Assembly (NCBI GenBank): GCA_018499985.2
Contig: JAHBAT020000004.1
Span: forward strand, 1 to 54,790
DNA from: Candidatus Moraniibacteriota bacterium
GTDB taxonomy: Bacteria; Patescibacteriota; Minisyncoccia; Moranbacterales; UBA1568
DNA length: 54,790 nt
Direction of reading: 5' to 3'
The position numbers and the translations under genes are program-made. Shown one piece after another: positions 1-54,790 of the stretch. The notes under the pieces are model-generated. The model did not search any database. It was not told where the DNA came from and was given only the letters and a program-made list of their open reading frames with translations. Position 1 is the first letter of the stretch. Each line of letters begins with the position of its first letter.

Positions 1-2
1 CA

Positions 3-3000
3 GTGACCAATACCATGCTTTCAGGTTCTATTGCTTCATCAAAATTGGTAGGCACTGATATTGCTACAGTAGGCACTATCACAACTGGTACTTGGAATGG
101 AAATATCGTTGCTGCTCAATACGGAGGGACTGGTATCAATACATCAGCTTCCACTGGTGTACCATCTGTCTCATCTGGTACCTGGAGTGTAAATGCAAGT
201 TTGGCAGCTACTCTCGGAGGAACAGCTCAGACTACCTATGCTACCGGAGACATCCTCTATGCATCTGCCTCGAATACTCTCTCCAAGCTTGCTATAGGTA
301 CAGATGGATTCTGTCTTAAGGTGGCTACAGATGTCCCAGCTTGGGCTACCTGTGGTGGTGGAGGAAGCACGCTTCAGGGTGCCTATGATACAGATACCAA
401 TGGTAGCGATACTTTGATTACACTTTCAGCTAATGATGATGGCCTTGTATTCTCAAATCCTACTTCGTCAGGGACAGATAGTGCTTTCTTGCTTCAGCTT
501 AATCAGCAAAATACCACTGCTACTGTAGTTGCGCTAGATATTATTCAATCATCAAATGCTGCCAATGGGGCCAATATCACCGCTAACTCTATAGATACCG
601 AGACAGGTCTTTCTGTCACAGCCAATGGACTTACTTCTGGAAAGGTGCTTGCAATTAGCTCTTCATCAACGGCTCAGACAGGAAATGTAGCTGAATTTAC
701 TCAGTCTGGTTCGAATGCCTCTAATACTGGAAGTGTATTGAAAGTATCAAATACAGGTACAGCTAGTGCCAATACTGCTCTCTATGTCGATCATCGCGCG
801 ACAGGTACTGGCAATCTCGCACTTCGTGTGGATGATGAAGCAAGCGACACAACGCCTTTTATCATCGATGGCGAAGGAAGAGTAGGAATTGGTACGAGCA
901 GTATTAGTGATAGCGCTAGTACGGAACGACTTCTTCAGGTAGGATCAGAAACAAATCGTGGAAATTCAGTGACATATGGTGAAGTGGTAACTAAAGGGCT
1001 TCAGGATATTAGCGCCCTTACAGATATTAAAGATGTGTATGTTTATGATACGACCGCTGATAGTGATGGGGGGCGTTGGATTGATTGGGCAACTACAGAA
1101 AGCCTCTCTTGGTATACAGAGGCTCTCGACGATGGACCAAACGATCCATGTAATATAGCGACAGATGATCGTTGTTATAAAGCTTCTTTTCCGCGTAAAG
1201 CTATTCTGGTAGTCACAGGTGATGCACTCTATATTTTTGACGCTCAGGATAATAGAATGTGGATGAAGTTTAGTCAAAATGCCTCTGGCTATGCTCTGGG
1301 AGTTGATACTAACAATGATCCGTCGAGCGTGACCGCTCTCAATGGAGTTATTTATGTTGGTACTAATGGTACAGCAGCAGGAGGCCTCTATGCGATTGAC
1401 TTTACCCAAGATCGCATGTGGAATTATGATACGACGGATCGTTCTGGAGCTGACTTAGGAATCGGTAGTCGTAATAGTGCTATCACGTACAATAGTGACA
1501 ATAATACTAACTTTGATCTTGGAACAGTAGGTACGGTAGCTGATTGGGGACGTATTAATGATGTGTCTGCAGCAGTAATCACGAATAGTACTACACAGAT
1601 CACTACAGCTATTACTCCGCGCAACGGAACAGCAATGGTGGCCTTGGCTACTGATTCGGGTCTAACTCTTATAAATTTAGTTGATCAAAAATTACTACAA
1701 TATTCAGATGCGACAGATAATGACTATAATAGCGTTGTGATTACGAGAACAGCAAAGCTTTATGGACTCAATGAAGCATTAGGACAGGCTGAAATGTGGT
1801 CTGATGTAGATGACGACAAGGCAAGTGAAGTGGCCGGAACACCGAGTAAGATACTAGATGAGCTTTCAACACCACCTTTGACTAAGAGTGCACCCACAGT
1901 GATAGCTGGTGCCCCTGATGCTCTAGAGGTAGTGGAAAGAGGTTCTTTGGCAGATGGAGGAGTATTAGCTACAGCTGCCATTGCTAGCTCTTCTGACCTT
2001 CTCTATATAGGAACAAATCAAGGTCTCTCCGAAGTCCATCTTCAGCAGACGGCAGCAACGACATGGAATGGTTGGTCTAAATTGACTGATACTACTCATC
2101 AGACACCACTTATACCAGCTACAGCTAAGGCAGCAATTCTTTTTGATGATGCCTCAGGCAATGTGACTGACTCTATCAAGACAAATATTCTTGAACCAAA
2201 AGGAACACCGACCTATGGAGTAAATGGTGTACGCGGGAAGGCGATGAGTTTCAATGGTACCACTCAATACCTTTGTGCTGATGGCGCTACTGATGATGCG
2301 ACCTGTGAAGTCGATGCTGATTTTAACGTAGGAACAACAGGATTTACAGTTTCTGGTTGGTTTAAGCATTCATCTACTGCGCCAGTGACCACCCCAGATG
2401 TTGTATTGGCTCGATGTTTCACTACAGCACCAGCTGCAGCGACAGGATGTTTTTCTTTGTGGATGAATACCACAGGTACTATGACTGTCGGTATGGATGA
2501 TGATGCGACATGGACTATTGGTACGGGTTCAACCTTCGATGCTAATGCGGCTACCACACAGACCTACAATGATAACCAGTGGCACTTCTTCTCATTTTCT
2601 CGAACAAATGCTGGAACTATTGCTCAGTTTACAGTTGATGGTAAGCCAGCCACTATCACTACGACAGCAGCCCCAACACTGACCTTTGATGGTAATCAGA
2701 TTCTTGGGATTGGAACAGATTGTAGTACGGGTGCAGCGTGTGCTACTGGAGGAAATTTCTGGGACGGTTCCTTGGATGATATTACCTGGTCATCTGGTGG
2801 CGCAACGACCACGGATACCATTACTTTGGTACAGGCAAGACGTCTCTATAATGATGCGCGACCAGCAGTAGGCAAGAGAACGGTAACTGTAGCTGATGCA
2901 ACCACTGCGACAGCTTCTACTATTGGCGATTCAGGAGAATCATGGATACCAAATGAGTTTGCTGGAACAATTGTGGAACTTACTGGTGGTACGGGATCTG

Positions 3001-5054
3001 GACAGACGCGCCGAGTGGTTTCTAATACCGCAACTACCATGACTGTTTCACCAGCCTTTACCACAACACCTGATACAACTACTGACTTTGAGGTTGAGCC
3101 AGAGCGTTTGTATGGAGCTTCAAATAGTGTTACCTCAATTGGTATTACAGGCGAGTCTCCAATGGGAGAGGCTAGGATGATGTGCGCCGGTACGAATAGT
3201 GGTACAGATACTGGAGGAGTGACTTGTTTCAATCATCAAGCAGGACCGAATATTGTAGCGGATGTCTTTCATGCAGATGCCGGACAGTTTGACGATAGTA
3301 ATGTAGAGTGGACGGGTACTGATTATGACGACATGCAATCTATCGATGTCTCTGGAAGAGCTATGGTGTTTGGGTCTATGGGACATTTCTACACAGAAAC
3401 ACAGGATGTACGTCTTGGTCAGGGGCTAGATTATCTTGCTAATCAGATTTTCAATGTTCAAAATGCTGTGAAAAACCTTGGTATGCAGACATTGGCAGGT
3501 AGCAGTAGTTTAGAAGTGGGCTTAACTGGGGGATCAGACCTTGCAGAGCGCTACTACTCCAATGAATCTCTTGAGGCAGGTGAGGTAGTCTCGCTAGACA
3601 ACTCCCTTGGTGCTGGAGTGAAAAAATCTATGAGTGCCTACCAGAAAGATGTGATTGGTATTGTGGCTACGAGTCCAGGTATTGTCTTGGGTCAGGAACA
3701 GGAAAACGCTTACCCTATAGCCTTAGCTGGCCGTGTGCCAGTCAAGGTGACCAATGAAAATGGACCTATTTACACTGGAGACAGAATCACAGCTTCATCA
3801 CGACCAGGTTATGCTATGCGAGCAGTGCAGGCAGGTAGAGTTTTGGGTACGACACTCTCTGATACAACTGATTGGGTGGTATGTGAAGGTGAAGATCCAA
3901 CAAGTCCAGAAGCAATTCTCTGTGCCACAGCCTTTGTTTTTGTGAATCTTTCAGATTATTATGGTATGCCAGTAGAGCTGGCTATGGCAGAGAGGGATAC
4001 TACTCTTGGAGCGGATGGTCTTAGTGGCACTACCAGTATCGATAGCAGTGAGCAAGGACTTGGATCAGATACAGCGAGTATCCGCCTTGCGACTAGTATG
4101 CCGACCAAGCAAGAAAATATCTTGAGTTTCCTCAAGGAACTTCGTGATGCTCAAACTGGACCAGGGTCTGAAATACTGACTGGTAGAGTGGCGGTATCAG
4201 GAGAGGTGATTACCCCGACCCTCTATGCAGATACCATTTTTGCTAAGAGCATCAAGGCTGATTCTATAGAAGGCCTCGAGATATTTACGAATCAACTTGG
4301 AAGTCTCGACGCTAAGTATCAAGAACTCTCACAGTCTGTCACTGTCGCTGGGGAAGGAGATGCTACGGATCTTAAAATGCTCACTCTGGATTCTGCTGAG
4401 GTCAAACTCGCACTCAATGTGCTTGGTACACTGACCGCCCGTGGAGGCATAACAGTGGGCGGAGATGCAGAATTTAATGGAGATACGGTCTTCAATAAAC
4501 TAGCAACATTCTTTGGTATCACGACCTTTAAGGAGAGTGTGTTATTTGAGAAAACTCCAACATTCAGTAAGGACACTGCGGGCTTTGCGGTTATCAAGGA
4601 GGGACAGCGTACTGTAACAATCAACTTTGAAGATACGTATGCCAAGCAGCCTATTGTATCAGTGACACCTACCAATGAGCGAAGCGTGTTACTAGATGAT
4701 GAGGATGTTTCCTCTGAAGTAAAGGCAGATATCAAGGCCGTGGAAGCGGATTTCCGAGAGGCCTTCTTTGCCGATGATGTGAAATACTTGGTGACCAATA
4801 AGAGTCAGAAAGGCTTCACTATTGTCTTAAATAAGCCAGCTACCAGAGAACTCACATTTAGCTGGGTAGCTCTTTCTGTCAGTAACGGAAACACTTTTTA
4901 TTCTGAAGAGAAACCAGAACAAGTAACAGAGGATGCCAAAGAAGAGGATGATGTAGAAGTGGTGCAGGATGAAACCGATGGTGATATAAATCCAGAGCCA
5001 CCGAGTCCAGAACCATCAGGAGAGGTGAGTGTCACAGAAACGAGTGCGCCTTAA
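3..5054 (+). CDS. Giant surface/adhesin-like protein with N-terminal tail-fibre-like segments and a LamG-like region; probably continues upstream of the window
   Basis: 1683-aa ORF; 'TITTGTWNGNIV..GGTG' segments; 'GVNGVRGKAMSFNGTTQYL...FTVSGWFKHSS...WHFFSFSR' LamG/ConA-like pattern; acidic Pro-rich C-terminus. ORF opens at the window edge. Confidence 0.7.
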   Translation: MTNTMLSGSIASSKLVGTDIATVGTITTGTWNGNIVAAQYGGTGINTSASTGVPSVSSGTWSVNASLAATLGGTAQTTYATGDILYASASNTLSKLAIGTDGFCLKVATDVPAWATCGGGGSTLQGAYDTDTNGSDTLITLSANDDGLVFSNPTSSGTDSAFLLQLNQQNTTATVVALDIIQSSNAANGANITANSIDTETGLSVTANGLTSGKVLAISSSSTAQTGNVAEFTQSGSNASNTGSVLKVSNTGTASANTALYVDHRATGTGNLALRVDDEASDTTPFIIDGEGRVGIGTSSISDSASTERLLQVGSETNRGNSVTYGEVVTKGLQDISALTDIKDVYVYDTTADSDGGRWIDWATTESLSWYTEALDDGPNDPCNIATDDRCYKASFPRKAILVVTGDALYIFDAQDNRMWMKFSQNASGYALGVDTNNDPSSVTALNGVIYVGTNGTAAGGLYAIDFTQDRMWNYDTTDRSGADLGIGSRNSAITYNSDNNTNFDLGTVGTVADWGRINDVSAAVITNSTTQITTAITPRNGTAMVALATDSGLTLINLVDQKLLQYSDATDNDYNSVVITRTAKLYGLNEALGQAEMWSDVDDDKASEVAGTPSKILDELSTPPLTKSAPTVIAGAPDALEVVERGSLADGGVLATAAIASSSDLLYIGTNQGLSEVHLQQTAATTWNGWSKLTDTTHQTPLIPATAKAAILFDDASGNVTDSIKTNILEPKGTPTYGVNGVRGKAMSFNGTTQYLCADGATDDATCEVDADFNVGTTGFTVSGWFKHSSTAPVTTPDVVLARCFTTAPAAATGCFSLWMNTTGTMTVGMDDDATWTIGTGSTFDANAATTQTYNDNQWHFFSFSRTNAGTIAQFTVDGKPATITTTAAPTLTFDGNQILGIGTDCSTGAACATGGNFWDGSLDDITWSSGGATTTDTITLVQARRLYNDARPAVGKRTVTVADATTATASTIGDSGESWIPNEFAGTIVELTGGTGSGQTRRVVSNTATTMTVSPAFTTTPDTTTDFEVEPERLYGASNSVTSIGITGESPMGEARMMCAGTNSGTDTGGVTCFNHQAGPNIVADVFHADAGQFDDSNVEWTGTDYDDMQSIDVSGRAMVFGSMGHFYTETQDVRLGQGLDYLANQIFNVQNAVKNLGMQTLAGSSSLEVGLTGGSDLAERYYSNESLEAGEVVSLDNSLGAGVKKSMSAYQKDVIGIVATSPGIVLGQEQENAYPIALAGRVPVKVTNENGPIYTGDRITASSRPGYAMRAVQAGRVLGTTLSDTTDWVVCEGEDPTSPEAILCATAFVFVNLSDYYGMPVELAMAERDTTLGADGLSGTTSIDSSEQGLGSDTASIRLATSMPTKQENILSFLKELRDAQTGPGSEILTGRVAVSGEVITPTLYADTIFAKSIKADSIEGLEIFTNQLGSLDAKYQELSQSVTVAGEGDATDLKMLTLDSAEVKLALNVLGTLTARGGITVGGDAEFNGDTVFNKLATFFGITTFKESVLFEKTPTFSKDTAGFAVIKEGQRTVTINFEDTYAKQPIVSVTPTNERSVLLDDEDVSSEVKADIKAVEADFREAFFADDVKYLVTNKSQKGFTIVLNKPATRELTFSWVALSVSNGNTFYSEEKPEQVTEDAKEEDDVEVVQDETDGDINPEPPSPEPSGEVSVTETSAP

Positions 5055-5117
5055 GTAAAAAAGTGAAAAAAAAGACAAAATAGAGTATACTAGAAGAAAA
5101 GTATACTCTGTTTTTAT

Positions 5118-5963
5118 ATGGCTCAAACAACAAGAACTCGTACACCAAGGGCTCGTGCTACTACTAAAGAAGTAGTAATAGAAGAAGCTCCGTTAGTAAC
5201 ACATCGAGAAAAAAGAAAATTTTCCATACATCCGAGTACTCTGGTGCTCCTGATGCTTCTCGTGATTGCTATAGGAGCGGCAGGGTATTTCTACTATCAA
5301 TCTAAGCATGCCGCACAAATAGCTGACAGCAAGGAGATAGAAGAACTTACTAAAACTATTGGTCAGTTTGTAGAGCTTCCAGCAGATGAAACGCCGACTT
5401 TGGCTACTGTGACCGATAGAGAAAAGCTTGCTGATCAAACGTTTTTCCTTAAGGCAGAAAATGGTGATAAGGTGCTTATCTATAGTAATAGCGGTAAAGC
5501 TATTTTGTATCGACCAAGTACGAAAAAAATAGTAGACATGACCTCTGTGAATATCAATCAGCCGACACCTAATGCTGAACCAGCTCCACAAAACACGCTA
5601 GAACCTACATCAACTGAAGTGAGTGAAAATCCTGGCGAAACAAAGGTAACGGTAGCTCTCTATAATGGTGGCACAAAAATAGGAGTAACTGATGTAGCTG
5701 AGAAACAAATCAATACTGGTCTTCCTGAGGCTCAAGTAACGCTTAAGGAAAAAGCTATAAAAAGTGACTATGTCGGCACAGTAGTGGTAGATATAAGTGG
5801 AAGTAATCAAGATAAAGCAAGTGCACTGGCGACACTTCTTGGAGCTAAGGTAGGAAGTTTGCCAGCTGGAGAGGCGACGCCACAGGCAGATATAGCAGTC
5901 ATAATAGGAAATTCTGAAGCGCCTGTGCCAGCGCCGACTTCTGAAGAAAAGAAGAAAAACTAA
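5118..5963 (+). CDS. Single-TM protein with LytR_C-like C-terminal domain
   Basis: TM 'STLVLLMLLVIAIGAAGYFYY'; C-terminal 'TKVTVALYNGGTKIGVTDVAEKQI...ADIAVIIG' resembles LytR_C. Confidence 0.65.
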   Translation: MAQTTRTRTPRARATTKEVVIEEAPLVTHREKRKFSIHPSTLVLLMLLVIAIGAAGYFYYQSKHAAQIADSKEIEELTKTIGQFVELPADETPTLATVTDREKLADQTFFLKAENGDKVLIYSNSGKAILYRPSTKKIVDMTSVNINQPTPNAEPAPQNTLEPTSTEVSENPGETKVTVALYNGGTKIGVTDVAEKQINTGLPEAQVTLKEKAIKSDYVGTVVVDISGSNQDKASALATLLGAKVGSLPAGEATPQADIAVIIGNSEAPVPAPTSEEKKKN

Positions 5964-5973
5964 AGGCAGTTCT

Positions 5974-6006
5974 AAAAACCCTCTACTATTCAGTAGAGGG
6001 TTTTTC
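5974..6006. terminator. Bidirectional intrinsic terminator between convergent genes
   Basis: aaaaaccctctac-tattca-gtagagggttttt. Confidence 0.9.
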
Positions 6007-6007
6007 T

Positions 6008-6325
6008 TTAGTCGAGGCCAAGTTGGACTTTGGCTTCTAGGGTCATTTTGTCTGGAGTCCAGGGTGGATCAAAAGAGAGTTCTATTTCCACTTCTTCGAT
6101 TTCTTTAATTTCCATTACTTTATCCTCAATTTCTTTTTGGATCTGTCCAAAAAGAGGGCAGCCAATGGTAGTAAGAGTCATGAGAATTTTACAGATACCA
6201 TCTGGAGTGACAAAGATTTCGTAAATAAGGCCAAGTGCTACGATAGAGACACCAAGTTCTGGATCAAGGACGAGATCAAGTTTGGTCCGTACCTGGTCTT
6301 CAAGTGAATGAGATATTTCTGACAT
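6008..6325 (-). CDS. sufT: SufT-like DUF59/MIP18 family Fe-S maturation protein
   Basis: 'VLDPELGVSIVALGLIYEI...MTLTTIGCPLFGQIQKEIEDKV'; end of suf operon. Confidence 0.85.
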   Translation of the reverse strand: MSEISHSLEDQVRTKLDLVLDPELGVSIVALGLIYEIFVTPDGICKILMTLTTIGCPLFGQIQKEIEDKVMEIKEIEEVEIELSFDPPWTPDKMTLEAKVQLGLD

Positions 6326-6327
6326 GA

Positions 6328-6597
6328 TTATGCTGGGAAAATAACGTTACCCTCAGCGTCTTTGATGATGATGGCAGCGACTGGACAAGAACGAGCAGCA
6401 TTGAGAATAGTTTCTTGATCATCCTGATCTACAGTAGCTAGAATAGCTGCCTTGGCATCATCATCGAGTGCAAAGGTATTGGGAGCCATAGCGGTACAAG
6501 GAGCAGCGCCAATACAAACCCCGTGATTTACTTCCAAGGTCCAGCCGTTATTGAGGGTCACAGGACCAGCAGGTTTCATAGTATCTTTCCATTCCAT
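6328..6597 (-). CDS. Ferredoxin, single cluster
   Basis: 'CIGAAPCTAMAPNTFALDDDAKA...AARSCPVAAIII'; suf operon context. Confidence 0.85.
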   Translation of the reverse strand: MEWKDTMKPAGPVTLNNGWTLEVNHGVCIGAAPCTAMAPNTFALDDDAKAAILATVDQDDQETILNAARSCPVAAIIIKDAEGNVIFPA

Positions 6598-6616
6598 ACA
6601 TTTTTGAACTTATTTA

Positions 6617-6988
6617 TTATGATTCTATTTTAGCACAAAGAGCCTTTTTGAGGGTTTCTAGTGAAAGAAGGGCACACTTCATGCGACCAGGGGAAATAGC
6701 AAGACCAGTAAGGCTAAGTACGTCCGAAGGCTCTTTTTGGCAAGCATCGGTCATCTTGGTGCCAATGAGTGTATCGTACAAGAGAGAGGCAGAAGCAAGT
6801 GAAATAGCACAACCTTCACCTTCAAATCCAAGGTCTTTGATTGTGCCGTCTTCAATAAGAAGGGTGATGGCGAGCTTGTCGCCACAGGTAGGATTGAGCG
6901 CCTCTGACTGATGGGTGGATTCTTTGAGGAATCCAAAGTGGCGAGGATTGTGGTAGTGGTCTAGGATGTGATCTTGATAGAGGTTCAT
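6617..6988 (-). CDS. sufU: SufU/IscU-like Fe-S scaffold
   Basis: 'ILDHYHNPRHFG...NPTCGDK...GEGCAISLASASLL...MKCALL'. Confidence 0.92.
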   Translation of the reverse strand: MNLYQDHILDHYHNPRHFGFLKESTHQSEALNPTCGDKLAITLLIEDGTIKDLGFEGEGCAISLASASLLYDTLIGTKMTDACQKEPSDVLSLTGLAISPGRMKCALLSLETLKKALCAKIES

Positions 6989-6989
6989 A

Positions 6990-8198
6990 TTATTTTTTGA
7001 GAAGATCTACTATCTCAATAAGCGCTGTAATAAGAATGTCGATATCTTCTTTGGAATTGTAGAGGCCGAAAGAAAGGCGGGTGGTAGCACTATAGCCATG
7101 ATTACGATGCCAAGGTTTAGCACAGTGCTCACCAGCTCGCACACAAATACCCTTTTCACCAAGTAAGGTGGCAATATCATGCGGATGGATGCCGGTAAAG
7201 ACAAAGCTTAAAATACCAGCTCTGCGAGTATAGTCTTTACCGCCAATGATAGTTATTAAATTACCAAAAGTATCAGTGAGTCTCTCCTCAGCATATTTTT
7301 GGAGTTTTTGATCATGGCGCTGGAGGGATTCATAGCCGATGCGCTTGATAAAATCGATAGCAGCGCCAAGAGCAAAGATGCCGCTGATATTTTGAGTACC
7401 AGCCTCATATCGATCAGGGGACTCTTTGTAGGTAGTTTCCTTGCTGCAAGCATCAAGTACCATGCCGCCACCATATATACGTGGCTTAAGAATACGGAGA
7501 AAGTTGTGTTTGCCGTAGAGAATTCCTACTCCAGTAGGGCCGTAGAGCTTGTGCCCAGAAAAGGTTACAAAGTCGGCATCCCACTTGCGAACGTCGATAG
7601 CTTTATGAGCAATATATTGAGCAGCATCTACGACTATGACAGCGTGAGGGACAATTTCTCGAATAGCCTCAATCAATCGCGGTGCATCTTGCATGACACC
7701 AGTGACATTGGAAAGGGCACTTATGGCTACAATAGCAGTGTTGTCTGTAAGAGTTTGAATAAGTTCTGATTCTGAAATAATGCCGGTATCGGTACTTTTG
7801 AGGACTTTAAATTCTGCTTTTTTTCTTTTAGCGAGTTCTTTCCAGGGGAGGTAGTTGGCATGATGCTCAAAATCAGTGACTACGATAGCATCATCGGCCG
7901 TGAGAGACTCTTCAAGCATCAAGGCAAGCATATTGAGACCAGCAGTAGTGCCACTTGTAAAAATAATTTCCTCTGGAAGAGCGTTGATGAAAGAGGCTGT
8001 GAGTTTGCGGATAATATCTGCGTGAGCGCTTGTTTGTTCGGCAAGCGGATAGAGTCCACGAGAAAGATTAGTGCTTGCCAGTGTCAGGTACTCTACCTCA
8101 GCATCTACAACCGTTTGTGGTTTAAGGGCTGTGGCAGCGCTATCAAAATAGACAAGTTCTGGGTAATGAGTAAAAAAGGGAAAGAGTTCTTTATGCAT
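6990..8198 (-). CDS. sufS: Cysteine desulfurase SufS
   Basis: 'VYFDSAATALKPQ', 'TSGTTAGLN', 'FSGHKLYGPTGVGILYG', 'CVRAGEHCAKPWH'. Confidence 0.96.
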   Translation of the reverse strand: MHKELFPFFTHYPELVYFDSAATALKPQTVVDAEVEYLTLASTNLSRGLYPLAEQTSAHADIIRKLTASFINALPEEIIFTSGTTAGLNMLALMLEESLTADDAIVVTDFEHHANYLPWKELAKRKKAEFKVLKSTDTGIISESELIQTLTDNTAIVAISALSNVTGVMQDAPRLIEAIREIVPHAVIVVDAAQYIAHKAIDVRKWDADFVTFSGHKLYGPTGVGILYGKHNFLRILKPRIYGGGMVLDACSKETTYKESPDRYEAGTQNISGIFALGAAIDFIKRIGYESLQRHDQKLQKYAEERLTDTFGNLITIIGGKDYTRRAGILSFVFTGIHPHDIATLLGEKGICVRAGEHCAKPWHRNHGYSATTRLSFGLYNSKEDIDILITALIEIVDLLKK

Positions 8199-8814
8199 AG
8201 AGTTTGTGTATTTGTTCGGCTGTATTTTGACGGACTTCTTTTAGTGTATCTTCTGAAATACCTTGGTCAAGAATACTCTCAAAAGATGACTCTATGAAGC
8301 CATCAATAAGAATACGAGAGGATTGTTCTCTGGTGAGGCCACGGGACTCTAGATAGTAAAGAGAGTCCTGATTAAAGGGAGTGGCACTTGCCTTGTGGTG
8401 ACAGATAACATCACGAGGGAGGATTTCAAGGCTAGGAATACTGGTGTGACGAGCATCTCCAGAAAGAAGAAGTGCACGACTTTCTTGGGTGGCACTGCTT
8501 TGATTTCCACTGTGATCTATATGGATAAGTCCACGATAGTGCGATTCAGCTTCACCGCTAAGGACACTTCGAAATACTACTTCTGAAGTAGTGTGGCGAG
8601 CAGTGTGTTTCTGGATAATAGAAAGCTCTTGAGAAGTATTTTTACCTATAGCAAATGCAAAGATGTGTGCTTCTGCGTGATCACCTAGGAGCTCGAAGGT
8701 AATTTCACCGCTACGATTGAGCAAGAAAAAAATACACTGCTCATTTTCTTTGAGAGTATAAGTAGTTACTTCTTCGTTTGTAATATCTTTGAAAGTCATA
8801 ATTAGTAATGTCAA
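8191..8814 (-). CDS. sufD: Short SufD-like protein
   Basis: SufB/D C-terminal core ('SHYRGLIHIDHSGNQSSATQESRALLLSGDARHTSIPSLEI'); 207 aa. Confidence 0.85.
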   Translation of the reverse strand: MTLLIMTFKDITNEEVTTYTLKENEQCIFFLLNRSGEITFELLGDHAEAHIFAFAIGKNTSQELSIIQKHTARHTTSEVVFRSVLSGEAESHYRGLIHIDHSGNQSSATQESRALLLSGDARHTSIPSLEILPRDVICHHKASATPFNQDSLYYLESRGLTREQSSRILIDGFIESSFESILDQGISEDTLKEVRQNTAEQIHKLYA

Positions 8815-8925
8815 AACTCAAATATCAAATGCCTAATCAAGCCTTAATGATTTAATGTTTTAAACTTTGTCATTTGAATCTGAGTCATTGATTTGTAATT
8901 TGTAAATTTGATTTTGAAATTTACC
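8815..8925. repeat. AT-rich degenerate intergenic repeat-like segment inside suf operon
   Basis: Repeated tcaaat/catttga/tttgtaaattt words between sufD and sufB. Confidence 0.4.
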
Positions 8926-10333
8926 CTATACTTCCTTCCATTTCGAGTTGGATTAATCTATTGAGTTCGATGGAATATTCAAGGGGAATTTCTTTGACAA
9001 TAGGTTCTATAAAGCCGTTTACTAAGAGACTTTCAGCTTCTGATTTGTTGATACCGCGAGACATAAGGTAATAAAGTTTTTCTTCGCCTATTTTTTCTAC
9101 GGTAGCCTCGTGTTCAAAAGAGCTTCTTTTCTCCTGGATACGCATGGTAGGGTAGGTATCTGATCGAGAAGTTTCATCGAGAAGGAGGGCATCGCAAACG
9201 ACAGAAGCCTTGGAGCCGGTAGCACCAGGGGCAATATGTACCATGCCTCGATACGATGAACGGCCACCATCTTTGGCAATAGACTTAGAAACTACTCGTG
9301 AAGTAGTGTTGGGAGCAAGGTGAAACATTTTGGCACCAGCATCTTGATGTTGTGACTTTCCGGCATAAGCAATCGAGAGTACTTCTCCACGGGCGCCTTC
9401 GCCAGTAAGGTATACCGCTGGATATTTCATGGTTACGCCGCTTCCGATATTGCAATCAATCCACTCCATGACGGCGTTTTTTTCAGCTCGGGCACGCTTG
9501 GTGACAAGATTATAAATATTTTTACTCCAGTTTTGGACGGTAGTATAGCGGACACGAGCACCTTCTTTGACAATGATTTCTACTACCGCTGAATGAAGAG
9601 AATTGGTGGTATAGATAGGTGCTGTACAGCCTTCAATATAGTGTACATAACTCCCTTCTTCAGCGATGATAAGCGTACGTTCGAATTGGCCAAAGGCCTC
9701 AGCATTGATACGAAAGTATGCTTGGAGCGGAAGATTGACTTTGACTCCTTTGGGGACATAGACAAATGAGCCGCCAGACCAGACAGCAGAATTGAGAGCA
9801 GCAAACTTGTTATCATGACTCGGGATAAGTTTACCAAAGTGTTCACGTACAAGATCAGGATATTTCTTCACGGCGGTATCCATATCACAAAAAATAACGC
9901 CTAGCTTATCGAGCTCACGATTGACGCTTTCATATACTACCTCTGATTCATATTGAGCCGAGACACCAGCAAGAAACTTTTTCTCTGCTTCTGGTACGCC
10001 GATACGATCATAGGTATCCTTGATTTCTTGAGGAAGATCGTCCCAGCTTTGAGATTGCTTATCAGTAGCTCGGAGGTAATAGGTGATGGCGTCAAAGTCT
10101 ATACCACCGAGGTCGGCTCCCCAATTTGGAAGAGATTTTTCCTCAAAGATTTTGAGTGCTTGGAGGCGAAAATCAAGCATCCACGGCCCTTCCTCTTTGA
10201 TAGCGGAGATTTCTCTAACAACAGCTTCGGTAAGACCAAGGCCTGTTTTGTGCACAGAACGCTCAGGCATAGCAAAGCCAAAGCGATAATCATCGAGCGC
10301 AAGGTCTGGAGTTGATTGAGGTTCTTTTGCCAT
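8921..10333 (-). CDS. sufB: Fe-S assembly scaffold SufB
   Basis: 'FVYVPKGVKVNLPLQAYFRINAEAFGQFERTLIIAEEGSYVHYIEGCTAP'; start taken at MAKEPQS within the longer ORF. Confidence 0.96.
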   Translation of the reverse strand: MAKEPQSTPDLALDDYRFGFAMPERSVHKTGLGLTEAVVREISAIKEEGPWMLDFRLQALKIFEEKSLPNWGADLGGIDFDAITYYLRATDKQSQSWDDLPQEIKDTYDRIGVPEAEKKFLAGVSAQYESEVVYESVNRELDKLGVIFCDMDTAVKKYPDLVREHFGKLIPSHDNKFAALNSAVWSGGSFVYVPKGVKVNLPLQAYFRINAEAFGQFERTLIIAEEGSYVHYIEGCTAPIYTTNSLHSAVVEIIVKEGARVRYTTVQNWSKNIYNLVTKRARAEKNAVMEWIDCNIGSGVTMKYPAVYLTGEGARGEVLSIAYAGKSQHQDAGAKMFHLAPNTTSRVVSKSIAKDGGRSSYRGMVHIAPGATGSKASVVCDALLLDETSRSDTYPTMRIQEKRSSFEHEATVEKIGEEKLYYLMSRGINKSEAESLLVNGFIEPIVKEIPLEYSIELNRLIQLEMEGSIG

Positions 10334-10337
10334 GATG

Positions 10338-11054
10338 TTAAATTTGTTCAAAACCATTCTTTTCGATTTCTTCCGCAAGGGTATGATCACCAGTTTTGAT
10401 GAGACGACCATTTTTCAGAACCAAGACGGTACTTGGGTTCAGAATAGAGAGAAGTTTGTGTGAGTGAGTGATGTATACAAGAGTAGTTTCTTTGGGGAGA
10501 TGCTTCTTGATAAAAGTCGTGATAAGTTTAAGGGCATCGACGTCTACGCCGGTATCTATTTCATCAAATATGGCTACGGTAGGTTCAAGGAGAGCTGCTT
10601 CTAGAACTTCAATTTTTTTCTTTTCACCCCCGGAGAAGCCCTCATGAAGAGAACGACGGAGAAGCTCATCTTTGATATTGAGTTCTTCTGCAAAGGCCTT
10701 TACTTTTTTGTGTAGAGACATTGCATCGAGCTTCTTGCTACTTACTAGGGCCATACGAAAAAGATCCATCACACTGACACCAGGAAGGGGAAGGGGGTTT
10801 TGGAAGGAAAGAAAGATGCCGAGCTTAGCGCGTTCGTCAGGCGAGAGGTTTTTTAGAGATGTCTCACCAAAAAAAATATCGCCTTCGGTAAGGGTGAAAT
10901 CAGGATGACCCATAATGGTATTCCCGAGAGTAGATTTGCCAGAGCCATTGGGCCCGAGGATAGCGTAGGTAGTTCCAGGAGCAAAGGCAAAAGAAATATC
11001 ATGAAGGATTTCTTTGTCTTCCACAGAGGCAGAGATATTTTGAAGGCTAAGCAT
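10338..11054 (-). CDS. sufC: Fe-S assembly ATPase SufC
   Basis: Walker A 'GPNGSGKSTLGNTIMG', signature 'FSGGEKKKIEVLEAALLEPTVAIFDEIDTGVD'. Confidence 0.96.
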   Translation of the reverse strand: MLSLQNISASVEDKEILHDISFAFAPGTTYAILGPNGSGKSTLGNTIMGHPDFTLTEGDIFFGETSLKNLSPDERAKLGIFLSFQNPLPLPGVSVMDLFRMALVSSKKLDAMSLHKKVKAFAEELNIKDELLRRSLHEGFSGGEKKKIEVLEAALLEPTVAIFDEIDTGVDVDALKLITTFIKKHLPKETTLVYITHSHKLLSILNPSTVLVLKNGRLIKTGDHTLAEEIEKNGFEQI

Positions 11055-11058
11055 AAGA

Positions 11059-11454
11059 CTATTTTTGATTAATGAGAGAGGTGAGATGAATGTTTTTTAG
11101 AGTTAGCTCAAGATTTTCTTCTAGTTCACGAAAAATAGTATTGGTTTGGCAGTGAGTAGGTTGAAAGCAGGGGAGGGAGCCTTTAATAAGAGAAGGGTAG
11201 AGCTTAAGAGGGCCATCTAGAGTAGAAATAATGTCCCAAGCTGAGAGATTATTTTTTTTGATTCGATAGCCACCCTTAGTGCCACGCTCTGCTTCAAGGA
11301 GATTTTGACGACGAAGCGCCTGAAGAATCTTTTCAAGATAATCTTCGGGAATACCCTCTTTTTCAGCTAAAACATGGATAGAAAGAGGTTTTTTCGTTTC
11401 TAAGAGGGCTAGGCTGGCTCGGAGGCCATAATAGGCTTTTTTACTAATTTTCAT
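11059..11454 (-). CDS. Rrf2-family transcriptional regulator (probable Suf regulator)
   Basis: 'MKISKKAYYGLRASLALLE..PLSIHVLAEKEGIPEDYLEKILQALRRQNLLEAERGTKGGYRI'; C-terminal CFQPTHC; first in suf operon. Confidence 0.9.
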   Translation of the reverse strand: MKISKKAYYGLRASLALLETKKPLSIHVLAEKEGIPEDYLEKILQALRRQNLLEAERGTKGGYRIKKNNLSAWDIISTLDGPLKLYPSLIKGSLPCFQPTHCQTNTIFRELEENLELTLKNIHLTSLINQK

Positions 11455-11460
11455 ATAAAA

Positions 11461-11477
11461 CAGACTAAAAAGGTCTG
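11461..11477. promoter_or_regulatory. Inverted repeat CAGAC-N7-GTCTG downstream of suf -10; possible operator
   Basis: Perfect 5-bp inverted repeat between the predicted promoter and the Rrf2 start. Confidence 0.4.
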
Positions 11478-11481
11478 ATTT

Positions 11482-11511
11482 ATAATAATATAGGTAAGAA
11501 GAGCTTGTCAA
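11482..11511 (-). promoter_or_regulatory. Predicted suf operon promoter (TTGACA-N18-TATTAT)
   Basis: Consensus -35 (11506-11511, minus) and -10 (11482-11487). Confidence 0.7.
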
Positions 11512-11533
11512 GAGTAAAGATTAATGGTATTTT
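11505..11533 (+). promoter_or_regulatory. Predicted promoter TTGTCA-N17-TATTTT with extended -10 (TGG)
   Basis: -35 11505-11510, TG 11525-11526, -10 11528-11533; overlaps the suf -35. Confidence 0.6.
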
Positions 11534-11539
11534 TTGTGC

Positions 11540-11745
11540 ACTAGGCGAGTGGAAGTGGCTCACCATCGCTTTAGCAAGGCCGCTTTGCAGACGTGTAGAG
11601 AAGGGTATGCTGGACGCTAGTGGAGCTGTCGTGTGTGTGGGGTTATTTAAACTTAGGTAATGTTGGGTGCAGCGCATCCGACTACTTTCCCAAGGGACGC
11701 GACCCGGGAAGACCTAGGGACCCCACACTCACGGCTTTTTATTTT
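11540..11745 (+). ncRNA. Unidentified structured ncRNA ending in an intrinsic terminator (or dus leader)
   Basis: Closing helix CACTAG/CTAGTG (11539-11544/11617-11622); 15-bp helix GTCGTGTGTGTGGGG/CCCCACACTCACGGC (11628-11642/11721-11735) followed by TTTTTATTTT; internal hairpins. Confidence 0.6.
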
Positions 11746-11753
11746 CAAGAACA

Positions 11754-12788
11754 ATGAAAAACTTTTGGGAAAAATTAGAAAAACCTTTTTTTGTACTTGC
11801 GCCGCTTGCCAATGTGACGGACGCTTCTTTTCGGCAGCATATTATACGCTATAGTCGACCCGATGTGCTTTGGACAGAGTTTGTCTCAGCTGATGGGCTA
11901 TGTCATCCAGTAGGAAAACAAGCCCTTCTTCAGGACCTTGTTTTCCAAGAAAATGAACGACCTATAGTTGCTCAGCTCTTTACGGCTCACCCAGAGAAAA
12001 TGCGGGAGGCAGCCAAGATAGTAGCAGAGCTTGGCTTTGATGGGATTGATATCAATATGGGTTGCCCCGATAAAAATGTGATGAAACAGGGGGCAGGAGC
12101 GAGTTGTATGAAGGATCCAGAGAATGCGGTTGCTCTCATACAGGCTGCCAAGGACGGTGTACGTGATGCGGGTAAGGATATTCCAGTCTCAGTCAAAACT
12201 CGTCTTGGGTTTAATGAAGATGTGCTCGAAGAGTGGCTTCCTAAGCTTCTTTCTGCTGAGCCGGCAGCGCTCACTCTCCATGCTCGTACCAAGAAAGATA
12301 TGTCCAAGGTCCCTGCCAGATGGGAGCGTGTGAAGCGAGCGATAGAGATACGTGATGAGCTTGGGAGTAAGACTCTTATTATTGGCAATGGGGATGTGAC
12401 CAGTATGGCTCATGCACGATTTAGAGTAGCTGAAACTGGCTGTGATGGAGTGATGTTTGGACGAGCTATTTTTGGTAATCCTTGGCTTTTTGACTCGGCT
12501 CGGCAGGGGCTGACGGCTGAGACTGGAGGGATTACGGTAGCAGAAAAAATTGATGCTGCTCTCGTGCATACGGAGATGTATCTTGAGCACTGGCAGGGTA
12601 GGAAGAGTTTTGAACTGATGAAGAAGTTTTATCGAGCGTATATCAATAACTTTCCCCTTGCCAAAGAGTTGCGGGCAGAAATGATGGAGAAGAAAAGTTT
12701 TGAAGAAATAAAAGAGATAGTAGAAAAATTTAAAAGAGAGCATCCAGAAGTGCTCAGTGAAATATCTGAAGCAAAGTATCTTTTATGA
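11754..12788 (+). CDS. dus: tRNA-dihydrouridine synthase
   Basis: 'FVLAPLANVTDASFRQ', 'FDGIDINMGCPDKNVMKQGAGASCMKDPE', 'LTLHARTKKDMSKVPARWE'. Confidence 0.95.
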   Translation: MKNFWEKLEKPFFVLAPLANVTDASFRQHIIRYSRPDVLWTEFVSADGLCHPVGKQALLQDLVFQENERPIVAQLFTAHPEKMREAAKIVAELGFDGIDINMGCPDKNVMKQGAGASCMKDPENAVALIQAAKDGVRDAGKDIPVSVKTRLGFNEDVLEEWLPKLLSAEPAALTLHARTKKDMSKVPARWERVKRAIEIRDELGSKTLIIGNGDVTSMAHARFRVAETGCDGVMFGRAIFGNPWLFDSARQGLTAETGGITVAEKIDAALVHTEMYLEHWQGRKSFELMKKFYRAYINNFPLAKELRAEMMEKKSFEEIKEIVEKFKREHPEVLSEISEAKYLL

Positions 12789-13858
12789 AAATAGCAGTAT
12801 TGATATCGGGTGGAGTAGATAGTTCTGTCTCATTGGCATTACTCAAAGAGGCTGGACATGATGTCACGGCCTACTATATGAAGATTTGGCTCGAAGACGA
12901 GCTTCAGTTTTTGGGTGAATGTCCTTGGGAGGAGGACCTCGAGTATGTACGGGCTGTGTGTGAACAACTTGATGTAGCGCTCCATATCGTGCCTTTTCAA
13001 AAGGAATACTGGGAGAGAGTGGTGAGCTATACTATTGAGTCAGTCAGAGGTGGTCTCACGCCTAATCCAGATATGATGTGTAATGCCCGGGTCAAGTTTG
13101 GAGCTTTTTATGAATACTTAGAAAAACAAGGGGAGGTATATGATAAAGTAGCCACTGGTCACTATGCCCAAGTGGGAGAAATAGATGGCATAGCAAAACT
13201 TAAGATGTCTCCTGATCCAATTAAAGATCAGACGTATTTTCTTTCACAGCTTACACAAGCTCAGATACGTAAAGCAATGTTTCCTATCGGGAGCTATCCA
13301 AAAGAAGAGGTGCGTAAGCTAGCAGAAAAATTTGATTTGCCAAATGCCAAGAGAAAAGATAGTCAGGGAATTTGTTTCCTTGGTAAGATCCCTTTTGATG
13401 AGTTTGTAAAATTTCATCTCGGAGTGCGTCCAGGCAATATAGTAGAGGAAGGGAGTGAAAAGGTGCTAGGAGAGCATGAAGGATTTTGGTATTACACGGT
13501 AGGTCAGCGTAAAGGCATTCGACTTTCTGGAGGGCCATGGTATGTGACCAAGAAGAATCCCGAGACCAATGAAGTTTTTGTCGCTCACGGAGATGATTAT
13601 CAAGAAGAGGCGAGGGATACATTTGTAGTATCAAGTCTCAATTGGATTAGTGGAGCAAGGCCAGAGAAAATTAATCTCCAAGTCAAAGTCCGTCATGGCG
13701 AAAAAATATACCAAGCTGAGCTTACTTGGATCCGCCAGCTGGCGGACGATTCCCAAGTAGAGGTACGGTTGGATAGTGCGGATCAAGGGATTGCAGCGGG
13801 GCAGTTTACTGTTTTTTATGATGGAGACATCTGTCTTGGCGGCGGAGTAATTGTCTAA
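12785..13858 (+). CDS. mnmA: tRNA-specific 2-thiouridylase MnmA
   Basis: 'AVLISGGVDSSVSLALLKEAGHDV', 'GLTPNPDMMCNARVKFGAF', 'DQTYFLSQL', 'SQGICFLGKIPFDEF'. Confidence 0.96.
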   Translation: MKIAVLISGGVDSSVSLALLKEAGHDVTAYYMKIWLEDELQFLGECPWEEDLEYVRAVCEQLDVALHIVPFQKEYWERVVSYTIESVRGGLTPNPDMMCNARVKFGAFYEYLEKQGEVYDKVATGHYAQVGEIDGIAKLKMSPDPIKDQTYFLSQLTQAQIRKAMFPIGSYPKEEVRKLAEKFDLPNAKRKDSQGICFLGKIPFDEFVKFHLGVRPGNIVEEGSEKVLGEHEGFWYYTVGQRKGIRLSGGPWYVTKKNPETNEVFVAHGDDYQEEARDTFVVSSLNWISGARPEKINLQVKVRHGEKIYQAELTWIRQLADDSQVEVRLDSADQGIAAGQFTVFYDGDICLGGGVIV

Positions 13859-13880
13859 ATGGGTCTGCTATACTGATTGC

Positions 13881-14870
13881 ATGGCTATACAAAAGCAAAA
13901 AGTAAGATTTTTTGAGGAAAAATTGAGTGACTATTTCGCGAAAGCTGGGCGAGATTTTTTGCCATGGCGAAAAGCTGGTATTACTCCTTATGAAGTCTGG
14001 GTATCGGAGATTATGCTTCAGCAGACTCAGGTATCACGTGTAGTAGCTTACTACACGCGTTTTCTTAAGCGTTTTCCTACAGTACAAGAATTGGCCAAGG
14101 CGACCTGGGAAGAATTTCTTCCATACTATGAGGGATTAGGATACTATGCTCGTGGACGCAACATGCTTCTTGCTTCTCAAAAAATAGCAGAAGAGCACGA
14201 GGGAGTTTTTCCGAGAGATGTAAGAGAATTGCGGAGTATTCCAGGAATAGGTCCGTATACTGCCTCTGCCATTATGAGCTTTGCTTATAATGATAAGCAT
14301 ATGGCGTGGGACACGAATCTGAAGCGTGTAGTGGGGAGATTTTTTTATGGCTCCAAAAAGGCGTTTATTGATGAAGAGTGGTTTGAAAAAACATTTATTA
14401 CTAAGAGACGAGAACTCAATGCAAGTCTCATGGATTTTGGAAGCAGTCTTTGTGCAAGTAGACCAAAGTGTAATACGTGTCCATTGTCTTCTCGATGCGT
14501 ATATTTTAGGGAAAAAGGTTTGCAGGAGAGAGAAGAAAAAAAAGTCAAAAAGCTTTTTCCAGATAGTCAGGCTGAGCAGGTTATAGTGATTCTTCATGAA
14601 AAACATCAAAAGTATTTTTCGTCAGTTAAGAAAAAGTATCAGCCATTTATTTTGTCGGAAGGGTACGTGACGAGAGCGGCTATTAAGGAATGGTTTCTCA
14701 AAAAATATACGTTAAGACTCGCTGTGCGTCCACCGCACGAGAGGCTTCATTTTGGAGGGCGAAAGACGCTTGTGGTGAATGCACAGATTTTAGGTGGCGA
14801 ACATGATTTTCTCATATTTCCAAAACAAGCCTTAAAAGAGTATACTAAGGGTAGTCTTTCTAGTTGTTAA
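13881..14870 (+). CDS. mutY: A/G-specific adenine glycosylase MutY
   Basis: 'LPWRKAGITPYEVWVSEIMLQQTQVSRV', 'SIPGIGPYTASAI', Fe-S Cys motif 'CASRPKCNTCPLSSRC'. Confidence 0.95.
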   Translation: MAIQKQKVRFFEEKLSDYFAKAGRDFLPWRKAGITPYEVWVSEIMLQQTQVSRVVAYYTRFLKRFPTVQELAKATWEEFLPYYEGLGYYARGRNMLLASQKIAEEHEGVFPRDVRELRSIPGIGPYTASAIMSFAYNDKHMAWDTNLKRVVGRFFYGSKKAFIDEEWFEKTFITKRRELNASLMDFGSSLCASRPKCNTCPLSSRCVYFREKGLQEREEKKVKKLFPDSQAEQVIVILHEKHQKYFSSVKKKYQPFILSEGYVTRAAIKEWFLKKYTLRLAVRPPHERLHFGGRKTLVVNAQILGGEHDFLIFPKQALKEYTKGSLSSC

Positions 14871-14880
14871 AGCCAAAAAT

Positions 14881-15945
14881 ATGCAAGCACGATCACTCAA
14901 TGTAGCCTTCTTTTTTCTTCTTCTCTTTGGGGTGGGAATTACGGTTTTCTTTATTTTTCAGCCTTTTATCACCGCTATTATTGCAGCAGCTATTTTGACT
15001 ACTCTCTTGAAGCGCCCATATCATTATTTTGAAAAGGTGTTTCATGGTCACAAGATATCGAGTGCTCTTCTTACCTGCCTGATGGCTATATTTGTCGTAG
15101 TTACGCCGCTATTTATCGTAGTTTCTTTGGCGATTAATGAAGTAAATACACTGTATAGTCACGTAGAAAACCAGGGAAGCTTGCAATCCCTGCTCAATAA
15201 CGCTTTTTCAAGAGCTGAAGGTACACCAGGGCTTCGATTTTTGGTAAACAAGGAGACTTTTTCTGAAGAGAAAATGCTTTCAGATATTTCAAACTTTAGT
15301 TCCAATGCAGTAGGATTTTTGCAGACGGCGTACCAGAGTATCACAGGTTTTGTTTTGTGGATTTTTATTCTTTTCTTCACACTCTTTTATTTCCTTATTG
15401 ATGGCAAGAAAGCTCTGCGCTATATGATGGATCTGAGCCCTCTCAAAGATGAGCATGATAAGCTCTTGGTTCAGAAGTTTGTTTCTATGAGTCGTGCTAC
15501 ACTCAAGGGAAATTTAGTAATTGGTATTATCCAAGGATTGCTTGGAGGATTGGCTTTTGCTATAGCAGGGGTGCCGTCACCAGCTATTTGGGGTATTATC
15601 ATGGTTTTCTTTTCCATTATCCCGATGGTAGGAACGGGGATTATATGGTTGCCAGCAGGCCTTATCTTGCTTTTGTTGGGAGATGTCTGGCAGGGTGTTT
15701 TTGTGCTTGCATTCGGAGCGTTGGTTATTTCTTCGGTAGACAATATTCTGAGACCAAAACTTGTCGGTAAAGATACCCAGATGCATCCATTGATGATTTT
15801 CTTTGCTACGATTGGAGGTATCTATTTTTTCGGTTTACCAGGATTTATTATGGGGCCGATCGTAGTGTCTTTGTTTGTGGCTTTGGGAGAAATTTATCGA
15901 ATCGAATTTCAGGCACAGCTCAAGGAGTATAATCATCCAAAATAG
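14881..15945 (+). CDS. AI-2E/PerM family (UPF0118) membrane protein
   Basis: Multi-TM, 'GLLGGLAFAIAGVPSPAIWGIIMVFFSIIPMVGTGIIWLPAG', 'ILRPKLVGKDTQMHPLMIFFATIGG'. Confidence 0.92.
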   Translation: MQARSLNVAFFFLLLFGVGITVFFIFQPFITAIIAAAILTTLLKRPYHYFEKVFHGHKISSALLTCLMAIFVVVTPLFIVVSLAINEVNTLYSHVENQGSLQSLLNNAFSRAEGTPGLRFLVNKETFSEEKMLSDISNFSSNAVGFLQTAYQSITGFVLWIFILFFTLFYFLIDGKKALRYMMDLSPLKDEHDKLLVQKFVSMSRATLKGNLVIGIIQGLLGGLAFAIAGVPSPAIWGIIMVFFSIIPMVGTGIIWLPAGLILLLLGDVWQGVFVLAFGALVISSVDNILRPKLVGKDTQMHPLMIFFATIGGIYFFGLPGFIMGPIVVSLFVALGEIYRIEFQAQLKEYNHPK

Positions 15946-15956
15946 TCATAGTAATT

Positions 15957-16793
15957 ATGAATTGCCGTTGGCAGCAAATTATGGATTGTTTTGACCCAAT
16001 CGCGCTTTCGGTTGGGTCTTTTCAAATCACTTGGTATGCTCTGTGTTTCTTGTTGGCTTGGGTGGCAACATACAGATTATTTTCTTTTTTTGAGAGAGTG
16101 AGGAATCCACAAGAAAGACTGAGTCAAGAAAAAATCGAGAGTCTTTTCTGGTGGCTTTTGCTGACTGCCTTTATGGGAGCTCGTCTAGGATATGCTCTTT
16201 TTTATGCGCCAGAGTATTTTATACATCATGTAAGCGAACTCTTTGTCCCGTATGATTTTTCAACGGGTACATGGATGACTTTGAGCGGCATGAGTTATCA
16301 TGGAGGGCTTTTAGGTGTAGCTTTGGGAGGTCTGTATTGGGCCAAAAAAGAGGGTATATCATGGCTTTATCTTGGTGATAGGCTTGCTCTAGTAGCACCA
16401 GTAATTTCTCTTTTTGGAAGGTTGGGAAATTTTTTGAATCAAGAATTACCAGGAAAAGTAACCACATTGGAGTGGGGAGTATATTTTCCGGGCCAAGAAG
16501 TCCTTCGGCATCCAGTTACTCTGTACGGTGTTTTTTTGGAAGGTACTTTTCTTCTTGTAGTCATGTATTTTTTACAAAAGAGATGTAAACAAGAAGGGCA
16601 AGTACTTTTTGGGTATCTCTTTTTGTATGGGGCGGTACGTTTTGTGATTGAGTGTTGGCGCGAGCCAGATCCGGGAGTTGGGTTATTTTTAGATATTTTT
16701 TCTCGAGGGCAAGTGCTCTCATTTGTGATGATAGGAACGGCTATTTTTGGATGGTTTTTTTACTCCAAACGTGCTACTATTGAGAGTACGTAA
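15957..16793 (+). CDS. lgt: Prolipoprotein diacylglyceryl transferase
   Basis: 'FMGARLGYALFY', 'SGMSYHGGLLGVALG', 'GRLGNFLNQELPGKVTTLEWGV'; true start probably near 15978. Confidence 0.93.
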   Translation: MNCRWQQIMDCFDPIALSVGSFQITWYALCFLLAWVATYRLFSFFERVRNPQERLSQEKIESLFWWLLLTAFMGARLGYALFYAPEYFIHHVSELFVPYDFSTGTWMTLSGMSYHGGLLGVALGGLYWAKKEGISWLYLGDRLALVAPVISLFGRLGNFLNQELPGKVTTLEWGVYFPGQEVLRHPVTLYGVFLEGTFLLVVMYFLQKRCKQEGQVLFGYLFLYGAVRFVIECWREPDPGVGLFLDIFSRGQVLSFVMIGTAIFGWFFYSKRATIEST

Positions 16794-16804
16794 AGCTATT
16801 TTTT

Positions 16805-17239
16805 ATGAATGCAAAAAAAGTTTGGACAGTAGTTGGATTAACACTCGTGGCTATCGTGGGTATCATTGCTTGGGCCTTTATAGAAGGGAAAAAAGAACAG
16901 GCTGCCAATAGCGTACCGGATGCAAGCACTATCTATTTCTATGGAGCAGAATGCCCACATTGTATGCGTATCAATGAGTTTCTAGAGAGTAATGCTATTG
17001 CTTCAAAATTCACCTTTACTAAAAAAGAAGTGTGGCACAGTCGTACAAATAGTGCTCAGATGAAAACAAAAGCAGAGGCCTGTGGTTTGGATGCGAGTAA
17101 AGTAGGAGTACCCTTTATCTACACAGAAGGTAACAAATGTGTTTTTGGAGAGCCTGACGTGAAAAAGTTTTTTGCTGAGAAAGCGGGTATATCTGTAACA
17201 GAAGAGTCTCAGGCGGAAGCCGAGTCACCTACACCATAA
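16805..17239 (+). CDS. Membrane-anchored thioredoxin/DsbA-like protein with CPHC motif
   Basis: N-terminal TM; 'IYFYGAECPHCMRINEFLESN'; 'GVPFIYTEGNKCVFGEPDVKKFF'. Confidence 0.8.
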   Translation: MNAKKVWTVVGLTLVAIVGIIAWAFIEGKKEQAANSVPDASTIYFYGAECPHCMRINEFLESNAIASKFTFTKKEVWHSRTNSAQMKTKAEACGLDASKVGVPFIYTEGNKCVFGEPDVKKFFAEKAGISVTEESQAEAESPTP

Positions 17240-17255
17240 ATACAAAGAATTTTAC

Positions 17256-18218
17256 ATGAAGCCAGAATCTTTTCAGTATTCTCCATATAAGATAGCTCCC
17301 CAAAAACCCTCTCTTGATATCAAGAGTGGAAGTGTTGCGACTAAGGAAATTCCACAGTATGTACTTGAGCGAGAGATGCGCAAAAGGGCTTTTCTGGAGG
17401 CAAAGCAAAAAGAATCAAAGACACTTGATGGACTACGCCGTGAGCGAAAGGCTCTTCTCCATAGCTTGAAGGAAAAAACAGTAGAAGAGAGCTTCTGGAT
17501 TTTTGTGCGTAAGAGTCAACTTCACTTAAGGAGGGTAAGGCGTGCAGTGGTACAGCTTTTTCCTGAAGTGGGCCCTAAGCGTATGGTCTACGGTTCTCTT
17601 ATGGGAGGAGTGGTTTTTGGTATTATGACCATGGGACTTCTGACTCAGTATCTGGGTGGTGGAGTATTTGCTGATGAAAAAAAGCCAGCAGAGGAAGTTT
17701 CTCAGACAACTACTACACCTGTGATAAATGACTATAATCCAGATCAGGATGTTTTTTTTGAGTACTTTAGTCAAGCTGCAGATGAAGAGTATGAGAAAAA
17801 TATTCGAGAAATGGTAAAGGGGTATCCAATTGAAGAAATGGTGCCATATATTCTTACGAAGGATCGCCTCACAGCCGCTTTTCTTATCGGTATCGCCAAG
17901 AAAGAGAGTAACTGGGGAAAGCGCGTCCCGGTTCTCAATGGTCAGGACTGTTATAACTACTGGGGGTATCGTGGCATTAGAAGGATGATGGGGACAGGAG
18001 GGCACACATGTTTCAATAGCCGTGAAGATGCTGTAGATACTGTAGCTAAGCGTCTTGATAGATTGATTCACTCAGAGCAGCTCAATACGCCGGAGAAGCT
18101 TGTGGTCTGGAAGTGTGGCTTTAGTTGTGATGGACACAGTCGAGAGAGTGTAAAGAAGTGGATATCAGATGTGGATATGTACTACTCGAAGTTTTTGGAG
18201 GAAGCTCCTGAAGAATAG
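17256..18218 (+). CDS. Membrane-anchored lysozyme-like cell-wall hydrolase (paralog 1)
   Basis: TM 'MVYGSLMGGVVFGIMTMGLLTQYL'; 'AAFLIGIAKKESNWGKR...DCYNYWGYRG...WKCGFSCDGHSRESVKKWISDV'. Confidence 0.7.
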   Translation: MKPESFQYSPYKIAPQKPSLDIKSGSVATKEIPQYVLEREMRKRAFLEAKQKESKTLDGLRRERKALLHSLKEKTVEESFWIFVRKSQLHLRRVRRAVVQLFPEVGPKRMVYGSLMGGVVFGIMTMGLLTQYLGGGVFADEKKPAEEVSQTTTTPVINDYNPDQDVFFEYFSQAADEEYEKNIREMVKGYPIEEMVPYILTKDRLTAAFLIGIAKKESNWGKRVPVLNGQDCYNYWGYRGIRRMMGTGGHTCFNSREDAVDTVAKRLDRLIHSEQLNTPEKLVVWKCGFSCDGHSRESVKKWISDVDMYYSKFLEEAPEE

Positions 18219-18237
18219 GCTTAAAATAAGGGTTTTC

Positions 18238-18261
18238 AAAAGAGGTAAATGCCTCTTTTTT
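18238..18261 (+). terminator. Intrinsic terminator
   Basis: aaaagagg-taaatg-cctctttttt. Confidence 0.85.
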
Positions 18262-18305
18262 GCTTTAAATAAAGAATTTTTATAAATAGAGGCTTATCTA
18301 AAGGG

Positions 18306-18334
18306 TTGACCCATTGAGGCTAGTTTGCTATAGT
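18306..18334 (+). promoter_or_regulatory. Promoter TTGACC-N17-TATAGT, extended -10
   Basis: TTGACC 18306-18311; TGC upstream of TATAGT 18329-18334. Confidence 0.75.
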
Positions 18335-18341
18335 TGTCCTT

Positions 18342-18382
18342 GCGTCCTAATAAGGTATTTCTTGAAATACAGAAAAAGACGC
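18342..18382 (+). promoter_or_regulatory. Structured 5' leader: GCGTC...GACGC enclosing GTATTTCTTGAAATAC
   Basis: Nested inverted repeats just after the predicted TSS. Confidence 0.55.
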
Positions 18383-18430
18383 TAAGAATTAACGCTACTC
18401 TGGAGGTGTGTCTGGTTCTCATACAAGGGT

Positions 18431-19321
18431 GTGATGAATGAGATAAACCGGTTTCCAGCAATGTTTGATAAAGCTTTGGAGGGCTTGATCGTGAAACAGG
18501 GTGGCCAATCTATGAATTTAGAAAACTTTATACGTTTTCGTCGTACACTACGACAATTTGGAGGGAAGATTTTGATACAACCAAAGAGACAGGTATTAGG
18601 ACACAAATGGCTTTCGTCATTTACTGCCCTGTCTTTTACTTTTTTTAGCGCTTTCCCAGCGCTACCAAATCAGATGCCTATTGCTCTACCTGAAGTGCAA
18701 AATGAGGCTCAAACAGTTGATATAAAGGAAGAAGAGCTTTCGCTTGAGGACCTTTGTCAGTTACGAAGAAATGTTCAGGGTATCCAGTCTCAGATCAATA
18801 CAGATCAGGATAAGGAGGAAGAACGGCTTTGTCTTGAAAAGAAGAGTAAGGATGAGCTTCTAGCTGAGATAGTCGGTGATAAAAAAACAGAGGCGAGTGG
18901 TCTAGAGGCTACCGTGAAGGCAGTGACAACTGGTTTTCCAATAGAGATTATGGCACCAAGTATTGCTCACTATGATCGCAATATAGCAGCTCTTATTGTA
19001 GGTATTGCGAAAAAGGAGAGTAACTGGGGTAAGGCATCTCCGAGTAAAGGAGGGGTAGATTGTTATAACTACTGGGGATATAAGGGTGCGGGTGGACGAG
19101 GCACCGCTATGGGATACGCATGTTTTGCTACACCAGAAGAAGCAGTGCAGGCTATCGGTGATAGATTGACGCGCTTGGTAGAAAAACGCGCAACCAGTGA
19201 GCCGAGCAATCTTGTGACTACCTGGAAGTGTGGAGCTAGTTGTGCAGGGCATTCCAAGGAGAGTGTCCAGGGCTGGATTAGTGACGTGCATCAGTACTAC
19301 AGTAAAATAGCTCTTCGTTAA
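18431..19321 (+). CDS. Lysozyme-like cell-wall hydrolase (paralog 2), GTG start
   Basis: Shares 'AALIVGIAKKESNWGKA...DCYNYWGYKG...WKCGASCAGHSKESVQGWISDVHQYYSK' with 17256-18218. Confidence 0.7.
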   Translation: MMNEINRFPAMFDKALEGLIVKQGGQSMNLENFIRFRRTLRQFGGKILIQPKRQVLGHKWLSSFTALSFTFFSAFPALPNQMPIALPEVQNEAQTVDIKEEELSLEDLCQLRRNVQGIQSQINTDQDKEEERLCLEKKSKDELLAEIVGDKKTEASGLEATVKAVTTGFPIEIMAPSIAHYDRNIAALIVGIAKKESNWGKASPSKGGVDCYNYWGYKGAGGRGTAMGYACFATPEEAVQAIGDRLTRLVEKRATSEPSNLVTTWKCGASCAGHSKESVQGWISDVHQYYSKIALR

Positions 19322-19330
19322 AGAAAAAAT

Positions 19331-19367
19331 AAAAACACTCTTCCCTAGTACGAAGGGTGTTTTTTTA
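19331..19367 (+). terminator. Intrinsic terminator
   Basis: aaaaacactcttccctagtacgaagggtgttttttt. Confidence 0.8.
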
Positions 19368-19398
19368 TGCCCGAAAAGGCTATAATAAATGTAATTCT

Positions 19399-20337
19399 AT
19401 GTCATGGATTTCATTTGCCATTCTTGGCTATTTCTGTAACGCGGTCTCTCAATTACTTGATAAGGTAATTTTGACCGAAAAGCATATACCAAAACCAGCG
19501 GTGTATGCTTTTTATGTGGCGATGTTTAGCTTGTTTTCTGTGGTCTTTGCGCCTTTTGGAATTACACTTATCCCACTATTTTATCTAGTGATCTTTTTTC
19601 TCTCAGGAGGACTATTTGTATTAGGACTTCTCTTCTTCTACTATGCTGTGAAGGCCGGCAATGTCGCTCGCATTGCGCCACTCGTGGGACTGGTAACTTC
19701 AGTAACTGTGCTTTTGGCAGGTGGAATCTTCCCGCATCTTTTTGGAGAGTTTGCCTTCACGAAGGAAATACTTGCGGCACTTGTATTTTTTGTGATGGGA
19801 GGAATACTTATTTCTTACGATCTACCTTTACGCAAAAATGACACTTTTCCTCTCTCGGCCGTGATAGCTGGATTTCTTTTGGGAATATCACTTCTTCTTC
19901 TTAAGTACGGCTATGTAGAAATTACCTTTATTAATGGTCTAGTCTGGTCTCGTCTAGGAATGGTAGCGGCCGGACTAGCACTTCTTTTGGTGCCGGTGTA
20001 TCGTCGAGAAATTTTGGTTCATCATGAGCCAAAGAAGATGAAAAGTAAACAAAATATCAAGACACTTCTTCTTTTTATCGCCAATAAATCTTGTGCTGGA
20101 TTTGCAAGCTTTCTTATTATCTACGCTACCAAAGAAGGATCGGTTTCATTTGTGCAGGCACTCAATGGTATTCAGTATGTCTTTCTGCTCTTTCTGGCTA
20201 TTCCTATGAGTGTCCGCTTCCCACATATTTTTGGTGAAAAACTTTCATTTTGGGATTGGTTTCAGAAAGGCGTAGCATTGACCTTAATCGCACTTGGTTT
20301 TTGGTTTGCCAGTTTTGGAGGGGTTATTTTATTTTAA
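19399..20337 (+). CDS. EamA/DMT-superfamily transporter
   Basis: Multi-TM; 'FFYYAVKAGNVARIAPLVGLVTSVTVLLAGGIF'; start at MSWISFAILGYF. Confidence 0.8.
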   Translation: MSWISFAILGYFCNAVSQLLDKVILTEKHIPKPAVYAFYVAMFSLFSVVFAPFGITLIPLFYLVIFFLSGGLFVLGLLFFYYAVKAGNVARIAPLVGLVTSVTVLLAGGIFPHLFGEFAFTKEILAALVFFVMGGILISYDLPLRKNDTFPLSAVIAGFLLGISLLLLKYGYVEITFINGLVWSRLGMVAAGLALLLVPVYRREILVHHEPKKMKSKQNIKTLLLFIANKSCAGFASFLIIYATKEGSVSFVQALNGIQYVFLLFLAIPMSVRFPHIFGEKLSFWDWFQKGVALTLIALGFWFASFGGVILF

Positions 20338-20348
20338 ATAATGGCGCT

Positions 20349-21359
20349 ATGCTAAAAAATATTAAACGAGGATTAGTGGGAGCATTTTTTGTTTTCATGC
20401 TTTTCTTTGCTTTTTTGAACCTACCAGGACCAAAGCCAAGAGAAGATGTAGTTTTGGGTATGACCTTTTCTACGCGTTATGCAGAAAGTCTTGGATTGGA
20501 TTGGAAGGAGACATATATGGCACTTCTTGATGATATGGGTATCAAAAAGTGGCGCTTGCCAGCTTACTGGGATCTTATAGAGCGAGAGCGTGGGCAGTAT
20601 GATTTTTCTGACCTTGATTGGCTTTTGGCAGAAACAGAAAAAAGAGACGGTGAGGTAATTTTGTCGGTAGGCCAAAGGGTGCCACGCTGGCCAGAGTGTC
20701 ATATTCCTGAGTGGGCCAAAGAGGATGATGAGCTCAGAAGAGGTGAGCTTCTTAAGATGATACGTATCACAGTAGAGCGCTACAAAGATAATCCAACAGT
20801 CACTACCTGGCAGGTAGAAAATGAACCCTTCTTGGCTATATTTGGGATTTGTCCAAAATTTGATCCAAACTTCCTTACCACAGAGGTAGCTCTTGTGCAT
20901 GCCCTAGATCCGAGTAGGCAAGTAATCGTTACCGACAGCGGTGAACTTTCAGTTTGGTACAAGGCCGCTAGAGAAGGCGATATTTTTGGAACTACTCTCT
21001 ACAGAGATATTTATCAGAAGCGCTTTGGCTACGTGACCTATCCTGTCGGACCATATTTCTTCAAAATGAAAGAGCTTTGGACGAGACTGCTTACAGATCA
21101 AGAAAATTTCATGGTGATCGAGCTTCAGGCGGAGCCTTGGGCCAATGGTTGGGTGGGTACTGTGCCACTTGAAGAGCAGTTTATCACCATGAATGAAAAG
21201 AAACTGGTAGAAAACGTTACCTATGCGAGGAGAGTAGGTTTTCAGGATATTTATCTTTGGGGAGGGGAATGGTGGTACTGGCTTAAGGTAAAGAAAGATT
21301 ACCCTGCCCTTTGGGAAACGGGCAAGGCTCTTTTTGTGCAGTATGGTACAGAAAAATAA
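20349..21359 (+). CDS. Membrane-anchored clan-A-like glycoside hydrolase
   Basis: 'WRLPAYWDLIERERGQYDFSDLDWLL', 'TTWQVENEP', 'FMVIELQAEPW', 'IYLWGGEWWYW'. Confidence 0.8.
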   Translation: MLKNIKRGLVGAFFVFMLFFAFLNLPGPKPREDVVLGMTFSTRYAESLGLDWKETYMALLDDMGIKKWRLPAYWDLIERERGQYDFSDLDWLLAETEKRDGEVILSVGQRVPRWPECHIPEWAKEDDELRRGELLKMIRITVERYKDNPTVTTWQVENEPFLAIFGICPKFDPNFLTTEVALVHALDPSRQVIVTDSGELSVWYKAAREGDIFGTTLYRDIYQKRFGYVTYPVGPYFFKMKELWTRLLTDQENFMVIELQAEPWANGWVGTVPLEEQFITMNEKKLVENVTYARRVGFQDIYLWGGEWWYWLKVKKDYPALWETGKALFVQYGTEK

Positions 21360-21837
21360 ACAGGTAGTTCTCATCGCACATGATATCCGAAGCGCTCACA
21401 ATGTGGGCGCCTTCTTTCGTACCGCAGATGGAGCTGGCGTAAAAAAAATTTTTCTTACAGGTTATACACCAGCACCAGCGAGTAAGAAATTTATGCTCAC
21501 TACCGCCGAAAAGCAAATTCAAAAAACAGCCCTTGGAGCAGAAAAGGTTTTATCTTGCGAAAAAAGAGAATCTCTCGATGAATTATTGAGCGAGCTCAAA
21601 AGAGAAGGCTATGTACTCTATGCGCTCGAGCAAGATGCGCTTAGTGTGCAGTACGATCAATACCCAGAAGCAGATAAGATAGCACTTCTGGTAGGTAACG
21701 AGGTCTTAGGTGTACCGGAAGAGCTTCTTAGGCAAGCAGATGCTATACTAGAAATACCTATGAGAGGCAGTAAGAATTCTCTCAATGTATCAGTAGCCAC
21801 CGGAGTGGTCTTATATGAATTGTTAAAAGAAAAATAG
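21343..21837 (+). CDS. SpoU/TrmH family RNA methyltransferase
   Basis: 'IAHDIRSAHNVGAFFRTADGAGVKKIFLTG', 'LLVGNEVLGVPEELL', 'IPMRGSKNSLNVSVATGVVLYELL'. Confidence 0.92.
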   Translation: MVQKNKQVVLIAHDIRSAHNVGAFFRTADGAGVKKIFLTGYTPAPASKKFMLTTAEKQIQKTALGAEKVLSCEKRESLDELLSELKREGYVLYALEQDALSVQYDQYPEADKIALLVGNEVLGVPEELLRQADAILEIPMRGSKNSLNVSVATGVVLYELLKEK

Positions 21838-21838
21838 T

Positions 21839-22540
21839 ATGGGTTCAGAAGAAAAGAAAAAGATTGCAATATTTGATATAGACGGTACAATATTTCGCAA
21901 AAACCTTCACTTCGAGTTGATCAATGAATTAGCCTGGCTGAAGGTCTTTCCGAATGAAGTGCGTCATCGTTTGACAGAACTTTACTCTGGCTGGATTGAG
22001 CATGAAGGTACGTATGAGGATTATCGTAAGGCTTTGGTTGACCTTTATGCCAAGCACATCAAAGGCTGTTCTTATGAAGATGTAGTAAAGGCAGCCAAGA
22101 TAGTTATCCCTTTTCATGAGAAGCGCACGTATGTTTTCTCTGAGGACTTGATTAAGAAGCTTCGCAGAGAAAATTATCACCTCTTAGTTATCTCTGGCTC
22201 ACCAATTGAAATCGTAGAAGAGTATAATAAAAACTACCTAAAGTTTGATTCAGTATATGGCAGCGTCTACGGACTTGATGAAAACGGTATCTACACGGGC
22301 GAGGCTACTTTTGAGCCTTCTCGTATGAAGGGCGAAGTGGTTAAGAAATATATTGAAGAACACGGACTAACACTGAAAGGTTCGTATGGTATAGGTGACA
22401 CAGAATCTGACGGAAGCTTCCTTGGCTTGGTAGATAATCCAATTGCTTTTAACCCAAATCAGAATCTCCGTGAAATGGCAGAGAAAGAGGGTTGGAAAAT
22501 TATTGTTGAGAAAAAAGATGTAATCTACGAAATCAACTAG
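21839..22540 (+). CDS. HAD-superfamily (SerB-like) phosphatase
   Basis: 'IFDIDGTIF', 'VISGSPIEIVEEY', 'GIGDTESDGSFLGLVDNPIAFNP'. Confidence 0.88.
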   Translation: MGSEEKKKIAIFDIDGTIFRKNLHFELINELAWLKVFPNEVRHRLTELYSGWIEHEGTYEDYRKALVDLYAKHIKGCSYEDVVKAAKIVIPFHEKRTYVFSEDLIKKLRRENYHLLVISGSPIEIVEEYNKNYLKFDSVYGSVYGLDENGIYTGEATFEPSRMKGEVVKKYIEEHGLTLKGSYGIGDTESDGSFLGLVDNPIAFNPNQNLREMAEKEGWKIIVEKKDVIYEIN

Positions 22541-22541
22541 T

Positions 22542-22685
22542 ATGGGCGGACATGGTAAGAAAAAGAAAAAGGGACTCAATGATCGTATTGAAAAGTGGCT
22601 CCGTACCACGCTGTGGCTGTGGCTTCCTTTCTATGCTTTCTTTGCCCTGATTCATGAAATAGGTGAACACAAAAAACACCATTAA
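22542..22685 (+). CDS. Small membrane protein, 47 aa
   Basis: MGGHGKKKKKGLNDRIEKWLRTTLWLWLPFYAFFALIHEIGEHKKHH; below the ORF-track cutoff but fits tightly between neighbours. Confidence 0.6.
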   Translation: MGGHGKKKKKGLNDRIEKWLRTTLWLWLPFYAFFALIHEIGEHKKHH

Positions 22686-22688
22686 AAT

Positions 22689-23105
22689 ATGATTATTTTT
22701 CGGCGTTTTGTGAATTCTTTTCCTTGGGGCAAGGCACTTCTGTTGTGGATGCTCGTTATTTTTTATTTTTCCTCACGTCCAGGTTCACCGTATCCGACAG
22801 ATACGAGTCTCGGGTATTTCCTGGAGCGCAAAGGAGCTCATGTGTTCGAGTACGCAGTGCTTACTGTTATCCTCATGGTATTTTTGAGACGGTTTTTTCA
22901 GAAAGAGCCCTTGTATGGAGTGGCCTTACTCGCTTTCTTTCTGGCAGCCTTTTATGGAGTAACTGATGAGATTCATCAGTACTTCGTACCTTTTAGAGGG
23001 GCCAAGATGAGTGATGTTGGATTTGATATTTTGGGAGCGGTCCTGGGAATTAGTTTTGTCTATATAGCAAGAGGATTATTCTTGAGAGGAAAGAAACATC
23101 AATAA
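22689..23105 (+). CDS. VanZ family protein
   Basis: 'YFSSRPGSPYP...LERKGAHVFEYAVLTVILM...YGVTDEIHQYFVPFRGAKMSDVGFDILGAVLG'. Confidence 0.9.
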   Translation: MIIFRRFVNSFPWGKALLLWMLVIFYFSSRPGSPYPTDTSLGYFLERKGAHVFEYAVLTVILMVFLRRFFQKEPLYGVALLAFFLAAFYGVTDEIHQYFVPFRGAKMSDVGFDILGAVLGISFVYIARGLFLRGKKHQ

Positions 23106-23134
23106 AAAACTCCGCTGAAGAGCGGAGTTTTTTA
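23105..23134. terminator. Bidirectional terminator between convergent genes
   Basis: aaaaaactccgctgaagagcggagtttttt. Confidence 0.92.
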
Positions 23135-23149
23135 AAAAAGTGACTGGCT

Positions 23150-23494
23150 TTATTTTACCTTTTCGATAAATTTAGCGAAGACAGCAGGATTTTCTACAGC
23201 CATTTCTGAGAGCACCTTACGGTCAAGGGCGATACCCTTTTGCTTCTCAAGATTGATGAAAGTAGAGTATTTGAGACCATGGAGGCGAAGGGCGTTGTTG
23301 AGGCGGATAATCCAGAGGGCACGGAAGCTACGCTTCTTGGCACGACGGTCACGGTGAGCGTACTTACCAGCCTTGATTACAGCTTCTTTGGCTTTACGGA
23401 AGAGATTCTTTCGTCCCCAGCGAAAACCTTTGGCCATTTTGAGGAGATTCTTATGGCGTTTCTTGGTCTGAACGCCGCGCTTGATTCGAGTCAT
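23150..23494 (-). CDS. rplT: 50S ribosomal protein L20
   Basis: 'TRIKRGVQTKKRHKNLLKMAKGFRWGRKNLFRKAKEAVIKAGKYAHRDRRAKKRSFRALWI'. Confidence 0.97.
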   Translation of the reverse strand: MTRIKRGVQTKKRHKNLLKMAKGFRWGRKNLFRKAKEAVIKAGKYAHRDRRAKKRSFRALWIIRLNNALRLHGLKYSTFINLEKQKGIALDRKVLSEMAVENPAVFAKFIEKVK

Positions 23495-23519
23495 ACAATT
23501 CTTAGGGTTGGTGGTTTAA

Positions 23520-23711
23520 TTAAATGGCGAGGGCGCGATTGATATTCTTAGCGACTGCACCGTATACATCATTGTCATTACGCTTGTCTCGACGCTGATT
23601 ACCAGTAGCACGAGTATTGTAGTGATTCTGGCCAGTAGCACGGGTCTTTAGCTTCCCGCTTGAGGTGACTTTGATCTTCTTCACGAGTGATTTTTTGGTC
23701 TTGAGTTTCAT
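23520..23711 (-). CDS. rpmI: 50S ribosomal protein L35
   Basis: 'MKLKTKKSLVKKIKVTSSGKLKTRATGQNH'. Confidence 0.92.
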   Translation of the reverse strand: MKLKTKKSLVKKIKVTSSGKLKTRATGQNHYNTRATGNQRRDKRNDNDVYGAVAKNINRALAI

Positions 23712-23718
23712 ACGCTTG

Positions 23719-24267
23719 TTATAGTGGTGCAATTAGTGTGGTGAATCCTTTTGGCCCTCTTTTGACTTCTTCCTCAGTCTTGAAGGGGGTAGTGATGCTT
23801 TTGGTAAAGAGTGTCAGGTTTTCGCGAGCTTTATCATTCATGGCTTTTTCTCGTCCACGGAGAATGATTTCGATGCGGACCTTGTGCCCCTTGGTGAGGA
23901 ACTTCTCGGCCTGACCCTTTTTGAAGTCGAGATCATGTTTGTCCGTACGAAACCCAATGCGGATACCCTTGGTATCAACTTTCTTTTGTTTCGCCTTGGC
24001 CTGCTGGTCTTGCTTGGCTTGCTTGTACTGGAGCTTACCGTAATCAGTAATCTTACAGACTGGCGGCTTAGCCAGAGGGGAGACCTCTACGAGATCAGCT
24101 TCTTGGCTCTGAGCAAGGATTACGGCATCAGCAACGGTCATAACACCGCGGTTTTCACCATCGATATCGATTACCATAACTTCAGGTACATCAATCTGCT
24201 CATTTAAGCGCAAACGCAGCTTTACCTGGGCTTTCGGTTTTGGACGATTATGTCTTCTTCTTCTCAT
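23719..24267 (-). CDS. infC: Translation initiation factor IF-3
   Basis: 'RLNEQIDVPEVMVIDIDGENRGVM...LVEVSPLAKPPVCKITDYGKLQYKQ...RIGFRTDKHDLDFKKGQAEKFL'. Confidence 0.96.
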   Translation of the reverse strand: MRRRRHNRPKPKAQVKLRLRLNEQIDVPEVMVIDIDGENRGVMTVADAVILAQSQEADLVEVSPLAKPPVCKITDYGKLQYKQAKQDQQAKAKQKKVDTKGIRIGFRTDKHDLDFKKGQAEKFLTKGHKVRIEIILRGREKAMNDKARENLTLFTKSITTPFKTEEEVKRGPKGFTTLIAPL

Positions 24268-24290
24268 TTTTTAACTTTAAAAAGAGTGGA

Positions 24291-24341
24291 CCCAGTGAAA
24301 TACGGCCAAGCCGTCAATGACCTAGGTCATATTTCACAGGG
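24291..24341 (-). promoter_or_regulatory. Three-way-junction structure between tmRNA 3' end and infC
   Basis: Minus strand: CCCTGTGAAATA...TATTTCACTGGG enclosing TGACCTAGGTCA and ACGGCTTGGCCGT. Confidence 0.65.
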
Positions 24342-24741
24342 TGGAGTTGATGGGAATTGCACCCATGTCCAGTTCATGTTTTTTCAAAATATTCTACAAG
24401 CGTAGTCAGGCTTTTTTATACAAATAAAAGATAGAAAGCAGACAAAATTCTTTTATGAGGAAGTCTTTGGCAATACAGCTTAGAAGAATCAAAGAAAACG
24501 AAAGTTCTTCGGCCGCCTCGATAGTATGGCACCAGAAAATCTCTATCGAGAATCAAGTTTCTGATGGCTCAGCAATTAAGCGTGAGCAAGAGCGAAAGAA
24601 GGGGCAAATGCGTTAGCAAATGTATTCTTTGTCTTTGAGATGAAGTTTGCAATTATCATCGTGAGAACAAGATTTACGACCATATTCTCAGGGTCGGCTT
24701 GCCTATTTTGAAAGTACACGCTGTCGAGTCTAAACAACCCC
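24342..24741 (-). ncRNA. ssrA: tmRNA
   Basis: 7-bp acceptor GGGGTTG/CAACTCC, T-arm GGACATGGGTGCAATTCCCATC, 5' TTTAGACTCGACAGCG; tag frame GCA AAC TTC...GCT CTT GCT CAC GCT TAA (24576-24650); adjacent to smpB. Confidence 0.93.
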
Positions 24742-24811
24742 GCACCACCCACCCTACGAGAGGTTGGAGTCGAAACTCCTCGCTCAAGTAACATGAGTAG
24801 TGCGCGAATGT

Positions 24812-25258
24812 CTAGTGTTGTCTCATAGCTCGTTGGATACTACGATCAGCGTCTCTTTTGGCAATTGTTTGACGCTTATCGTGGGTCTTTTTTCCTTTTC
24901 CAATAGCAAATTCAACCTTGACAAGTTGTTTCTTAGTATACAAACGAATTGGCACCAATGTCAAGCCTTCGGTGCGAAATTTTCCGATAAGAGAGCGGAT
25001 TTGGCGCTTTCGAAGGAGGAGCTTTCGGGGGCGAGTATCTTCGTGCTTTGTGTCCTTATGGGCGTGCTTGTAGCGAGGGATTAGGGCATTGGTCAGCATG
25101 AGCTCTTCGCCCTTTACAGTCACAAAGCTTCCTTTGAGGCTGGCGTGGCCGGTTTTGACGGCTTTGACCTCAGAGCCGGTCAATACCAAACCAGCCTCGA
25201 AGCGCTCTCCTAAGGCATAATCAAAATGAGCTCGTTTGTTGGTGGCTATGACAGTCAT
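24812..25258 (-). CDS. smpB: SsrA-binding protein SmpB
   Basis: 'ATNKRAHFDYALGERFEAGLVLTGSEVKAVKTGHASLKGSFV', 'DKRQTIAKRDADRSIQRAMR'. Confidence 0.96.
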   Translation of the reverse strand: MTVIATNKRAHFDYALGERFEAGLVLTGSEVKAVKTGHASLKGSFVTVKGEELMLTNALIPRYKHAHKDTKHEDTRPRKLLLRKRQIRSLIGKFRTEGLTLVPIRLYTKKQLVKVEFAIGKGKKTHDKRQTIAKRDADRSIQRAMRQH

Positions 25259-25385
25259 AATAAATAGACACTGGGTACGTTTATAATTATAGCATATTTT
25301 ATGATTTTTTGCAATAGTAAGAAATCAAGAAGGATATAAGGAGACTGGGACTGGATTTTTTCTTAATTTTTGCTATACTAGGTCC

Positions 25386-26390
25386 ATGAAAAATCAATTC
25401 CACCATCTTCGCAATCACCTCTCTAAGGAAGAGTCTTTGGCCAAAATAGCAGCTGAACCCTTTGATCGTAAGGTAATTTCTTTTTATCGCTATGTTCGCA
25501 TTGCTGATCCTGTGGCCCTGCGTCATGAGCTTTTTGCAGAGTGGCGGGCTCTTGGGGCTCTTGGCCGTATCTATGTATCACAGGAAGGTATCAATGCTCA
25601 GATGTCTGTGCCAGAGCCTCACTTTGAGATTTTTCAGGAGCTTCTCTATAATCGCGTAGCATTTAAGAATGTCCCATTTAAGGTGGGTGTAGAGCAGGCC
25701 AATGATGCTTTTTGGAAATTGACCATCAAGGTGAAACACCAGATTGTAGCTGATGGCCTTGCTCCAGATGAGTATGATGTCACCAATGTAGGCACACATC
25801 TTTCTGCTCGTGAATTTAATCAGAAAATTGATGAGGGTGTGACGGTGGTGGATATGCGCAACAACTATGAGGGAGCGATTGGACGCTTTGAGGGAGCAAT
25901 TGTACCTGATGCTTATACGTTTCGTGAAGAGCTTCCCATGACTGTAGAGCTCCTCAAAGGCAAGGAAGACGAAGAAGTGCTTCTCTACTGTACTGGAGGG
26001 ATTCGCTGCGAGAAGGCTTCGGCTTATCTCAAGCACAAGGGTTTCAAAAAGGTTTATCAACTTCTTGGAGGGATTATTGATTACAAGCGTCAAATCGAAA
26101 AGGAGGGGTTGCCAAGTAAATTCAAAGGAAAGAATTTTGTATTTGATGATCGCCTAGAAGAAGCCATTACTGATGATGTACTAGGAAAATGTTTTCAGTG
26201 TCATTCTCCTGCTGATACATATGTAAACTGTAAGGAGAGTGCCTGTAATTTGCTTTTTATTCAGTGTGATTCTTGTCGCGAAAAAATGCAGGGTTTTTGT
26301 AGCGATACTTGTAAGGATGGTAAATATGTAGCTCCGCAAGAAAAAGGAGATGCTATCTACCGTAGAAGCATAGGGCTTTCTCCAGCTTAG
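25386..26390 (+). CDS. trhO: Rhodanese-family tRNA uridine hydroxylase (TrhO/UPF0176)
   Basis: 'FYRYVRIADPVALRHEL..GRIYVSQEGINAQMS', 'VVDMRNNYEGAIGRFEGA', 'LLYCTGGIRCEKASAYLKHKGF', C-terminal Cys cluster. Confidence 0.9.
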   Translation: MKNQFHHLRNHLSKEESLAKIAAEPFDRKVISFYRYVRIADPVALRHELFAEWRALGALGRIYVSQEGINAQMSVPEPHFEIFQELLYNRVAFKNVPFKVGVEQANDAFWKLTIKVKHQIVADGLAPDEYDVTNVGTHLSAREFNQKIDEGVTVVDMRNNYEGAIGRFEGAIVPDAYTFREELPMTVELLKGKEDEEVLLYCTGGIRCEKASAYLKHKGFKKVYQLLGGIIDYKRQIEKEGLPSKFKGKNFVFDDRLEEAITDDVLGKCFQCHSPADTYVNCKESACNLLFIQCDSCREKMQGFCSDTCKDGKYVAPQEKGDAIYRRSIGLSPA

Positions 26391-26423
26391 ACAGTGGCCA
26401 TAAAATGAGGTAGGCTTTGAAAT

Positions 26424-28013
26424 ATGAAACAGAGTATTGTCTCTAAAATTGAAGAGGTCCTAAAAAGCCTGCAGGCAGAAGGTATTTTGCCTGCTTTTGC
26501 TTTACCTGAAGTGCATGTAGAGGTTCCAAAGGATGAGCAGTTTGGTGAATACACTTCTAATATAGCCTTGGTGATGAGTAAGGCGGCAGGGAAGAATCCT
26601 CGAGAAGTAGCCACTTTTCTTCAAGAGAAGCTGGGAGATGATTTCGCCAAAGTAGAAGTAGCGGGGCCAGGACACCTCAACTTCTTTCTCAAAGAGAGTG
26701 ACTTCGCTCATGTGGTTACCGAGGTACTCGAAAAGCAGGAGCACTTTGCTGACTCTACCTTTGGTCAAGGGGTGAAGGTGAACAACGAGTTTATTTCTGC
26801 CAATCCCACCGGACCGCTTCATCTTGGCAATGGTCGTGGAGGGTTTTATGGCGATTCTCTCTCTCGCCTTCTCCGTAAGACAGGATTCGAAGTGACCAAT
26901 GAATATTATATCAATGATGCTGGTGAGCAGGTGACCAAGCTTGGGCACAGTGTGCTTCAAGACGAAGAGGCAGTCTATGGAGGTGAGTATATCGAGGAGC
27001 TTCGTGCAAAATTAGGAGAGCTTGAGAATGATGCTTGGGAAGTAGGTAAGCGAGCAGCAGAGCTTGTAGTGAGTGACTATATCAAGCCGACCATTGAAAG
27101 TGGTATGCAAATATCTTTTGATAAATGGACTTCTGAGCGTGCATTGGTAGAGGGCGGAATGGTGGAGCGAGCCATTGAGAAGCTCAAAGAGCAAGGAAGA
27201 GTGTTTGAAAACGAGGGAGCTACCTGGCTTAGGACGACTGATTTCGGTGATGATAAAGATCGAGTGCTTATCAAGGCGGATGGCACCAAGACGTACTTTG
27301 CTTCTGAGTGTGGGTATATTCTTTCTAAGCTTGAACAGGGTTACGAGATGATTATTGAAATTTGGGGCGCAGACCATCATGGCTACACAAACCGATTCAA
27401 TGCTGTAGTGAAAGCTTTTGGCAAGGAAGAAGGGGCAACATTTCTTCTTATGCAGCTTGTGAAGCTTGTGAAAAATGGTGAGGAAGTACGTATGAGCAAG
27501 CGTGCTGGCAATGTGGTGACCATGGATGAGCTTATTGAGCTTGTAGGGCATGATGTAACACGTTTCTTTTTTCTTCAGTATTCTCCGGATACACACATGA
27601 CCTTTGACCTTGGCTTGGCCGAAGAGCGCTCACAGAAGAATCCCGTTTTCTATGTCCAGTATGCGCACGCTCGTATGGCAAGTATTTTGGAAAAGGGACA
27701 GGAAGTGGGCATGGATATGGCTGATGTCAATCTAAGTCTTCTTGTTCACGGAAAAGAAAAGTCTTTGATGCGAGAAATGCTTACGTTTCAAGAGTTTCTT
27801 GAGTCAGCTGCACGTGACTCAGCTCCTCATCGTTTGCCTCAGCTTGCTATTCGTTTGGCTGATAAGTTTCATTCGTACTATGCAGAGTGTCAGGTCATTG
27901 ATATTGAAAACAAGGAGCTTTCACAAGCACGTGTGGCTCTGGTTTCTGCTACGAAGATTGTATTGGGTGAGACACTGCGTTTGATTGGAGTGAGTGCACC
28001 AGAGAAAATGTAA
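26424..28013 (+). CDS. argS: Arginyl-tRNA synthetase
   Basis: 'EFISANPTGPLHLGNGRGGFYGDSLSRLLR', 'WGADHHGYTNRF', 'MSKRAGNVVTMDELIE'. Confidence 0.96.
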   Translation: MKQSIVSKIEEVLKSLQAEGILPAFALPEVHVEVPKDEQFGEYTSNIALVMSKAAGKNPREVATFLQEKLGDDFAKVEVAGPGHLNFFLKESDFAHVVTEVLEKQEHFADSTFGQGVKVNNEFISANPTGPLHLGNGRGGFYGDSLSRLLRKTGFEVTNEYYINDAGEQVTKLGHSVLQDEEAVYGGEYIEELRAKLGELENDAWEVGKRAAELVVSDYIKPTIESGMQISFDKWTSERALVEGGMVERAIEKLKEQGRVFENEGATWLRTTDFGDDKDRVLIKADGTKTYFASECGYILSKLEQGYEMIIEIWGADHHGYTNRFNAVVKAFGKEEGATFLLMQLVKLVKNGEEVRMSKRAGNVVTMDELIELVGHDVTRFFFLQYSPDTHMTFDLGLAEERSQKNPVFYVQYAHARMASILEKGQEVGMDMADVNLSLLVHGKEKSLMREMLTFQEFLESAARDSAPHRLPQLAIRLADKFHSYYAECQVIDIENKELSQARVALVSATKIVLGETLRLIGVSAPEKM

Positions 28014-28021
28014 ATTGTAAA

Positions 28022-28048
28022 TTTACCCTGAGTTTATTGAAGGGTAGT
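28022..28048. repeat. Intergenic hairpin repeat, copy 1 (taccctgagtttattgaagggtag)
   Basis: Related copy at 44591-44616. Confidence 0.55.
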
Positions 28049-28056
28049 TTGATAGT

Positions 28057-28206
28057 ATGCCGTTACCAAGAAAGTATAAAGAAAAATATAAGGTACCTTT
28101 GAGTGGAAGTGAGACAGCAGCCTTTTTTATGGCTAAAGTTATAGGCTTACTCAGCGTGCTTTTGCTCTTTGCCTTAGGTGCAGACGTCTATCGATTTATA
28201 CTCTAA
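28057..28206 (+). CDS. Small membrane protein, 49 aa
   Basis: MPLPRKYKEKYKVPLSGSETAAFFMAKVIGLLSVLLLFALGADVYRFIL; one TM; below the ORF-track cutoff. Confidence 0.6.
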   Translation: MPLPRKYKEKYKVPLSGSETAAFFMAKVIGLLSVLLLFALGADVYRFIL

Positions 28207-28211
28207 AAACT

Positions 28212-28781
28212 ATGCCACATACTACTTTTTATCTTGTACGTCACGGACAGTCAGAGTCGAATGCTCTTGGTCTTATGAGTTCATATCCAGAGGTGCCTGG
28301 TCGTACCGTAAGGCATCTGACTGAGCAGGGTATCCATGAGGTAAAGGAAACAGCAGAGAAGCTACGAGAAGAGGGTATCGATGCGATCATTGCTTCGCCG
28401 CTGACCCGTACAGTAGAGACAGCTACACTTATCAGTGAGGCTACAGGTGTACCAGTTCTTCAAGATATTCGTTTGAGGGAAACTGATTTTGGAATGTATA
28501 ATGCTGGTCCGGTAGCGAAGTTTTTTAAGGTCTACACGGAGCCAGAGATGCGCATCATGACTGATGGCAGTGATGGTGTAGAGAGTTTTGAAAGTATGCG
28601 CGCACGAGTAGAAAGTATTCTCCATGATGTCAAAAAAGAATTTGCTGGTAAAAAGGTGGTACTTGTATCGCATGCGGATACGTTGGAGCAAATCCATGGG
28701 GTACTCACCAAAGAGAGTGTAGAGGTCAGTGTTATGGGTTGGTCACCAAAGACAGGATCAGTGCTTAAGATAGACTGTTAG
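28212..28781 (+). CDS. Histidine phosphatase / phosphoglycerate mutase family protein
   Basis: 'FYLVRHGQSESNALG', 'ASPLTRTVETATLI', 'LVSHADTLEQIHGVL'. Confidence 0.92.
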   Translation: MPHTTFYLVRHGQSESNALGLMSSYPEVPGRTVRHLTEQGIHEVKETAEKLREEGIDAIIASPLTRTVETATLISEATGVPVLQDIRLRETDFGMYNAGPVAKFFKVYTEPEMRIMTDGSDGVESFESMRARVESILHDVKKEFAGKKVVLVSHADTLEQIHGVLTKESVEVSVMGWSPKTGSVLKIDC

Positions 28782-28829
28782 TGAAGAATAGGAGGAGTTG
28801 ATTTTCTTATAGAATATTGCTAGGATGGG

Positions 28830-29060
28830 GCTACAAAGGCATTGAGGGAGTTATCACTCCTGAGTCCGTCCACAGATATATTTGTGGCTAAGACAGGCCT
28901 CAGAAAGAAATTCGAAAGAAGAGTAGAATCTGGCGCGAACTTGGCGTAACAAAGTAAAAATGAAGGTCTTCTGATTTTCAGGAGATAAATTAAGGTGGTA
29001 CCACCCGAAGAATATTTTTTAGGGTCCTTAACACGTTTTTTGTGTTAGGGATTTTTTGTT
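28830..29060 (+). promoter_or_regulatory. T-box leader (tRNA-sensing attenuator), probably Ile-specific
   Basis: T-box AAGGTGGTACCACC (28992-29006); antiterminator TTAAGG (28990-28995)/CCTTAA (29026-29031) competing with 10-bp terminator TCCTTAACAC/GTGTTAGGGA (29025-29034/29042-29051)+T6; hairpin GGAGT-TATC-ACTCC (28847-28860). Confidence 0.85.
29025..29060 (+). terminator. T-box regulated intrinsic terminator
   Basis: tccttaacac-gtttttt-gtgttaggga-tttttt. Confidence 0.88.
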
Positions 29061-29075
29061 TTTATTTATACAGAC

Positions 29076-29387
29076 ATGACTGAGAAATCTTTTTTTGAAA
29101 AACCTATTCCTCTGAGTCGAGGACATGAAGTACGTAAGCAAAAAGCGCTTGAAGAGGGTGATTGGTATCAAGCTGACAAAGAAGAGGTGTTGCAACTACT
29201 ACTGGAAATGAAAATGAGCGTAGGATTTGATACTGAACTGGAAGCAAGGGTGGTAAAGTTTATTTCAGATTTGAGTGAAGCAAAAGCGGTTTATCAGGGT
29301 TGGGGTCATGAGAGAGAGGTAAAGGAATGTGGTGATTTTATACAACAATTACAAGAGGCACTTGAGATTTTTAGTCAAAAGAAATAA
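29076..29387 (+). CDS. Hypothetical 103-aa protein under the T-box
   Basis: ORF between T-box terminator and ileS. Confidence 0.65.
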   Translation: MTEKSFFEKPIPLSRGHEVRKQKALEEGDWYQADKEEVLQLLLEMKMSVGFDTELEARVVKFISDLSEAKAVYQGWGHEREVKECGDFIQQLQEALEIFSQKK

Positions 29388-29391
29388 CACT

Positions 29392-32301
29392 ATGAAAAAA
29401 GTAGATGCACAAATGAATTTCCCTGAGCTTGAGAAGCAAGTACTCGAGCATTGGAAAGAACAGCAGATTTTTGAGAAGTCGGTAAATAAAGATGCTCCCA
29501 ATGGAGACTTCGTGTTTTATGATGGTCCGCCTTTTGCCACGGGACTTCCGCATTATGGGCATTTGCTTCAGAGTATTGTAAAGGATATTTTCCCTCGCTA
29601 TAAGACCATGACAGGGCACAGAGTAGAGCGTCGTTGGGGTTGGGACTGCCATGGACTACCTATCGAAAACTTGGTAGAGAAGGAGCTTGGTTTTAAAAAT
29701 AAGAAAGATATTGAAGAGTACGGTATTGAGAAATTTAATGAGCTTTGTCGGAGCAAGGTGCTTCAATACGCTTCTGATTGGAAAGTCTACGTAGAGCGCT
29801 TGGGGCGGTTTGTGGATATGGAGCATTCGTACTTCACGATGTCTCCGGAATACATGGAAAGTGTTTGGTGGGTATGGAAAAGTCTGTGGGAGAAGGGCTT
29901 AGTTTATGAGAGTTATCGCACTATGCATATCTGTCCGCGTTGCGAGACGACTCTTTCGCAGGCCGAAGTCAGTGAAGGTTATAAGGATGTCAAAGACTTA
30001 GCGGTGACGGCGAAGTTTGAACTTGTAGACTCTATTAGAATGAATGATTCTAAAGAATCAACTTCTAACGGGGTGAGTGAACCAAAAACATATATGCTGG
30101 CCTGGACCACTACTCCTTGGACCCTACCAGGCAATGTAGCTTTGGCAGTGGGGAAGGATATTGAGTATGTAAAAATCAGCTTCGAGGAATCTCTTTACAT
30201 CGTAGCGAAAGATCTTGTAGAAAAAGTTTTTATCGGGAAAGAGTATGAACTAAAAGAAGAAATAAAAGGAGAAGACTTGATTGGTAAATCATATATCCCG
30301 CCATTTCGAGACTATTTTGAACAGACAGATTTAGAGAACAGAGAAAACGGTTGGAAGGTGTATCATGCTGATTTTATTACTACTGATATGGGTACCGGGA
30401 TTGCGCATGAGGCCCCGGCTTTTGGTGAGGATGATATGCTCTTGGGTAAGGAGCATAACTTGCCTTGGGTGCAGCATGTAGCTATGGATGGGACTATCAA
30501 GCCAGAGGTCAAAGAGTTTGCCTCGATGCAGGTGAAGCCACTGGATAATCCTCAGGCTTTTGATATTGAGATTATCAAAGCGCTCGCAGGCAAGGGACTG
30601 CTTTTTGCGAAAGAAAAGTACGAGCATAGCTATCCGCACTGTTGGCGCTGTGATACGCCGCTTCTCAACTACGCTACAGGAAGCTGGTTTGTGGCAGTCG
30701 AAAAAATAAAAGAAGAAATGCTCGAGAATGCCAAGGAAATCAATTGGTCACCAGAGCATGTAAAAGCAGGGCGCTTTGGAAAGTGGCTCGAGGGTGCACG
30801 CGATTGGTCAGTGAGTCGACAGCGTTTCTGGGCAAGCTGTATTCCGCTTTGGGAGTGTGCTTGTGGTGAGCGAGAGGTGATTGGTTCAGTCAAAGAGCTA
30901 GAAGCTAAGTGTGGAGAAAAAGTAGAGGATCTACACAAACACACTATTGATAAATTGACATGGAGCTGTGGTAAGTGTGGCGGTGAGATGAAGCGTATCC
31001 CCGATGTATTGGATACTTGGTTTGATAGTGGTTCTATGCCATACGCCATGAATGGCTATACAGGTGAAGGAGAGATAACTCAGTTCCCGGCTGATTTTAT
31101 CGCAGAAATGGTAGAGCAAACTCGGACCTGGTTTTACTATCAGCATGTGCTCGGGGTCGCTCTTTATGATCAGCCAGTTTTCAAAAATGCTGTAGCTACA
31201 GGTGTCATCTTGGCAGAAGATGGACGTAAGATGAGTAAGAAGCTTCAGAATTATCCTGATCCGATGCACATCTTCGATACTTATGGTGCGGACGCTCTTC
31301 GTCTCTATATCACTACCTCACCAGTGGTGCAGGCTGAGAATCTAAACTTCAGCGAGAAGGATTTGCAGACGATGGTACGTAATACTTTTCGTATGCTTTG
31401 GAATTCATATTCGTTTTTCACCACCTATGCCAGTATCGATAAGTGGTCACCACATTCAGAGGCTAAGGCAAGTGAGAATATCTTGGACAGATGGCTACTC
31501 TCAGAGCTTCAGGTATTGATAGAAAAAATGACTGAGGAGCTTGAGAATTATAAGCCGGCCCAAGCAGCACGTCTCATTGCTCCATTTGTAGATGATCTAT
31601 CGAACTGGTATATTCGCCGCAGCCGCAAGCGCTTCTGGAAAAATGAAAATGATGACGATAAAGAAGCTGCTTATCAGACGCTTCATACAGTACTGGTAGA
31701 GCTTGCTAAGCTAATGGCGCCATTTACGCCATTTATCGCCGAAGAAATGTATCGTAATTTAACTGATGAAGAGTCAGTCCATTTAGCAGGGTGGCCAGTA
31801 AGCACGTCTGTTGATGTTCAGGTGAGTAATCAAATGGACACTGTCCGTACACTAGTTACTCTCGGTTTACAATTACGATCTGATGTAAAAATAAAAGTAC
31901 GTCAGCCACTCCAGAGTGTTTCTGTGAAATTTGATTTGGAAGCAGAATTTCAAGAAATTCTAAAGGATGAACTAAATATAAAAGAAGTATTTATTAATCA
32001 AAATCAACAAGAATTTTTAATTTTTGATTCAGAAATTACCCCAGAACTCAAACTTGAAGGAGAAATGCGTGAAATTATTCGCGCTATCCAGGAAGGTCGC
32101 AAGAAGGCGGGGTTTAATGTGGAAGATAGGATTATTCTCGGTTACTCAGGTAAAGAAGAAGTATTTGGGGTTCATCAGGATGAAATAGCTCATGAAGTAC
32201 TAGCTACAGAAGTGAAGGCAGGGGAGCTTGAGAATACTGAATACAATAGTACGGTAGATATTGAGGGAGGCGCTCTTACTTTTTGGCTCAAGCGAGTCTA
32301 G
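29392..32301 (+). CDS. ileS: Isoleucyl-tRNA synthetase
   Basis: 'YDGPPFATGLPHYGHLLQSIVKDIFPRYKTMTGHRVERRWGWDCHGLPIE', 'DGRKMSKKLQNYPDP'. Confidence 0.97.
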   Translation: MKKVDAQMNFPELEKQVLEHWKEQQIFEKSVNKDAPNGDFVFYDGPPFATGLPHYGHLLQSIVKDIFPRYKTMTGHRVERRWGWDCHGLPIENLVEKELGFKNKKDIEEYGIEKFNELCRSKVLQYASDWKVYVERLGRFVDMEHSYFTMSPEYMESVWWVWKSLWEKGLVYESYRTMHICPRCETTLSQAEVSEGYKDVKDLAVTAKFELVDSIRMNDSKESTSNGVSEPKTYMLAWTTTPWTLPGNVALAVGKDIEYVKISFEESLYIVAKDLVEKVFIGKEYELKEEIKGEDLIGKSYIPPFRDYFEQTDLENRENGWKVYHADFITTDMGTGIAHEAPAFGEDDMLLGKEHNLPWVQHVAMDGTIKPEVKEFASMQVKPLDNPQAFDIEIIKALAGKGLLFAKEKYEHSYPHCWRCDTPLLNYATGSWFVAVEKIKEEMLENAKEINWSPEHVKAGRFGKWLEGARDWSVSRQRFWASCIPLWECACGEREVIGSVKELEAKCGEKVEDLHKHTIDKLTWSCGKCGGEMKRIPDVLDTWFDSGSMPYAMNGYTGEGEITQFPADFIAEMVEQTRTWFYYQHVLGVALYDQPVFKNAVATGVILAEDGRKMSKKLQNYPDPMHIFDTYGADALRLYITTSPVVQAENLNFSEKDLQTMVRNTFRMLWNSYSFFTTYASIDKWSPHSEAKASENILDRWLLSELQVLIEKMTEELENYKPAQAARLIAPFVDDLSNWYIRRSRKRFWKNENDDDKEAAYQTLHTVLVELAKLMAPFTPFIAEEMYRNLTDEESVHLAGWPVSTSVDVQVSNQMDTVRTLVTLGLQLRSDVKIKVRQPLQSVSVKFDLEAEFQEILKDELNIKEVFINQNQQEFLIFDSEITPELKLEGEMREIIRAIQEGRKKAGFNVEDRIILGYSGKEEVFGVHQDEIAHEVLATEVKAGELENTEYNSTVDIEGGALTFWLKRV

Positions 32302-32305
32302 TCTC

Positions 32306-32334
32306 TTGACGAAAATAAAATATTTTGGCATAGT
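32306..32334 (+). promoter_or_regulatory. Promoter TTGACG-N17-CATAGT, extended -10
   Basis: TTGACG 32306-32311; TGG upstream of CATAGT 32329-32334. Confidence 0.65.
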
Positions 32335-32386
32335 AAGTCGTTGTCTTTTTTGAGGCGACAGTTGTTTTGACACGAGGGGAATATCA

Positions 32387-32839
32387 ATGACCTGTGCTGC
32401 TACAAAAAAGCCCGCTGCTTTTATTCAGGGTAAGTTTGTTCTGAAGGCAGAGGGCTTTTTGTCACTCTGCAAAGCTTGCGGGTTTCATAATGTCGATGCG
32501 CGTGTCGCTCCGATGTTTATGACTGATACTGCGCTTCCTGGCGAGCGTCGCTGGGAAGCTCTTTCGCTCGAAACTCGGCCTGATATCATTGAAGTGGCCG
32601 TAGCCAATCCGCAAGGGCACTTTGGGGTCAAAGAGCTCCTTGCCTGGGAAGTGGAAACGTACCCCAGTCTCAAGAATCGGGTTTGTCGAGCGGTAGCTCT
32701 GGGGGCCTCGATTATGGTCGGCGACGAACGGTATTTTCTTTTCATCAACCGGCAGAATAGGGGGTTGAAAACCTTGGGTTTTGTGCTCGAACAGAGCATA
32801 CCGCTACTCCCGGATGTTTATTGCCTGCGGACCTGGTAA
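32387..32839 (+). CDS. Hypothetical 150-aa protein (discordant cassette 1)
   Basis: Own promoter and terminator; SD-like GAGGGG upstream of ATG. Confidence 0.65.
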   Translation: MTCAATKKPAAFIQGKFVLKAEGFLSLCKACGFHNVDARVAPMFMTDTALPGERRWEALSLETRPDIIEVAVANPQGHFGVKELLAWEVETYPSLKNRVCRAVALGASIMVGDERYFLFINRQNRGLKTLGFVLEQSIPLLPDVYCLRTW

Positions 32840-32861
32840 CACCTTTGGTCCGACAAGATTG

Positions 32862-32904
32862 TCTCCCGCCGAGCCATCGAGCTTAGCGGGGGATTTTCTT
32901 TTTG
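32862..32904 (+). terminator. Intrinsic terminator
   Basis: TCTCCCGC...GCGGGGGA followed by ttttcttttt. Confidence 0.75.
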
Positions 32905-32932
32905 TTTCATAAGCAATGCTACAATACAAAAC

Positions 32933-33655
32933 ATGGAATATCGCTATAACGCTATCGTACTCGGGAAGAAAGAAGTAGGAGAGACTGACCGTCTCTATAC
33001 TTTTTATACTCGTGAGCAGGGTAAGGTGAGAGTGGTAGCTAAAGGCGTACGAAAGCCAGAGGCTAAGCTTGCGGGTCAGCTCGAGAATCTTTCATCTGTT
33101 TTGGTGATCATCAATAAAACTCGTGGTATGGGCAAGATAACGTCTGCCTTGGCTGATGAGAGCTTTGTATATTTGAGACAAAATTACGAAGCGCTTCTCT
33201 ACGTCTCTCAGAGTATGAGTTTGTTTGAGAGCTTTGTGGATATGGATGAGCCAGATGAAGCCTTGTTTGAACTTATCCGAGAATATTTGGGAGAAGCTAA
33301 TAAGCTTGCCAAAGAGAGTGACTTGCTTTCGATACGCTTACTAACCCAAGGGTTTTTGTTTCAGGTGTTTACTCATCTGGGATACCATATCGAGGCTGGC
33401 ACGTCAGTACATTCAGGAGAAAGACTGACTCAAGGAGCGAGGCATTTTTTTAGCCCCCAAGCCGGAGGAGTAATTGCTGAGGGTGAAGTGGCGGAGTTTA
33501 AAGAGAGTTTCTACATCCAAGAAAATACTATCAAGCTCATGCGACTCTTTGCTACTCACAAGCTTACCTCATGTCTCAAGGTCAAAGTAGGTAGGGAAGA
33601 TATCCGAGAACTCGAGATGGTCTCTAGACGCTTTGCTGATTGGATTGCGCATTAG
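32933..33655 (+). CDS. recO: DNA repair protein RecO
   Basis: 'YRYNAIVLGKKEVGETDRLYTFYTREQGKVRVVAKGVRKPEAKLAGQLE'. Confidence 0.9.
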   Translation: MEYRYNAIVLGKKEVGETDRLYTFYTREQGKVRVVAKGVRKPEAKLAGQLENLSSVLVIINKTRGMGKITSALADESFVYLRQNYEALLYVSQSMSLFESFVDMDEPDEALFELIREYLGEANKLAKESDLLSIRLLTQGFLFQVFTHLGYHIEAGTSVHSGERLTQGARHFFSPQAGGVIAEGEVAEFKESFYIQENTIKLMRLFATHKLTSCLKVKVGREDIRELEMVSRRFADWIAH

Positions 33656-33708
33656 ACGTTTCTTTTGGGACTCAATTTTGCTACTATAAAAGAAAGAAAA
33701 CAAAATAT

Positions 33709-35616
33709 ATGAGCCTTGAAGATTTAAACCAGCGTCTCCATAGTCGTGACACACACCTTGAAAAGGGTCGCTTGATAGTAAATGAAGAGCACTCAGGAGA
33801 AGAGATTAGAGAAGAGAGAGAAGCCTTTCAAAAAACTGATGATTGGCAGACTTCACCGACACAGGAAATGTACCTGATTAGTCCTGATGTAAAGAAAGCA
33901 CGCAAGAAAAAAATATATATCGCGCTTGGGGTAGTAGTGACACTCCTTATTCTTGGGGGCGCAGGTTTTGCTGGCTATACTTTTCTGAAGCGTCAGAATG
34001 CTGTCAGTGTCAAAATAAGTGGGCCAAAAAGTGTAGCAAGTGCAGAAAGGGTAAGTTTTGATATCAATTACACCAACAATAGTCTTGGAGAAATACGTGA
34101 TGCAGTGCTCATCCTTACTCTGCCAGAAAGTCTTCAGATTGAGGCAGATCCAAAGATGAGTGTAACTGGCCGTCGGGTAGAAGTGAAGCTTGATAATCTT
34201 GTTTCTGGAGATAAAGGCAAAGTAGCTTTGCTGGGAAAGTTTTATGGAGGAAAGGGGGATAAGGCGGTAGTAGACGCTATCCTTCGCTATACTCCCAAAG
34301 GTGCGAGTAGTCAGTTTGAAAGCAAAGATTCTTTTGAGCTTGTACTTGCCACGTCGCCACTTTTCTTTGAGGTAGAGGCTCCGGCTGAGTCAGGATCGGG
34401 TCAGGAGCTTGATTATGTTGTGACCTATGAAAACAAAAGTCCAGAAACCTTTCGTAACCTTCGGGTGATAGCAGATTACCCAGATGATTTTCAGTATCTA
34501 TCTGCCACGGTAGCTCCAAGTGGAGGGGATAATGAGTGGTATATTCCTGAGCTCAAGCCAAATCAGAGTGGAAAAATAGTTATTCATGGAAGCTTGGGCG
34601 GAGAGAAAGATACAGCCAAGACTCTCAAAGTAACTATCGGGATACTTCAGGGAGACAATAGCCTTTTTGCCTACAATAGCTTAGAAAAAAGAACTCAGAT
34701 AGTAGCATCGCCACTGACTATTAGTCAGGAGGTCAATGAGGGTACAGAAGTGGTGGCAAATCCAGGAGATCCCCTTCGCTATGTGATACGCTACAAAAAT
34801 ACTTCGGCTATTGGTATGCGGGACGTGGTGATTACAGAGAGTATCGATACTGACTATCTTGATGTTTCACAGCTGTCTCTAGACCATGGCGGATATGATC
34901 AGGCAACCAAAAAAATTACGTGGAGAGCTTCGGATATACCTGAGCTTGCACGCCTAGAGCCGGGCCAAGGAGGAGAACTTCGTTTCACTATACCCGTCCT
35001 CAAAACACTGCCGCTTGATGCTAATAAGGCAAGGGATTTAGCTATACGTTCTTTGGCTACTATCGATAGTCCAGATGTGAAGTCAGCTCTGGCGGGGAAT
35101 AAGATAGTAGGAAGTAATCTTCTCCAGGTAAAGCTAGGTGCTTTGGTGGCTCTTTCTGCCACTACGTATTATGGGGCTACAGCCTTTCCAAATAGCGGGC
35201 CACTTCCTCCAGTAGTAGGAAGTGAGACAACCTACACAGTAAAGGCTAAGGTAGAGAGTTCATCGAATGATTTGACTTTGGCTAAGGTGACATTTGTCTT
35301 ACCGAGCGGAGTCGTGTATAAAGAAAAGTCATCACCTGGTGATGAAACAGTGACCTTTAATGCTCGCACCAATGAGTTGACCTGGGAAATTGGTACCCTT
35401 AATCCGCGTAAAGAAAAAGTATTGCAGTTTCAGGTAGGTATCACTCCAAATAGTAGTCAGGTAGGACGCACTGTGGAATTAGTGAAAAAGACAGCTTTCT
35501 CTGCTAAAGAAAGCTTTACCAAGAAAGAAGTAATGACCGAGAGAGGGGCTTTGACGAATAGTCTGAATGAAGATAATACAGTGCCCGATAAAAATGGTTC
35601 AGTAAAAGCCAATTGA
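33709..35616 (+). CDS. Membrane-anchored DUF11-like extracellular protein
   Basis: TM 'IYIALGVVVTLLILGGAGFAGYTFL'; repeats 'VVANPGDPLRYVIRYKNTSAIGMRDVVITESI'. Confidence 0.75.
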   Translation: MSLEDLNQRLHSRDTHLEKGRLIVNEEHSGEEIREEREAFQKTDDWQTSPTQEMYLISPDVKKARKKKIYIALGVVVTLLILGGAGFAGYTFLKRQNAVSVKISGPKSVASAERVSFDINYTNNSLGEIRDAVLILTLPESLQIEADPKMSVTGRRVEVKLDNLVSGDKGKVALLGKFYGGKGDKAVVDAILRYTPKGASSQFESKDSFELVLATSPLFFEVEAPAESGSGQELDYVVTYENKSPETFRNLRVIADYPDDFQYLSATVAPSGGDNEWYIPELKPNQSGKIVIHGSLGGEKDTAKTLKVTIGILQGDNSLFAYNSLEKRTQIVASPLTISQEVNEGTEVVANPGDPLRYVIRYKNTSAIGMRDVVITESIDTDYLDVSQLSLDHGGYDQATKKITWRASDIPELARLEPGQGGELRFTIPVLKTLPLDANKARDLAIRSLATIDSPDVKSALAGNKIVGSNLLQVKLGALVALSATTYYGATAFPNSGPLPPVVGSETTYTVKAKVESSSNDLTLAKVTFVLPSGVVYKEKSSPGDETVTFNARTNELTWEIGTLNPRKEKVLQFQVGITPNSSQVGRTVELVKKTAFSAKESFTKKEVMTERGALTNSLNEDNTVPDKNGSVKAN

Positions 35617-35617
35617 T

Positions 35618-36736
35618 ATGAGCTGGGAGAAAAAAATAGGCACAATAAATAGAATAGGTATTCTTACGACAAAATCCGGAGTAGTACATACTCCGTTTTT
35701 TATGCCGGATGCTACTCGTGCCACAGTAAGAGGTGTGATGCCAGAAGAGCTGAGAAAAGTTCAGATAGAAGCTCTTGTGGTCAATACATACCATCTTTTT
35801 GTGCAGCCAGGAGAAAGGCTTATCTCAGCAAGTGGAGGTATTCATCAATTTATGCAGTGGGACAGGCCAATTCTTTCTGATTCAGGCGGCTACCAAGTAT
35901 TTTCACTGATTCATAAGGATGCCTCTCTTGGGCGTATTACTGAAGAAGGCGCAGAGTTTCGTGTGCCGACCACGGGAGAAAAAAAACTTTTGACCCCAGA
36001 ACGTTCTATCCAAGTGCAGTTTGATCTAGGTGTAGACATTATGATTGTCCTAGATGATCCTCGTCCGAATACTATTTCTTATGAAGAAATGTCCGAGTCG
36101 GTAGAAAGAACGATTCGTTGGGCTAAGCGTTGTAAAGATGAGTTTCATCGCCAAATAGAAGCAAGAGGAATAGCTCCAGATAAGAGACCGCTTCTTTTTG
36201 GAGTGGTGCAAGGTGGTAAAGAAAAAGACTTGCGTTTACGCTGTGCCGAAGCGCTAAAGGAGATTGATTTTGATGGCTATGGTTTTGGAGGGAGACATAT
36301 CGATGAAGATGGAACACTCTTGGAAGAAATTGTACGCTATACAGCAGAAGTGATGCCTGAAGATAAGCCGCGCTTTGCCTTGGGAGTAGGAACTCCGAGT
36401 GATATCGTGAAGTTTTATCGGGTGGGGTGGGATATGTTTGATTGTGTGATTCCTACGAGAGAGGGACGTCACGGACGTTTATTTGTTTGGAGTAGAGAGG
36501 CTTTAGAGAGTGATGCCTTGGAGTCAGATTTTTATACTACAATCAATATTACGAATGCTGAGCACCGTGAAGATTTTGGACCAGTGGATCCGAGTTGTGA
36601 TTGTGAGCTTTGTCAAAAATATTCTCGTAGCTATCTCAAACATCTATTTTCAGCAGGGGAACCGCTCGCTCTTACGCTCGCTTCTATCCATAATCTTCGT
36701 TTTTATACACGACTCATGGAGAGATTAAGGAGATAG
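35618..36736 (+). CDS. tgt: Divergent queuine/preQ1-type tRNA-ribosyltransferase
   Basis: 'ILSDSGGYQVFSL', 'FGVVQGG', 'GWDMFDCVIPTREGRHGRLFVW', Zn ligands 'CDCELC'; ends AGCTGGG... start 35618. Confidence 0.88.
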   Translation: MSWEKKIGTINRIGILTTKSGVVHTPFFMPDATRATVRGVMPEELRKVQIEALVVNTYHLFVQPGERLISASGGIHQFMQWDRPILSDSGGYQVFSLIHKDASLGRITEEGAEFRVPTTGEKKLLTPERSIQVQFDLGVDIMIVLDDPRPNTISYEEMSESVERTIRWAKRCKDEFHRQIEARGIAPDKRPLLFGVVQGGKEKDLRLRCAEALKEIDFDGYGFGGRHIDEDGTLLEEIVRYTAEVMPEDKPRFALGVGTPSDIVKFYRVGWDMFDCVIPTREGRHGRLFVWSREALESDALESDFYTTINITNAEHREDFGPVDPSCDCELCQKYSRSYLKHLFSAGEPLALTLASIHNLRFYTRLMERLRR

Positions 36737-36770
36737 TTATATCGAAAAGGTGGCCAAAAAAATAAAGGGA

Positions 36771-36805
36771 AAGGGGCAGGGCTAGGATTAGCCACTGCCC
36801 CTTTT
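36771..36805. terminator. Hairpin terminator serving tgt (+) and/or the small minus gene
   Basis: aaggggcag-ggct-aggatt-agcc-a-ctgcccctt with T tracts on minus side. Confidence 0.75.
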
Positions 36806-36991
36806 GAGGACGGGAACGGTTTGGAGTTCACGAATGCGATCGCGCTGGATTTCGCGGAGACGATTGGCGTCTTGGCAGGTGAGCTTGGAGTCGACAATAA
36901 CATCGGGATGAGCGACGACACGTCCCTTGCCGCCGCCATACTTGGCATTGAGGCGGGCGGCCAGTGCGGAAGCTTCTTCGATAAAGCTCAT
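36788..36991 (-). CDS. Hypothetical 67-aa protein (discordant cassette 2)
   Basis: MSFIEEASALAARLNAKYGGGKGRVVAHPDVIVDSKLTCQDANRLREIQRDRIRELQTVPVLKRGSG; SD-like AAGGA; own promoter. Confidence 0.6.
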   Translation of the reverse strand: MSFIEEASALAARLNAKYGGGKGRVVAHPDVIVDSKLTCQDANRLREIQRDRIRELQTVPVLKRGSG

Positions 36992-37063
36992 GATATTCGG
37001 AGTCCTTTCAAAAGACACTGAAGTACTGTATACTCGGCTTATATAAGCCTAAGCAACGGATGT

Positions 37064-37092
37064 AAAATATCACAAAAAAGCTAAAAAGTCAA
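37064..37092 (-). promoter_or_regulatory. Promoter TTGACT-N17-TATTTT, extended -10 (minus strand)
   Basis: -35 37087-37092, -10 37064-37069, TGA preceding; GGCTTATATAAGCC palindrome at 37036-37049 in leader. Confidence 0.65.
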
Positions 37093-37101
37093 GAGAACTC
37101 T

Positions 37102-38478
37102 ATGGAACAACAAAATACCAGCGTTACTATGGAAAAGATTGTGTCGCTCGCAAAGAGGCGAGGTTTTGTGTTTCCTTCCTCAGAAATATATGGAGGATTT
37201 GCAGCTGTGTATGACTTCGGGCCATACGGAGTAGAACTTGCTAAAAATATTCGTGAAGCCTGGTGGCAGGCCATGGTACATGATCATGACAATATCGTAG
37301 GTCTTGATAGTGCTATTTTTATGCATCCACGAGTCTGGGAGGCATCTGGGCATATAGGGGGATTTAGTGACCCACTCGCGGAGTGCAAGAAGTGTCAGAC
37401 CCGCTCGCGTGTCGATCATCTCCTTGAGGAAATCGGAGTGCAGGCGGATGAAAAAATGACCGAGAGTGAAATCAATGCCCTTTTTGATGAACACAAGAGT
37501 AAGATAGCTTGCCCTAAATGCGGTCAAAAAGAATGGAGTGAAGCCAAAAATTTTAATCTTCTTGTTGAATCGAACCTGGGTGACTTTACGGGGACTGGCG
37601 AAAACAAGACCTACCTTCGTGGAGAGACCTGCCAGGGAATCTATATTAATTTTAAAAATGTTCTTGACTCCACACGAGTCAAGGTGCCTTTTGGTATTGC
37701 TCAGATTGGTAAGGCTTTTCGTAATGAAATTACGGCCCGTCAGTTTATTTTCCGTAAACGTGAATTTGAACAGATGGAAATGCAGTTTTTTGTACACCCA
37801 AGTGAAGCGGAGCGTTTTTATAACGAATGGAAAGAAAAGCGTTTTCAGTACTATATAGATTTGGGGATAAAGCCAGAGAACCTCAAGTGGCATGAGCATG
37901 AAAACCTGGTGTTTTATGCCAAGGCGGCCTGGGATATAGAATACCGCTACCCGTTTGGGTTTAAGGAACTTGAAGGGGTGCATAATCGCAGTGATTATGA
38001 TCTTACTCAGCATTCAAAATTTAGTGGGACAGACCTTTCTTATCGCGATCCAATGACCAATGAGAAATTTATGCCTTGGATAGTGGAGACCTCAGTTGGC
38101 CTTGACCGCACTTTCTTGGCAGTACTTTGTGATGCGTACACAGAAGAGGAAATAAGCGAAGGGGATACTCGCGTTGTCCTAAAGTTTCCTAAGAAGCTGG
38201 CGCCGGTACAAGTGGCCGTTTTTCCATTGATGAAAAATAAGCCGGAACTGGTCACCAAAGCCAGAGAGGTCTTCGATATGTTGAGACCACATCTACGATG
38301 CGAGTTTGATGATAATGGTAATGTAGGTAAAAGATATCGTCGTCAAGATGAAATCGGTACACCGGCTTGTATTACAATTGACTTTGATACACTGGAAAAT
38401 GATACGGTAACTGTGCGTGACCGTGATTCTATGGAGCAGTGTAGGGTAGCTATAGCTGAGTTGAAAAATTACCTCTAA
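37102..38478 (+). CDS. glyS: Glycyl-tRNA synthetase (dimeric class II)
   Basis: 'RGFVFPSSEIYGGFAAVYDFGPYGVELAKNI', 'AFRNEITARQFIFRKREFEQMEMQFF'. Confidence 0.96.
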   Translation: MEQQNTSVTMEKIVSLAKRRGFVFPSSEIYGGFAAVYDFGPYGVELAKNIREAWWQAMVHDHDNIVGLDSAIFMHPRVWEASGHIGGFSDPLAECKKCQTRSRVDHLLEEIGVQADEKMTESEINALFDEHKSKIACPKCGQKEWSEAKNFNLLVESNLGDFTGTGENKTYLRGETCQGIYINFKNVLDSTRVKVPFGIAQIGKAFRNEITARQFIFRKREFEQMEMQFFVHPSEAERFYNEWKEKRFQYYIDLGIKPENLKWHEHENLVFYAKAAWDIEYRYPFGFKELEGVHNRSDYDLTQHSKFSGTDLSYRDPMTNEKFMPWIVETSVGLDRTFLAVLCDAYTEEEISEGDTRVVLKFPKKLAPVQVAVFPLMKNKPELVTKAREVFDMLRPHLRCEFDDNGNVGKRYRRQDEIGTPACITIDFDTLENDTVTVRDRDSMEQCRVAIAELKNYL

Positions 38479-38490
38479 AACCTTGAAGTT

Positions 38491-39759
38491 ATGAAATTTC
38501 AGAAAATTACCTTAAAGAATGGTTTACGTATCATCCTTGCTCCTATGCAAGATACTGACACAGCCACTGTGCTTATCATGACAGGTGTAGGCTCTCGTTA
38601 TGAGACCCGTAGTGAAAATGGTTTAGCGCACTTTCTTGAGCATATGTTTTTTAAGGGGACGGAGAAGCGTCCTACAGCCCTTGATATTAGTAAGGAGCTT
38701 GATGGCTTGGGAGCAGAATACAATGCCTTCACTGGGGAGGAATACACGGGATATTATGCCAAGGTGGCTTCAAAGCACTGGATGACTGCCCTTGATGTAG
38801 TCTCAGATTTATTCCTAAATGCGAAGCTTGAACAAGAAGAGATAGATCGCGAACGAGGAGCTATTCTTCAGGAACTGAATATGCGTGGAGATATACAGCG
38901 CATACAAGTGGAAGAGCACTTTAAGAAGCTTCTCTATGGAGATACTCCTTTAGGTTGGTCAACTGGTGGACCAAAAGAAAATATCAAGTCTTTTATGCGT
39001 AAAGACTTTATCAAATTTTTGGATCGAGCGTATGTGGCTCCAAATATTGTAGTAGGAGTGGCAGGTAAGATAGATTCGAAGATAGTGAGAAAAGAAATCG
39101 AAAAGATTTTTGCCAATGTGCGTGAAGGCAAAAAACCAGCTATAAAAAAAGCGGCCGATAAACAATCAGTACCCGGAGTGATAGTGCAAAACAAAAAAAC
39201 AGATCAAACCCATGTTGTGGTGGGGGTACGGGCTTTTGATATGTTTCATAAGGACAGAGCTACTCTTTCAGTTCTCTCGACTATTCTTGGTGGAGGGATG
39301 TCCTCAAGACTCTTTATAGAGGTACGTGAGCGTCGTGGCCTTGTGTATACTATCCGTACGGGAGCAGAATTATTTTTGGATGCTGGCTATTTGAGTACGT
39401 ATATGGGAGTAGAGCATGAAAACATTGAAAAAGCATTGCGAGTAGTGCTTGATGAATACAAAAAAATAGCCACCGAAGCCGTAGGTAAGGATGAGCTTAA
39501 GAAAGCTAAGGAAAGTATCAAGGGGCGCATGGCTTTGGGTCTAGAGGGCTCTGATGATGTCGTAGAATACCTAGTTGCACAGGAGGTGCTTCAGGATAAG
39601 ATTGTGCTTCCAAAAGATAAAGTGAAGGCAATTGATAGAGTGACGGCTGAGGATGTTCTTCGAGTAGCCAAAATGATTTTTACAGACAAGAGACTCAATA
39701 TAGCGGTCATTGGCCCTGAGGCCAAGCAGACTAAACTCGAGAAGCTACTTCATCTCTAA
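38491..39759 (+). CDS. M16 family zinc peptidase
   Basis: 'NGLAHFLEHMFFKGTEKRPTALDIS' (HxxEH), 'GGGMSSRLFIEVRERRGLVYTI'. Confidence 0.95.
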   Translation: MKFQKITLKNGLRIILAPMQDTDTATVLIMTGVGSRYETRSENGLAHFLEHMFFKGTEKRPTALDISKELDGLGAEYNAFTGEEYTGYYAKVASKHWMTALDVVSDLFLNAKLEQEEIDRERGAILQELNMRGDIQRIQVEEHFKKLLYGDTPLGWSTGGPKENIKSFMRKDFIKFLDRAYVAPNIVVGVAGKIDSKIVRKEIEKIFANVREGKKPAIKKAADKQSVPGVIVQNKKTDQTHVVVGVRAFDMFHKDRATLSVLSTILGGGMSSRLFIEVRERRGLVYTIRTGAELFLDAGYLSTYMGVEHENIEKALRVVLDEYKKIATEAVGKDELKKAKESIKGRMALGLEGSDDVVEYLVAQEVLQDKIVLPKDKVKAIDRVTAEDVLRVAKMIFTDKRLNIAVIGPEAKQTKLEKLLHL

Positions 39760-39763
39760 TGAC

Positions 39764-40450
39764 ATGTCTAATACCATCAAAACAACTGGAACGCTCTATA
39801 TAGTGGCTACCCCTATAGGTAATTTGGGAGATATTACTTTGCGAGCACTAGAGACCCTCAAGAGTGTGGAGGCGATTTTGTGTGAAGATACTCGTGTTAC
39901 CAAGAAGCTTCTTTTTCACTATGAGATTACCAAGACAACGCTGTCTTTTCATGAACATAGCGATGCTCGTAAGATAGTAAGTCTGCTCGAGCGCTTACAG
40001 TCAGGCGATAGCCTCGCACTGGTTACTGATGCGGGCACCCCGGGACTCTCTGATCCAGGCAATGTACTTGTAGAAGAGGCTCTAAAGCAAGAAATAAAAG
40101 TAGTACCTATTCCGGGTGTTTCAGCTCTTACAGCTCTCGTCTCAGTAGCTGGGATAGATATGCGGGAATTTGTTTTCCTAGGGTTTCCGCCACACAAGAA
40201 AGGTAGACAAACTTTTTTTCAGAAAGTGAGCGATAGTCAGATGCCCGTCATGTATTATGAATCGCCCCATCGAGTACTGAAGAATCTAGAGCTCTTGCGA
40301 GAATTAAATGCTGAGAAGAAAATAATTCTTGGAAGAGAACTAACGAAGATGTTTGAGGAAGTTGTGCAAGGAGGGATAGAAGAGGTGCAGATGTATTTCC
40401 AAAAGCATCCAGAGAAAGTGAAGGGTGAGTTTACGATTATTGTGTATTAA
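39764..40450 (+). CDS. rsmI: 16S rRNA 2'-O-methyltransferase RsmI
   Basis: 'GTLYIVATPIGNLGDITLRALETL', 'CEDTRVTKKLL', 'VTDAGTPGLSDPG'. Confidence 0.95.
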   Translation: MSNTIKTTGTLYIVATPIGNLGDITLRALETLKSVEAILCEDTRVTKKLLFHYEITKTTLSFHEHSDARKIVSLLERLQSGDSLALVTDAGTPGLSDPGNVLVEEALKQEIKVVPIPGVSALTALVSVAGIDMREFVFLGFPPHKKGRQTFFQKVSDSQMPVMYYESPHRVLKNLELLRELNAEKKIILGRELTKMFEEVVQGGIEEVQMYFQKHPEKVKGEFTIIVY

Positions 40451-40457
40451 AAAAGCG

Positions 40458-40492
40458 AGCCGGCAAATCATGATAGATTTGCCGGCTTTTTC
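40458..40492. terminator. Bidirectional intrinsic terminator
   Basis: agccggcaaatc-atgata-gatttgccggct-ttttctt. Confidence 0.9.
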
Positions 40493-40508
40493 TTCCCCCT
40501 TACAACCG

Positions 40509-40730
40509 CTAGAGAGACTTTTTCCTCCTTTTTGCTTTGAGGACAATTTTGAGGATGAGCACTTGTCCAGTGAAGCTCCCAGGCAAGGGAACAATCATTG
40601 AATTGATACACATCACTATGGTAGTCACATGATGTCGCCGACTGATTTGAGTGTCCCCAAAGAGCAATTTCAGCAAACGATTATATTGTGCATGTGACAA
40701 ATGCACACTTCTAGAAAGTACTCGCTTCAC
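40509..40730 (-). CDS. Hypothetical 73-aa basic protein (possible member of cassette 3)
   Basis: GTG start preceded by GAGGGG; followed by terminator at 40487-40458 on minus strand. Confidence 0.4.
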   Translation of the reverse strand: MKRVLSRSVHLSHAQYNRLLKLLFGDTQISRRHHVTTIVMCINSMIVPLPGSFTGQVLILKIVLKAKRRKKSL

Positions 40731-40747
40731 GTCTTACCCCTCTTGGT

Positions 40748-40784
40748 AAAAAATGTGGGGCCACCTCTAGAGAGAAGTAGCCCC
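40748..40784 (-). terminator. Intrinsic terminator, minus strand
   Basis: minus: GGGGCTAC...GTGGCCCC-ACATTTTTT. Confidence 0.7.
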
Positions 40785-40837
40785 GTGGTAGTCATGCCCC
40801 GAAATTTCGGTTGTTCACCTCGTTGGGTGAATAGAGA

Positions 40838-41158
40838 TCAGCTAGATTGCGGCCCCGCATTAAGCATGGTCTCTGCCAGAATGGCGTCTTGATCATCGAC
40901 ATCGCGTCGAGTAGCATCCCCCGGGAGATGAGTCCCGGTCGAAATGAAGTTGCCAGCCCGGGTCCTGATGGTCAGGTGAGCGAGCGGATCTTCGCCCGGA
41001 TCATCTCCATCGTGGAGAATCTCTCTTTGCCCTTGCCCGAGCATCCTGGGAGGTTCTTCTCGGTAGGAAGCCCCTTTGGAAAATGAATGACGGCCCATTT
41101 CAAAGCAGCCAGATTCGCTGCAGTGGTGGGGCAGTCCCCTTTCACATGGATAACACAT
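40838..41158 (-). CDS. Hypothetical 106-aa protein (discordant cassette 3)
   Basis: ORF with GAGGGG upstream of ATG, structured leader (41184-41260) and downstream terminator; start uncertain. Confidence 0.45.
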   Translation of the reverse strand: MCYPCERGLPHHCSESGCFEMGRHSFSKGASYREEPPRMLGQGQREILHDGDDPGEDPLAHLTIRTRAGNFISTGTHLPGDATRRDVDDQDAILAETMLNAGPQSS

Positions 41159-41364
41159 GAGTAATTCCCCTCAATGTAGATGTTTCAAACTGTAAACCCC
41201 CTCGTAGGATTTACCTATGCAAACTACTCCTGTCGTAGTAATTAGTCAACCCCCAGGCCACAGAAACGATAATTCGTCAAAAATAGAGAGAAAGAGAGAC
41301 TTTTCTTGTATCGACAGAAGATAAAGTTTATGCCATGGTAGAAGAAAGCAAAATATACGTATAT

Positions 41365-42780
41365 ATGGAAGCAAAAAAGCCTTTTTTTATCACTACCCCT
41401 ATCTATTATGCCAATGGCCTGCCTCATATCGGGCACGCTTATACTACGGTAGCCGCTGATGTGGTAGCTCGCGCGAAGCGTCTTACTGGTCAAGAGGTTA
41501 TTTTTTCTACCGGTACCGATGAGCACGGAGCCAAGATCGCTGAAAAAGCTCTACTAGAAGGTAAAAATCCCCAGGAATTTGTAGACGGTATTGCAAAAGC
41601 TTTTGAGGAACTTTGGAAAAGGCTTGATATCAGTCATGATCATTTTATTCGCACTACGGATGCTCAGCACAAAAACGTAGTTACTAATGTCCTTACTTTT
41701 CTCTACGACAAAGGTGCTATTTATAAAGGTGAATATGAGGGCTTGTATTGTGTAGGGTGTGAGCAGTTCAAAATGGAAAGTGATTTAGTGGGTGGTAAGT
41801 GCCCGGATCATAATCGTATACCAGAGAAAATGGTGGAGGAGAGCTATATGCTCAAGATGACTGAATATCAGGAGGCGCTTATTCAAAAAATTGAGTCTGA
41901 TGAACTTTGTATCAGACCAGTGAAATATAAGAAAGAAATTTTGAGTTTCCTTAAGGGGCAGAAACTCGAAGACATTTCTTTGTCACGAAAGAATGTAGCG
42001 TGGGGGATACCTTTGCCGTTTGATGAAACACATACGACCTATGTCTGGGTGGATGCTTTTTTGAATTACCTCACGGTCCTTGGATGGGATGGCAAGAGCG
42101 AGATGCCCCAGACTTGGCCTGCTGATGTGCAGTTTATTGGCAAGGATATTCTGCGAGTGCATGCGACTATCTGGCAGATTCTCTTGCTTCACCTAGGCTT
42201 TCCTGTCACCAAAACACTCTTTACTCATGGACACATTCTTTCGGGTGGCAAAAAAATGAGTAAGACGCTTGGTAACGTGATTAGTATCGATGAGATGCTC
42301 GAGACTTTTGGGGTAGATGGGACGCGCTACCTCCTCCTTTCGGGAGGAACCTTTGGGGAGGATATGGATCTTACGCCTGAGCGTATGAAAGAGAAGTATA
42401 ATGCAGATTTGGCAAATGGTTTAGGAAACCTTGTTTCCAGGGTTTTAAAGTTAAGTGAACGTCTACAAGGAAGGTATGAGCCTGGACCAGGAGTAGCACT
42501 TAGTTCTCCATACATTGAATGTATGGAGAATATCGAACTTTCACAGGCACTTGAGTTGGTGTTTGCTCGCATGAAGCAGGCTAATGAATATATGAGCCAA
42601 GAGGAACCATGGAAATTAGCTGGAGTGGACCAGGAACGCTTTGAAAAAGTTATAAGAGTAATTTTGGCTGATTTGGAAATTATTGCTTTTTCACTAAACC
42701 CTTTTCTTCCAGAGACGGCCAAAAAAATCCAAACTGCTTTACGAGAAGGCAAGACGGATCCTTTGTTTCAGCGTATCTAG
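41365..42780 (+). CDS. metG: Methionyl-tRNA synthetase
   Basis: 'FITTPIYYANGLPHIGHAYTTVAADV', 'GGKKMSKTLGNVIS'. Confidence 0.96.
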   Translation: MEAKKPFFITTPIYYANGLPHIGHAYTTVAADVVARAKRLTGQEVIFSTGTDEHGAKIAEKALLEGKNPQEFVDGIAKAFEELWKRLDISHDHFIRTTDAQHKNVVTNVLTFLYDKGAIYKGEYEGLYCVGCEQFKMESDLVGGKCPDHNRIPEKMVEESYMLKMTEYQEALIQKIESDELCIRPVKYKKEILSFLKGQKLEDISLSRKNVAWGIPLPFDETHTTYVWVDAFLNYLTVLGWDGKSEMPQTWPADVQFIGKDILRVHATIWQILLLHLGFPVTKTLFTHGHILSGGKKMSKTLGNVISIDEMLETFGVDGTRYLLLSGGTFGEDMDLTPERMKEKYNADLANGLGNLVSRVLKLSERLQGRYEPGPGVALSSPYIECMENIELSQALELVFARMKQANEYMSQEEPWKLAGVDQERFEKVIRVILADLEIIAFSLNPFLPETAKKIQTALREGKTDPLFQRI

Positions 42781-42783
42781 AGT

Positions 42784-43584
42784 ATGCAGGATATTCACAC
42801 GCATTTGTATTGGGAGAGCTACGATAGTGACCGCGATGAGGTTATTGCTCGGGCGAGAGAAGCTGGAATACATGAAATGCTGGTAGTAGGAACCACTCTT
42901 GAGGAAAGCAGAAAGGCTATTGCCCTGGTTTCTCAGCACGAAAATATCTTTGCGAGTGTCGGTATCCACCCCAATGAATTTCGAGGTGAAGTAGGAGAAT
43001 ATCTTTTGGAGCTAGAAGAAATAGCTCAAGATAAAAAAGTAGTAGCTATCGGGGAGTGTGGCTTGGATTACTCGGTAAGCCATGGCGGTATAGATGAAGA
43101 TACAAAAGCCAGTCAAAAGAAAGGTTTTGAAGAGCAGCTGGCTTTAGCGGATAAGTTGGCGTTACCAGTGATCATACATTGTCGAGATGCCTATGAGGAT
43201 TTGCTTGTTATCCTGAAAGAACGAGTAGTGAGGGTGCCTATTGTTATGCATTGTTATATGGGCAATACAGATGTGACCAAGGAGTTCCTCAAATTACCGA
43301 ATCTCTTTTTTTCTTTTACCGGTAATATCACTTATCCAGTCAAAAAGAATCTGATTGGAACAGGAGGGGATATTACAGAGACGGTACGTTTGATACCAAA
43401 GGAACGAGTTTTTATAGAAACAGACTGTCCTTTTCTGGCTCCTCAAGTTATGCGAGGAAAGCGTAATGAACCAGTGTATGCTCTCTATACAGCTGAAAAA
43501 GTATGTGAACTTCTCGGAATAACCCGACTTGACTTAGATGTCCAGCTTGAGGAAAATTTTCGAACCGTTTTTAAAAGGTCTTAG
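42784..43584 (+). CDS. tatD: TatD-family DNase
   Basis: 'DIHTHLYWESYDSDRDEVIARAREAGI', 'IGECGLDY', 'VIIHCRDAYEDLLVIL', 'FIETDCPFLAPQ'. Confidence 0.94.
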   Translation: MQDIHTHLYWESYDSDRDEVIARAREAGIHEMLVVGTTLEESRKAIALVSQHENIFASVGIHPNEFRGEVGEYLLELEEIAQDKKVVAIGECGLDYSVSHGGIDEDTKASQKKGFEEQLALADKLALPVIIHCRDAYEDLLVILKERVVRVPIVMHCYMGNTDVTKEFLKLPNLFFSFTGNITYPVKKNLIGTGGDITETVRLIPKERVFIETDCPFLAPQVMRGKRNEPVYALYTAEKVCELLGITRLDLDVQLEENFRTVFKRS

Positions 43585-43585
43585 A

Positions 43586-43614
43586 TTGACTCTTGGCGCT
43601 TTTAAGCATACAAT
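43586..43614 (+). promoter_or_regulatory. Predicted atp operon promoter TTGACT-N17-TACAAT
   Basis: -35 43586-43591; -10 43609-43614. Confidence 0.7.
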
Positions 43615-43828
43615 AGAAGCGCTTTGAGCTTCTCTAAAAAGTCCATTTTCTACTGCAAGTCCTGAATTGTGGCTGCAAAATATTCAGGTTTCGTCAGGTT
43701 ATCATTTGATAGCCTTTCTCAACCTTTATCTTTTTCGCTCACAATTCCTGTCTTTCGTAACGAAAGAGACTTTTTGGAGAAGCTCGAATAGGGTCAAAGC
43801 CCTTTTTTGTTATCAGATAGAATCATTT

Positions 43829-44581
43829 ATGGAAATTTCAATCGCCGCTGAAAAACTCTTCACTCTTGGGGCATTACCGATTACAAACGCTCTTCTTATT
43901 GGTGGCATTGTGAGCGGTCTTTTAATGATTGTCTTTACCCGTCTTATGACGAGGCTACAAGAAGTGCCAAAGGGGCTCCAGAATGTAGTAGAAGTGGTTT
44001 TTGAGGCCTTGCTAGATTTGATACAAAATGTCACACAAGATAAAAAACAGGCCCTGCAGTTTTTTCCGTTGATCGCTACGATTTTTCTTTTTGTGCTTTT
44101 TTCTAACTGGGCAGGTCTCCTCCCAGGGCTAGGTACGGTAGGTATCTATGGTGAGCATAATGGTCATCACACAATCATCCCATTTTTACGAAGTACCTCT
44201 GCTGACCTAAACTTCACACTAGCTCTTTCGGTAATGGTGGTATTGGTAGTACAGTTTACTGGTATTGCGGCTTTGGGTATCACTAAGTACGCCGGTAAGT
44301 TTTTTGTGAGCCCACTGCATAAACCGTATGTGATAGGGACTTTTGTGGGTGTGCTTGAGCTTATCAGTGAAGTAGGGAAGACAATTTCTTTCACTTTCCG
44401 TCTTTTTGGGAACGTTTTTGCTGGAGAGGTGCTTCTGACAGTCATGCTTCACTTGGTGCCGTATATCTTGCCGCTCCCATTCCTTTTTCTAGAAGTTTTT
44501 GTGGGTGTTATTCAGGCAGTAGTATTTGCGATGCTTACCTTGGTATTCCTCAAGATGGCTACGGTAGAAATAGAACATTAA
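43829..44581 (+). CDS. atpB: F-type ATP synthase subunit a
   Basis: 'SFTFRLFGNVFAGEVLLTVM', operon position; start at MEISIAAEKLF. Confidence 0.95.
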   Translation: MEISIAAEKLFTLGALPITNALLIGGIVSGLLMIVFTRLMTRLQEVPKGLQNVVEVVFEALLDLIQNVTQDKKQALQFFPLIATIFLFVLFSNWAGLLPGLGTVGIYGEHNGHHTIIPFLRSTSADLNFTLALSVMVVLVVQFTGIAALGITKYAGKFFVSPLHKPYVIGTFVGVLELISEVGKTISFTFRLFGNVFAGEVLLTVMLHLVPYILPLPFLFLEVFVGVIQAVVFAMLTLVFLKMATVEIEH

Positions 44582-44590
44582 TCCGCGAGG

Positions 44591-44616
44591 ATTATCCTGA
44601 GTATATTGAAGGGTAG
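44591..44616. repeat. Intergenic hairpin repeat, copy 2 (attatcctgagtatattgaagggtag)
   Basis: Related to 28022-28048; followed by ACGATGC-ACTA-GCATCGT hairpin (44625-44642). Confidence 0.55.
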
Positions 44617-44693
44617 CGTGATTGACGATGCACTAGCATCGTTGGACAGATATTAGAAAAAGGCCTATAATAGGGAAATTCATAAGTAATTGA

Positions 44694-44945
<252 letters not shown>

Positions 44946-44962
44946 TCTCTTTAATTTTGACA

Positions 44963-45045
44963 CCTGTCTTTGTTGAGACTCCTGGTGCTCGATACGATAC
45001 TTTTTAAGTATCGCTTACTGCGCTCTTCGGTCTCGCCTCGACAGG
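44963..45045 (+). promoter_or_regulatory. Long nested hairpin between atpE and atpF
   Basis: CCTGTC/GACAGG, GAGAC/GTCTC, CGATAC/GTATCG nested. Confidence 0.65.
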
Positions 45046-45084
45046 CATTCAAAATAAAAAGATTACAAAGTTTAGATATTTTTT

Positions 45085-45573
45085 ATGGAAATATTGGCAA
45101 AATTGGGTATTGATTGGAAGCTACTTCTTGCACAGGGAGTAAACTTTGCTATTTTGTTTTTTGTTTTAAAGCATTTTGCATACAAGCCAATGCTTGATTT
45201 TCTCATGAAGCGTAGCGAACGTATCGAACAAGGCCTCAAGGATGCTGATACCGCCAAAGAAAAACTTGTTCAGGTAAGTGAAGAAGAGAAAAAGATTCTG
45301 CAACTTGCCAGAGAAGAAGCGAAGGCTTTGATTGCCGAGGCTGAAAAGGATGCCAAAGAGCGTTCTCAGAAGCGCGAAGAAGCGACAGAGGCTAAGGTTG
45401 CAGCCTTACTGCTTGAAGGCGAAAAACGCCTCAATGAAGAGCGTGTAAAAATGCTTGATGGAGCCAAGGCTGAGATAGCTGGACTTGTGATGACTGCTTT
45501 AGAAAAAGTGCTTCATGAGAAAGTAGATAGCACAAAAGACCAAGAGTTAATTGCTCGTATGACCAATAAATAA
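45085..45573 (+). CDS. atpF: F-type ATP synthase subunit b
   Basis: N-terminal TM, 'FFVLKHFAYKPMLDFLMKRSERIEQGLKDAD' and charged coiled coil. Confidence 0.94.
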   Translation: MEILAKLGIDWKLLLAQGVNFAILFFVLKHFAYKPMLDFLMKRSERIEQGLKDADTAKEKLVQVSEEEKKILQLAREEAKALIAEAEKDAKERSQKREEATEAKVAALLLEGEKRLNEERVKMLDGAKAEIAGLVMTALEKVLHEKVDSTKDQELIARMTNK

Positions 45574-45578
45574 GCACT

Positions 45579-45971
45579 ATGCGTCTCTCAGTTGAACAAT
45601 ACGCAGAAGCTCTTCATGAACTTACTCAAACCAGTGATGTAGAGAAGGTGTTGGTTAATTTCAAGGCTTTTCTTAAGAGACGAGGAGAAGAAGGTCGTCT
45701 AGGGGCTATTCTAAAAATCCTTCTACAAAAAGAAGAGACCAAAGAAAATATTCTTTCACTTACAGTGACAACACGCTACGAAGCGTCACAAGAGATGCAG
45801 TCGAGTATAGAAAAAAAAGCCGAAGAGCTTTTCCCGGGTAAGAAACTTTCACTTTTATATAGAGTAGATGAAAAAGTCTTAGGAGGCTTTCGACTACAAG
45901 GGCGTGATACGGTATATGACAGCACACTCTCTCAATCACTTAAAAAAATTTCACAAACGCTAAAATCCTAA
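45579..45971 (+). CDS. atpH: F-type ATP synthase subunit delta
   Basis: Operon position; 'LLYRVDEKVLGGFRLQGRDTVYDSTLSQSLKKI'. Confidence 0.9.
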   Translation: MRLSVEQYAEALHELTQTSDVEKVLVNFKAFLKRRGEEGRLGAILKILLQKEETKENILSLTVTTRYEASQEMQSSIEKKAEELFPGKKLSLLYRVDEKVLGGFRLQGRDTVYDSTLSQSLKKISQTLKS

Positions 45972-45983
45972 ACGAGTAACCCT

Positions 45984-47483
45984 ATGAGCAGTCCATTAAT
46001 TTCTGAACTCAAGAAACAAATTGAAAACTTTCATCAGGAATCAGTAGTTGAAGCTATTGGAACCGTCTTGGAAGTGGGTGATGGTGTGGTACGTCTATCT
46101 GGCCTTTCAGATGTGATGGCTTCAGAAATGGTGGAGTTTGAAAACGGGAGTCTCGGTGTGGCTTTGAACCTAGAAGAAGGGGAAGTGGGTGTGATGCTCC
46201 TTTCTTCTGAAGGAAATATTCGCGAAGGTATGACCGCTAAAAGTACCGGTAGGATTTTGTCTGTACCGGTAGGAGAAGATGTTGTGGGGCGTGTAGTATC
46301 TGCTCTTGGTGAACCGCTTGATGGTAAAGGAGAACTTTCTAAAAATACGTATTATCCAGTAGAAAAAATTGCACCAGGCGTTATCACTCGTGAGTCGGTG
46401 AACCAGCCACTTCAAACAGGTATTAAGGCTATTGATGCTTTGATTCCGGTAGGACGCGGACAACGTGAACTTATCATTGGTGATCGTCAGACCGGTAAGA
46501 CCGCTGTTGCTATCGATACTATTATCAATCAGAAGGGTCAAGACGTAATTTGTATCTATGTCGCTATTGGACAAAAGGAATCTAAAGTGGCTCGTATTGT
46601 GTCAGAGCTGACGCAGTCAGGAGCTATGGACTACACCACGGTAGTAGTAGCGGGAGCATCAGATCCGGCAGCACTTTCATTTATCGCTCCATACACAGGT
46701 ACTGCTTTGGGAGAGTACTTTATGGATCAGGGTAAGGATGTGCTCGTAGTATTCGATGACCTTTCTAAACATGCAGTAGCATATCGTCAGATTTCTCTTA
46801 TTCTCCGTCGTCCACCAGGACGTGAAGCGTATCCAGGAGATGTTTTTTATCTTCACTCGCGCCTTCTTGAACGTAGCGCCAAGCTTTCTAAAGAATATGG
46901 TGGGGGCTCGCTGACTGCTCTTCCTATTATTGAAACTCAGGCAGGTGATGTGTCTGCGTATATTCCTACCAATGTGATTTCGATTACTGATGGTCAGATT
47001 TATCTTGAAGCAGATTTGTTTTATAAAGGTATTCGCCCAGCATTGAACGTCGGTCTTTCTGTTTCACGAGTAGGTTCTGCTGCTCAGATTAAGGCTATGA
47101 AACAGGTATCAGGTACACTTCGTCTTGATCTTGCTCAGTTCCGTGAGTTGGAGGCTTTTGCTCAGTTTGGATCAGACCTTGATGAAAAAACTCGCACACA
47201 AATTGAGCGTGGTCGTAGAGCAACGGAGATTTTGAAGCAAAAGCAATACGCACCATTGCCAGTGGAGCAAGAAGTGGCAGTGCTCTATGCTTTGACCCGT
47301 GGTTTTGTGGATGATGTGCCCGTAGATCAAGTTGGACGCTTCGAGGCTGAGCTCCTTGCTAAGCTTACAAGTGGCGAGCAAAAAGTCCTTACTCTTCTTA
47401 GGGCCTCTAAAGCTTTGAATGAAGAAATTGAAGAAGCGCTAAAGGCTGATATTGAAAGCGTGAAGAAGAATTTTGTTGCCTAA
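45984..47483 (+). CDS. atpA: F-type ATP synthase subunit alpha
   Basis: '[29 protein letters not shown]', '[37 protein letters not shown]'. Confidence 0.98.
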
Positions 47484-47506
47484 CGTTTAGTTAAATCAAA
47501 GTCACT

Positions 47507-48412
47507 ATGGCTGGAGCACGAGACATCAAAGCGAGAATCAAAGGTGTAAAGAGTACGGGTAAGATTACGCGTGCTATGGAAATGATTTCTGCTGTCAAAA
47601 TGCGTAAAGCAGCCCAGGCAGTAGTAGCTATTCGTCCGTACGCTGAAGGCGCTTTGGAGCTTTTAAATCAGCTCGAGTACGCCGTAGGTACAGAATCACA
47701 TCCACTCCTTGAAGAGCGTCCCATCAAGAGAGAACTCTATATAGTCATCACGAGTAATCGTGGATTATGCGGCGCTTTTAATGCTCAGATTATGAAGCGC
47801 TTGCGCTCTATTCTTGAACAAGACAAAGAGCGAGAGGCGGTATTTCTTACGATTGGTAAAAAGGGAGAAGCTGCTATCAGTCGTATGCCAGTTGGAACAA
47901 AAGCAGAGTCTGCCAATATCATAGCTTCTTTTCCAGATGTCTTAGCTGAGCCATCGCCCCTTGCGCTTCGTCCGGTAGCAAGAGTGATCATGGAGGAGTT
48001 TGTTTCTAAGCGAGTAGACCGTGTAGTCATGATTTATACAGACTACGTGTCAGTGATGACTCAAGAAGTGAAGGTACGAGCTTTGCTCCCGGTAATCCTC
48101 AAAGACACGAAGCGGACCTTGAATACAAATATGAATGAGAGTCTTCGGCCAAAGGGGGAATACACTATTGAGCCAAGTCCAGAGAGTGTCCTTGAACGCA
48201 TGATTCCGAAGCTCATAGAGATGGAGCTCTATCATGGCATCCTCGAATCCAATGCTTCGCAGGAAGCGGCTCGTATGATGGCTATGCGCAATGCTACGGA
48301 TGCTGCTAAGGAAATGGCTGATGATTTCACCCTTATGTACAACCAGCTCCGTCAGCAAAAGATTACCCAAGAAATAGCAGAGCTTTCAGCGGGTATGGCA
48401 GCGGTATCGTAG
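47507..48412 (+). CDS. atpG: F-type ATP synthase subunit gamma
   Basis: 'DIKARIKGVKSTGKITRAMEMISAVKMRKA', 'MAMRNATDAAKEM...QQKITQEIAELSAGMAAV'. Confidence 0.97.
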   Translation: MAGARDIKARIKGVKSTGKITRAMEMISAVKMRKAAQAVVAIRPYAEGALELLNQLEYAVGTESHPLLEERPIKRELYIVITSNRGLCGAFNAQIMKRLRSILEQDKEREAVFLTIGKKGEAAISRMPVGTKAESANIIASFPDVLAEPSPLALRPVARVIMEEFVSKRVDRVVMIYTDYVSVMTQEVKVRALLPVILKDTKRTLNTNMNESLRPKGEYTIEPSPESVLERMIPKLIEMELYHGILESNASQEAARMMAMRNATDAAKEMADDFTLMYNQLRQQKITQEIAELSAGMAAVS

Positions 48413-48436
48413 AATTTTAAGACACTCTCTAAGTAA

Positions 48437-49870
<1,434 letters not shown>

Positions 49871-49876
49871 TACACT

Positions 49877-50323
49877 ATGAGCTCAATTGCTCTTAAAATT
49901 ATGACCCCCGAACGCCTTCTCCTTGAGAGTGAGGTGGTTTCAGTTACGCTTCCAGTGCTGGAGGGAGAAATCACTGTCTTACCAGAACATATTCCTTACA
50001 TAGGCGCTCTAGAGGCTGGTGAAGTGCGTATAGTGGAAGCTAGCGGTAAAGAAACAAGTTTGGTTTTATCAAGTGGCTTTGTCGAGCTACATGATAATAA
50101 ACTAATGATCCTTGCTGATACAGCCGAGCTAGCCCTCGAGATAGATATTGAGCGAGCCGAAGAAGCTCGTAAGAGAGCTCTTGAGCTTCACAAAGAAGAG
50201 CACCTCATGGGAGCTGAAGAGTATGCTCGTACAGCTGCAATGCTTGAAAAGGAGCTTGCTCGCATCAAGGTAGGGCGTAAGCACCGTAGTCGTATGAAGC
50301 ATATGCCGGGAAGCATGGAGTAA
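49877..50323 (+). CDS. atpC: F-type ATP synthase subunit epsilon
   Basis: 'LKIMTPERLLLESEVVSVTLPVLEGEITVLPEHIPYIGALEAGEVRI'. Confidence 0.94.
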   Translation: MSSIALKIMTPERLLLESEVVSVTLPVLEGEITVLPEHIPYIGALEAGEVRIVEASGKETSLVLSSGFVELHDNKLMILADTAELALEIDIERAEEARKRALELHKEEHLMGAEEYARTAAMLEKELARIKVGRKHRSRMKHMPGSME

Positions 50324-50371
50324 TTGGCAAAAATGAAGTGACAGGCTAGACTAAAAGAAACGTACAATACT

Positions 50372-50758
50372 ATGAACCAAAAACTTGTTTGCATCGTAGA
50401 TGATAATGACGATATCCGAGAAATTTATCGGATGAAGTTTGCTTCAGAAGGTCTAGAGACAGTTACGGCTGCTGATGGAGCAGAGGGTATGAAGGTGATT
50501 CGCGAAAAGCGTCCAGCTGTAGTGCTTCTGGATATCCAGATGCCAGTCATGGATGGTATCGCAGTCCTTAGGGAACTTAAGGCAGATAGAGAGCTTTCAG
50601 AAATCCCAGTTATTATTTTGAGCAATGTTGATAGTGACGATATGTTTCGTACAGTGACAGACCTTGGGGCAGCAGAATACTATCTTATCAAATCCCTTGT
50701 GGATCCACAGCGAGTGATTGATGTCACGATGGAGGCTCTCCAGAAGGGTGACGAATAG
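50372..50758 (+). CDS. Single-domain response regulator (CheY-like receiver)
   Basis: 'IVDDNDDIREIYRMKFASEG', 'VVLLDIQMPVMDGIAVLREL'. Confidence 0.93.
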   Translation: MNQKLVCIVDDNDDIREIYRMKFASEGLETVTAADGAEGMKVIREKRPAVVLLDIQMPVMDGIAVLRELKADRELSEIPVIILSNVDSDDMFRTVTDLGAAEYYLIKSLVDPQRVIDVTMEALQKGDE

Positions 50759-50774
50759 TTTTGAAAATACAAGT

Positions 50775-50802
50775 AAAAGCCCTTCGTATGAAGGGCTTTT
50801 TT
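50775..50802 (+). terminator. Intrinsic terminator
   Basis: aaaagcccttcgtatgaagggctttttt. Confidence 0.92.
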
Positions 50803-50823
50803 GTTTCCTTCATGTGTTAAAAC

Positions 50824-50852
50824 TTGAAAATATGCTTTATTTAGGCTAGAGT
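50824..50852 (+). promoter_or_regulatory. Predicted leuS promoter TTGAAA-N17-TAGAGT
   Basis: -35 50824-50829, -10 50847-50852. Confidence 0.5.
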
Positions 50853-50872
50853 AAGAGCATATTGTTATACCT

Positions 50873-53749
50873 ATGAATGAAAAAAACCTCTACCAGCCAG
50901 ATATGATAGAGCCTAAATGGCAAGCCTATTGGGAAGAGCATGGGACTTTTCGCCAGTATGATCGAGAAGAAAAGTACTATGTACTTGATATGTTCCCATA
51001 TCCTTCCGGGGCGGGGTTGCATGTCGGTCATCCAAAGGGCTATATTGCTACAGATGTGTTGGCACGCATGAAACAAATTCAGGGTAAGGCAGTGCTTCAT
51101 CCTATGGGATGGGATGCTTTTGGACTTCCAGCAGAGCAGTATGCTATCAAAAATAAAATTCATCCGCGGATTGCTGTAGAAGAAAATATCGGGACATTTA
51201 AGAGTCAGCTTGCCAAGATTGGATTTACTTATGACTGGGAGCGAGAAATTAATACTACAGATCCCAAGTATTATAAGTGGACGCAGTGGATTTTTTTGCA
51301 ACTTTGGAAAGCGGGGTTGGCCTATGAGTCTCATGAGCCTATCAATTGGTGTTCGAGCTGCAAGACGGGTCTAGCCAATGAAGACTTAGAGCAGGGTAAG
51401 TGTGAGCGTTGCGGGAGCGAGGTAGAGAAGCGACCTCTTCGTCAGTGGGTCCTGGCTATGACCAAGTACGCAGATCGTCTTTTGTATGATCTCGATACAC
51501 CGCTACTCGAATGGTCACCATCTATCAAGGAACAGCAAAGAAATTGGATTGGTCGCTCAGAAGGGGCGGAAGTGGTTTTTTCGGTAGTAGACACGGAAGA
51601 ACAAGTACGAGTTTTTACGACCAGAGTGGATACTATCTTTGGTTGCTCATATGTAGTAATTGCTCCAGAGCATCCACTTATTCAAAAACAGGCAGAAAAA
51701 ATACAGAACCTTTCTTTGGTTGAAAAGTATCGGGAACAGGCTAAGAATAAAACTGAGCTAGAGCGCACGGAGCTTAGCAAAGAAAAAACAGGAGTGCTTC
51801 TTGAAGGTATTCAAGTAGTGCATCCATTTACGAATACTCACTTGCCGGTGTATGTAGCTGACTATGTGCTTGCTACCTATGGTACGGGAGCAGTGATGGG
51901 GGTACCGGCTCATGATGAGCGTGACTATGAGTTTGCAGAAAAATATAATCTTCCGATAACAACAGTAATTGAAGAATGTGTAGTTACCGAAGGTGATCGC
52001 GATGATGCCTACCAGCCAGCAGAAGAAACAGTCACAAGAGAAAATGTTGCTATTGCTTTGTATAATCCCAAAACAGAAAGCTTCCTTACGATTTCGTGGA
52101 AGGCTTTTGTGATGAAGGGCGTGGTGACTGGTGGACTTGAAGAGGGAGAAACTCTTGAGGATTGTGCTCGGCGAGAGATTTTAGAAGAAACAGGATATAA
52201 AAATGTGCGTTTTGTAGGCACTTCTGATATCAAGAAGCACACCAAGTTTTTTCATCGTGGTAAGAAAGTTAATCGACATGCTATATGGAACTTTGCTTTT
52301 TTTGAGCTTGTTGATGAAGCAAGAGAAGAAATGAGCATTGAGGATCAGTCTCAGCATGAAGTAGTATGGGTAGAAAAGAAGAAAATTAAAGATTATTTTA
52401 CAGTGGCTGAGGCGCGTTTCGCTGTAGAGCTTTTTCTTGCTCATGAAACAAAAAAGGCATTGACAGGAGACGGCATTCTAGTGAACTCAGGAGAGTTTTC
52501 AGAACTATCTTCAGTGGAAGCGCGAGAGAAAATGATAGTTTGGCTTGAGCAAGAAGGGTTGGGACAGAAAAAGGTGAATTACAAAATGCGTGACTGGACA
52601 TTTTCGCGTCAGCGTTATTGGGGAGAGCCGATCCCCCTTATTCATTGTGCCGACTGTGGGGTGGTAGCGGTACCAGAGAATGAACTACCAGTGATGCTAC
52701 CAGAAGTAGAATCCTATGAGCCCAATGATAGTGGCGAATCGCCTCTTGCCAATATTCTAGAGTGGGTAAATGTAAGTTGTCCTGAGTGTGGTAAAGAAGC
52801 TAAAAGAGAGACAAATACTATGCCTCAGTGGGCCGGATCTTGCTGGTACTATCTGCGATATATTGATCCTACAAATAGCACGGCTTTAGTAGGCAAAGAA
52901 GTAGAAAAGAAAATGATGCCCGTAGACGTGTATGTCGGGGGTACAGAGCATGCAACACGACATCTTTTGTATGCTCGTTTCTGGCATAAGTTTCTCTATG
53001 ATCAGGGGGTAGTTTCCACTATTGAGCCGTTTATGAAGCTTGTTAATCAGGGATTGATACTTGCTAGTGATGGCAGGAAAATGTCGAAGCGTTGGGGTAA
53101 TGTGATTAATCCCGATGAAATGGTAGGCGAGTTTGGCGCAGATGCTTTCCGTCTGTACGAGATGTTTATGGGGCCGTTTACTCAATCAATTGCTTGGAAT
53201 ACAGATGGTCTCATGGGTACAAGGCGTTTCCTGGAAAAGGTTTGGCGACTGCAAGAAAAAGTAGTTAATAATACCGATACAAGTCAGCAGGTGGTAAATA
53301 GTCTTCAGATGACTATTAAGAAGGTTGCTCTGGATATAGAAGAGTTTAAATTCAACACAGCTATAAGCACGTTGATGATTCTGGTAAATACCCTAGAGAA
53401 AGAAACGGAAGTCTCTCGAGAAACTTTTGAAACCTTACTTGTTTTGTTGGCACCATTTGCTCCTCACATGACAGAGGAACTTTGGCAGAAAATGGGGCAT
53501 AAAGAGTCTCTCTTTTTAGCTACCTGGCCAGAGTTTCATCCGGAGAAAATAATAGAAGGAGAAGTGACGCTGGCCGTGCAGATAAATGGCCGTGTGCGTG
53601 GTGAGGTGGTAGTTGCCAAAGATACGGATGAAGCTACAGTAAGGGAGATGGCGCTCAAAAATGAAAAAGTAAAACCATACCTAGAAGGTAAAGAAGTTAA
53701 GAAAGTGATAGTGGTAGCCAATAAGATTGTTAGTATTGTAGTCGCTTAA
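50873..53749 (+). CDS. leuS: Leucyl-tRNA synthetase with a Nudix-like domain insertion in the editing region
   Basis: 'DMFPYPSGAGLHVGHPKGYIATDVLARMKQ', 'DGRKMSKRWGNVINPDE'; Nudix box GGLEEGETLEDCARREILEETGY at 52130-52198. Confidence 0.95.
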   Translation: MNEKNLYQPDMIEPKWQAYWEEHGTFRQYDREEKYYVLDMFPYPSGAGLHVGHPKGYIATDVLARMKQIQGKAVLHPMGWDAFGLPAEQYAIKNKIHPRIAVEENIGTFKSQLAKIGFTYDWEREINTTDPKYYKWTQWIFLQLWKAGLAYESHEPINWCSSCKTGLANEDLEQGKCERCGSEVEKRPLRQWVLAMTKYADRLLYDLDTPLLEWSPSIKEQQRNWIGRSEGAEVVFSVVDTEEQVRVFTTRVDTIFGCSYVVIAPEHPLIQKQAEKIQNLSLVEKYREQAKNKTELERTELSKEKTGVLLEGIQVVHPFTNTHLPVYVADYVLATYGTGAVMGVPAHDERDYEFAEKYNLPITTVIEECVVTEGDRDDAYQPAEETVTRENVAIALYNPKTESFLTISWKAFVMKGVVTGGLEEGETLEDCARREILEETGYKNVRFVGTSDIKKHTKFFHRGKKVNRHAIWNFAFFELVDEAREEMSIEDQSQHEVVWVEKKKIKDYFTVAEARFAVELFLAHETKKALTGDGILVNSGEFSELSSVEAREKMIVWLEQEGLGQKKVNYKMRDWTFSRQRYWGEPIPLIHCADCGVVAVPENELPVMLPEVESYEPNDSGESPLANILEWVNVSCPECGKEAKRETNTMPQWAGSCWYYLRYIDPTNSTALVGKEVEKKMMPVDVYVGGTEHATRHLLYARFWHKFLYDQGVVSTIEPFMKLVNQGLILASDGRKMSKRWGNVINPDEMVGEFGADAFRLYEMFMGPFTQSIAWNTDGLMGTRRFLEKVWRLQEKVVNNTDTSQQVVNSLQMTIKKVALDIEEFKFNTAISTLMILVNTLEKETEVSRETFETLLVLLAPFAPHMTEELWQKMGHKESLFLATWPEFHPEKIIEGEVTLAVQINGRVRGEVVVAKDTDEATVREMALKNEKVKPYLEGKEVKKVIVVANKIVSIVVA

Positions 53750-53762
53750 TGTCTTAATTAGT

Positions 53763-54458
53763 ATGCAAGCAGTGGTACTCGCAGCTGGAAAAGGGACGCG
53801 CATGAGAGAGCTTTGTCATGATTGTCCAAAACCTATGGTGAAGCTTCTCGGGAAGCCGCTTTTGGAGTGGCGTCTCGCTACTTTGCCAGATTGTATTGAT
53901 GAAGTAATTTTGGTGGTAGGGTATCTCCAGGAGCAGATCAAGGAGTATTTTGGCGATGAGTGGCAAGGACGAAAAATTACGTATGTGACTCAAGAAGTAC
54001 TCGATGGTACTGGTGGCGCTATGCGTATTTTAGAGTCGTATCTCAAAGGGGCAGCTATGATAACCAATGGAGATGACCTGTACCATGTACTTGATTTAGA
54101 GGAACTTGCCCTGGACCAAAGTATGGGTGGAGCAGTAATTGGGATGAATGTAGATGACGCTTCAAAATACGGCCTCTTAGAAGTGGATGAAACTGGTAAA
54201 TTAGAATCAATTACAGAGCGTCCGCATGATAAGGAAGTGGGTGTGGTAAATACCGGTACCTATATCATTACCGAGAAGTTTTTTGACTACCCGCTGGTAC
54301 CTATTACTGAAACAGAATTTGGCTTGCCACAAACTTTGGTACAGGTAGCAAAAGAATATCCAGTAACGGTGATTAAGGCTCGAGCCTGGCAACCAGTGGG
54401 TTGCCCAGAAGATATCCCGGATGCAGAAGCTTTCATCCAAAAATATTTCTTAGGATAA
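53763..54458 (+). CDS. Sugar-phosphate nucleotidyltransferase (NTP_transferase)
   Basis: 'MQAVVLAAGKGTRMRELCHDCPKPMVKLLGKPLLEW', 'VVGYLQEQIKEYF'. Confidence 0.92.
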   Translation: MQAVVLAAGKGTRMRELCHDCPKPMVKLLGKPLLEWRLATLPDCIDEVILVVGYLQEQIKEYFGDEWQGRKITYVTQEVLDGTGGAMRILESYLKGAAMITNGDDLYHVLDLEELALDQSMGGAVIGMNVDDASKYGLLEVDETGKLESITERPHDKEVGVVNTGTYIITEKFFDYPLVPITETEFGLPQTLVQVAKEYPVTVIKARAWQPVGCPEDIPDAEAFIQKYFLG

Positions 54459-54465
54459 ATACTTT

Positions 54466-54790
54466 ATGCGTGTTTACTTAGATCTCGATAATACCCTTTT
54501 GGCGACACGCGTTTTTTATCAGGATTTTTATCGTGAACTCCTCTTGGCAGAGGGAAATACAGAGAGAGAAATTGACATGAGCTATGCATATTTCGCCAAT
54601 GGAGCCACTTTAGCTGGTGAGCTTTTTAGTCCTCGTCGTCAGATGGAAATTTTGGGTTGGCGGGAGGTAACCAAAGAGCGAGTGCTAGCAGAAATAGAAA
54701 ATCTTTTACGAGAAAAGCGAGGATTTATTTTTCCTGAAGTAGTGGCGGTACTTAGTGAGCTTCGAAGAAGAGGTGTGACACTAATACTTC
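54466..54790 (+). CDS. HAD-like hydrolase, truncated by window end
   Basis: ATG then 'MRVYLDLDNTLLATRVFYQDFYRELL...' open to window end. Confidence 0.75.
   Translation, partial: MRVYLDLDNTLLATRVFYQDFYRELLLAEGNTEREIDMSYAYFANGATLAGELFSPRRQMEILGWREVTKERVLAEIENLLREKRGFIFPEVVAVLSELRRRGVTLIL

Follow-up and report, generated by a model that had tools for sequence, protein, structure and literature searches.

The window, a stretch of 54,790 nt from a genome of 892 kb that is 98.6% complete, carries on its plus strand a gene for isoleucine--tRNA ligase (ileS), preceded by a small orphan ORF and by the leader described here; the gene upstream of the leader ends at 28781, with its stop codon ~55 nt 5' of Stem I. 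The closest named relatives of the encoded IleRS, among the matches listed, are mostly from Patescibacteria (Moraniibacteriota, 56% identity; ADurb.Bin212, 55%; Kaiserbacteria, 54%), and by these best hits, without a tree, the host is very probably a member of the Patescibacteria of the Parcubacteria type. The orphan ORF matches nothing in Pfam or NCBIfam, and 36 related genomes yielded no relative of it; at another locus (leader L016) a 169-aa ORF, HD-domain-like by eye, occupies its slot. A default Rfam search of the whole window at the gathering cut-offs returned a tmRNA gene only (24339 to 24741, minus strand; RF00023, 108.6 bits). The features of the locus and the predicted elements of its leader are as follows:

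28795 to 28823 (approximate, to a few bases), plus strand: weak sigma-70-like promoter TTGATT-17-TAGGAT, 8 of 12 bases
28837 to 28900, plus strand: Stem I domain, from the sequence, the alignment with relatives and the covariance model
28837 to 28840 and 28897 to 28900, plus strand: possible basal helix of Stem I, AGGC/GCCU, from the alignment
28843 to 28845 and 28861 to 28863, plus strand: kink-turn-like bases, UGA and UGA, from sequence and alignment
28847 to 28860, plus strand: ultrashort Stem I hairpin GGAG-UUAUCA-CUCC, 4 bp with a 6-nt apical loop, from sequence and covariation
28853 to 28855, plus strand: specifier AUC (ATC in the DNA), predicted to pair with the tRNA-Ile anticodon GAU; the conserved purine A28856 comes next
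28870 to 28887, plus strand: extra hairpin CCACA-GAUAUAUU-UGUGG, between kink-turn-like bases and basal helix
28901 to 28932, plus strand: Stem II, lower helix CAGA/UCUG and upper helix UUC-GAAA-GAA, from the RF00230 match, the alignment and the covariance model
28905 to 28910 and 28921 to 28928, plus strand: S-turn strands of Stem II, AAGAAA and GAGUAGAA
28934 to 28955, plus strand: Stem IIA/B pseudoknot, CGC (28934-28936) with GCG (28944-28946) and ACUU (28939-28942) with AAGU (28952-28955)
28966 to 28986, plus strand: Stem III hairpin GUCUUCUGA-UUU-UCAGGAGAU, -10.0 kcal/mol, 1 of 200 shuffles as good
28990 to 29031, plus strand: antiterminator, UUAAGG/CCUUAA (28990-28995 with 29026-29031) and ACCC/GGGU (29003-29006 with 29022-29025)
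28996 to 29002, plus strand: antiterminator bulge UGGUACC
29021 to 29057, plus strand: intrinsic terminator, arms TCCTTAACAC (29025-29034) and GTGTTAGGGA (29042-29051), then T6 (29052-29057)
29076 to 29387, plus strand: orphan ORF of 103 aa, between terminator and ileS
29392 to 32301, plus strand: ileS, isoleucine--tRNA ligase, profile match to TIGR00392 at 914.8 bits

The earlier note on this DNA, made from the letters alone, had described a T-box sequence, two antiterminator arms, a terminator with its T6 tract, and the hairpin GGAGT-TATC-ACTCC at 28847 to 28860. All of these motifs were recovered base for base, with the T-box sequence AAGGTGGTACCACC (also AAGGUGGUACCACC; the antiterminator given as AAGGUGGUACCACG) at 28992 to 29005. 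These parts stand, but the element extends further than they do, as Stem II with its S-turn, the IIA/B pseudoknot, Stem III, and a hairpin inserted into Stem I are also present. In an alignment with 12 relatives, the S-turn strands were resolved as AAGAAA and AGUAGAA. The kink-turn-like bases, of the UGA/GGA type kept in the relatives' alignment, read UGA/UGA in the window, a likeness in sequence alone. Most relatives lack the insertion into Stem I, which spans ~30 nt in the window and renders the basal helix and the kink-turn geometry less certain here. Comparable insertions are seen in leaders L014, L065, L253, L260, and L289 (the last from the same genus), and the first four have basal helices of different, complementary sequences.

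By every comparative test available the leader is a T-box, an identification made from sequence, and the sole criterion that it fails is the score threshold of Rfam RF00230. That model matches 28876 to 29032 over its positions 1 to 219 with 38.7 bits (E 3.2e-7), whereas its curated gathering cut-off is 93 bits. The shortfall presumably reflects the missing distal part of Stem I; the cut-off itself is a database threshold and not a biological feature. In control genomes, RF00230 matched in five, two of them above the cut-off. A custom covariance model, built from eight relatives with the window excluded, recovered the leader (28835 to 29029; 63.3 bits, E 2e-13) as its only match in the 54.8 kb. 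Two further matches, to SmY (E 0.035) and L10-leader (E 0.43), were set aside as chance. The alignment of the eight relatives, which is unbiased as to structure, has changes on both sides in 19 of its 31 pairs, and 94% of its cells are paired, as opposed to 81% in shuffles (0 of 500 as good) and no more than 50% with the structure shifted along it. With 90 model-aligned leaders, all 31 pairs have both-side changes and 95% of the cells are paired, although this alignment is fitted to the structure. The covariance model omits the pseudoknot, which was tested separately by comparing the IIA loop with the downstream segment: at least 4 complementary bases are found in 40 of 112 leaders, whereas after swapping of partners the mean is 11.9 and the highest count 22. 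The short Stem I hairpin is not improbable on its own (z about -1.7 relative to shuffles); its significance comes from its conservation and covariation in relatives (both-side changes in 4 of 4 pairs and 100% pairing in the eight-relative alignment), together with the match between specifier and gene. The antiterminator helices are likewise kept in relatives. The ultrashort Stem I inferred in the earlier note, here read as a 4-bp helix with a 6-nt loop, is borne out by covarying pairs, and neither of the comparative outcomes that would have refuted that note, namely the lack of any T-box covariance score and the lack of conservation of the AUC loop or antiterminator, was obtained.

The reading of AUC as an isoleucine specifier gains its support from the genes that follow such leaders. 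For this comparison, custom-model matches were collected from Patescibacteria genomes, and the downstream genes, assigned from NCBIfam matches or their similarity to the window's IleRS, were found to encode IleRS, ValRS, non-discriminating AspRS, AspRS, ThrRS, TyrRS, LysRS, TrpRS, AlaRS, SerRS, and GlyRS. A strict caller requiring stem and kink-turn (49 of 78) missed leaders and picked wrong hairpins, and was replaced by two looser callers with permutation controls. The first, a blind caller, works on the best hairpin close to the start of the leader, from which it takes the triplet that precedes a purine and the 3' arm. This triplet codes for the amino acid of the downstream gene in 80 of 143 leaders (mean 29.5 and maximum 48 in 5000 label permutations), including 44 of 57 outside IleRS, with GUC before 23 of 27 Val genes, UGG before 2 of 2 Trp, ACC before 2 of 3 Thr, and GCC before AlaRS. 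The second, an offset scan over all candidate hairpins, finds 89 of 140 matching at the offset expected (against 41.6 on average and at most 55 in permutations). At the neighboring offset -5, one base 5', there are 70 (permutation mean 34.2), an excess that fits leaders having one more base after the specifier; elsewhere the scan is at or near chance level. The misses of these callers are in part their own fault, AUC being visible in many of the failed loops. Hence, the loop triplet before IleRS, ValRS, AspRS, ThrRS, TrpRS, AlaRS, and GlyRS genes is the cognate codon far above chance. Two short T-boxes with AUC loops (L004 and L253) are followed by a membrane-protein-like ORF and no recognized synthetase.

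The other predicted contact with tRNA, suggested earlier from the complementarity of UGGU to an ACCA end, agrees with the tRNA complement of the genome. One tRNA-Ile gene was found among the loci examined; its anticodon is GAU, its discriminator is A, and its CCA is not encoded. This tRNA fits both contact points of the leader, the specifier AUC and the UGGU bulge opposite A73-CCA. In the relatives, the variable base of UGGN is U for Ile, Val, Tyr, Lys, and Ala; C or U for Asp/Asn; C for Ser; and A for 3 of 3 Thr leaders and for the one Gly leader, with exceptions in 2 of 62 readable Ile leaders and 1 of 15 readable Val leaders. The tRNA discriminators of the source genome are A for Ile, Val, Lys, and Ala, G for Asp, and U for Thr and Gly. 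Most tRNA genes of this genome lack an encoded 3' CCA, and a few (for example Asp, Lys(CUU), and Val(CAC)) have it.

On the output side, the hairpin at 29021 to 29055 lies 20 nt 5' of the first ATG and has a T6 tract after it; it folds at -16.5 kcal/mol (z = -6.2), which none of 200 shuffles equaled. Its 5' arm holds the entire 3' arm of the antiterminator, positions 29022 to 29031 being common to both, and the two folds are mutually exclusive, as had been proposed from the sequence. A terminator-like hairpin with a U tract follows 132 of 156 Patescibacteria leaders, as against 27% in composition shuffles, a background that is high because the DNA is AT-rich; in 96 of these leaders the terminator arm overlaps the antiterminator, and 24 of the 156 have no terminator by the criteria used. 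The coupling of a short T-box to a transcription terminator, also part of the earlier proposal, holds up in these comparisons. These observations bear on an alternative in which the leader acts translationally, as in actinobacterial ileS, its hairpin serving as a sequestrator that hides the ribosome-binding site. The aptamer is indeed closely similar to that of a translational actinobacterial type, the ultrashort ileS leader of an acidimicrobial genome (L123, GGCGTTGACGAGGCCATCACCTCTGAGCC), which scores 72.4 bits with the Patescibacteria model, and short Stem I T-boxes are mostly translational in the literature (PMC10482949, PMC7583486). However, the arms of the window's hairpin contain no Shine-Dalgarno sequence, and ileS starts ~335 nt beyond the terminator. 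The acidimicrobial leader, in contrast, has no terminator-like hairpin and carries a Shine-Dalgarno-like AGGAG before the start codon, as expected of the translational form. The contrast with Actinobacteria rests on this one locus and the literature only, yet we consider a translational output improbable for the window.

A further alternative, to which we give about as little credence, is that the leader is a decayed T-box that keeps its motifs but has lost the response to tRNA, leaving a terminator that attenuates constantly. The window's score of 63 bits, below that of most relatives of the same order (up to 155), and the insertion into Stem I could be taken in its favor. Against it stand an intact specifier, S-turn, pseudoknot, UGGU, antiterminator, and terminator; the helices are divergent but compensated, and similar insertions recur elsewhere with compensated basal helices.

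The shortness of Stem I is supported by the sequence upstream of it. A scan requiring 9 of 12 bases did not list the promoter-like TTGATT-17-TAGGAT, and its 3' end lies ~8 nt 5' of the position at which the model begins the leader. Promoters at the same position were found in 83 of 155 relatives, as opposed to 12% after shuffling and 11 of 150 when a control region was scanned, and mostly end 4 to 8 or ~14 nt before the leader start. Such a promoter should place the transcription start only a few bases 5' of Stem I. Of 155 leaders, with a median Stem I domain of 29 nt, 132 have one of at most 36 nt; this count of the short class is an upper estimate, since the model may also land on the basal part of a longer Stem I, as it does in outgroup Clostridia. 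That the leader is a canonical long Stem I T-box, its distal part overlooked upstream or within the inserted hairpin, is scarcely credible, for while canonical forms exist in the phylum (13 of 384 genomes above the Rfam cut-off; L271 and L273), the window's specifier loop is closed by a 4-bp helix that leaves no room for a distal elbow-binding arm, the upstream stop codon and promoter-like site leave little sequence before the leader, and the relatives are similarly short. Five ileS-type T-boxes from the same family or genus (L008, L018, L029, L281, and L289) bear a short additional upper arm on the specifier loop's 5' side, and the length of Stem I varies within the genus.

We consider it very likely that the leader mediates tRNA-Ile-dependent transcription antitermination by a short-Stem-I aptamer, the dependence on tRNA being inferred without experiment. 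This reading is built on sequence and comparison: the parts and their conservation, covariation, the specifier-gene match, the fit of the tRNA at both contacts, and mutual exclusion of the two folds. The binding of tRNA, discrimination of its charging state, and termination in vivo are inferences only. As proposed, the T-box would sense the charging of tRNA-Ile and attenuate an operon of the 103-aa ORF and ileS. RNA polymerase would start just 5' of Stem I, and the nascent leader would display AUC in the 6-nt loop of its 4-bp stem. Stem I and the S-turn of Stem II would then grip the anticodon arm of tRNA-Ile(GAU) in the manner of Class III, without an elbow-binding distal Stem I. With uncharged tRNA, pairing of the ACCA end with the UGGU bulge would stabilize the antiterminator (28990 to 29031) and allow ileS to be transcribed; with charged tRNA, the antiterminator would not be stabilized, the stronger terminator (29021 to 29055) would form, and transcription would stop at the U tract.

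Four T-box classes are recognized, of which I and II have a long Stem I and are generally transcriptional, whereas the short III and the intermediate IV are mostly translational (PMC10482949). Transcriptional T-boxes are held generally to need a long, elbow-binding Stem I, so that the tRNA is caught before the polymerase passes the terminator (PMC7583486, PMC10482949), and short Stem I forms to act mostly on translation (PMC10482949, PMC7583486). With Class III, as in ileS of Nocardia farcinica and Mycobacterium tuberculosis, the window shares a short Stem I without elbow motif and a specifier in the apical loop (PMC10482949, PMC7583486), a penta- or hexanucleotide in that class (PMC10482949), as well as the Stem II S-turn, IIA/B pseudoknot, and ileS target, and its kink-turn-like bases recall the kink-turn of that class. 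It differs in having an extra hairpin within Stem I and in its output, an intrinsic terminator in place of a hairpin hiding the Shine-Dalgarno box as in the translational actinobacterial ileS T-box (PMC1262725); moreover, in relatives the same form serves Val, Asp, Asn, Thr, Trp, Ala, and Gly. With Class I, as in Bacillus subtilis tyrS, it shares Stem II, Stem III, and an antiterminator exclusive with an intrinsic terminator, but lacks the long Stem I and its distal elbow-binding motif, and has its specifier in an apical rather than an internal loop. Those relatives of the same genus that have a short upper arm are similar to Class IV (Actinomyces odontolyticus ileS, intermediate Stem I); this class is mostly translational (PMC10482949), whereas L008, L018, L281, and L289 have a terminator-like hairpin and U tract. 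In its predicted structure, then, the window is a Class III aptamer joined to a Class I output, a combination absent from the published lists of T-box classes. Exceptions to the rule linking class and output may already be known, as the papers say "mostly" and "generally", and TBDB mentions class I sequences with a truncated Stem I (PMC7778990).

The suggestion that T-box control would be unusual in a CPR-like genome did not hold up. The custom model has a match in 100 of 132 genomes of the order and in 127 of 384 genomes sampled across the phylum (~a third), several same-genus genomes, G003, G004, and G009 among them, being without one. RF00230 matches 117 of the 384 at E 1e-5 but only 13 above its cut-off, and in close relatives it matches 43 of 57, none above the cut-off. 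To our knowledge, gene regulation in Patescibacteria is almost unknown. We found no description of a T-box in Patescibacteria in the open literature; subscription papers and preprints were outside the scope and a prior description is not excluded. Open papers on riboswitches and the Candidate Phyla Radiation seemingly describe no T-boxes. With these elements, the Patescibacteria would gain a widespread response to amino acid starvation at tRNA synthetase genes, mostly hidden by the Rfam cut-off. The window's type is one of the smallest forms of the T-box aptamer, and with so many natural examples of short Stem I T-boxes joined to terminators, the claimed requirement for a long Stem I becomes testable. 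Only tentatively do we entertain a broader possibility, namely that Patescibacteria possess a general-purpose short-Stem-I T-box that exerts kinetic transcriptional control for many amino acids without contacting the tRNA elbow. If so, the link between short Stem I and translation would be peculiar to Actinobacteria, and the short version could be the older or simpler one, with other T-boxes having evolved from it or toward it.

Long-Stem-I T-boxes also occur in the phylum (L271 and L273), as does a long one of seemingly translational output (L274), and both architectures and both outputs coexist there. The last, at ~1400 to 1800 before an argS-like gene of another Patescibacteria genome, contains the Arg triplet CGC and lacks a U tract, and its CCUAAGU/ACUUAGG pairing could mask the AGGAG before the ATG, the mirror image of the window's combination. 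At another locus (L273/L245, from one genome), a canonical long T-box, with UAC (Tyr) as its specifier and with a terminator, precedes a gene that, by eye only, has the look of a succinylglutamate desuccinylase and is possibly a non-synthetase target.
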